Origin: a bacterium
GTDB lineage: Bacteria > Lernaellota > Lernaellaia > JACKCT01
Assembly (NCBI GenBank): GCA_019912885.1
Contig: JAIOHV010000230.1
Coordinates: 1-35,886, forward strand
Direction: 5' to 3'
Length of the DNA: 35,886 bases
Below are positions 1 through 35,886 of the stretch, piece by piece; the stretch's first letter is position 1, and every line of letters starts with the position of its first letter. Made by a program: the position numbers and the translations under genes. A model generated the notes under the pieces. The model saw nothing but the letters and a program-made list of their open reading frames with translations, had not been told where the DNA came from and ran no database searches.

Positions 1-410
1 ACGCGAACCTCTCCCGCATGTTCGCCGAGGCGACCGGCAGCCGCTATCGCTTTCACGTCATGCGCGCCGCGATGTGGTATGGGGCCCGGCGCCATCCGTT
101 TTCGCCGACGTGGAACCGAGGCGTGTTCGCGCCGGTCAAACGCGCCGTGCGCGTGCCGGTGTTCGGCGTCGGCGGCATCCGCACGCGCGAAGAGGCCGAC
201 TCGATTCTTGGCGCCGGCGACGCGGACATGATCGGCATCGGCCGGCCGTTTTACGCCGAGGCCGACCTGCCGGCGCATTTCCTCGCGGGCGACGGCGCGC
301 CGACCGCCTGCGAGTCGAGCAACCACTGCGTCGTGCCGCAGATGCTCGGCCTGCCGGGGGTTTGCTACAACCCGAAGGTGAAGAAAGCGGCGGCCCGGGC
401 GCGGGGCTAG
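1..410 (+). CDS. NADH:flavin oxidoreductase (old yellow enzyme family), C-terminal fragment
   Basis: The frame is open to the left edge (codons from base 3), so only the last ~135 residues are present; the stop is TAG at 408-410. The fragment ends a TIM-barrel FMN enzyme: a GVGGIR segment and GIGRPF about 20 residues later form the FMN-phosphate site at the C-terminal end of the barrel, as in the OYE/2,4-dienoyl-CoA reductase group. A cysteine-bearing tail follows (CESSNHC, then VCYNP), matching the cysteine-containing extension that follows the barrel in many bacterial members. Such enzymes reduce activated C=C bonds with NAD(P)H. The substrate cannot be told from this piece, although the acyl-CoA cluster 3.4 kb downstream makes an enoyl or dienoyl compound plausible. 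Confidence 0.75.
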   Translation, partial: ANLSRMFAEATGSRYRFHVMRAAMWYGARRHPFSPTWNRGVFAPVKRAVRVPVFGVGGIRTREEADSILGAGDADMIGIGRPFYAEADLPAHFLAGDGAPTACESSNHCVVPQMLGLPGVCYNPKVKKAAARARG

Positions 411-416
411 GCTCTT

Positions 417-446
417 ATCCGCAGATTACGCCGATGAAACAGATTT
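417..446. repeat. Dispersed repeat, ATCCGCAGATTACG type
   Basis: ATCCGCAGATTACG followed by GATGAAACAGATT lies just after the oxidoreductase stop. Related pieces occur at 3577-3602 (AATCCGCTTAATCCGCGGAT) and, inverted, at 11748-11761 (AATCTGCGGAT). Seen directly; function unknown. Confidence 0.5.
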
Positions 447-769
447 CATCCGCCCTTTCCCTTTCCCGATCCCGATCCCGAAAAACGCCTGTCGCCCAAT
501 TGATCGTGTTCGCGCATCAAATCGAGCAACGCCGGCGTGGGAGTCGCTGTTGCCATACACTCGACGACTGTTTCGAATGATTCGCGCGTGAGCACCATGC
601 GCTTCTGGCAAATTGCATCGCCCGGCAGTTCTTCGAGCGCGAGGAGATAATGGAGCAGCGCCTGTTCGACAACATGGCTCTTCCTGACCCCGGTCGCGCG
701 GACGTATTTGTCGAGTCGTCGGCGCGTTGACTCCGAAACCCGGGCGATGATGCGATTCGTTCGACGCAT
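446..769 (-). CDS. Ribbon-helix-helix transcription regulator, possible DUF1778/TacA-type antitoxin, orphan
   Basis: This 107-residue protein starts MRRTNRIIARVSESTRRRL, a short beta strand and basic helix typical of a ribbon-helix-helix DNA-binding dimer. A second helix (VRKSHVVEQALLHYLLA) follows. The C-terminal half (LTRESFETVVECM, then PTPALLDLM) resembles the toxin-neutralising tail of DUF1778 antitoxins. I chose the ATG at 769 over an in-frame one at 787 because GGAG lies 7 nt upstream of it (complement of 777-780). No toxin gene adjoins; the only GNAT protein in the window is 15 kb away and does not look like a TacT toxin. The last residues (GSGSGKGKGG) are encoded by a short hexamer-like repeat (453-481), so the original C-terminus may have been altered. 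It could instead be a stand-alone CopG-type regulator. Confidence 0.6.
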   Translation of the reverse strand: MRRTNRIIARVSESTRRRLDKYVRATGVRKSHVVEQALLHYLLALEELPGDAICQKRMVLTRESFETVVECMATATPTPALLDLMREHDQLGDRRFSGSGSGKGKGG

Positions 770-826
770 GGCTGAACTCCATGACAAAATCTACGCCTTT
801 CCAATGGATCTTCAAGACGTGTGACG

Positions 827-862
827 ATGGACAATATGGACGGGATGGACAGTATGGACGGC
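827..862. repeat. 9-bp tandem array (ATGGACNNN x4)
   Basis: Four consecutive 9-bp units, ATGGAC plus three variable bases, between the RHH gene and the flippase. This is one of nine loci in the window with this unit; the complement reads GTCCATNNN. Confidence 0.85.
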
Positions 863-906
863 GTGATTCGTCCCGATTGAACGCACCCCGCGTGTGAGGT
901 TGCCGC

Positions 907-2355
907 TTGTCCGTCGCCCGTCGTGTTTTGAAAAACACCGGCGCGCTTGCCGCCGGGCGCATCGTCACCAAGGCGATGTCGCTGGCGTTTCTCGGCTACG
1001 TCACGCGGCATCTCGGCGAGGCGGGTTTCGGGCGTTTCGCCACCGCGATGGCGCTCGTCGGTTTCGTGGAGGTGCTGCCGGGCTACGTTTCGCGCGCGTA
1101 CATCGTGCGGACGGTCGCACGCATGGGACGCGCGAGTTCCACCTTCCTCGGGCACGTCGTCGCTACGAACGTTCTGCTGTCGCTGGCGCTGTTTGGCGTA
1201 CTGTTTCTTGTCGTGCCGCTTCTGGGTTACGCGGGCGACACCAGGCTCGCGACCTATATCCTCGCCGCGAGCCTTTTGTTCTCGTCGATCACGAACACCT
1301 ATCACGCCGCGTTCGCCGGGCACGAGCGCATGGAGCTGTCCGCGCTCGTCGACGTGGCGAACACTCTGCTTACGATCGCGCTTGGCGTTGCGGTGCTTGC
1401 GCAGGGCGGTGAGGTCGTACCGCTCGCCTCGGTGTACCTCGCGGCGCGCGCCGTCACCTGGGCGATCGCGCGGCGGATGACGCGGCGCCTGTCCGACGCG
1501 GCGCCGTTCACGCTGCCGGGCTGGCTTGAAACGCGCACGCTGGCAAGCGCGGCGTGGCCGTTTTTCATCACGTCGCTTTTCATCATCTTCTACAACCGCG
1601 CCGACATCATCATGCTCTCGCTCATCCCCGGGCCGATCGATGCGGAGATCGCCGTCGGCCGCTACAACGCCGCGTACAAGCTGATGGAGGCGCTCGGCCT
1701 CGTGACAAGCGCGTTCGTCGCCGCGATTTATCCCGTGCTCGCCAGACAGTGGACCGAAGGCGGCGACCGCGTGCGCGTCACGTTCCGCGCGGCGATGCGC
1801 GCGCTTTGCGCGTTCGCGTTGCCGGTCGCCGTCGGCACGACGCTGCTCGCGCCGGACGTGATGGGCCTGTTGTTCGGCGCGCCGTTTTTCGTCGCGGGCG
1901 CGGCGCTGCAAGTGCTGATCTGGGGGCAGGTGCTCGACTCGGTGAATCCACTTGCCGGAACGACGCTGCGCGCCGCCGACCGCGAGCGCGACCTCGCGCT
2001 CATCACCGGCGTGTGTGCCGTGTTCAACGTCGTGCTGAATCTCTTCCTCATCCCGCGCTACAGTTACATGGGCGCGGCGTGGGCGACGCTCGCCAGTTTC
2101 GCGCTCGTGTTTGCGTGGAACATGCGCGTGCTGCGCGGCGTGATCGGCAAGCTCGATATCGCCGGCGACATCGCCCGCGCGGCGGCGGCGGCGTTCGTTA
2201 TGGGTGTGGCGGTTTACTTCGCGCGCCGATACGGGCTCGGCGTGGCGATCACCGCGGGCGTTGTTTCTTATGTTCCGTTGGCGTTTGCCTTTGGGCTGGT
2301 GGATACGCGTGTCATCGCCGCCATCAGGCGTCGAATCCTGAAGAGCACGGCATGA
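907..2355 (+). CDS. Polysaccharide flippase, Wzx-like (MOP superfamily)
   Basis: This 482-residue, very hydrophobic integral membrane protein has about 12-14 predicted transmembrane helices. The N-terminus (VLKNTGALAAGRIVTKAMS, then FLGYVTRHLGEAGFG) is the usual start of Wzx/MATE-like lipid-linked oligosaccharide flippases. PRYSYMGAAWATLAS near residue 385 is the typical late-helix motif. It should move undecaprenyl-linked glycans across the inner membrane. The start is TTG with GAGG 7 nt upstream (896-899). Its stop overlaps the ATG of the next gene, a GT4 glycosyltransferase (ATGA), so the two are translationally coupled and probably serve the same glycan. The substrate is unknown. Confidence 0.88.
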   Translation: MSVARRVLKNTGALAAGRIVTKAMSLAFLGYVTRHLGEAGFGRFATAMALVGFVEVLPGYVSRAYIVRTVARMGRASSTFLGHVVATNVLLSLALFGVLFLVVPLLGYAGDTRLATYILAASLLFSSITNTYHAAFAGHERMELSALVDVANTLLTIALGVAVLAQGGEVVPLASVYLAARAVTWAIARRMTRRLSDAAPFTLPGWLETRTLASAAWPFFITSLFIIFYNRADIIMLSLIPGPIDAEIAVGRYNAAYKLMEALGLVTSAFVAAIYPVLARQWTEGGDRVRVTFRAAMRALCAFALPVAVGTTLLAPDVMGLLFGAPFFVAGAALQVLIWGQVLDSVNPLAGTTLRAADRERDLALITGVCAVFNVVLNLFLIPRYSYMGAAWATLASFALVFAWNMRVLRGVIGKLDIAGDIARAAAAAFVMGVAVYFARRYGLGVAITAGVVSYVPLAFAFGLVDTRVIAAIRRRILKSTA

Positions 2356-3536
2356 AAATCCTGGCCATCGACAACACGCCCGCGATGGGCGGATCGGTTC
2401 AGCATCTCGCGTCGCTGGCGCGCGAACTTTCGCCAAAGGGATTCGAGTTTCGCGTTATCGCCGCGAACCCGGAGTTGTTCGCCGGCATCGTGCCGGACGG
2501 CGTCGACGTGCGCGGTCTCGCCGATCCGCGATTCCGCGATCTGTTCACGCACGGCGGCGCGCTGGCGAATCCCGTGCTGCCGGGGCCGCTCAATCGGCCG
2601 TTTTCCCGGTTCGCGTATCGTTCGCTTTCGCGTGCACTCGTGCCGGAAGTCATGCGTGCGTTCGAGGAGTTCGCGCCGGATGTCGTGCACATCAACAACC
2701 TGAACATCTACAACAAGGTATTTTTCGACGCGTTGCGCCACCGCGCGCCGATCGTGCTGATGGCGCGCATGATCCGCCTGTTCTCACGCGCGGAGTTGGC
2801 GTTCGCGGCGGGCGCCGGCGCGCTGGTGTGCGTCTCGGATGCGGTGCGCCGGTATCTCATTTCGCTCGACCCGTCGATCGAAAAACGCGCGCATGTTGTG
2901 CCAAGCGGCATCCCCACGCGCGCGTTTGCGAACGCAAGCAGCGACGGGGTGCGCGCCGAACTCGGCGTGCCCGAGGACGCGCCGATGGCGCTCTCGCTCG
3001 CGCGCGTCATCGCGTGGAAAGGCCACGACGTGGCGCTTCGCGCAATCGCGGAATTGCCCGGCGTGTGGTTCGTGCAGGCGGGCGGCGAGGTTCCCGCGGA
3101 TCGCGAGGCGATCGACCGGCTCGTCGCCGAGCTTGGCATCGCCGACAGCGTTGCGTTCGCGGGAACGCGCGCCGACGCGCCGCGCCTTCTCGCCGCTTGC
3201 GACGTGCTCGTCCACAGCTCGCGACACGCGCGGCCGGAGCAGGGCGTTGTGGAGGCGTTCGGCCGTGTGATCGCCGAGGCGCTTGCCGCCGGCAAGCCGG
3301 TCGTCGCCACGGACGCGGGCGGCCCGGCGGATGTCATCCGCGAGGCGGGCATCGGCCGGCTCGTGCCGCCGGGCGATGTCGATGCGATGCGTGACGCGAT
3401 CCGCGAAAGCCTCACCGACGACGCGCGCCGCGAGGCCGGCGAAAAAGGCCCGCGCGCCGCCGCGCGATACGACGAAGCCGTGACAGCCGCGCGGCTTGCC
3501 GAGATTTACGAATCGGTGCGTGCCCGACGCGGATAA
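2352..3536 (+). CDS. Glycosyltransferase family 4 (GT-B fold)
   Basis: A 394-residue retaining GT-B enzyme. The N-terminal half opens MKILAIDNTPAMGGSVQHL, an acceptor-domain start with the glycine-rich loop. The C-terminal half has the nucleotide-sugar domain: LSLARVIAWKGHDVALRA, VAFAGTRAD, and the EX7E signature in VVEAFGRVIAEALAAGKPVV, followed by ATDAGG. It is probably cytoplasmic and membrane-associated, adding a sugar to a lipid-linked glycan. I chose the ATG at 2352, which overlaps the flippase stop by 4 bp, rather than far-upstream in-frame starts that run antiparallel in composition to the real flippase frame. Donor and acceptor sugars cannot be assigned. Confidence 0.9.
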   Translation: MKILAIDNTPAMGGSVQHLASLARELSPKGFEFRVIAANPELFAGIVPDGVDVRGLADPRFRDLFTHGGALANPVLPGPLNRPFSRFAYRSLSRALVPEVMRAFEEFAPDVVHINNLNIYNKVFFDALRHRAPIVLMARMIRLFSRAELAFAAGAGALVCVSDAVRRYLISLDPSIEKRAHVVPSGIPTRAFANASSDGVRAELGVPEDAPMALSLARVIAWKGHDVALRAIAELPGVWFVQAGGEVPADREAIDRLVAELGIADSVAFAGTRADAPRLLAACDVLVHSSRHARPEQGVVEAFGRVIAEALAAGKPVVATDAGGPADVIREAGIGRLVPPGDVDAMRDAIRESLTDDARREAGEKGPRAAARYDEAVTAARLAEIYESVRARRG

Positions 3537-3576
3537 CCCGCCGCCGCCGTACGACTTGTCGAAACAAAGAGTCCGC

Positions 3577-3636
3577 GAAATCCGCTTAATCCGCGGATAA
3601 CTTCCGCGATGACCTTTCGGACTTCCAGACTTCCAG
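3577..3636. repeat. Mixed intergenic repeats: AATCCGC type and 8-bp ACTTCCAG tandem
   Basis: AATCCGCTTAATCCGCGGAT (3580-3599) is a degenerate copy of the ATCCGCAGATTACG family. It is followed at 3621-3636 by two exact 8-bp units ACTTCCAG and a partial third. They lie in the gap after the glycosyltransferase. Confidence 0.5.
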
Positions 3637-3694
3637 ACTATTTCGTCGTGCGCGGCTACGGGTGCGACACTCAATCCTCGATTCGTCGTTTCGC

Positions 3695-3723
3695 TTGACA
3701 CCCCACGCGTCCGCTTTGACACT
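3695..3723 (+). promoter_or_regulatory. Candidate sigma-70-like promoter of the acyl-CoA cluster
   Basis: A perfect TTGACA (3695-3700) is followed after 17 nt by GACACT (3718-3723), a weak -10. A second TTGACA overlaps at 3716-3721 without an obvious -10. It lies about 60 nt before the first acyl-CoA dehydrogenase start. Sequence match only. Confidence 0.3.
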
Positions 3724-3780
3724 ACGTCCTCGGCGTGCGCCGTTCGGCGTGCGCACAACGCTTAAAACCCGGACGACTCG

Positions 3781-4938
3781 ATGGATTTTCGCCTCACCGA
3801 CGAGCAACGTGCGTTCCATGACGCGGTCGTGCGTTTCTCGCGCGAAAAAATCGCTCCGCGCACGGAGGAATTCGAAGGCGCCTCCCGGTTCGACCGCGAC
3901 GCGTTTTCGATGATGGGCGAGTTCGGCCTGCTCGGCCTGCACTATCCCGAAACGTATGGCGGGCAGGGCGCGGACGTGTTGACGAGCGTCCTCGCGGGCG
4001 AGGCGATGGGCTACGGCGGCGCGGATATGGGCCTGTGCCTTTCGTGGGGCGCGCACACCTATCTGTGCGGCGACACGATCCTGCAACACGGCACGGACGC
4101 GCAGCGCGAAAAATACCTGCCGAAGCTCGCAAGCGGCGAGTGGATCGGGTGCATGGGCCTGACCGAGCCGGGCGCCGGTTCGGACGCCGCGGGCATCCGC
4201 ACGGTCGCCCGGCGCGACGGCGACGCGTGGGTGCTGAACGGATCGAAGATGTTCATCACGAACGCGCCGATCGCCGACGTCGCGGTGGTGTACGCGTCGA
4301 CGGACCCGACCTCGGGCCACGCGGGCGTGTCTTGCTTTATCGTCGAAAAGGGCACGCCCGGTTTTACGCCGGGCAAGCCGATGAAGAAGATGGGATTTCG
4401 CGCGTCGCCGACATCGGAAATCTTCTTCGAGGATTGCCGCATCCCCGCCGAAAATCTGCTCGGCATGGAAGGCGCGGGATTTTTGATGGTGCTGCAGACG
4501 CTTGAGTGGGACCGATCCGCGCTGCTCGCGCCGGGCGTCGGAAGCGCGCGCCGAGGCCTCGAAATCTGCGCCGATTACGCCCTGACGCGCACGCAGTTTG
4601 ATCGCCCCATCGCCGATTTTCAGGCGATTCAACACAAGCTCGCGGACATGCGCATGTACGTGAACGCGGGGCGCCTGCTCATCCACCGCGTTGCGTGGAA
4701 CAAGGACCAGGGCCGCGCGCTCAACCACATGGAGGCCGCGATCGCCAAGCTCTACATCGCCGACGAGGGCGTGCGGATGGCGTCGGAGGCCGTGCAGATC
4801 CACGGCGGCTACGGCTATATCCACGAATACCCGGTCGAGCGCGGGTTCCGCGACGCGAAGCTCGGGCAGATAGGCGGCGGGACAAGCGAAATCCAGCACC
4901 TCATCATCGCGCGCATGCTCGCTCCGGAGGCGCGATGA
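3781..4938 (+). CDS. Acyl-CoA dehydrogenase, IVD-like active-site pattern
   Basis: A 385-residue FAD enzyme oxidising an acyl-CoA to the 2-enoyl-CoA, with electrons passing to ETF. It shows the family layout: N-terminal helical domain ([12 protein letters not shown]), FAD-binding beta domain ([14 protein letters not shown], residues 126-138), and C-terminal helical domain ([21 protein letters not shown], split here as QIHGGYGYI and [11 protein letters not shown]). At the MCAD/SCAD catalytic-Glu position the motif is QIGGGTSEI, so Gly366 replaces Glu. This is the pattern of isovaleryl-CoA dehydrogenase, whose base lies on an earlier helix; the matching residue here is Asp244 in LEWDRS, with Glu242 two residues before. 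No clear Shine-Dalgarno precedes the ATG. The stop overlaps the next dehydrogenase (ATGA). Branched- or medium-chain substrate is an inference. Confidence 0.92.
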
Positions 4939-6083
4939 ATTACGAACTTTCCGCGGATGTCGCCCGCCGCGTCGACGCGCTGCGCGAAATCGCATCGACG
5001 CGTCTTGCGTCGGATGCCGCGGACCAGGATGTCGGCGACGCGCGGCGCCGGGAGGAAATCCTCTCGACGCACCTGCGCCTGGCCGCGCAACACCGCGTCG
5101 TCGGCGGCGCGTGCGACGATGGCGGCGCGCGCGACCTCGTCGCGTTCGCGGCGCTGATGGAGGAGGTCGGCGCGGGATCGCCGTCCACCGCGCTTGCGCT
5201 TTCGACCGCGGAGGCCGCCGCCGCGATCCTTTCGCGGCATGGCGACGACGAGCAGAAACAACGCGCACTCGATCCGTACCTCGCGGGTCACGCGCTCGTG
5301 TCGCTCGCGTATGCCGAGCACGAGTCCGGCTCGGATGCGCCCGGCGTGCTCCTGTCCGCGACGCAAGACGGCGACGCCTTCGTGCTGTCGGGCAAGAAGC
5401 GGTGGGTCACGGGCGCGCCGGTAGCGCCCGCGATGCTGGTCGTCGCGCGCGAGGGCGAGGGCGACGCGCTATCGCTGTTTCTCGTATCGCGCACCGCGCC
5501 GGGCGTTCACGTGCATCCCGCGATCGAGACGATGGGCGTGCGCGGCGCGCCGGTCGCGGACGTCGATTTCGCGGACGTGCGCGTCTTGCCGGCCGATCGC
5601 GTCGGCAAGCCGGGCCAGGGCCGCGCGCTTCTGGACGAGGGTTTCGCGGCGGGGCGTCTTTCGATCGCCGCCGCGTGGATCGGCCTGTCGCGTGAGGCGC
5701 TTGCGATTTCGGTCAAACACGCGCGCACGCGCAAGAGCGGCGGCAAGCCGATCGTCCGCAATCAGGAGATTTCGTTCAAGCTCGCGCGCATGCAGATGCT
5801 GATCGATGTCGCGCGGCTTTCGTGCCAATACGCCGCGTGGACGATGGGCGAGGGCGATCCGGAGGCGGCGATCAACGTGTCGTGCGCGAAGGTGCAGGCG
5901 ACCGAGGCGGCCACGAACATCTCGTCGCTCGCCGTGCAGATCGCCGGCGGCGCGGGTTACGAAGCGGGCCATCCCGTCGAGCGCCTGTACCGCGACGCGC
6001 GCGTCGGCGAGCTGCTGTTTGGCCCCACCGAGATCCATCGCGTGGCGATCGCGCGCGACGTCCTTGCGAAGGCGGGGGGCTGA
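4935..6083 (+). CDS. Acyl-CoA dehydrogenase paralogue lacking both known catalytic-base positions
   Basis: This 382-residue acyl-CoA dehydrogenase homologue starts at the ATG that overlaps the previous stop (4935-4938) and has GGAGG at 4926-4930. The family architecture is kept: [12 protein letters not shown] aligns with the FAD-loop motif (YALTEPEAGSD in relatives), and [21 protein letters not shown] is the C-terminal signature (given here in part: [19 protein letters not shown]). The catalytic motif is diverged: [10 protein letters not shown] puts Phe362 where MCAD has Glu376, and the IVD-type alternative (before RLSIAA) is Gly240. It may therefore be the non-catalytic subunit of a heteromeric dehydrogenase with its coupled neighbour, or a different FAD-thioester enzyme. 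Its stop overlaps the biotin carboxylase start (TGATG). Confidence 0.88.
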
Positions 6084-7447
6084 TGTTCAGCCGAATCCTC
6101 GTCGCCAATCGCGGCGAGATCGCCATGCGCGTCATGCGAACCTGCCGCCGCATGGGCATCCGCACCGTCGCGGTTTTTTCCGAGGCCGACCGCGACGCGC
6201 CGTTCGTCGGCTTCGCGGACGAGGCCTACGAGATCGGCCCGCCGCTCGCCTCCGAGAGCTATCTGCAGGTCGCCAAAATCATCGCCGTCGCCAAGGAGCA
6301 CGGCTGCGACGCGGTGCATCCGGGCTACGGCTTCCTGTCCGAAAACGCGAATTTCGTCGAGGCCGCCGAACGCGCCGGCATCGTGTTCATCGGCCCGACG
6401 GCCACGTCGATGCGCACGCTCGAAAACAAGCACGAGGCGCGCCGGTGCATGGCCGAGGCGGGATTGAACGTCATCCCCGCGAGCGACGATCATCTCGCCG
6501 ACGACGCGGCGGCGATCGCGCAGGCCGAAAAGATCGGCTACCCCGTCATGGTCAAGGCGAGCTACGGCGGCGGCGGCATCGGCATGACGATCGTCGAAAA
6601 GCCGGGCGAACTTCTCTCGGCCGTCCGCCGCGCGTCCTCGCGGGCGCAACGCGCGTTCCATCACGGCGACGTGTATCTCGAAAAGGTCATCAAGGGCCCG
6701 CACCACATCGAATACCAGGTGCTCGCGGATCATCACGACAACGTCGCCGTCTTGTTCGAGCGCGAGTGCTCCGTGCAGCGCCGCAACCAGAAGGTCATCG
6801 AGGAAACCCCCTCCACGTTCCTCACCGACGAGCTTCGAAACGACATGACGCGCCGCATCCGCGAGTCGGCGCGCGCGGTCGGATATCGCAACGCGGGGAC
6901 GTGGGAGTGCCTGGTGGACAAGGACCGCGGCTGGTATTTTCTCGAGGTCAACAAGCGCGTGCAGGTCGAGCACCCGATCACGGAAATGGTGACCGGCCTC
7001 GATATCGTGGAGCAGCAGATACGCATCGCCGCCGGCGAGGCGCTTTCCGACGCGGTCATGAACCCGGCCTCGAACGGCCACGCGATCGAGGCGCGCATCT
7101 ACGCCGAGAACCCGGCGAAAAACTTCATGCCCGCGCCCGGACGCATCACGTATCTGTCGCTGCCTCGCGAGGAGGCGGGAGTGCGTATCGATAGCGGTGT
7201 CGAGGAAGGCAGCGAGGTCTCGCCGTATTACGATCCGCTGTTGATGAAGGTGTGCGCACACGGCGCCGACCGCCCGCAGGCGATCCAGCGGCTGGTCCGC
7301 GTCCTGTCGAATCTTTCGATCGAAGGGCTCGTCACCAACCGCGAGTTCTGCGCGCGGATTCTTACGCATCCCGCGTTCGAGGCGGGCGGATACACGACGC
7401 ACTTCATCGAGGAGAACATCGTCAAGCTGACGGAAGGGCTGTCGTGA
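6083..7447 (+). CDS. Biotin carboxylase subunit of an acyl-CoA carboxylase
   Basis: This 454-residue ATP-grasp enzyme carboxylates biotin using ATP and bicarbonate. The N-terminal domain begins FSRILVANRGEIAMRVMR; GYGFLSENANF is at about residues 84-94; the ATP-grasp glycine loop is KASYGGGGIGM; the active-site strand EVNKRVQVEHPITEM keeps the Glu, Asn, catalytic Arg and second Glu of E. coli AccC. It stops after the carboxylase C-terminal domain, with no biotinyl domain, unlike propionyl- or methylcrotonyl-CoA carboxylase alpha chains. It therefore needs a separate carrier; the 74-residue biotinyl protein at 13046-13270 is the obvious candidate. The ATG overlaps the preceding dehydrogenase stop, so the three genes are coupled. 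Confidence 0.95.
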   Translation: MFSRILVANRGEIAMRVMRTCRRMGIRTVAVFSEADRDAPFVGFADEAYEIGPPLASESYLQVAKIIAVAKEHGCDAVHPGYGFLSENANFVEAAERAGIVFIGPTATSMRTLENKHEARRCMAEAGLNVIPASDDHLADDAAAIAQAEKIGYPVMVKASYGGGGIGMTIVEKPGELLSAVRRASSRAQRAFHHGDVYLEKVIKGPHHIEYQVLADHHDNVAVLFERECSVQRRNQKVIEETPSTFLTDELRNDMTRRIRESARAVGYRNAGTWECLVDKDRGWYFLEVNKRVQVEHPITEMVTGLDIVEQQIRIAAGEALSDAVMNPASNGHAIEARIYAENPAKNFMPAPGRITYLSLPREEAGVRIDSGVEEGSEVSPYYDPLLMKVCAHGADRPQAIQRLVRVLSNLSIEGLVTNREFCARILTHPAFEAGGYTTHFIEENIVKLTEGLS

Positions 7448-7478
7448 ATCGGGGTTGCGGAGTGAATCGCATTCGGCG

Positions 7479-7571
7479 GCACGCAGAGGGCACAGAGAAG
7501 ACACAGAGGACACGGAGAAATTTTGGTTGCGTCGATGATGTCCAGTCCGTCCATCGTGTCCATTTATCCAC
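7479..7571. repeat. CACAGAG-type repeat followed by 9-bp GTCCAT array
   Basis: 7479-7519 holds near-repeats of the type GGCACAGAGAAGACACAGAG; the same family recurs at 10142-10181. 7540-7571 holds degenerate 9-bp units (GTCCAGTCC, GTCCATCGT, GTCCATTTA). The array ends right at the Shine-Dalgarno of the crotonase gene. Confidence 0.75.
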
Positions 7572-7583
7572 GGAGGTCTGGGT

Positions 7584-8360
7584 GTGACTGAACCGGTTCT
7601 TGTCGACCGGCGCGGCGCCGCCGGATACATCACCATCAACCGGCCGGGTTCGCGCAACGCGCTGAACGGCGATGTGCTCGATGGCATCGCGGCCGGCGTC
7701 ACGGCGCACGAGTCCGACGGCGAGGTGCGCGTCATCGTGCTGACGGGCGCCGGCGACAAGGCTTTCTGCGCGGGCGCGGACCTTCGCCCGGATCCGGCCG
7801 CCGGCATGCTCGCCATGCACGACGGGCGCGGGCGTTTTCCCGAGGTGCTGCGGATGATGATGCGTTGCGACAAGGTGATCGTCGCGCGCGTCAACGGCCA
7901 CGCGCTCGGCGGCGGGCTTGGCCTTGTCGCCGCGTGCGATCTGGCTGTGGCGGCGGACACCGCGCAACTCGGCACGCCGGAGGCGCGGCTCGGTCTGTTC
8001 CCGATGATGATCATGACGCTGCTCGCGCGCCACGTCGGGCGCAAGCGCCTTCTCGAGATGATGTTCACCGGCGAGCGCTTCGGCGCCGCGGAGGCGAAAT
8101 CCGTGGGCCTTTTGAATCACGTCGTGCCCGCGGCCGATCTCGACAAGGCGACAGGCGAACTTGTCGAGCGCGTCGCGAAGATGAGCCTCGCGACGCTGCG
8201 TCTCGGCAAGCGCGCGTTCTATCGCATGGAGGACATGCCGATGGACGACGCCTTTGACTACTTGCAGGGGATGCTGACGGCCAACACGCTCGCGGAGGAT
8301 GCGTTCGAGGGCATCGGAGCGTTTCTGGAAAAGCGCGATCCGAACTGGAAAGACAAGTAG
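7584..8360 (+). CDS. Enoyl-CoA hydratase/isomerase (crotonase) family protein
   Basis: A 258-residue crotonase-fold acyl-CoA enzyme. The oxyanion-hole segments are AFCAGADL (residues 60-67) and NGHALGGGLGL (104-114). Of the two glutamates used by mammalian enoyl-CoA hydratase, the second is kept (Glu133 in GTPEARLG) and the first is glycine (Gly113). One-glutamate members are often isomerases or act on other acyl-CoAs, so simple hydration is not assured. Start: GTG with GGAGG 7 nt upstream (7572-7576). It lies between the biotin carboxylase and carboxyltransferase genes of one cluster, which resembles the position of a methylglutaconyl-CoA-hydratase-type enzyme in leucine degradation clusters; that role is an inference. 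Confidence 0.9.
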   Translation: MTEPVLVDRRGAAGYITINRPGSRNALNGDVLDGIAAGVTAHESDGEVRVIVLTGAGDKAFCAGADLRPDPAAGMLAMHDGRGRFPEVLRMMMRCDKVIVARVNGHALGGGLGLVAACDLAVAADTAQLGTPEARLGLFPMMIMTLLARHVGRKRLLEMMFTGERFGAAEAKSVGLLNHVVPAADLDKATGELVERVAKMSLATLRLGKRAFYRMEDMPMDDAFDYLQGMLTANTLAEDAFEGIGAFLEKRDPNWKDK

Positions 8361-8414
8361 GAGTGACGAGTGACGAGTGACGAGTGACGAATGGAATCGC
8401 AGGAATCGCAATTG
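8361..8414. repeat. 7-bp tandem array (GAGTGAC x4) and AATCGCAGGAATCGC repeat
   Basis: Directly after the crotonase stop, GAGTGAC is repeated four times (8361-8388). Then ATGGAATCGCAGGAATCGCA (8391-8410), a family also seen at 10085-10137 and 16211-16256. The complement of the 7-bp array occurs at 21731-21758. Confidence 0.85.
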
Positions 8415-8420
8415 ACACAA

Positions 8421-8497
8421 AGACACAAAGGGCACGAAGAACACCACGAAAAAAAATAGGAAATGACCTTTGTGTTCTTCGTGCTTTCGTGGTGAAA
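8421..8497. repeat. Hairpin repeat with 13-bp perfect stem
   Basis: GCACGAAGAACAC (8432-8444) pairs perfectly with GTGTTCTTCGTGC (8472-8484) across a 27-nt AT-rich loop; flanking CACAAAG and CTTTGTG-type sequences extend the symmetry. It ends 6 nt before the Shine-Dalgarno of the carboxyltransferase gene. Related elements: 18836-18884 (one arm) and 33547-33649 (both arms). Confidence 0.75.
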
Positions 8498-8513
8498 AAA
8501 TCCGGAGTAACGC

Positions 8514-10084
<1,571 letters not shown>

Positions 10085-10085
<1 letters not shown>

Positions 10086-10181
10086 ATCGGCAATGGGGAA
10101 TTGCGAATTGGGAATGGAATCGCAGGATCGCAATTCGGCGGTACACGGAGAGCACGGAGAAGACACGGAGAGCACGGAGGA
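10085..10181. repeat. GAATTGGGAATGG repeat and CACGGAG array
   Basis: 10085-10137 contains GGGAATTGCGAATTGGGAAT-like short repeats followed by AATCGCAGGATCGCAATTCG. 10142-10181 contains four CACGGAG units spaced 9-11 bp. Both families recur elsewhere in the window (16211-16256; 7479-7519). Confidence 0.7.
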
Positions 10182-10196
10182 AAATCGGGTGACCTG

Positions 10197-10222
10197 TCAT
10201 CCTGAGCAATGCGAAGGATCTC
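10197..10222. repeat. TCATCCTGAG-type dispersed repeat, forward copy
   Basis: TCATCCTGAGCAATGCGAAG followed by GATCTC. Inverted copies lie at 11701-11740 (inside the M23 gene) and 21641-21680. Confidence 0.75.
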
Positions 10223-10250
10223 CTCACGCGCTTTTAACTATGCCCCTCAC

Positions 10251-10294
10251 GTCCATAATGCCCATTCGGTCCATTCGGTCCATCGTCCATTGCG
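10251..10294. repeat. 9-bp GTCCAT tandem array
   Basis: Units GTCCATAAT, GCCCATTCG, GTCCATTCG, then shortened GTCCATC and GTCCATTGCG. It lies 7 nt upstream of the Shine-Dalgarno of the BKACE gene. Confidence 0.8.
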
Positions 10295-10310
10295 TTTCAC
10301 GGAGTATTCC

Positions 10311-11171
10311 ATGACATCGATCGCCGATTCGGTCGTCATCACCTGCGCCATGAGCGGCGTCATTGCCAATCGCTCGCAGTGCCCCGCGATTCCGTACACC
10401 GTCGAGGAGTACGCCGCGGAGGCGCGCCGCGCGTGGGACGCGGGCGCGGCGGTGCTGCACATCCACGCGCGCGAGGACGACGGCTCGCCGAGCTACCGTC
10501 CGGAGCGTTACGGCGCGATTGCCGGCGCGATCCGCGAGGCGACGCCCGGGATGTTGCTGAATTTCTCCACGGGCGCCATCACGATCACGCAGGAGGAAAA
10601 GATTGCGCCGGTCATCGCGGTGAAGCCGCACATCGCCGCGCTGAACATGGGCTCGATGAATTACGCGAAGTATTCGCCCAAGCGAAAGGAATTCGTCTTC
10701 GAGTTCCAGTTCATCAACCCGCTCTCGGAGATCACGTACCTCATCACGAAGATGCGTGAGAATGGCGTGCGCCCGGAGCTCGAATGCTTCGACACCGGGC
10801 ACGTATCGACGGCCTACCCGCTGCTCGACCAGGGCGTGCTCAAGGCGCCGCTGCAGTTTTCGTTCATCATGGGCGTGGTCGGCGGCGTGGACACGTCGAT
10901 CGAATCGATGGCGACGATGAAGCGCCTCGCGCCCGAGGGCTCCGTGTGGGAGGTCATCGGCATCAGCCACGAACAGTGGCGCCTACTCGCGGGTGCGCTC
11001 GCGCTCGGCGGCAACGTGCGCGTCGGCCTGGAGGATCACCTGTACGTCGAGCCCGGCAAGATGGCGACATCGAACGGCGATCTCGTCGAAAAGGCGGCCC
11101 GCATGGCCCGCGACGCCGGCCGCACGCCCGTCCAGGGCGAGGATGCGAAGCGGGCGTTGAAGCTCGTGTGA
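10311..11171 (+). CDS. Beta-keto acid cleavage enzyme (BKACE, DUF849 family)
   Basis: A 286-residue TIM-barrel metalloenzyme. The family cleaves beta-keto acids with acetyl-CoA, giving acetoacetate plus a new acyl-CoA; the founding member (Kce) acts in lysine fermentation. The Zn site is visible: VLHIHAREDDG supplies His50 and His52, and VRVGLEDHLY supplies Glu241. LNMGSMNY (111-118) and CFDTGH (159-164) are other family motifs. I chose the ATG at 10311 because GGAG lies 6 nt upstream (10301-10304); in-frame codons further up run through a repeat. It closes the acyl-CoA cluster and may take the place that a lyase such as HMG-CoA lyase holds in leucine-type pathways. The natural substrate is unknown. 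Confidence 0.93.
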   Translation: MTSIADSVVITCAMSGVIANRSQCPAIPYTVEEYAAEARRAWDAGAAVLHIHAREDDGSPSYRPERYGAIAGAIREATPGMLLNFSTGAITITQEEKIAPVIAVKPHIAALNMGSMNYAKYSPKRKEFVFEFQFINPLSEITYLITKMRENGVRPELECFDTGHVSTAYPLLDQGVLKAPLQFSFIMGVVGGVDTSIESMATMKRLAPEGSVWEVIGISHEQWRLLAGALALGGNVRVGLEDHLYVEPGKMATSNGDLVEKAARMARDAGRTPVQGEDAKRALKLV

Positions 11172-11185
11172 AGCGGCCGCGGCGA

Positions 11186-11326
11186 CGGAGCCGCGCGCGT
11201 CAGCAAGCGGCCTCCCGGTCCTTTTCGCGATACGATTTTTCGGAAGAGCCGCAACGGGCATCCGTCTTCCGCGTGCCCGCTCATGATTCGAAACGGGCGG
11301 CCGCTCCCTCACGGTCGCGGCTCTGT
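11186..11326. repeat. Inverted pair of GGAGCCGCGACCG-type repeats
   Basis: A degenerate copy, CGGAGCCGCGCGCGTCAGCA then AGCGGCC, starts at 11186. An inverted copy (GGCGGCCGCTCCCTCACGGT then CGCGGCTCTG) fills 11297-11326. A third copy is at 24080-24104. The pair brackets about 80 bp with no gene, so the gap between BKACE and the convergent M23 gene may be one small element. Confidence 0.55.
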
Positions 11327-11334
11327 TCGTAACG

Positions 11335-13029
11335 CTACTCCCGCACCGGCACCCAGACCCGCGCGACGCACGGCTCGCCGCGCTTGTTCACGCGCTCGAC
11401 GCGCACGAGGTAGTCGCCAGGTTGCGTGAAGACGTGCGTTTTTTGCGCGTAGCCGTCGCGCAGCGGCCAGTTGCCCGAGCGCGTCGTTTCGATGGGCGAC
11501 CCGTCGTCGAAGTCCCACGACTCCTCGCCGCCGCCGATGCCGAACACGCGTGCGATGAAACGCACCTTGTCGCCGGGGCGGATGTTTTTTGAAGGCGCGT
11601 GCGCGAGGTGGAGGTAGGTGTAGACGAGGTGCTCGGCGGCGAGGGCGCGCGATTTTGTGTCACGCCCAGGCGCGGAGAAGCGGAGGGATTGGAAACGGCT
11701 GCCGGGGCGAGCCAGATCCTTCGCTTCGCTCAGGATGACGGCCTGTGTAATCTGCGGATCCAGTTCCGCGACGATCTGCACGGTCGCGAAGTCGTACGCA
11801 ACATTCCCCTCGCTGTCCGTCACCTTGAGAACTTCCGTGTAGAACCCCGGCGCGTCGTACGTGCGCGTGACCGTCTCGCCGTTCGCGGTCGTCTCGTCGG
11901 TGAACTCCCAGTCGTACGACACAATCTCACCCGCGAACGATTCCGACTTGCCCGCGTCGAGCGTGATCGCGTCGCCGGCAAAGCCGTATTGGTGCGGGCG
12001 TGCGAGCGCAAGCAGCGGCGGGTTTTCCGCGGCGACGTAGCCCTCGCGCAGGTACGCGTACGACGGCTCCGTGCCCCACAGGCCGGACGGCTGCACGTCC
12101 TTGATCTCGAAATGCAGGTGCGCCCATCCGCCGGACGCGCCCTCGTTGCCCAGATACCCGATGCGCTCGCCCGCGTTCACGTACGAGCCCAGGCGCAGGT
12201 TCGGGTCGGCGCGTTCCAGGTGGCTGTAGCGGAAAAGCCGGCCGCGCACGTCCTCGATCCACACGATATCGACGCGCGCCTGCCCGAGATATGTCTGCGG
12301 CGCGGCGGGCGTGTCCTCGTATCCCGGCATCGTCTGGCCGCGAATGCCGACAACGCGCCCCGCGACGGTGGCGAGGATTTCGTCCCACCGGTCCATGCCG
12401 CCGAGGTCGACGCCGGCGTGGTAGTAGATCGCCTTCCAGAAGGGCAGATAGTCGTCGGTCGGCTCGTTATCGACCTGCGTCCGGTTGGCGAGCCAGCGCT
12501 GGTCCTTCACGGGATAGACAAACAGCGCATCGCCCGCGAGAAAACCGCTTGCAGGAAAAACGCGCACGCGCGCGTCCTTCACGAGCCCCCAGCGATCTTC
12601 GTTCGTGTTGACGTAGACGTCCCGCGCGACGGGGCAATCGACGCGCACGCCGCCCGCCTCGATGGGCAGCGAATAGTTGCCGCATTCGATCGCGATCGCT
12701 TGGCCATCGACCTCGATGTGCACGACGGATTTGCGCACGGCCGCCCGGATCGGATCGGCGTGCGACTCGACGTCGCGCAGCGCGATCGCCACGGTTTCGT
12801 CACCAGTGGTGACATCGGCCGTTTCGTCGATGAGCAGATCGACGACGTTGCCGCGCACCGTCGTTTCGCCGGCGTCGGTGTCGTCGTCGGCATCGTCGTC
12901 CGGCGCGCCGTCGTCGTCATCGTCATCGTCAGCGGCGAGGTCCGCGCCGTCGCCGTCGCCGTCGTCCTCATTGAAGACGCACGCCGCCAGCGCAAGCGCG
13001 ACGAGGCCGGCAAGAATCAGCAAGCGCAT
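11335..13029 (-). CDS. M23 (LytM) peptidase lipoprotein with PKD-like domains and Asp-rich linker
   Basis: A 564-residue exported lipoprotein. A lipobox gives Cys17 (LALAAC). An Asp-rich linker covers residues 21-54 (runs such as DDDDDDD). The M23 metallopeptidase domain has YYHAGVDLGG (His204, Asp208) and AHLHFEI (His304, His306), all Zn ligands present, so cleavage of peptidoglycan cross-links or pentaglycine-like peptides is likely. A PKD-like domain follows (about 350-422, with YDWEF and GFYTEVLKVTD), and a second Ig/PKD-like segment at about 475-560. Between them, residues 427-467 are encoded by dispersed repeats (motif VILSEAKDLA), so an insertion has been absorbed in frame. It is last in a four-gene minus-strand run, 16 bp after the biotinyl gene; the Shine-Dalgarno is weak. 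Confidence 0.88.
   Translation of the reverse strand: MRLLILAGLVALALAACVFNEDDGDGDGADLAADDDDDDDGAPDDDADDDTDAGETTVRGNVVDLLIDETADVTTGDETVAIALRDVESHADPIRAAVRKSVVHIEVDGQAIAIECGNYSLPIEAGGVRVDCPVARDVYVNTNEDRWGLVKDARVRVFPASGFLAGDALFVYPVKDQRWLANRTQVDNEPTDDYLPFWKAIYYHAGVDLGGMDRWDEILATVAGRVVGIRGQTMPGYEDTPAAPQTYLGQARVDIVWIEDVRGRLFRYSHLERADPNLRLGSYVNAGERIGYLGNEGASGGWAHLHFEIKDVQPSGLWGTEPSYAYLREGYVAAENPPLLALARPHQYGFAGDAITLDAGKSESFAGEIVSYDWEFTDETTANGETVTRTYDAPGFYTEVLKVTDSEGNVAYDFATVQIVAELDPQITQAVILSEAKDLARPGSRFQSLRFSAPGRDTKSRALAAEHLVYTYLHLAHAPSKNIRPGDKVRFIARVFGIGGGEESWDFDDGSPIETTRSGNWPLRDGYAQKTHVFTQPGDYLVRVERVNKRGEPCVARVWVPVRE
11701..11761. repeat. TCATCCTGAG-type repeat (inverted) inside the M23 gene
   Basis: GCCGGGGCGAGCCAGATCCT followed by TCGCTTCGCTCAGGATGACG (11701-11740). 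This matches 21641-21680 with one difference over the first 40 bases (CAGATCC against CGGATCC). An AATCTGCGGAT piece of another family adjoins at 11749-11759. Here both are translated as part of the M23 lipoprotein. Confidence 0.85.
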
Positions 13030-13045
13030 GACGTGGAGCGCGGCG

Positions 13046-13270
13046 TCAGAGTTCCTCGACGACGACGAGTTCCTGATCGGTTTGCACCTGATCGCCCTCG
13101 GCGACGAAAAGCTGCTTGACGATGCCGTCGCATGGCGCCTCGACGGGAATTTCCATCTTCATCGACTCCAGGATCAGCAGTTCATCGCCCTCGGCGACCT
13201 TCTGCCCTTCCGTGACGACGATCTTCCAGACGTTGCCCACGACCTCGCTTTTCGCGACCTGATCCGCCAT
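13046..13270 (-). CDS. Biotinyl carrier protein (biotin/lipoyl attachment domain)
   Basis: This 74-residue protein is a single biotinyl domain. ESMKMEIP places the biotin-accepting lysine at Lys38, and the second half (GIVKQLFVAEGDQVQTDQEL) is the matching beta hairpin. It would carry carboxybiotin between the biotin carboxylase (6083-7447) and the carboxyltransferase (8514-10085), which both lack such a domain. The gene is about 3 kb from the latter and on the opposite strand. ATG at 13270; GGAG lies 10 nt upstream in the end of the DUF1016 gene, whose stop is only 7 bp away. The gene shares a unit with envelope genes, so its link to the carboxylase is by domain logic rather than operon. No biotin ligase is in the window. 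Confidence 0.9.
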   Translation of the reverse strand: MADQVAKSEVVGNVWKIVVTEGQKVAEGDELLILESMKMEIPVEAPCDGIVKQLFVAEGDQVQTDQELVVVEEL

Positions 13271-13277
13271 GCGTTGT

Positions 13278-14387
13278 CTACTCCCCTTGAGGCGTTTCGT
13301 GTTCCCATATTCCCGATGCAATGCGTTCGCGCGCGACGTAAATCGCATCGTGCAATTTCTTTTCGAGCAGGTCGCGTGGCGGTAGGTCGGTGAGGTACTC
13401 GGCCACACGGACACCGGACTTTTCGAGCTGCAACAATTCCACGTGTTCGCTCGATTTTCCGGCGCATAAAATTAGGCCGAGCGGCGATTCCTCGCCGGGC
13501 TGCATTTCGTATTTATCGAGCCAGCGCAGATACAGTTCCATTTGCCCTTTGTACGCAGCCTTGAAACGGTCGAGTTTCAGGTCGATGACGACTAGACGAC
13601 GCATTTTTCGGTGGTAGAAAAGGAGGTCAATGTAATAGTCCTCGTGGTCCACCGTGATTCGCTTTTGACGGGCGACGAACGAAAATCCGATGCCCAGCTC
13701 CAGGATGAACGCCTCGAGTTCCCGCAGAATCGCGGATTCCAGATCCTTCTCGCTATACGAGTCCTTGAGGCTAAGGAAGTCGAGGAAATAGGGGTCGCGA
13801 AACACCATGTCGGGGTTCAAGCGATCCGCATCGCGAAGCCCGTCTAACTCGCGCCGGATGAATTCTTCGGATTTTTTGGCCAGCGCGGTGCGTTCGAAAA
13901 GCATTTTGTTGATTTTATCGTCGAGAGTACGCGTGCTCCAGCGTTCAATTCGGCACATTTCAGCGTAAAAATCTCGTTTTAGCGGATCGTTGAGATAGAT
14001 GATTCGGCGGAAGTGCGTCCAGGACAATTGTGCACTCAGCGCGTGCACTATTGGTCGGTCTGGAAAAACCTCGGCAAATTTGATCATGTTGAACAGGTTT
14101 GGGCGTGAGAAACCGCTACCAAATTCCCGAGACAATTGTCTACTCAGCGCGTAGACAATTTCTTGCCCGTACGCCGCGCGGCCCTCGCCGATCGTTTCGC
14201 GTTTGATCCGCTCGCCGATGGACCAATAGAGCAAGACCATCTCGGCGTTGACGGCCGACGCGACGCGTTGCCTTGCCGATTCGATCAGCGAACGCAGGTC
14301 GTCGACAAGATCGACGGGCACGGATTGCCCCACGGCGTCCGGATTTTTGATTCGTGCGACTTTTGACACGGAATCGCCGTTTGTCAC
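13278..14387 (-). CDS. DUF1016/YhcG-type PD-(D/E)XK nuclease-domain protein
   Basis: A 369-residue protein. The N-terminal helical DUF1016 region (AEMVLLYWSIGERI; GFSRPNLFNMIKFAEVFP; LSWTHFRRIIYL) precedes a PD-(D/E)XK fold (YYIDLLFYHRKMRRLVVIDLKL in pieces: IDLLFYH then VVIDLKL, giving Asp and the D-x-K pair). The family is common in variable genomic regions and near restriction or defence loci, but its role is not established. The GTG start overlaps the preceding glycosyltransferase stop by 4 bp and lacks a clear Shine-Dalgarno; a GTG further in (MSKVARIK) is possible. Base composition differs from its neighbours: 28 G+C in the 60 bases 13921-13980, against a clearly higher level around it. 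This points to acquisition by transfer into an existing gene run. Confidence 0.88.
   Translation of the reverse strand: MTNGDSVSKVARIKNPDAVGQSVPVDLVDDLRSLIESARQRVASAVNAEMVLLYWSIGERIKRETIGEGRAAYGQEIVYALSRQLSREFGSGFSRPNLFNMIKFAEVFPDRPIVHALSAQLSWTHFRRIIYLNDPLKRDFYAEMCRIERWSTRTLDDKINKMLFERTALAKKSEEFIRRELDGLRDADRLNPDMVFRDPYFLDFLSLKDSYSEKDLESAILRELEAFILELGIGFSFVARQKRITVDHEDYYIDLLFYHRKMRRLVVIDLKLDRFKAAYKGQMELYLRWLDKYEMQPGEESPLGLILCAGKSSEHVELLQLEKSGVRVAEYLTDLPPRDLLEKKLHDAIYVARERIASGIWEHETPQGE
14030..14160. repeat. Two short hairpins with an identical 9-nt loop inside the DUF1016 gene
   Basis: GTGCA/TGCAC (14030-14034, 14044-14048) and AATTGTCTA/TAGACAATT (14134-14142, 14152-14160) both enclose the same loop CTCAGCGCG. 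They encode the related segments ALSAQLSW and ALSRQLSR. Confidence 0.6.
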
Positions 14388-15625
14388 GCAGTTTGCGAGC
14401 TGCCGACGTTTGACGCAAAAGGCCTAAACGAAGGAGGCGGGACGCCTGCGCTCCCAAGGCACGTCGCCGACGCCTCGGTCACCGACGCCGCGCGTTCGAG
14501 CACGCGGCGGTGCGCGAGGCGCTGGTCGAGGATCGACACCAGGAACAGCACGATGATCATCGCGGCCATGCCCGCGGCGACGATCTGCCCGAGGCGCCCG
14601 CGGATCGACAGCTCACCGATCCCCGCCGCGACGCACGCCATCAGCGCCGGCGCGAAGATCACCGCGTACTTCACCGTGAACACGGGCAGCTTCGTTCCGA
14701 TCAGCATCGCCAGGCCGATGGGAATCGCGAAGAGCAGGCCGAGGAACGGGTGCCGCACGGCGCCGAGGATCGCAAGCACCGCGACGGGGATCGCAAGCGC
14801 GATCATGAACGTTTGCGCGATCTCGGGGCTCGGCAAAAGGCTCATCGCGCCGAGGAAGCTCGCAGGCGCGTCGGGCGTCGGCGCGAACAGGAAGACATGC
14901 GCCAGCCGGCGCAGCGATTCGACGATCGGCGCGCCGGCAAGCCTGTTGTTCGCGTGCGCGGCCTGCATCAGGACCATGGGAATCCACGGCAGCGCGGCGA
15001 TGCAAACGGCGATCGCGGGCGGCAGCGCGAATTTGCGCTGAAAGCCCGGACGCACGACGTACGAAAGCGCCAGCGCGATCAAAAACACGGCGTACAGCCA
15101 TCCGTAGTAGTGCGTGGCCATCGCGAGAATCGCAAACAACGCCGTCGGCGCGGCGTGTTTTTCACCGTGGCGGCCGATCCAGTACGCGCCGAACGCGGCG
15201 GAAAGCGTGATGAACATCGCGGCCGTGGACTCGGGGATGACGCTCTGCCCCGCCCAGATCGAAAGCGGATGCAGCGCGAGCAAAATCGCGGCGGCCGCCG
15301 CCGTCAGCCGCGTGACCTTCAGTTCGACCAGCAGAAAGAGGAAGACGACCGTCGCGCTCGAAGCGAGCGCCGAGCAAAGCCGGCACCACCACTCCGCGTT
15401 CGTCGCCGACGACCAGAACCACGTGAGGATGTAGAACAGCGGCGGGTTGTCGTCGCCGCGAAAAAAGTTGAACAGATGCGAAAGATCCCAACGCCAGCCG
15501 GTGATGCTGACCAACTCGCGCGCGTCGTAGGGCCGGTCCGCGACACCGGCCGCGCGCACGGCGAACGCAAGCGCGAAAAGCCCGATAATCGAAAACCAGC
15601 GTTCGAAATTTTGACCGCGGGTCAT
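14384..15625 (-). CDS. GT-C membrane glycosyltransferase (ArnT/PMT-like)
   Basis: A 413-residue polytopic membrane protein with about 10-12 hydrophobic helices. After the first helix, a periplasmic loop has YDARELVSITGW and DDNPPLFYILTWFW, matching the D/E-containing first loop and the HPPL-type motif of ArnT and mannosyltransferase-like GT-C enzymes (here NPPL). Such enzymes use a polyprenyl-phosphate sugar on the outer face of the inner membrane. The acceptor is unknown. The last ~25 residues (LGSAGVPPPSF and on) are translated from a dispersed GGGAGCGCAGGCGTCCCGCC repeat, so the native C-terminus appears replaced or extended. First gene of the minus-strand run to 11335. Confidence 0.8.
   Translation of the reverse strand: MTRGQNFERWFSIIGLFALAFAVRAAGVADRPYDARELVSITGWRWDLSHLFNFFRGDDNPPLFYILTWFWSSATNAEWWCRLCSALASSATVVFLFLLVELKVTRLTAAAAAILLALHPLSIWAGQSVIPESTAAMFITLSAAFGAYWIGRHGEKHAAPTALFAILAMATHYYGWLYAVFLIALALSYVVRPGFQRKFALPPAIAVCIAALPWIPMVLMQAAHANNRLAGAPIVESLRRLAHVFLFAPTPDAPASFLGAMSLLPSPEIAQTFMIALAIPVAVLAILGAVRHPFLGLLFAIPIGLAMLIGTKLPVFTVKYAVIFAPALMACVAAGIGELSIRGRLGQIVAAGMAAMIIVLFLVSILDQRLAHRRVLERAASVTEASATCLGSAGVPPPSFRPFASNVGSSQTA
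14431..14457. repeat. GGAGCGCAGGCGTCCCGCC repeat (inverted), at the 3' end of the GT-C gene
   Basis: On the minus strand this reads GGGAGCGCAGGCGTCCCGCC, which contains a GGCGTCCCGCC / GGCG-type partial symmetry. It encodes the SAGVPPPS tail of the glycosyltransferase. Only one copy is in this window; I recognise it as a sequence type common in GC-rich environmental genomes, which I cannot verify here. Confidence 0.5.
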
Positions 15626-15664
15626 GACAAGCCCCTGTGGCGAGCCGGAGCGTCGCGACGGGTG

Positions 15665-15763
15665 ATGGACATCATGGACAAGACGGACCCGATGGACGAG
15701 GACCGCGCGCCTTGACGAGATTGACGCCGTCCATTTTGTCCATCCTGTCGATCCTGTCCATGA
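15665..15763. repeat. Two opposed 9-bp arrays (ATGGACNNN and GTCCATNNN)
   Basis: 15665-15700 has ATGGACATC, ATGGACAAG, ACGGACCCG, ATGGACGAG. 15729-15763 has GTCCATTTT, GTCCATCCT, GTCGATCCT, GTCCATGAC. The two arrays are inverted relative to each other and fill most of the gap between the dtd stop and the GT-C start, so a long imperfect stem is possible. Confidence 0.85.
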
Positions 15764-15766
15764 CCG

Positions 15767-16210
15767 TTACTCGCGCGAGTCCAACAGAATCGTCACCGGC
15801 CCGTCGTTGACAAGCTCCACGCGCATCATCGCGCCAAAGCGCCCGGTTGCGACCGAAAGGCCTGCGTCGCGAAGCCGCGCCACGAGCGCCTCGTACATCG
15901 GTTCGGCCTTTTCCGGGCGCGCGGCGCCCGTGAACGCCGGGCGTCGTCCCTTGCGCGTGTCCGCAAACAGCGTGAACTGCGACACGACGAGCACTTGGCC
16001 GCCGGACTCGCGCACGGAGAGGTTCATTTTGCCCGCGTCGTCCTCGAAGATGCGCAACTCGGGGATCTTGCGCGCGAGGTAATCGAGATCGGCGTCGCCG
16101 TCGTCCTCGCCGACACCGAGAAGCACGAGCAGCCCGCGGCCGATCTCGCCCGCCGTCTCGCCCGCGATCTCGACGCGCGCGTACGCGACGCGCTGAAGAA
16201 CGGCCTTCAT
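15767..16210 (-). CDS. dtd: D-aminoacyl-tRNA deacylase
   Basis: This 147-residue protein is full length for Dtd (about 145). It hydrolyses D-amino acids (and Gly) mischarged on t[18 protein letters not shown] is the classical N-terminus; the active-site motif [15 protein letters not shown] begins at Ser77; the NDGPVT motif (135-140) carries the Gly-cisPro pair that enforces chirality. I chose the ATG at 16210 by family length. An in-frame start 18 codons upstream would add residues encoded by a repeat. A GAATGGGGAATT repeat abuts the start codon and leaves no visible Shine-Dalgarno. The GNAT gene lies upstream on the same strand. Confidence 0.96.
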
Positions 16211-16335
16211 GAATGGGGAATTGCGAATTTGGAATGGGGAATGAATCGCAGGAACGCGACGCATCGCGCGGGTATCACAAACGAAAACGCTCGCGGCGTG
16301 TCCATCCTGTCCATTATGTCCATTGCGTCCATGGA
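16211..16335. repeat. GGGAATTGCGAATT repeat and 9-bp GTCCAT array
   Basis: 16211-16256 matches the family at 10085-10137 (GGGGAATTGCGAATT, then AATCGCAGGA). 16300-16335 is the cleanest 9-bp array: GTCCATCCT, GTCCATTAT, GTCCATTGC, GTCCATGGA. They lie between the GNAT stop and the dtd start. Confidence 0.85.
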
Positions 16336-16363
16336 GGATTCCGCGGCCCGCGTCCGGCGCCCT

Positions 16364-16861
16364 TCACACCCGCTGGCCGGTGAAGGCCATCGTCAGCTTT
16401 TGCGTCGAGTATCCCATGTGCTCCCAGAACTTGCGGGAGTTTTCGTTCGCGGGGATGACGTTCACGTACACCTCGTCCACGCGAAACGTGCGGAAAAACC
16501 GGTGCGACGCCTCAACGAGCTGGCGTCCTAGCCCCCGCCCCCGAAAATCCGGCTCGACATAAATGTTCTCGATGATGCCGAGAACGTGCTGAGCGAAAAC
16601 CGGCGCGGGCTTCGTGATGTAAACATTCGCGAACGCGCCCGCGCGTTCACCCTCGCGCGCCACGAAGATCGCCGCGGACGACGAGTCGAAGAAGCTGCGC
16701 ATGTACGATTCCTGAAGGCGGCGCGCGCCGGGCGCGAGCGCGTAGCGCTTGTTGAAACGCTCCGTCAGGCGCATCAACTCCATCCAAAGGTCGACCACGC
16801 GCGGCAAATCCGCAAGGCGCGCCCGATCCACGATGAGCATCTCTTCTTCGTACGCTTTCAT
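16364..16861 (-). CDS. GNAT family N-acetyltransferase
   Basis: A 165-residue acetyl-CoA-dependent acyltransferase. The core GNAT strand and acetyl-CoA loop read IIENIYVEPDFRGRGLGRQL (motif A, R-G-R-G-L-G). NENSRKFWEHMGY is motif B, with the usual Asn and Tyr. The substrate is unknown; it could be a protein N-terminus, an amine or a small molecule. GAGGG lies about 8 nt upstream of the ATG at 16861; an alternative start (MLIVDRARLADL) is 7 codons in. The gene is divergent from DUF502 and upstream of dtd. It does not have the compact length and antitoxin partner of TacT-type toxins. Confidence 0.88.
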   Translation of the reverse strand: MKAYEEEMLIVDRARLADLPRVVDLWMELMRLTERFNKRYALAPGARRLQESYMRSFFDSSSAAIFVAREGERAGAFANVYITKPAPVFAQHVLGIIENIYVEPDFRGRGLGRQLVEASHRFFRTFRVDEVYVNVIPANENSRKFWEHMGYSTQKLTMAFTGQRV

Positions 16862-17076
16862 GCGCCGGCCCTCATGGATACTGTAACGGAGAAACGATCA
16901 AAGAGGAAAGCGAAAAACGTCGGGTCGTTTCTTCGTTGATCGCCGGAAAGATCGCCGGTAATTTTAACGGGTGTCCGCGCGGCAGGGTCGTTCGTAAAAC
17001 GCGACCCGTTTGCGACGCGACGACTTTCCGGTTCTCGTGAGCCGGTTTTGCGCCCGACCACACGTGAGGTCTTTTC

Positions 17077-17805
17077 ATGAAACGACCCATCGAAAATTTC
17101 TTCGGCTACCACCGCCGCAAGAGTTTCTGGAAAAGCGTTCGAAGCGACTTCCGCAGCCTGTTTGTCGCGGGGCTTCTGGTCATCATCCCCGTCTGGGTCA
17201 CGTTTCTGACCATAAAATTCCTTGTCGGCCTGATGGACCAGGCCATCGTGCTGTTGCCGCGCCCGCTGCGACCAGAGCACCTGGTTGGCGAAGATATCCC
17301 CGGGATCGGCGTCCTCATCACTGTCTTTTTCATCCTCGTGGTCGGTTTTTTCGCCCGCAATTATTTCGGCAAGCGCTTTGTCCACTACATGGAACTCGCG
17401 GTCGATCGCACCCCCCTGGTGCGCGGCGTGTATTCGGCGATCAAGCAATTCACCGCGGCGATCTTCGGCGACTCGCGCGATCAGTTTCGCGGCGCGGTGA
17501 TGTTCGAATATCCGCGCCATGGCGTCTGGTCCATCGGTTTCGTCACGAACCGCGTCGCGCGCATGTCGAACGCGGGCGGCCCGGAGAACGCGTTGACGGT
17601 TTTTCTGCCGACGACGCCGAACCCGACATCGGGCTGGTTTCTCGTCATCACCGAGGATCAAACGGTGCCGCTCGACATCTCGATCGAGGATGCGTTCAAG
17701 ATCATCATCTCCGGCGGCGTCGTTCTGCCGGGATTCAAGGTCGCAGGCAAGGACGGCACGGCGGTCCCGGCGGCGCCAAAAGAGCCGAATAGCGGCGAGC
17801 CGTAG
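17077..17805 (+). CDS. DUF502 family inner-membrane protein
   Basis: A 242-residue protein with two transmembrane segments (about 27-48, LFVAGLLVIIPVWVTFLTIK, and 76-92, GVLITVFFILVVGFFA). A soluble domain follows with the family motifs RTPLVRGVYSAIKQ, GFVTN, VFLPTTPNPTSGWFLV, and SIEDAFKIIISGGVV near the end. Function is not established for the family. ATG with GAGG 7 nt upstream (17066-17069). The PspA gene follows 124 bp downstream, which suggests an envelope role; that is an inference. A short basic/Pro-rich tail ends the protein. Confidence 0.93.
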   Translation: MKRPIENFFGYHRRKSFWKSVRSDFRSLFVAGLLVIIPVWVTFLTIKFLVGLMDQAIVLLPRPLRPEHLVGEDIPGIGVLITVFFILVVGFFARNYFGKRFVHYMELAVDRTPLVRGVYSAIKQFTAAIFGDSRDQFRGAVMFEYPRHGVWSIGFVTNRVARMSNAGGPENALTVFLPTTPNPTSGWFLVITEDQTVPLDISIEDAFKIIISGGVVLPGFKVAGKDGTAVPAAPKEPNSGEP

Positions 17806-17929
17806 GAGTCATTGCCGCGCGGAGGCGATGTTCTCGCGATTCGCCTGGCCCGTCGCCGCCGGTTGACCGAGCCCCGATGGCAACGATACAAACACACGGA
17901 GGCGCGGGTCCGCGTCCAGGGGGGCCAAC

Positions 17930-18694
17930 ATGTTCAAGCGATTCGTGCGATGGATCCGTTCGGTGTTCGGCGGCGCGGTGGCTGGACTGGAAGACCCGGA
18001 AAAGATCCTTCAGCAGAATATCCGCGATCTCAACGACCAGATCCCGGCGATGAACGAGAACATCGCGATGGTCAAGGCCAACGTGAATCTGGCCCAAAAG
18101 CAACTCGCGGCGCTTTCGGAAAAAGAAGGCCAGCTTCGCGCGCGCATCACCGCCGCGCTCCAGGCCGGAAAGCGCGATCTGGCGCTGAATTTCGCCACCA
18201 CCTTCGAGCAGGTGCAGACCGACAAGGCGGCCTCCGAGGCGAACCTCGATCTGGCCAAACGTTCGCTTGAAAAGGCGATGCGCGTGCGCGAGGCGTTCCA
18301 GGCCGAGCGCGACCGCAAGATCAAGGAGGCGATGCGCGCCATCAGCCTGTCTCGCCAGGCCAAATGGCAAGAGCAGGTCGCGAACACCATGCAGACCTTC
18401 GAGGTCGCGGGCATCGATCAGACGCACGACGAGATGGTCCGCAAGATCGAGGAAACCGTCGCCAAGGCGCAGGCCAAGATGGAAATGGCGCTCGAATCGC
18501 CCTCGATCGAGACCTTCGAGATCGAAAAGGAAGCCGAGAAGATGCAAGCCAACGAGACGCTGCGTCAGTTTGAGATCGAACTCGGCCTGGTGGCGCCCGA
18601 AGCGGTCCCGGTCCAAAAAACGATGGGCACGGCAGAAACGTCGGCGGCCGAGCCGTCGCCGGCGCCTCGCGAAAAGACGATGGGGCGGGAATAG
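17930..18694 (+). CDS. pspA: PspA/IM30 (ESCRT-III-like) membrane-maintenance protein
   Basis: A 254-residue, almost wholly alpha-helical coiled-coil protein. The N-terminal amphipathic helix (MFKRFVRWIRSVFGG) is followed by DPEKILQQNIRDLNDQIP, then long Ala/Glu/Lys/Gln-rich helices, as in phage-shock protein A and plastid Vipp1. These bind stressed inner membrane and form ESCRT-III-like rods. The last ~35 residues (Pro/Ala/Ser-rich, with KTMG twice) are disordered. The start ATG has a G-rich stretch (GGGGGG at 17919-17924) just upstream. No PspF activator or PspBC genes are adjacent, so regulation here is not the enterobacterial type; DUF502 is the neighbour. Confidence 0.92.
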   Translation: MFKRFVRWIRSVFGGAVAGLEDPEKILQQNIRDLNDQIPAMNENIAMVKANVNLAQKQLAALSEKEGQLRARITAALQAGKRDLALNFATTFEQVQTDKAASEANLDLAKRSLEKAMRVREAFQAERDRKIKEAMRAISLSRQAKWQEQVANTMQTFEVAGIDQTHDEMVRKIEETVAKAQAKMEMALESPSIETFEIEKEAEKMQANETLRQFEIELGLVAPEAVPVQKTMGTAETSAAEPSPAPREKTMGRE

Positions 18695-18707
18695 GTTTTC
18701 TCCGCAA

Positions 18708-18884
18708 AGCGGCCCTGAGCGCAGCCGAAGGAACGCAAAATAAAGGAAATAAAACAATAACTTACAAGTCGAATGCCGTTTTCGCGCCGAATCATCGGCC
18801 GCGTTGGACAAAGGCTTATAAGCTGTTGATTTCAGTAACCTTTGTGTTCTTGGCGCGTCCTTTTGCGTCTTTGCGGTGAAAAAC
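18708..18884. repeat. Repeat-filled spacer: GGCCCTGAGCGCAGCCGAAGG element and TTTGTGTTCTTGGCGC arm
   Basis: 18708-18736 carries AGCGGCCCTGAGCGCAGCCG followed by AAGGAACGC. 18836-18884 matches one arm of the hairpin repeats at 8472-8497 and 33604-33649 (CTTTGTGTTCTTGGCG, then TCTTTGCGGTGAAAAA). Together with the promoter below they occupy most of the 301-bp gap before ybaB; no gene is visible in it. Confidence 0.6.
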
Positions 18885-18919
18885 CATCCCCGCTTTTCCT
18901 CCTCGCGTTTTGTCCCCGC

Positions 18920-18947
18920 TTGCCGGAAAATGGCGTTGGGATATATT
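18920..18947 (+). promoter_or_regulatory. Candidate sigma-70-like promoter for ybaB-recR
   Basis: TTGCCG (18920-18925), 16 nt, TATATT (18942-18947), about 48 nt before the ybaB ATG. It is in an AT-richer patch than its surroundings. Confidence 0.45.
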
Positions 18948-18995
18948 GAACGATCTTCGGCCGCCCCACCTTCGGCCGAAATTGAGGTGCTTTCC

Positions 18996-19313
18996 ATGAA
19001 GGGTATTCCTGAACTTCTCAAGATTGCGCAAAAGGCTCAGGCCGACCTGGCTCAGGTTCAGCAGGAGCTTGGTTCTCGTATCGTCGAGGCGTCGGTCGGC
19101 GGCGGCATGGTCATCGCCAAGGCTAACGGCAAGCTCGAGATCGTTTCCGTCGAGATCAAACCGGAGGTGATCGCCTCGGGTGACGCCGAAATGTTGCAGG
19201 ATCTCGTCATCGCGGCCGTCAACGAGGCGCTCAGGCGAGCGCAGGCGGTCGCCAGCGAGGAAATGGGCAAGGTCGCCGGCGCCCTGAAAATCCCCGGCAT
19301 GTTCGGCCAGTAG
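18996..19313 (+). CDS. ybaB: Nucleoid-associated protein, YbaB/EbfC family
   Basis: This 105-residue protein has the family length and pattern. A long N-terminal helix (GIPELLKIAQKAQADLAQVQ) is followed by beta strands with GGGMVIAKANGKLEIVSVEI (quoted in part), then VIASGDAEMLQDLVIAAVNEA, and GALKIPGMFG at the C-terminus. It binds DNA as a dimer. ATG at 18996, with GAGG 8 nt upstream (18984-18987); longer in-frame starts lie in the promoter region. recR follows 12 bp downstream, the usual ybaB-recR pair, but the common third gene dnaX is not upstream. Confidence 0.95.
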   Translation: MKGIPELLKIAQKAQADLAQVQQELGSRIVEASVGGGMVIAKANGKLEIVSVEIKPEVIASGDAEMLQDLVIAAVNEALRRAQAVASEEMGKVAGALKIPGMFGQ

Positions 19314-19325
19314 GCGGCGCGTCGC

Positions 19326-19925
19326 GTGGCCCTCGACGCCGGCCCCATCCGCGATCTGGCCGCGCGCCTTTCGCGCCTGCCGGGCATCGGCGCCAAGAGC
19401 GCCGCGCGCCTTTCCCATCACATCCTCAAAATGCCCGAGGAAGAAGCGCGGGCGCTCGCCGAGGCGATTGCGAACATCAAATCGCGCATCGCTCTTTGTG
19501 AGGTTTGCTTCAACCTGACGGACGTGCAGCCCTGCGCCATCTGCGCCGATCCCAACCGCGACCAGGCGATCGTGTGCGTTGTCGAGCAACCCGCCGACGT
19601 GAACGCCTTCGAAAAGACCGCCGATTACAAGGGCGTTTATCACGTGCTGCACGGCGCGCTCAGTCCGCTCGAGGACATCGGCCCCGAGTCGCTGCGCATC
19701 GCGGAGCTCATCGAACGCCTTCGCGGAGGGCAGGTGCGCGAGGCGATCATCGCGACGAATCCAAACCGCGAGGGCGAGGCGACCGCGCACTATCTCGCCG
19801 AGGCTTTGCGCCCGCTGGGCGTGCGCGTGACGCGCATCGCCCACGGCGTGCCGGCGGGCAGCGAGCTTGAATACGCCGACGCCGTGACGCTCGGCTTTGC
19901 GCTGTCGGGGCGACGCGAGCTATAA
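19326..19925 (+). CDS. recR: Recombination mediator protein RecR
   Basis: A 199-residue RecR, full length. The helix-hairpin-helix (LSRLPGIGAKSAARLSHHIL) comes first. The C4 zinc finger uses Cys58, Cys61, Cys70 and Cys73 (CEVC, CAIC). The Toprim domain begins VCVVEQPADVNAFEKT and continues GAIL-equivalent HGALSPLEDIGPE. With RecO (and RecF) it loads RecA on gapped DNA. Start is GTG, 12 bp after ybaB, with only a weak GGCGG-type ribosome site. The MglA-like gene follows 24 bp downstream. Confidence 0.97.
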   Translation: MALDAGPIRDLAARLSRLPGIGAKSAARLSHHILKMPEEEARALAEAIANIKSRIALCEVCFNLTDVQPCAICADPNRDQAIVCVVEQPADVNAFEKTADYKGVYHVLHGALSPLEDIGPESLRIAELIERLRGGQVREAIIATNPNREGEATAHYLAEALRPLGVRVTRIAHGVPAGSELEYADAVTLGFALSGRREL

Positions 19926-19949
19926 GGGTCGCCATCCTCGGAGGCGCGC

Positions 19950-20543
19950 TTGGTCTTCCTCAACGATCACGCCAAGGAACTGAACGCGAAGATCGTGTAC
20001 GTCGGCCCGTCGGGCTCCGGCAAGACCGCGAACCTGAAGTGCGTCGCCGATCGCACGGATCGCCGTCACGTGGGCGAATTGATTTCGCTCGAACGCCAGG
20101 CCAATCATACGGCGTATTTCGACTTTCTTCCGCTTTTTCTCGGGCGCATTCACGGCTATCGCGCGCGGCTGCATCTGTACACGATCCCGGGGCGCCTGCC
20201 GTTCGCCTCGACGGAACGGATGATCATGAAGGGGCTGGACGCGATGGTGTTCGTGGTCGATTCCGACAGGGCGCGCATGCAGGACAACTACGAGGCCATG
20301 CGCCGCGCGTGGGACGCCTTGCGAGCCGCGGGCGTCGATCCGGATACGTTGCCGATCGTCTTTCAACTCAACAAGCGCGATCTTCCAACGGCCGCGCCCG
20401 CGGACGAGCTGCTGCGCCTGCTGGATGTCGGCGCGCGCCCGTGGTTTGGCGCGTCCGCGACAAAAGGCGAGGGGGTGTTTGACACCGTGCGCGCCGCCGC
20501 GGGGCTCGTGCTCGAACGCATGATGGGGAAACGTTCCGCATGA
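19950..20543 (+). CDS. MglA-like small Ras-type GTPase with substituted catalytic residues
   Basis: A 197-residue GTPase collinear with MglA, the polarity switch of Myxococcus and Thermus. P-loop GPSGSGKT (19-26); FDFLP (57-61); the MglA-type switch II YTIPG (77-81) instead of DxxG; NKRD (141-144). From memory of Thermus MglA, Arg53 (intrinsic arginine finger) and Gln82 are needed for GTP hydrolysis. Here His53 and Arg82 occupy these positions at the same numbering. It may hydrolyse GTP poorly or use another mechanism. No MglB (roadblock) gene adjoins. Start TTG with GGAGG 5 nt upstream (19940-19944). Its stop overlaps the threonine aldolase ATG. Confidence 0.88.
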   Translation: MVFLNDHAKELNAKIVYVGPSGSGKTANLKCVADRTDRRHVGELISLERQANHTAYFDFLPLFLGRIHGYRARLHLYTIPGRLPFASTERMIMKGLDAMVFVVDSDRARMQDNYEAMRRAWDALRAAGVDPDTLPIVFQLNKRDLPTAAPADELLRLLDVGARPWFGASATKGEGVFDTVRAAAGLVLERMMGKRSA

Positions 20544-21634
20544 CGAACACCGGTTCTCCCCGCGAAAAGCGCGTCGTCGATCTTCGTTCCGACACCGTAA
20601 CCAAACCCGGCGACGGTATGCGCCGCGCGATGGCCGAGGCCGTTGTCGGCGACGATGTTTTTCGCGACGATCCCACCGTGCTCGCGCTCGAGGCGCGCAT
20701 CGCGCAGATCCTGGGCAAGGAGGCGGCGCTGCTGTTTCCGACCGGCACGATGAGCAACGCCGCGGCGATCGGCGTGCATGCGGAGACGGGCGCCGAGGTG
20801 CTGTGCGAGGAAAACTGCCACATCTACAACTACGAGTCCGCGCACGCCGCCGCGCTCTCGGGCGTTCAGCTTCACCCGGTGCGCGGGCACAACGGCGCGC
20901 TCTCGCCCGAGGCGCTGAAGCTCCACGTCCGCCCCGACGACGCGCATTTTCCACCGACGCGCGCGGTGACGATGGAAAACACGCACAACCGCTGCGGCGG
21001 GCGCGTCATCGGGCTCGCATCGATGAAGGCGGTGTGGGAGTGGAGCCGCGAAGCGGGAATCGCGGTGCACCTGGACGGCGCGCGCGTGTGGAATGCGTCG
21101 GTCGCGCTGGGCGTTCCCGCGAAACAGATCGCGATGTACGCGGACACCGTCAGCGTGTGCCTGTCCAAGGGCCTCGGCGCGCCGGCGGGCTCGCTGCTCT
21201 CGGGCCCGAAAAAGCTGATCGACAAGGCGTTGCGCCTGCGCAAGCGGTTCGGCGGCGCGATGCGCCAGTCGGGCGTGCTTGCCGCGGCGGGCTTGTACGC
21301 GCTCGACCACAACGTCGCGCGCCTCGCGGAGGATCACGTCAACGCCCGGCGCCTCGCCGACGGCATCGCCGACCTGCCGGGCATCGATCTGAACCCGGCG
21401 GAGGTCGAGACGAACATCGTCATCTTCCGCGTCGAAGCGCCGTGGACCGCGCCCGAATTGCAAGCGGTCTTGCAGGAATACGGCGTGCGCGTGCTGGCGA
21501 CCGCGCCTGACAAGATCCGCGCCGTGACGAATCTCGACGTCAGCGCCGACGACATCGCGCACGCGGTTGATGTGTTTGCGCGGGTGTTCGGCAATAAGGC
21601 ATTGGGCGACCGGCGACCGGCGACCGGTCCATAA
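20540..21634 (+). CDS. ltaE: Low-specificity L-threonine aldolase
   Basis: A 364-residue fold-type I PLP enzyme splitting L-threonine/allo-threonine to glycine and acetaldehyde. VDLRSDTVTKPGDGMRRAM is the family start; FPTGTMSN (66-73), ENTHNRCGG (146-154), HLDGAR (177-182) and SVCLSKGLGAPAG with the PLP lysine at Lys210 are all present. The ATG overlaps the MglA-like stop by 4 bp (ATGA), an unexpected coupling. The last ~10 residues (GDRRPATGP) come from 7-bp GCGACCG tandem units at 21605-21627, so the C-terminus is repeat-derived. Confidence 0.95.
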   Translation: MTNTGSPREKRVVDLRSDTVTKPGDGMRRAMAEAVVGDDVFRDDPTVLALEARIAQILGKEAALLFPTGTMSNAAAIGVHAETGAEVLCEENCHIYNYESAHAAALSGVQLHPVRGHNGALSPEALKLHVRPDDAHFPPTRAVTMENTHNRCGGRVIGLASMKAVWEWSREAGIAVHLDGARVWNASVALGVPAKQIAMYADTVSVCLSKGLGAPAGSLLSGPKKLIDKALRLRKRFGGAMRQSGVLAAAGLYALDHNVARLAEDHVNARRLADGIADLPGIDLNPAEVETNIVIFRVEAPWTAPELQAVLQEYGVRVLATAPDKIRAVTNLDVSADDIAHAVDVFARVFGNKALGDRRPATGP

Positions 21635-21640
21635 GCCGTC

Positions 21641-21758
21641 TGCCGGGGCGAGCCGGATCCTTCGCTTCGCTCAGGATGACGACGCGGTGCGGGATGACGA
21701 CGCGGTGCGGGCGAGCGAGCGACGCTCGTAACTCGTCACTCGTGACTCGTCACTCGTA
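21641..21758. repeat. TCATCCTGAG-type repeat (inverted), 18-bp duplication and 7-bp array
   Basis: 21641-21680 is the second inverted TCATCCTGAG-type copy. GGATGACGACGCGGTGCG is exactly duplicated in tandem (21674-21691, 21692-21709). 21731-21758 holds four 7-bp units (ACTCGTC, ACTCGTG, ACTCGTC, ACTCGTA), the complement of the array at 8361. Confidence 0.9.
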
Positions 21759-21766
21759 AATCGACA

Positions 21767-22414
21767 CTAGTTAATGCGCGTGATGTAGGGCTCGACCTGC
21801 TCGCGTTCGCGGATGGCGTTGGCGTATTGCTGCGCGCCCTCGCGGGTGGAGAACTGGCCGACGCGCACGCGGTACCACACGCCCTTGCCGGGAATATCCG
21901 CGCGCACGATGTAGGCCTCGATGCCTTTCTTGACGTACGCGCTCTGCTTGCCCTTGGCCTCGGCTTCGTTCGGGTGCGCGGAGAGCTGCACCGTCCAGCC
22001 GCCGCCGGTCGGAGGCGTGGGAGCCGAGCCGGCCGCGACCGCGGACGGTGGCGGCGGAGGCGAAGGCGCCTCGTAAGCGGGCGGCGGCTCGTCGGCCACG
22101 GGCATGGGCGTGCCGACCGGAGAGCCCGGCTTGTCGAGCAGGTTCACCGGCTCGGCCGGTTCGCCGGTATCCATCGAACCGCCTTCGAGGTCCTGTTCGG
22201 TGACGACAAACGGCGCCGGCTCGACCTCGGTCGGCTCGCGAACGTCGGCCATCAGCTCTTCGCCGCCGTCCATGCGCGTCAGGCCTTTGCCGACGACGAT
22301 GCCGAGCGCGAAGACGATCGCCATCACCGCGATCAGGCCGGCGAGAAGAAAGGCGATCTGCCGATTGTCGAGCTCAAAGGTGAGCTTGTTGCGAAATTTT
22401 CGAAGGTCGCGCAT
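21767..22414 (-). CDS. SPOR-domain inner-membrane protein
   Basis: A 215-residue bitopic protein. A basic cytoplasmic start (MRDLRKFRNKLTFEL) is followed by one transmembrane helix at about 20-41. A Pro/Glu-rich periplasmic linker follows (PPPPP near 120). The C-terminal SPOR domain (about 140-215) has GGWTVQLSAHPNEAEA, VWYRVRVGQFSTREGA and a YITRIN end. SPOR domains bind glycan strands without stem peptides at division sites, so a FtsN-like or septal role is likely. I chose the ATG at 22414 because upstream in-frame codons (to 22516) would put an Arg-rich non-membrane extension before the clean N-terminus. Divergent from the NYN gene. Confidence 0.88.
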   Translation of the reverse strand: MRDLRKFRNKLTFELDNRQIAFLLAGLIAVMAIVFALGIVVGKGLTRMDGGEELMADVREPTEVEPAPFVVTEQDLEGGSMDTGEPAEPVNLLDKPGSPVGTPMPVADEPPPAYEAPSPPPPPSAVAAGSAPTPPTGGGWTVQLSAHPNEAEAKGKQSAYVKKGIEAYIVRADIPGKGVWYRVRVGQFSTREGAQQYANAIREREQVEPYITRIN

Positions 22415-22572
22415 GAGCCCGCCCAGTTTGGCGAAAGACGCCGAAAACGCAAGCGGTCGGCATAAGGAGCCGGATCGGCGCCACGGCGCGATTTGGGGCG
22501 CGGCGATTCGCGACAAGCCGGAATTTTGAATGAATTCTCACGGAAATGATCGCTTCGTCGCGGGATGTCCCC

Positions 22573-22604
22573 TTGACAATCGCGCGCATGAACGACTGAA
22601 TAAT
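22573..22604 (+). promoter_or_regulatory. Candidate promoter upstream of the NYN-LOTUS gene
   Basis: A perfect TTGACA (22573-22578) is followed by TGAATAAT (22597-22604), giving an 18-nt spacer to TGAATA or 20 nt to AATAAT. It lies in the 296-bp divergent gap. An AT-rich run (22676-22713, with eight Ts then TAAACTTTATTTT) follows and is more likely 5' leader than coding. Confidence 0.35.
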
Positions 22605-22710
22605 CAAGGTCTGGGACCGCGCCCCGGACAAGCACCGTGTGGCGGCGCCCGCGATCCGATCGGTCGACAGGGAGCTTTTTTTTAAACTTTATTTTCCGGG
22701 GTTATTTATT

Positions 22711-24042
22711 TTGGCATCCGCAGCGTCCAGCGATCCGTCCATCATCGGTCCGCGCAAAATCGCCGTCTACTGGGACTTCGAAAACATTCACAATGGCATC
22801 CAGCCGCGGGGCGTGGCGACGCACCAGCGCGCCAATCCGTTTCGCGTGACCGGCAACATGGTCGAGGTGAAGGCCGTCCTTGACTACCTCAGCTCGCTTG
22901 GCGACGTCGTCATCAATCGCGCCTACGCGAACTGGACGATGTTCAAGAACTACCGCTTCGTCATGCTCGAGCACTCCATCGACCTGATCCAGCTCTTCCC
23001 GCGCGGGCAGCACGCGAAAAACGGCGCGGACATCCGCATGGCCATCGACGCGCTCGAGGACATTTTTCATTTCGACGAGATCGACACGCAGGTCATCATC
23101 GGCGGCGATTCCGATTTCTCCGGCGTGGCGCAAAAGCTTCGCCAGCACGGCAAATACGTCATCGGGATCGGCGCGCGGAATTCGTCGAACATCTACTGGA
23201 TCAAAAGCTGCAACGAGTTCAAATACTACCACACGCTGACCGGCAGCCGGACGCGCGCCGAGGACGAGAACGAAGAAGCACCGCCCGAGGGCGAGCTGGA
23301 TCTCGATGAGGCGAAGGACCTCTTGCTTCGCGCGACGCGGCGCCTCGGCCGCAATCACGAGGAAGGCCTCGTCCCGCTTTATAGCGTGCGGCCCATGATG
23401 ATCCGCATGGACCCGTCGTTCGACGAAAGCAATTTCGGTTTCGAAAGTTTCCTGAAATTCGTCGAGGACTCCCACGACATCCTGCACGTTCAGGAATCCC
23501 CCGACGGCCCGATGATCCGGCCCGCCGCGCGCGCGGGCGAGGTCGCGACGCCGAGCCCCGAAAATCTTTCGAAGGAAGATCTCGAACGCATTTACCGCAG
23601 CGTGCTGCGTCAGATCGATTATCGCCTCATGCCGCACGCGGAGCGGATGCAGGCGCTCGAAACGCTCTTCAACCTTCTGTCCGAACACGGACCGATCGAG
23701 GATCAAACGGCCGTCAAGGAGCAGCTTCTGGAGCGCTACACCAACGAGGGCAACGCGATCACCGACGAAGACGCGCAGCACATCTGGGATATGGGATACA
23801 AGGCGAACGTGTATTATTTCCAGGAATATCCCTACCGAAACATCGTCCTCAACGAGCGCATCCCGTCGATCCAGGCGATGGTGCGCCGCGCCGATCTCTC
23901 CATCGTCAAGCGACTCATTGGTAAATGCCCCGTGCAGCCGCTCGATCCCGAGGTCATCTCCGACATGCTTTACGGCGTGACGGAAAACGGCCGCGTCGAA
24001 TACGTTCGCGAGCTGATCGGCGAGGCCGAAGCCGCCGGCTGA
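22711..24042 (+). CDS. NYN (PIN-like) RNase-fold protein with LOTUS/OST-HTH domain and a large C-terminal region
   Basis: A 443-residue predicted RNA-processing protein. NYN domain: KIAVYWDFENIHNG (Asp22), NGADIRMAID (Asp107), IIGGDSDFSGVAQKL (Asp133, Asp135), the acidic set of the LabA/MARF1 group. A LOTUS/OST-HTH domain follows at about 198-265 (LVPLYSVRPMMIRMDPSF; NFGFESFLKFVED), known in other proteins to bind structured or G-rich RNA. The last ~170 residues (helical, from LSKEDLERIYRSVLRQI) are not recognised. Start is uncertain: TTG at 22711 is preferred because the upstream GTG (22639) would translate the AT-rich leader into a hydrophobic stretch. The gene stands alone. Confidence 0.85.
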   Translation: MASAASSDPSIIGPRKIAVYWDFENIHNGIQPRGVATHQRANPFRVTGNMVEVKAVLDYLSSLGDVVINRAYANWTMFKNYRFVMLEHSIDLIQLFPRGQHAKNGADIRMAIDALEDIFHFDEIDTQVIIGGDSDFSGVAQKLRQHGKYVIGIGARNSSNIYWIKSCNEFKYYHTLTGSRTRAEDENEEAPPEGELDLDEAKDLLLRATRRLGRNHEEGLVPLYSVRPMMIRMDPSFDESNFGFESFLKFVEDSHDILHVQESPDGPMIRPAARAGEVATPSPENLSKEDLERIYRSVLRQIDYRLMPHAERMQALETLFNLLSEHGPIEDQTAVKEQLLERYTNEGNAITDEDAQHIWDMGYKANVYYFQEYPYRNIVLNERIPSIQAMVRRADLSIVKRLIGKCPVQPLDPEVISDMLYGVTENGRVEYVRELIGEAEAAG

Positions 24043-24079
24043 CGTCGGATCACCGGCGAACGGAACCGCGACCGACGAA

Positions 24080-24104
24080 CGGAGCCGCGACCGTCAGGGA
24101 GCGG
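24080..24104. repeat. GGAGCCGCGACCGTCAGGGAGCGG repeat copy
   Basis: Third copy of the family seen inverted at 11297-11326. It is preceded at 24061-24075 by a partial copy (CGGAACCGCGACCGA). It lies between the NYN stop and an AT-rich patch (24171-24200) upstream of the M14 gene. Confidence 0.65.
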
Positions 24105-24255
24105 GTGGCACGCTCGCCCCGCTGCAACGCGCTTTTTCCCGCGATGTCCGTTTGATCGCGATCACGCGCGAAAAAACTCGTTTTATGGTAAAAAGTCGCG
24201 TCTGAAAATCGTCCGATGAGCGCGCTGGCGCTTTTCGCTTACCCGGATCTCGGCC

Positions 24256-26034
24256 ATGCCAAATCGCGTCTCGTTCCTTGCCGCCTCGCTTGCTCTTCTT
24301 TTCGCCGTTCTCATCGCCGCGACCGCCATCGCGGATTCGGGTGACGCGACCTACAACATTCGCATCGATACGCGCGACCGCTTCGAACGAACGCGCGTTG
24401 TCGGTCTCGGCATCGCGATCGATCATGTCGATCTCGCGACGGGCGCGTCGTTCGCGCACGTCACGGACGCGGACGCGCGGCGCATCGAACGGCTTGGATT
24501 TGTCGTTACGCCGATCGCGGCGGCGGGCTTTCCGTTCAACATGCAGGATTACCACGACGAGTCGGAGGTGAACGCGGCGCTCGACCAGCTCGCGCTCGAT
24601 CACCCCGATATCGTGCATCTGTTCAGCATCGGCACGAGCGTCGAGGGGCGCGATCTCCGCGCGGTGCGCGTCTCGGACAACGCGGCGACGTACGAATCCG
24701 GCGAGCCGGCCGTGTTTTTCGGCGCGGAGTATCACGCGCGCGAATACGTCAGCGTGGAGGTGCCGCTCGATTTCCTGAATCGTCTCGTCACCGGCTACGG
24801 CGTGGACGAATTCGTCACGTATCTCATCAACGAGCGGGAAATCTACGTGGTGCCGCGCGTGAATCCGGACGGGCACACCTACGACGTCGAGGCCAATCAG
24901 GCGTGGTGGCGCAAGAACCGCGTCACGACGGGCAATCCGGTTTGCAAGGGTGTGGATTTGAATCGCAATTTCGCCTCGGGATTCGGCGGCGATCCGGGGT
25001 CGTCCGGCGATCCGTGCCAGGAGATCTACCGTGGGCCATCGGCGTTTTCCGAGCCGGAGACGGCGGCCGTGCGCGATTTTCTGCTCGCGTACGACAACGT
25101 GACGCTTTCGGTCGATCTGCACACGTACGGCGGGCTCATCCTGTACCCCTGGAGCAAGAGCTTCGAGGACATTATCGAGCCCGATCACACCATCCACCGC
25201 AACGCGGCGCTGCGCATGGCCGGCGAGTCGAACTACACCGCGCAGCCGTCTTCCGATCTTTATATCTCGGCCGGCACCGCGTGCGACTGGGCGTACGACG
25301 TCGCGGGCAAGGTCGCGTTCACCTACGAGATGACCGGAGAATTTGGTGGCGGCGATTTCTATCCGAACGACAACATCCTCCCACTGACGTTTAACAAGAT
25401 GTGGCCGGTCATGCTCTTTGCCACCGCCATTTCCGCCGATCCGTCGATGGTGCTGTCCGCGGACATCTGGCGGCAGAGCGCGACGGCCGACGGCGGCGAG
25501 GTCGTCACCACATGGTCACCGCTCGGCGACGACCCCGGCGGCACGTACAGCGTGTGGCGCATGGAAGGCGCCGCCGCGGATTACACGCAGGTTTCGCCGA
25601 ACCTCACCTCGGGCGAATTCGAATACGAATACATCGACCAGACCGTCGCGCCCGACACGACGTACACCTACCAGGTTCGTTTTTACGGCCCGAACGGAAA
25701 CGCCGAGTTCGATCCCATGATCGTGACGACCGACGCAACCGCGGACGACGACGCGGCCGATGACGACGCAGCGGACGACGACGCAGCCGACGACGACGCA
25801 TCCGACGACGACGCATCCGACGATGACGCGATGGACGACGATTTTCTCGACGACGATGTCAGCGACGACGATGTCAGCGACGACGACGTTTCGGATGACG
25901 ACGCATTTGACGATGACGCCGGCGCCGATGACGACGTGAATGATGACGACGAGGCGCCGGCGCCAGACATCGACGACGACGATGACGCCGCGAACGCGGA
26001 CGAGAGCGGCGATTCCGGAGGCTGCGGCTGTTGA
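24256..26034 (+). CDS. Secreted M14 zinc carboxypeptidase with FN3-like domain, Asp-rich repeat and SGGCGC terminus
   Basis: A 592-residue exported metallopeptidase. Signal peptide 1-26 (AATAIA/DSG). A catalytic M14 domain runs to ~390 with every key residue: YHAREYVSVE (His160, Glu163), VDLNRNF (Asn236, Arg237), VDLHTYGGLILYPW (His289), TYEMTGEF (Glu358). It should trim C-terminal residues from peptides outside the cell. An FN3/Ig-like domain follows (~400-492). Then an Asp-rich region (496-578) of pentapeptide units such as ADDDA, SDDDV, encoded by 15-bp DNA units. The chain ends SGGCGC with no transmembrane helix. The Asp repeats could bind Ca2+ or space the enzyme from the surface, and the Cys-bearing end could be an anchoring tag; both are inferences. 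Confidence 0.93.
   Translation: MPNRVSFLAASLALLFAVLIAATAIADSGDATYNIRIDTRDRFERTRVVGLGIAIDHVDLATGASFAHVTDADARRIERLGFVVTPIAAAGFPFNMQDYHDESEVNAALDQLALDHPDIVHLFSIGTSVEGRDLRAVRVSDNAATYESGEPAVFFGAEYHAREYVSVEVPLDFLNRLVTGYGVDEFVTYLINEREIYVVPRVNPDGHTYDVEANQAWWRKNRVTTGNPVCKGVDLNRNFASGFGGDPGSSGDPCQEIYRGPSAFSEPETAAVRDFLLAYDNVTLSVDLHTYGGLILYPWSKSFEDIIEPDHTIHRNAALRMAGESNYTAQPSSDLYISAGTACDWAYDVAGKVAFTYEMTGEFGGGDFYPNDNILPLTFNKMWPVMLFATAISADPSMVLSADIWRQSATADGGEVVTTWSPLGDDPGGTYSVWRMEGAAADYTQVSPNLTSGEFEYEYIDQTVAPDTTYTYQVRFYGPNGNAEFDPMIVTTDATADDDAADDDAADDDAADDDASDDDASDDDAMDDDFLDDDVSDDDVSDDDVSDDDAFDDDAGADDDVNDDDEAPAPDIDDDDDAANADESGDSGGCGC
25743..25924 (+). repeat. 15-bp tandem coding repeat (xDDDx units)
   Basis: GACGACGAC-centred units every 15 bp encode about 12 successive DDD pentapeptides in the M14 protein tail (ADDDA, then SDDDA, then SDDDV forms). 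Length polymorphism is likely. Confidence 0.9.
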
Positions 26035-26051
26035 TCGCGGCGCGGCGGGCG

Positions 26052-26105
26052 GTCCATGCCGTCCATGGGGTCCATGATGTCCATCCGAGCACGGGCACGG
26101 GCACG
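26052..26105. repeat. 9-bp GTCCAT array and GCACGG hexamer repeat
   Basis: GTCCATGCC, GTCCATGGG, GTCCATGAT, GTCCATCCG (26052-26087), then AGCACGGGCACGGGCACGTG (6-bp GCACGG x3). Confidence 0.88.
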
Positions 26106-26286
26106 TGACTTGTCCGTCTTCGGAGCACGGGCCAATATTCGCGCGGCGCGTTCCGTCCTCTTTGCTCGTTCCTCTTTTCTCTCTCCTCGGTAGCCCGTTG
26201 CCTTCCCGCGCCAATCCGCCTATAAACCGCCCGCGCCGGGGCCGATCCGCGCCCCGTGCGATCCACGGAATTTGAAGGAGTCGGAC

Positions 26287-26706
26287 ATGGCGATAGAGCA
26301 AACCCTCGGCATCGCGAAACCGGATGCCGTTGCCAACAATTACGTCGGGAAAATCCTCGCGCTCGCGACCGAGCGGGGCTTTTCGATCCGCGCGCTGCGC
26401 ATGCTGCGGATGCCTCATGCCACCGCGCAGGCGTTCTACGACGTGCATCGCGGCAAGCCGTTTTACGACGAGTTGACGCAATACATGAGCGAAGGCGCGT
26501 GCGTCGCGTTCGTGCTTGAAAAGGACAACGCCATCGCGGACTGGCGCACGCTGATGGGCGCGACGAACCCGGAGAAGGCCGACGAGGGCACGATCCGCAA
26601 GCTCTACGCGGAGTCGTTCACCAAAAACGCCGTGCATGGATCGGACAGCGCCGAAAACGCGGCTCGCGAGATTCAGTTCTTCTTTCCGGCGTCCGAGGTT
26701 TTCTAG
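26287..26706 (+). CDS. ndk: Nucleoside diphosphate kinase
   Basis: A 139-residue Ndk that moves the gamma-phosphate from ATP to NDPs through a phosphohistidine. EQTLGIAKPDAV is the N-terminus with the ATP-binding Lys; NAVHGSDSAENA contains the catalytic His117. ATG at 26287 with GGAG 6 nt upstream (26277-26280); a longer in-frame start would remove this spacing. A TATAAA at 26221-26226 might be a -10. Single gene, convergent with the decarboxylase gene. Confidence 0.97.
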   Translation: MAIEQTLGIAKPDAVANNYVGKILALATERGFSIRALRMLRMPHATAQAFYDVHRGKPFYDELTQYMSEGACVAFVLEKDNAIADWRTLMGATNPEKADEGTIRKLYAESFTKNAVHGSDSAENAAREIQFFFPASEVF

Positions 26707-26717
26707 GCGGGGCCTGA

Positions 26718-26882
26718 GGATCGGGACGGAAACGCCATCCCGATCCGAATTGGCGAAGTCGGGTCCGCAAACGAAGTCGCCCCGCCCCGAGCGGGGCGAC
26801 GAAGTGCGCGGTCGATACCGCCCCGGCAAAAATCGCGTTCGTCCCGGCGCGAAACCGACCGCGCACTTCGCATTCGCGAATG
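26718..26882. repeat. Set of inverted repeats between convergent genes
   Basis: (i) GGATCGGGA/TCCCGATCC, 26718-26726 with 26738-26746. (ii) GTCGCCCCGC/GCGGGGCGAC, 26776-26785 with 26791-26800. (iii) CGAAGTGCGCGGTCG/CGACCGCGCACTTCG, 26800-26814 with 26856-26870. (iv) a 12-bp palindrome CATTCGCGAATG, 26871-26882. All are perfect. The first is 12 nt after the ndk stop and could end transcription, but no T-tract follows. Confidence 0.75.
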
Positions 26883-26923
26883 CTTCGATTGCGGCCCCGA
26901 CATCCCGAAGGCTCCATCAATTC

Positions 26924-28039
26924 CTACCCGCGCGTTTCGACCCGCCACATGTCGCCGTCGCGATACGCCGTCATGCGCCGCCCGATATCGTAGCGATCCG
27001 GGGCGGCGTCTTCGCCGGGAAAGGCGATGACGTCGCGCGCGTCGAGCTTCACCTCCGCGATCGGCCGGCCCGTCATCTGAGGCCCGTACACCGCCGCACC
27101 CGCGTCGCGATATTGCAGATCGACGATGTCCGGACACGCGGTCACGCGCCCGCGTTCGAACAACGCGACGACGGTGGAGCTGCCGGGCGCGAAGTATCCC
27201 ATCGGCTTGCCGCGTTCGATGAAAAGCCCCTCGGCGACCGATTGCGCCTCGTCGTAACCACGCGGCGAATAGCGCATCACGATCTTGCCGATGACAAGCG
27301 CCGCGACGGGCACGACGGCCACGAGGCCCACGCCCGTGCCGCCGCCGGCGTCCGTGTCGATCAGGGTCACGTGGCGCGCGTTTTCGGCAAGCAGGCCCGG
27401 CCGCGCCCGCACCGCGCGGGGGTTGACGCTGTGGTAGCGGCCCGCGACGCCGTATGCCGCGGCGACGCGCCCGGCGACGGGCGCGTGGAACCAGTGATAA
27501 TCCGGCGGCGCGAGGCGAAACACGAAAAACGTGCCGCCCTCGAAGCGCGCGGCCCAATCGGCAACGCGGCGCGCCGACTCACTCGCGGCGGGACGGGTGC
27601 GCGCCCCGAGAAGTCCGGCGGCGGTGAAAAAAACGCCCTTGGCCTTAACGCCGCGATCGAGATCGCCGCCGATGACCTTGGAATCCGCCGGCGACACGAC
27701 GACGTTTTCCGCCGGCATCGGCCGCGCGTTTTCGTAGTCCAGCCGGCGCAAAAAAAGGTCCGTTCGCGAGGCGAACGAGGCGGGATCACCGAGCACGCCA
27801 GTAAGGTCGATGGCGTTTTCGCGCGCGAATTCCGCGACGCGCCCGCGCGCCCAGGGCGCGCCGAACGTCCAATACGCGAGCAGCCGCGAAACAGAGGCGC
27901 ACGCGAAAAGGCGCGCCGCGCCGCGCCCCGCGGCGCCGTTTTCGTACAGCAGGCGAATGAGGGCGTCGGCCGCGACGGGCTCGGTCTGGCGGCCGCGCGT
28001 GTAGCGGTCCAGGTGGATTCCGGGTGAGGCAAGCGGCAT
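26924..28039 (-). CDS. psd: Phosphatidylserine decarboxylase-like proenzyme
   Basis: A 371-residue member of the self-cleaving PSD family, which makes phosphatidylethanolamine and forms a pyruvoyl cofactor at an internal Ser. The triad is recognisable: VVSPADSKV (Asp119), APPDYHWFHAPVAG (His182 or His185), and APGSSTVVALFE with the cleavage Ser at 287/288. The usual motif is (L/G)GST; GSST is a variant. VGLVAVVPVAALVIGKI is the conserved membrane-facing strand. It is longer than E. coli-type Psd through an N-terminal ~110-residue region, as in the longer PSD group. Cytoplasmic face of the inner membrane. No pssA gene is near. ATG at 28039; no strong Shine-Dalgarno. Confidence 0.85.
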   Translation of the reverse strand: MPLASPGIHLDRYTRGRQTEPVAADALIRLLYENGAAGRGAARLFACASVSRLLAYWTFGAPWARGRVAEFARENAIDLTGVLGDPASFASRTDLFLRRLDYENARPMPAENVVVSPADSKVIGGDLDRGVKAKGVFFTAAGLLGARTRPAASESARRVADWAARFEGGTFFVFRLAPPDYHWFHAPVAGRVAAAYGVAGRYHSVNPRAVRARPGLLAENARHVTLIDTDAGGGTGVGLVAVVPVAALVIGKIVMRYSPRGYDEAQSVAEGLFIERGKPMGYFAPGSSTVVALFERGRVTACPDIVDLQYRDAGAAVYGPQMTGRPIAEVKLDARDVIAFPGEDAAPDRYDIGRRMTAYRDGDMWRVETRG

Positions 28040-28153
28040 GGCGCCCGGCAGATTAGACGCACGGGGCGCGGGGATAAAGCGGCCGGAGAGCCGGCGCGCG
28101 TTTTTGGCGGACGGTTCGACTTTTTGCCGGGAACCGATCTATCCTCAATCCCC

Positions 28154-29587
28154 ATGGCGCGGCGGATCGGCGGACATCCCCTGGGCCGAAAGCCCATTGT
28201 GCATTCGGCGGTGGAGGGGGCGTTCCTGCTCCTTGTCGCCGCGGCTTATCTGCCGCTCGCCGGGCACGTCGGCCTGCCGGGAGGATCGATCGCCCGCCCC
28301 CTCATCGGCGGCGCGATCGTCGTCGGCGCCGCGTGGAAGCTCCTCGCGCGGCGCGGCGCCAGCATCCTGCTTCCGCCTTTGCTTCTGGTCTCGCTGCTCT
28401 TTGCCCCGATCTCGCTTCTCGGGGCGCTGTCGCTCGGCAGCCTCGCGTTTGTGGGCGCCGGCGTGTCGATCGCCGTCGGTGTCGCGACGCTGTTTCTCAT
28501 CCGTACCTGGGGCAAAACGATTTTCGCCGTCTTGCTCGTCACCGCCGTCGGCTCCGCGTGGGGATTCGTGATCGGCGAATCCCCATCCAACGCGGGAGAC
28601 TGCGACCTCAAGACGGCCGCGATCTATCGCTTTGGCGGCGAACTTGTCGAGGGCGGCCTGCCGCATGCGATCGCTTGCGGCATGCGGCGCGATCTATATG
28701 TCACGCATCCACGCAGCGGAACGATCGAAAACGTGACCCCCGAAAGTCGCGTCCCGGTGGCGAGCGACGCGCCGTCGTTCGCGCTCGCGGCATCGCCGGA
28801 GGGCGACGCGATCGTATGCGCCACAAGCGCCAAACCCGAGCGCAGCGTTCTTGCCGGACTTGGCGCCGCCGCCCTCGGATCGGGCGGCGAGTCTCTCACG
28901 CGGCGGGCCATTCGATTCGACATCCGCGAATTTCACGAGATCGAAACCGCGTCGATGGAATGGGCCGGCGGCTGCGGACGCGCGGTGTCGGTGGGGTGGG
29001 ATCCCATCCGGCAGAACTTCGTCATCCTTTGCGCCGAGGGCCGGTCGCTGCTATTCCCGAAAGCCGGGCGCGATGTCGAGGAGATCGCGCGCCGTCCCTC
29101 GGGCATGGCGATCAACAATCTCATCGAGCGCGCCTACGTCACGGATCTGTTCGGCGTCAGCGCGGTGGAGGTGGACCTGGCGACGCTCGCGCCGCTGCGC
29201 AAGATTCCGACGGGCGTCTCTTCCGCGGGTGTCGCCGTTTCGTCCGACGGCCTGACGCTCTTCATCGGGCGGCCGATTGGCGGGACCGTCGACGTCTTCG
29301 ACGCGGTGACGCTCAAGTACCGGCGCTCCCTGCCGGTCATGCGCGGCGTGGGCATCGTGCGCGTCGATGCGTCCGGGCGCTACGTCTTTGCCGCGAGCCC
29401 CTGGCGTGGAAGCGTCGCGGTGTACGACACGAAAAGCGATCGAATGCTCGGCCCGTATCCCGTCGGCCGGCCGATCCGCGACATGGTGTATTGTGAATTG
29501 ACGCGCCAACTCTACGTCAGCATGCCGTGCGGCGTGCGTTATCTGACGGTGCCGCTGCTGGAGGAGGAAGCGGAGAGTAGGAAGTAG
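28154..29587 (+). CDS. Membrane-anchored beta-propeller (YVTN-like) protein
   Basis: About 477 residues. The first ~140 hold four or five hydrophobic helices (EGAFLLLVAAAYLPLAG; LLPPLLLVSLLFAPISLL; VGAGVSIAVGVATLFLI; TIFAVLLVTAVGSAWG). The rest is a soluble propeller of YVTN/lactonase style with repeating blades, e.g. PSGMAINNLIERAYVTD, SAGVAVSSDGLTLFIG, VRVDASGRYVFAASPW. No enzymatic motif is recognised; a binding or sensing role is possible. Start uncertain: ATG 28154 (MARRIGG) or TTG 28124; neither has a clear Shine-Dalgarno. Its 3' end (EEEAESRK) runs into AGGAAACAGGAAACAGGAAA repeats. Divergent from psd. Confidence 0.65.
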   Translation: MARRIGGHPLGRKPIVHSAVEGAFLLLVAAAYLPLAGHVGLPGGSIARPLIGGAIVVGAAWKLLARRGASILLPPLLLVSLLFAPISLLGALSLGSLAFVGAGVSIAVGVATLFLIRTWGKTIFAVLLVTAVGSAWGFVIGESPSNAGDCDLKTAAIYRFGGELVEGGLPHAIACGMRRDLYVTHPRSGTIENVTPESRVPVASDAPSFALAASPEGDAIVCATSAKPERSVLAGLGAAALGSGGESLTRRAIRFDIREFHEIETASMEWAGGCGRAVSVGWDPIRQNFVILCAEGRSLLFPKAGRDVEEIARRPSGMAINNLIERAYVTDLFGVSAVEVDLATLAPLRKIPTGVSSAGVAVSSDGLTLFIGRPIGGTVDVFDAVTLKYRRSLPVMRGVGIVRVDASGRYVFAASPWRGSVAVYDTKSDRMLGPYPVGRPIRDMVYCELTRQLYVSMPCGVRYLTVPLLEEEAESRK

Positions 29588-29714
29588 TAAATAGGAAACA
29601 GGAAACAGGAAATAGGGGAGAGGAAATCGATCGCCCGGTCATTTGGCGCGCTGGTCTTGATTGTCAGAGGTTTGTCTTGTCCATTTTGTCCGTCGCGTCG
29701 TTCCGTCCATGATG
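29586..29714. repeat. AGGAAAC tandem repeat and 9-bp GTCCAT array
   Basis: 29590-29615 carries TAGGAAACAGGAAACAGGAA-type 7-bp units. 29679-29714 carries GTCCATTTT, GTCCGTCGC, GTCGTTCCG and TCCATGATG, a degraded 9-bp array, upstream of hemL. Confidence 0.7.
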
Positions 29715-29779
29715 CCCGAGGCTCGTCGCCGGGCGCGTGCGGTGTCGCTCGCCGCCTGTTGATTTGGGAGGAAAGAATC

Positions 29780-31060
29780 ATGATTCGCCCATCGTCGGAA
29801 CGCCTTTTCGAACGCGCGGGCCGTGTGCTGGTTGGCGGCGTGGATTCGCCCGTCCGCGCATTTCGCTCCGTCGGCGGCACGCCCGCCTTCATCGCGTCGG
29901 GCAAGGGTGCGCGGATGACGGACGTGGACGGCAACGACTACATCGACCTTGTCGGCGGCTGGGGCCCGCTCATCCTCGGCCACGCGCAACCGGATGTGAT
30001 TGCGGCGGTGATCGACGCCGCCAAATCCGGCCTGTCGTTCGGCGCGTGTCACGAGATGGAGCATCGCCTGGGCGAGGAGGTCGTCGCGCGAATCCCGTCC
30101 GCCGAGAAGGTTCGTTTCGTCAATTCAGGAACGGAAGCGGCGATGGCCGCGATCCGCCTGGCGCGCGGCGCGACCGGGCGCGCGAAGATCATCAAGTTCG
30201 CGGGCTGCTATCACGGACACGCGGACGCGTTTCTGATCGCGGCGGGCTCCGGCGCGCTGACGTTCGGCGTACCGGATTCGGCCGGCGTGCCGGAGGGCGT
30301 CGCGAGGGATACGCTCACCGCGCCATACAACGATCTCGACGAGGTGAAAAAGCTGCTGGCTGCGAATCGCGGTCACGTTGCGGCGATCATCGTCGAGCCG
30401 GTCGCCGGAAACATGGGCGTGGTTCCGCCGGCCGAGGGCTTTCTCGAAGGGCTACGCGAGGTGTGCGTCGAGCATGGCGCGCTTCTCGTGTTCGACGAGG
30501 TGATGACGGGCTTTCGCGTCGCGCGCGGCGGCGCGCAGGAGCGGTTCGGCGTTCGCCCGGACATCACCGTGCTCGGCAAGATCATCGGCGGCGGCATGCC
30601 CGTCGGCGCGTATGCCGCGAGCGCGGATCTCATGGATCGCGTCAGCCCGCTTGGCCCGGTCTATCAGGCGGGTACGCTGTCCGGCAATCCGCTCGCGATG
30701 GCGGCGGGCCTGGCAACGCTGACGCGCCTGTCGCCGGATGTGTACGAAAAACTGGAGCACGCGGGAGCGCGGCTTGAGGCGGGACTCATCGAGGCGGCGA
30801 ACCGAAACGGCGTGGCCGCGACGGTCAACCGCGTCGGCTCGATGATCACCCTGTTTTTCTGCGAGGGGCCGGTCACGGACCTGGCGAGCGCGAAGACATC
30901 CGACGCGGTGCGTTTCGGCCGTGTTTTCCACGCGATGCTCGACGCGGGCGTGTACCTGCCGCCGAGCGCGTATGAGGCGGCGTTCATCTCCGCCGCACAT
31001 GGCGACGCGGAGATCGACGCGATCGCCAAGGCTGCGGAAGGGGCGCTGGCTGGCGGCTAG
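29780..31060 (+). CDS. hemL: Glutamate-1-semialdehyde 2,1-aminomutase
   Basis: A 426-residue PLP enzyme making 5-aminolevulinate in the C5 tetrapyrrole route, exact family length. RLFERAGRVLVGGVDSPVRAF is the family N-terminus (quoted as GGVDSPVRAF); FVNSGTEAAMAAIRLAR, AGCYHGHADAFL, VFDEVMTGFR and VLGKIIGGGMPVGAY (Lys267 forms the Schiff base) follow. YQAGTLSGNPLAMAAG is the typical late loop. ATG with GGAGG 8 nt upstream (29767-29771). No other heme gene is in the window. Confidence 0.97.
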   Translation: MIRPSSERLFERAGRVLVGGVDSPVRAFRSVGGTPAFIASGKGARMTDVDGNDYIDLVGGWGPLILGHAQPDVIAAVIDAAKSGLSFGACHEMEHRLGEEVVARIPSAEKVRFVNSGTEAAMAAIRLARGATGRAKIIKFAGCYHGHADAFLIAAGSGALTFGVPDSAGVPEGVARDTLTAPYNDLDEVKKLLAANRGHVAAIIVEPVAGNMGVVPPAEGFLEGLREVCVEHGALLVFDEVMTGFRVARGGAQERFGVRPDITVLGKIIGGGMPVGAYAASADLMDRVSPLGPVYQAGTLSGNPLAMAAGLATLTRLSPDVYEKLEHAGARLEAGLIEAANRNGVAATVNRVGSMITLFFCEGPVTDLASAKTSDAVRFGRVFHAMLDAGVYLPPSAYEAAFISAAHGDAEIDAIAKAAEGALAGG

Positions 31061-31077
31061 TCGAACGGCCGGACCGA

Positions 31078-31110
31078 ATGGACACCATGGACTTTATGGA
31101 CGGGACCGAC
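31078..31110. repeat. 9-bp ATGGAC tandem array
   Basis: ATGGACACC, ATGGACTTT, ATGGACGGG, then ACCGAC, just after the hemL stop. Confidence 0.8.
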
Positions 31111-31174
31111 ATTTCCGCCGTGTCCACTGTGCACCGTCGTTTTACGATTTGTTCCTTCCAGATTCCTGCCTGCG

Positions 31175-31203
31175 TTGACGCGCACCGCGCCATTTCCTAG
31201 CGT
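31175..31203 (+). promoter_or_regulatory. Candidate promoter for the M29 aminopeptidase gene
   Basis: TTGACG (31175-31180), 17 nt, TAGCGT (31198-31203), about 30 nt before the ATG at 31234. Confidence 0.4.
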
Positions 31204-31233
31204 GCGCTCGTCATTTTCCCCGGGGGGTTTTCC

Positions 31234-32523
31234 ATGCTCGATCCGCGCGTTCGCAAGCTTGCCGAGTTGCTCGTCGATTATTCGGCGCGCGTGAAGAAAA
31301 ACGACATCTGCTTCGCGACGGCGATCGGCGCCGAGTCGCTTCCGCTCCTGCGCGAATTGCAGCGCGCGTGCCTTTCGCGCGGCGCGGCGATGTTCGACTA
31401 CGAATACCTGGACGTCGAAATGCAGAAGGATTTCTACGACGGCGCGACGAAAGAGCAGATCGCCTATTTCCCGCAACACAAACTCGACCTGATGAAGCAG
31501 GTGGACTGCTATTTCGCGGTGCGCGCGGCGGAAAACTCGATGGTCTTCGCGAACGCGAACCAGAAGGCGCTTGCCGCGCGGCAGCGCGTTCTCGCGCCGA
31601 TCCTGAACGAGCGCGTGGACAACACGCGGTGGGTCGTCACCATCTTCCCGACGCACGGCTTCGCCCAGGAAGCGGGCATGAGCAAGACGGAGTTCGAGGA
31701 CTTCTACTTCGGCGCGGTTCTATACGACTACGAGGAGTTGCAGCGCCATCAGGCCCGGCTCGCGCGCCTGATGAACGTCACGGACAAGGTGCGCATCGTG
31801 GCGTCGGATACGGACATCACGCTTTCGATCAAGAACATCCCGACGATCTCGTGCTTCGGCGACCGCAACATCCCCGACGGTGAGTGCTTCACCGCGCCGG
31901 TGCGCGATTCGGCCAACGGCTACGTGACGTTCAACACGCCGTCGATCTATCAGGGCCGCGAGTTCGCGAACGTGAAGCTCACCTTCAAGAACGGCAAAAT
32001 CGTGGACGCGACGTGCGCCGGCAAGACCGCGGAGTTGAACGAGGTTTTCGACACGGACGAAGGCGCGCGCTACCTCGGCGAGTTCGCCGTCGGCACGAAC
32101 CCGAAGATCCGCCGGCCGATGCGTAACATCCTGTTCGACGAGAAGATTTACGGCTCCGTGCACATCACGCCCGGCCGCGCATACAACGAAGCCGACAACG
32201 GCAACCGCTCGTCGATCCACTGGGACATGGTGAAAATCCTGACCGGCGACGGCGACATGTTCTTCGACGGCGTGCTCGTCCAGCACAACGGCGTGTTCGT
32301 GCACGAGGAATTGCTCGATCTGAACCCCGCGCCCGAGCGCAAGATTGCCGAGCAATATCTCGCAAGCAGGGCCGCGAAGGTAAAAAAGACCATGCCCGCC
32401 GCGAAGATCCCGGCCGCGGCCAAGGCCAAACCCGCCGCGCCGAAGCCGTCGAGCAAAAAGACGGGCGCGAAGGCAAAAGCGGGCGCGAAGGAGAAGACGC
32501 CCGCAAAAAAACGCGCGCGCTGA
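31234..32523 (+). CDS. M29-family aminopeptidase with Lys/Ala-rich C-terminal tail
   Basis: A 429-residue protein. The first ~375 residues are an M29 (AmpS/thermophilic aminopeptidase) metallopeptidase. Metal-site residues are in order: NIPDGECFTAP (Glu217), ARYLGEFAVGTNP (Glu283), GSVHITPGRAY (His310), SSIHWDMVKI (His329, Asp331). It should remove N-terminal residues from peptides in the cytoplasm. Residues ~380-429 form a tail of Lys, Ala and Pro (AKAKPAAPKPSSKK, AKAGAKEKTPAKKRAR), like histone H1 tails; typical members end near the catalytic domain. The tail may bind nucleic acid or a polyanion. ATG with GGGGGG upstream (31219-31224). Convergent with rsgA. Confidence 0.88.
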   Translation: MLDPRVRKLAELLVDYSARVKKNDICFATAIGAESLPLLRELQRACLSRGAAMFDYEYLDVEMQKDFYDGATKEQIAYFPQHKLDLMKQVDCYFAVRAAENSMVFANANQKALAARQRVLAPILNERVDNTRWVVTIFPTHGFAQEAGMSKTEFEDFYFGAVLYDYEELQRHQARLARLMNVTDKVRIVASDTDITLSIKNIPTISCFGDRNIPDGECFTAPVRDSANGYVTFNTPSIYQGREFANVKLTFKNGKIVDATCAGKTAELNEVFDTDEGARYLGEFAVGTNPKIRRPMRNILFDEKIYGSVHITPGRAYNEADNGNRSSIHWDMVKILTGDGDMFFDGVLVQHNGVFVHEELLDLNPAPERKIAEQYLASRAAKVKKTMPAAKIPAAAKAKPAAPKPSSKKTGAKAKAGAKEKTPAKKRAR

Positions 32524-32566
32524 TCGTCCGCCGAACCGGACGAAACGCGCGCGGGCAATGAGGCTT

Positions 32567-33517
32567 TTAGTCCGTTGCGTCGAGCGATTCGAGAATGCGC
32601 GCGAACGACGCGAGGCGCGCGGCGGAAAGTTCGCCAAGCTTCACCGCCTGCTTGACCGCGCAGCCGGGTTCGGTTTCGTGCCGGCAGTCCCGGAACTTGC
32701 AGCGCGCGGAAAGCATGGCGATGTCGGGGAACGCGCGCGTCACGTCGCCGGGCGTCGCGCCGACAAACTGAAACTCGCGCACGCCCGGCGTGTCGATCAC
32801 CAATCCCTCGCGAAACGGATACGCGCGCGCGACGGTCGTCGTCTGGCGGCCCTTGCCCACGGCGAGATTGAGCCGGCCGACTTTCAAGTCCTCCCCGGGC
32901 AGCAACGCGGACAGCAGGTGCGATTTGCCGACGCCCGAATGACCCGTGAAAACGCTGACGCCGTGCGTCGCGATCCGCGCGATCGCGTCGACGCCGTCGC
33001 CGGTCTTGGCGGATACGAGATGCACATCGACGCCGGTTTCGCGAAAGGCGAGGGCGCGATCGACCGACGCCGCATCGGCTTCGTCCATTTTGTTGAGCAC
33101 GAGGACGAGCGGCACGTTCATGATGCGCGCGTAAACGAGATAGCGGTCGGTGAGCCCTTCCGAAAATGCCGGCAGCGACGCGGACTGGATGAGCAGCACG
33201 CGATCGACGTTCGCCGCCATCACATGCGCGCGGCGGGCATCCGCGCGGGCCAGCACCTTGCCGCGCGGCAGGATGTCGGTGACGCGCGCCTCGTCGGCGT
33301 GCACGAGATCGCCCGCCGCCGCGGCGAGTTTGCGCGGAATCGAGACGATCGCCTCGGTTGCGTCGGCGCGCCGGATGAGGCCCTTGATGCCGTAGTTCGC
33401 GAGCACGCGCGCGGCGGATGCGTATTGCTCGTCGGTGAACGCACGTTTCTCGCCGCCCCGCCGGCGCTCGAGATCGCCGACGCGCTCGCGAAAGGCCTCG
33501 ACCTTTTTGTAACTCAT
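32567..33517 (-). CDS. rsgA: Ribosome small-subunit maturation GTPase RsgA
   Basis: A 316-residue circularly permuted GTPase acting in late 30S assembly. N-terminal OB-type domain (RGKVLARADARRAHVMAANVD region). The G motifs appear in permuted order: G4 NKMD (142-145), SAKTGDGVDAI, G1 GHSGVGKS (192-199), G3 DTPG (242-245). The C-terminal zinc site is Cys273, Cys278, His280, Cys286. The N-terminal ~35 residues are Arg-rich. ATG at 33517; no Shine-Dalgarno visible, and a hairpin repeat lies 30 nt upstream. Convergent with the M29 gene. Confidence 0.96.
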   Translation of the reverse strand: MSYKKVEAFRERVGDLERRRGGEKRAFTDEQYASAARVLANYGIKGLIRRADATEAIVSIPRKLAAAAGDLVHADEARVTDILPRGKVLARADARRAHVMAANVDRVLLIQSASLPAFSEGLTDRYLVYARIMNVPLVLVLNKMDEADAASVDRALAFRETGVDVHLVSAKTGDGVDAIARIATHGVSVFTGHSGVGKSHLLSALLPGEDLKVGRLNLAVGKGRQTTTVARAYPFREGLVIDTPGVREFQFVGATPGDVTRAFPDIAMLSARCKFRDCRHETEPGCAVKQAVKLGELSAARLASFARILESLDATD

Positions 33518-33546
33518 GGGCTAGTGGGGGCGAGGCGAAGCATGAA

Positions 33547-33649
33547 ATTTTACCGCGAAGACGCAAAGAAGCGCGAAGCCCGCAAAGACGCCAAAAAAAG
33601 TATTCCTTTGCGTTCTTTGCGTTTCCTTCGCGCCTTGGCGGTAAAAATG
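33547..33649. repeat. Long imperfect hairpin repeat (ACCGCGAAGACGCAAAG type)
   Basis: TTTTACCGCGAAGACGCAAA (33549 on) pairs imperfectly with the right arm CTTTGCGTTTCCTTCGCGCC then TTGGCGGTAAAAA, about 100 bp in all. It lies in the gap between the nucleotidase-like gene and rsgA. The arms resemble 8421-8497 and 18836-18884. Confidence 0.75.
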
Positions 33650-33669
33650 CGATTCATCCCACGCTCGCG

Positions 33670-34833
33670 TCACGGTACGTTTGAAAGCCCGAAGTCGTCC
33701 TCGAACTTCGTCGTCCAACCCTGGATCTGCATGTCGTCGGAGACGTTGCGCCCGAGCGTGACCATGCGGAATTCGAACCACGATCCGGCGCCCCCGAGCT
33801 TTTCGCGGCGCGCTTCCTCGTCGGCGATTTTTTCCTTGATGTCGCGGTAGCGGTCGATGGCGGCGGGGCTTTCCTTGTAATACGCGTCGATGCCCTGCTC
33901 GCCGGCCTGCTGCTCCATGCGCGCGAGCACGGCGCGGTAATTCTCGAGGCGCTGGTCGATCTTCGCGGCCTCCGTGCGATCCTCGAAATTGTTGTCGTTG
34001 CCGCTGACCGAAAGCGTGACCAGGCCGGCCTCGCGGCCGCGCGGCGGGATCTGGAAGACGGGGATACCCTCCCGGCGCTCGACATCGCGCGTGAAGCGGC
34101 GCGCCCCCGCGCCCGCGAAGATGAACGAGGCGCCCTTGGCGGCCTTGGCGACATCATCGAGTTCGTCGTTGGTCACGTTGGCAAGCACGATGACGATATC
34201 CGCCTCGGCCTTCGCATCCTTGACGGCGCGCTCGACCGCGGGTTTCAGCGGATCGATGCGGACGCCGTCGTGCGCGATTTCCTTGCCGCGCCAGGCAAAC
34301 TCCGGGCTCGCCACGCCGACGATGCCGACCTTTTTCCCGCCCGCGGAAACGACGCGCCAGGCGGGGAACAGCGCCTTGCCCGTTTGCGCGTCTGTCATGT
34401 TGGCCGCGAGCATGGGGTATTGCATGTCCGCGGCGAATTCCCGGAACGCGCCCGCGCCGAGCGCGAAATCCAGCGGGCCGGGCACGGCGGCCGTTGTTTT
34501 CATGTGATTGAGCGCGCGCACGAAAAGGCGTGCGCGCGCGGTTTCCTGATCGACGAGCTTGTCGTGGATTTGCGGCTCGGCGTGAAACTGGTTGCCGAGG
34601 TCGAACACGAGCACGTCCTTGTGCGCGCGGCGCTGCGTTTCGATGAAGGCGGCGCGCTTGCTGAGGCCGCCCGCGGGATTGTTCTTGCATCCGCAAGTCG
34701 TGTATTCGCCGACGACATCGCCGGAAAAAACGACGAGAATTTCGTTGGAGTCGTCGCTCGCGGCGCTTGGCGCGCACGCGGCGGCGGCAACGGTCAGCAA
34801 CAGGACAAGGACAAGGGCGGCGATGTTCTTCAT
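33670..34833 (-). CDS. 5'-nucleotidase-like (metallophosphatase-fold) lipoprotein lacking metal ligands
   Basis: A 387-residue exported protein; signal peptide and lipobox-like AAAAC give Cys20. Residues 32-260 align with the N-terminal domain of UshA-type 5'-nucleotidases: SGDVVGEY for TNDVHGH, GGLSKRAAFI, VFDLGNQFHAE for DAGDLF, PGPLDFALG for GNHEFDYG, KVGIVGVASPEF. The ligands His (now Val41), Asp (now Asn81), and the Asn-His pair (now Pro-Leu) are lost, and the later GHSH reads AGAR. Hydrolase activity is doubtful. A TTCGCKNNPAGG motif (Cys47, Cys49) sits where the metal loop would be. The C-terminal ~120 residues are helical. It overlaps the upstream gene by 4 bp (ATGA). Confidence 0.75.
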   Translation of the reverse strand: MKNIAALVLVLLLTVAAAACAPSAASDDSNEILVVFSGDVVGEYTTCGCKNNPAGGLSKRAAFIETQRRAHKDVLVFDLGNQFHAEPQIHDKLVDQETARARLFVRALNHMKTTAAVPGPLDFALGAGAFREFAADMQYPMLAANMTDAQTGKALFPAWRVVSAGGKKVGIVGVASPEFAWRGKEIAHDGVRIDPLKPAVERAVKDAKAEADIVIVLANVTNDELDDVAKAAKGASFIFAGAGARRFTRDVERREGIPVFQIPPRGREAGLVTLSVSGNDNNFEDRTEAAKIDQRLENYRAVLARMEQQAGEQGIDAYYKESPAAIDRYRDIKEKIADEEARREKLGGAGSWFEFRMVTLGRNVSDDMQIQGWTTKFEDDFGLSNVP

Positions 34834-35886
34834 GGCGATTCCGGTTGGCGTGTTTTTGCGATCGGGGCGAACACGCGATTATAAGGAATGTCGGAAACAA
34901 GAGGAAAGAGGGCGACGCCGCACGGCACGCCGCCGAGCGCGGCGTCGATGGCGCGGCGCACCTCCCAGTCCGGATACGGCTTGCGCGTTCGCGCATCGGC
35001 GACGGGGATCGCGATGACGATGTCCTTCGGGTCCGGCGCAAGTTCGAGCGCGCGCGCCGCGAGACCGGAAAGCCACTCCGTCTTTTCCCCGTCGGGCACG
35101 GCCTCGGGCGACGCCGGGCGCCACGTCGCGCGGATGAAAAGGCCATCCGCGCCGGCGGCGAGCATCGCCTCGGCGTCGACGCCAAATCGCGCCAGTCCGT
35201 CCGCCGGATCGAGAACGGCCATCGCGGGCACTTCGACGAAAACCCGTACGCCGGCGTTGGCCTTTTTCGCCGCCTCGACCGCGCGCCGGACGATTTCAGC
35301 AAGGCGCGCGGCCTTGTGCTCGGCGTACGCCGCGTAGGGCTCGAGGCGCTCGGGCGTGGCGGCCCCGTCCTCGACGATGGTCGCGCCGAACATTGAGGCG
35401 GGGTCGGCGCTTGCGTTCGCCGGCGATGCGAACGCCTCGCGCGCGCTTGCCGAGAATCCCTGTTCGGGCGCGAGCGTCAGGCCGGAGATCACTAAAAGCG
35501 ATGCGCCCGAGAGCGCGGCATCCGCGGCAACGCGCGCGATGGACTCGGCCACCGCGTCGGAAAACGGATCGAGGCGGCGCGTCGATTCAACGACGCGGCT
35601 CGAAAGCGAGAAGCGGCCGTCGAATGCATCGTCGCCGGCGGCAAGAAACGCGGCGTCGAGCGTTTCGAGATACCACCCGAAACGCAGTTGCGCCGCCGGG
35701 CGACGCGGGACAATTCCGGCGCGAGATCGGCGACAAGCGGCGCGGCGTCCGTCGCGAAAAAGGCGCCCTCGCGCGTCGCGGGCTCGCGCGCAAGCGCATG
35801 CGGCGGCGCGCCGGCCGAGACGAGTCCGTGCGCGATGAGGGTCGTCGCTCCGCCGGCGCGAAGCGGCACGAGCGCGGCGTGCAGCG
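34830..35886 (-). pseudogene. TIM-barrel-like protein (weakly PgaB-C-terminal/GHL-like), frameshifted, 5' end beyond window
   Basis: Two frames make one protein. From the right edge, one frame reads MPLRAGGATTLIAHGLVSAG to APELSRVARR near 35700. The next reads QLRFGWYLETLDAAFLAAGD down to the stop at 34830. They are offset as if one base were missing near 35695-35705, where the text is GCCGGGCGACGCGGG. The junction lacks any start signal, so this is either a true frameshift or a sequencing error. The second part (DAVAESIARVAADAALSGASLLVISGLTL; VRRAVEAAKKANAGVRVFVEV; DGLFIRATWR, in pieces) resembles helices and strands of glycoside-hydrolase-like barrels, but I see no sure catalytic motif. The function is unassigned. 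Coupled to the nucleotidase-like lipoprotein. Confidence 0.55.

Follow-up and report, generated by a model that had tools for sequence, protein, structure and literature searches.

A carboxypeptidase with an acidic tail ending in cysteines

The window, by which we mean the whole stretch of 35,886 nucleotides that was analysed, encodes an exported zinc carboxypeptidase whose C-terminus is a long Asp-rich spacer closed by a short Gly/Cys end, and a lipoprotein that carries its Asp spacer at the N-terminus. The features are as follows.

24256-26034, forward strand: exported M14 zinc carboxypeptidase with a C-terminal Asp/Cys tag, 592 amino acids, ATG start (open reading frame, Pfam)
24256-24333, forward strand: Sec signal peptide (about MPNRVSFLAASLALLFAVLIAATAIA), without a lipobox (sequence reading, heuristic scan)
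24571-25383, forward strand: peptidase M14 domain, residues 106-376 (Pfam PF00246)
25744-25986, forward strand: Asp-rich spacer with 15 runs of at least three Asp (sequence)
26014-26034, forward strand: terminal SGGCGC and stop codon, the proposed anchor or sorting motif (sequence)
11335-13029, reverse strand: M23/PKD lipoprotein with an Asp spacer right behind the lipobox Cys (Pfam; N-terminus MRLLILAGLVALALAACVFNEDDGDGDGADLAADDDDDDDGAPDDD)

The carboxypeptidase matches PF00246 with E=3.2e-67 and 227.6 bits against a cutoff of 21.6. Its tail begins at residue 497 (nucleotide 25744) and comprises 96 residues, 50 of them Asp; the Asp runs are mostly spaced five residues apart, and the protein ends in DSGGCGC. 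The open reading frame stops at the Cys, with no hydrophobic segment and no basic tail beyond the cysteines, and an NCBIfam search of the protein returned no match, TIGR03901 included. The open reading frame, the Pfam match and the tail count bear out an earlier note on this DNA, which had described an M14 protein with an Asp repeat and a Gly/Cys end but neither helix nor basic tail. Its view that the layout is not GlyGly-CTERM or LPXTG also stands, given the missing helix and basic tail and the absence of an NCBIfam match. Its exclusion of MYXO-CTERM holds only in part: the helix and basic end are indeed missing, but the GCGC motif itself matches the MYXO-CTERM signature. The note had also placed the Asp run of the 11335-13029 protein behind a lipid-anchored Cys, and correctly so. 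The sequence at the lipobox reads ALAACVFNEDD...DDDDDDD, the protein is a lipoprotein with M23 and PKD domains, and the genome encodes many lipoproteins of this kind.

Occurrence of the tag in the genome and the phylum

The same ending is common in G000, the genome that contains the window (4.82 Mb, 99% complete). A DNA pattern for GCGC followed by a stop codon matched 52 times, against 9 for the reversed pattern, and 51 distinct GCGC-ending open reading frames were recovered, counting the one in the window; all 51 carry an Asp-rich tail before the end. Coding DNA for DDDxxDDD is more abundant still, with 2088 matches and none in the control. GCSC and CCG endings were also seen on tagged proteins, and a 1.07 Mb sample of the genome, made up partly of contigs picked by size among those with matches and not strictly random, contained CCGC, GCAC, CCGR, GCGN, GCGT, CCGS, CGCGV and SCGSCS. 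Since endings beyond GCGC exist, the genome must hold more than 51 tagged proteins; by extrapolation the number may be near 100. The codons for the Cys end differ between tags (GGCTGCGGCTGT, GGGTGCGGTTGC and others), so the end is not one copied DNA segment.

The 53 tagged proteins that were scanned belong to unrelated families: FG-GAP propellers, subtilases, M14 and M12 peptidases, trypsin-like peptidases, glycosidases, phosphoesterases, kelch and PKD. This domain set is typical of surface enzymes, and the tagged proteins whose start was available mostly have Sec signal peptides. We saw no NCBIfam model for the tag itself, the 53 proteins matching unrelated domain models among those listed; nor was there a model of the CTD of the type IX secretion system (T9SS) among the best 25 families listed for them, the tail being low-complexity and acidic. 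A helix hidden beyond the stop codon, reached by read-through or frameshift, found no support: a hydrophobic frame followed the stop in only 3, 1 and 1 of the 51 tags across the three frames, without any pattern. Nine of the tagged proteins have a Thr-rich linker of the TTTTTTVP type just before the Asp spacer, possibly a second spacer or an O-glycosylation region. G000 also encodes a small tagged family of about 240-265 amino acids with a TTD..ATDGFDW/Y motif (five sequences read); it includes several paralogues, some in tandem, and some have Asp tracts at both ends.

The genome belongs to the GTDB phylum FEN-1099, which is Ca. Lernaellota, alias Podoxiota (PMC13248872, PMC11382960). Our sample of this phylum is only seven genomes, from seven genera and three families, and includes the public MAGs fen_1099 (PMZC01) and FR_14 (JAOSJX01, 'FR-FEN-1099-1'). 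Our assignment of the window to the phylum depends on recognising these two: their loci lie in G011 and G012, where the pattern matches at the very same positions as in G004 and G002. Matches to the GCGC-stop pattern exceeded those to the reversed pattern in every one of them (52/9, 45/15, 48/12, 20/6, 62/10, 81/20 and 43/12), and a stricter pattern with GACGAC upstream matched 5 to 70 times per genome, overlapping matches counted. In Myxococcota, the phylum of Nannocystis, 17 of 284 genomes had one or two matches to the stricter pattern, which is the control level, and in other phyla 5 of 379 had a single one. Beyond chance matches, the short tag is thus absent from the 283-284 genomes of the Myxococcota draw and the 379 genomes of other phyla. 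In a DNA-pattern scan of named genomes, the matches listed were mostly chance and real only at the fen_1099 and FR_14 loci. Among the genomes searched, the short tag is restricted to the phylum Lernaellota. No published description of it was found in the literature searched, which did not include the 2022 paper naming Lernaellota.

Homologues of the M14 carboxypeptidase are present in all seven genomes. Those that reach a stop codon behind an Asp tail end in GCGC, GCSC, GGCS or ACCG; two others end without a tail, where truncation or frameshift is possible. The earlier note had suggested a surface-sorting or attachment scheme built on an acidic spacer and terminal cysteines, to be abandoned if no other exported protein in the genome had this ending or if the endings varied freely among orthologues. 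Neither turned out to be so. Besides the 51 GCGC open reading frames there are the CCGC, GCAC, GCSC and CCG variants, and the M14 endings, where the Asp tail could be read to its end, are confined to the four just given. The scheme is supported to that extent, with attachment itself remaining an inference.

Relation to N-terminal lipid anchors and to MYXO-CTERM

Asp tracts in the genome sample lie mostly at two places, before terminal cysteines or just behind an N-terminal lipobox Cys. Proteins with Asp before terminal cysteines have an ordinary signal peptide, and by a strict rule a lipobox was found in none of 26 C-tagged proteins against 43 of the 57 other proteins (Fisher p=9.6e-12). Of the 14 left over, several resemble lipoproteins and seem to have escaped the rule (e.g., APIACSCGDDD), and two are C-tagged proteins missed by the cutoff. 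Within this sample, the N-terminal lipid anchor and the C-terminal Cys tag exclude each other. In half of the N-terminal anchors (22/44), the lipidated Cys forms part of a C-x(1,2)-C followed by Asp, often as CSCG-DDDDDD, which looks like the mirror image of DDDDDD-GGCGC.

One family without a Pfam name has the lipobox-CSCG-Asp arrangement in front in four members and Asp-GCGC behind in three. Alignments within this family reach E-values down to 2e-17 and stop where the spacer begins. The same family thus occurs with spacer and anchor at either end, which indicates that the spacer travels with the anchor and that the terminal cysteines replace the lipid-anchored Cys. Among the members read were L202, L201 and L193 of the one kind and L070, L049 and L043 of the other; several members have a C-terminal AYWMGRY motif.

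The phylum also encodes full MYXO-CTERM proteins. TIGR03901 has one to four matches per genome in six of the seven, the window protein not among them, and 14 control genomes gave no match. Judged by their sequences, these are convincing, with GCGC, a helix and a basic end (for example DDDDDDDDGCGC-VIGGGADGAGLAFAMLALGLAALAVSLRKKR and DGGCGCRAASGEPPLSAVFVLGLLTIGVGFARR). Up to and including GCGC, the full MYXO-CTERM proteins and the short tag look alike, and subtilase-like and phosphoesterase-like domains, related by distant similarity, occur with either ending. The MYXO-CTERM signature has been described as 'a generic GCGC motif' whose Cys is predicted to be lipidated; the myxosortase MrtX was shown to cleave MYXO-CTERM proteins, and the type II secretion system (T2SS) carries them out (PMC11980579).

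An MrtX-like CPBP protease is found in exactly the six phylum genomes that have full MYXO-CTERM proteins, although all of its matches fall below the family's curated cutoff and the weakest of them is that of the window's own genome. The seventh genome, G001, is 99% complete and has neither a full MYXO-CTERM protein nor an MrtX-like protease, and 40 of its 41 GCGC-ending open reading frames carry an Asp tail. Because G001 keeps its tags without MrtX, the short tag likely needs no myxosortase, a conclusion that rests on this one genome. We rejected myxosortase as the general tag enzyme, since the occurrence of MrtX follows that of the full MYXO-CTERM proteins rather than that of the short tag. 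The processing enzyme with a matching distribution that the earlier note had suggested looking for was therefore not found. In G000 and G002, the MrtX-like genes have TPR-like neighbours on the opposite strand.

All seven phylum genomes encode GspD, the T2SS secretin, split over two contigs in the window's own. Every one of these genomes also has at least three paralogues of Lgt, the leading acyltransferase candidate for the MYXO-CTERM Cys (PMC11980579). The paralogues form orthogroups A, B and C, with mean identities of 46-51% within and 32-36% between groups, and the A copy of the window's own genome adjoins an LspA-like open reading frame. Lgt copy number is known to us for Lernaellota genomes only, without comparison to other phyla. 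Tag genes are not consistently found in the neighbourhoods of the paralogues (one case, on contig C133 of G000). The Lgt paralogues are thus not tied to the tag and remain only a lead as its enzyme. The Lgt-like paralogues, from contigs C9, C133 and C27 of G000 and their relatives, carry a GCC[YFH]G motif at the place where the usual Lgt motif is of the NFINGE type. A divergent Lgt-like protein on contig C8 of G003 has NFFNSE; of the copies read, it comes nearest to the classical motif.

A probable surface tag and its place among known systems

We are fairly confident that the tail serves in some way as an anchor or as a sorting tag. The fuller proposal is a portable C-terminal tag by which Ca. 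Lernaellota sort proteins to the surface and anchor them there, with cysteines that are most likely lipid-modified and with the T2SS as the route; this we regard as evenly balanced. The tagged protein would cross the inner membrane by Sec export, and signal peptidase I would remove its N-terminal peptide, as inferred from sequence. The folded enzyme would then stay at the end of a long, highly acidic, probably unstructured spacer, with the final Cys-Gly-Cys (or Cys-Cys-Gly-Cys), most likely lipid-modified, as the attachment point, and the T2SS would bring it to the cell surface. The acidic spacer could have an export role of its own, by analogy with lipoproteins of Bacteroidetes (PMC5080379) and with GspN-dependent T2SS lipoproteins (PMC12802150). 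The coding sequence itself stops at the GCGC signature, so there would be no helix to cut off, and by analogy the short tag would be equivalent to what remains of a MYXO-CTERM protein once it has been cleaved. Surface location, lipidation, the enzyme and the use of the T2SS are all inferred, and there are no localisation data. A lipid on the terminal cysteines, for which there are no mass data, is in our estimate an even call. The weak point is that the published model of C-terminal lipidation has a membrane helix to hold the substrate, and the tag has none, which leaves no evident way for a membrane acyltransferase to get to the cysteines. In addition, no enzyme is tied to the tag, and its endings (CGC, CCGC, CAC, CGT, CGN, CCGR) are looser than a strict enzyme signal. 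One tentative idea, on balance rather doubtful, is a helix-free C-terminal pathway in which the two end cysteines would be lipidated, possibly by one of the two extra conserved Lgt paralogues, to give the classical N-terminal lipoprotein in mirror image, and the Asp-Cys module would be recognised at either end of a protein for surface export.

The main rival, which we consider unlikely while taking it seriously, is a thiol anchor, in which the terminal cysteines are bonded by disulfide or thioether to a Cys-bearing surface component, perhaps the CxC of the lipoproteins, to give a cross-linked layer. Such chemistry needs no helix and so fits the missing membrane segment, and it would account for the pairing of the C-terminal cysteines (CGC, CCGC, CGCGC). 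The N-terminal lipoproteins are ambiguous here, as half of those with an Asp spacer have a matching second Cys near the first and the other half lack it. Disulfides would also be weak in reducing, anoxic habitats, an inference of ours, and the same GCGC occurs in the full MYXO-CTERM proteins of the phylum, where the Cys is tied to an intramembrane protease and lipidation is predicted (PMC11980579).

The tail might instead be no anchor at all, an explanation we find quite unlikely: it could act in secretion or keep the protein soluble, or it could bind metal or dimerise, with the acidic part aiding export or binding calcium and the cysteines joining two copies of the protein. Poly-Asp would bind cations, acidic residues beside the anchor Cys are lipoprotein export signals in Bacteroidetes (PMC5080379), and Gly/Ser or Asn/Asp motifs act for GspN-dependent T2SS lipoproteins in Acinetobacter (PMC12802150). 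This leaves unexplained, however, why lipid-anchored proteins in the sample never carry the Cys end and why spacer and anchor change ends jointly. We give almost no credence to low-complexity drift, in which GC-rich GAC repeats grow by tandem expansion and the Cys end would be a coincidence or the legacy of one duplicated ancestor. That the Asp repeats can expand and are common is plain from the DDDxxDDD count, but the Cys end is far above its reversed-pattern control, always lies beside an Asp tract, and has been kept, with varied codons, over seven genera, three families and many unrelated domains. Type I secretion signals are also C-terminal, but the proteins that bear them have no Sec signal peptide; this route was set aside because the tagged proteins have one.

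To our knowledge, the C-terminal tags handled by membrane enzymes (sortase, exosortase, archaeosortase, rhombosortase and myxosortase) depend on three elements: a motif, a membrane helix and a basic end. The surface tag we propose resembles the LPXTG/sortase and PEP-CTERM/exosortase systems in being C-terminal and common to many unrelated exported proteins, but these are tripartite (motif, helix, basic tail) and the tag has none of their parts. GlyGly-CTERM, the rhombosortase substrate, is likewise a C-terminal tag on exported, partly T2SS-dependent enzymes, but it requires a helix and a basic tail and has no Cys. Eukaryotic Rab GTPases end in CXC or CC at the extreme C-terminus, have no membrane helix and carry lipids; their prenylation machinery is cytosolic, so the likeness is an analogy only. 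N-terminal lipoproteins made by Lgt and LspA, including those with the LES of Bacteroidetes and those of the GspN/T2SS route, have a Cys beside an acidic stretch as the tag does, whereas the anchor of the tag is C-terminal, without a lipobox or a signal peptidase II site.

The closest comparison is with MYXO-CTERM (TIGR03901, NF040593; Myxococcota). Both have a Cys-containing GCGC signature near the C-terminus, a signal peptide, dozens of unrelated surface enzymes per genome and a T2SS in the genome. Unlike MYXO-CTERM, the tag has a long Asp repeat but no transmembrane helix and no Arg-rich end, the window protein does not match TIGR03901, and co-occurrence with MrtX fails, the tag being present in a genome without it; the Asp-GCGC-stop form is absent beyond chance from the Myxococcota searched. 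A helix-less MYXO-CTERM signature, carried by dozens of proteins in each genome and found in one genome without myxosortase, separates the Cys that is modified from the enzyme that cuts, and so bears on the open myxobacterial question of what modifies the MYXO-CTERM Cys. The tag also offers a criterion by which the surface proteome of an uncultured phylum can be predicted. It is not a member of MYXO-CTERM, because two of the three defining parts are missing; on the evidence of its sequence, it is probably a helix-less relative that works like the processed form.
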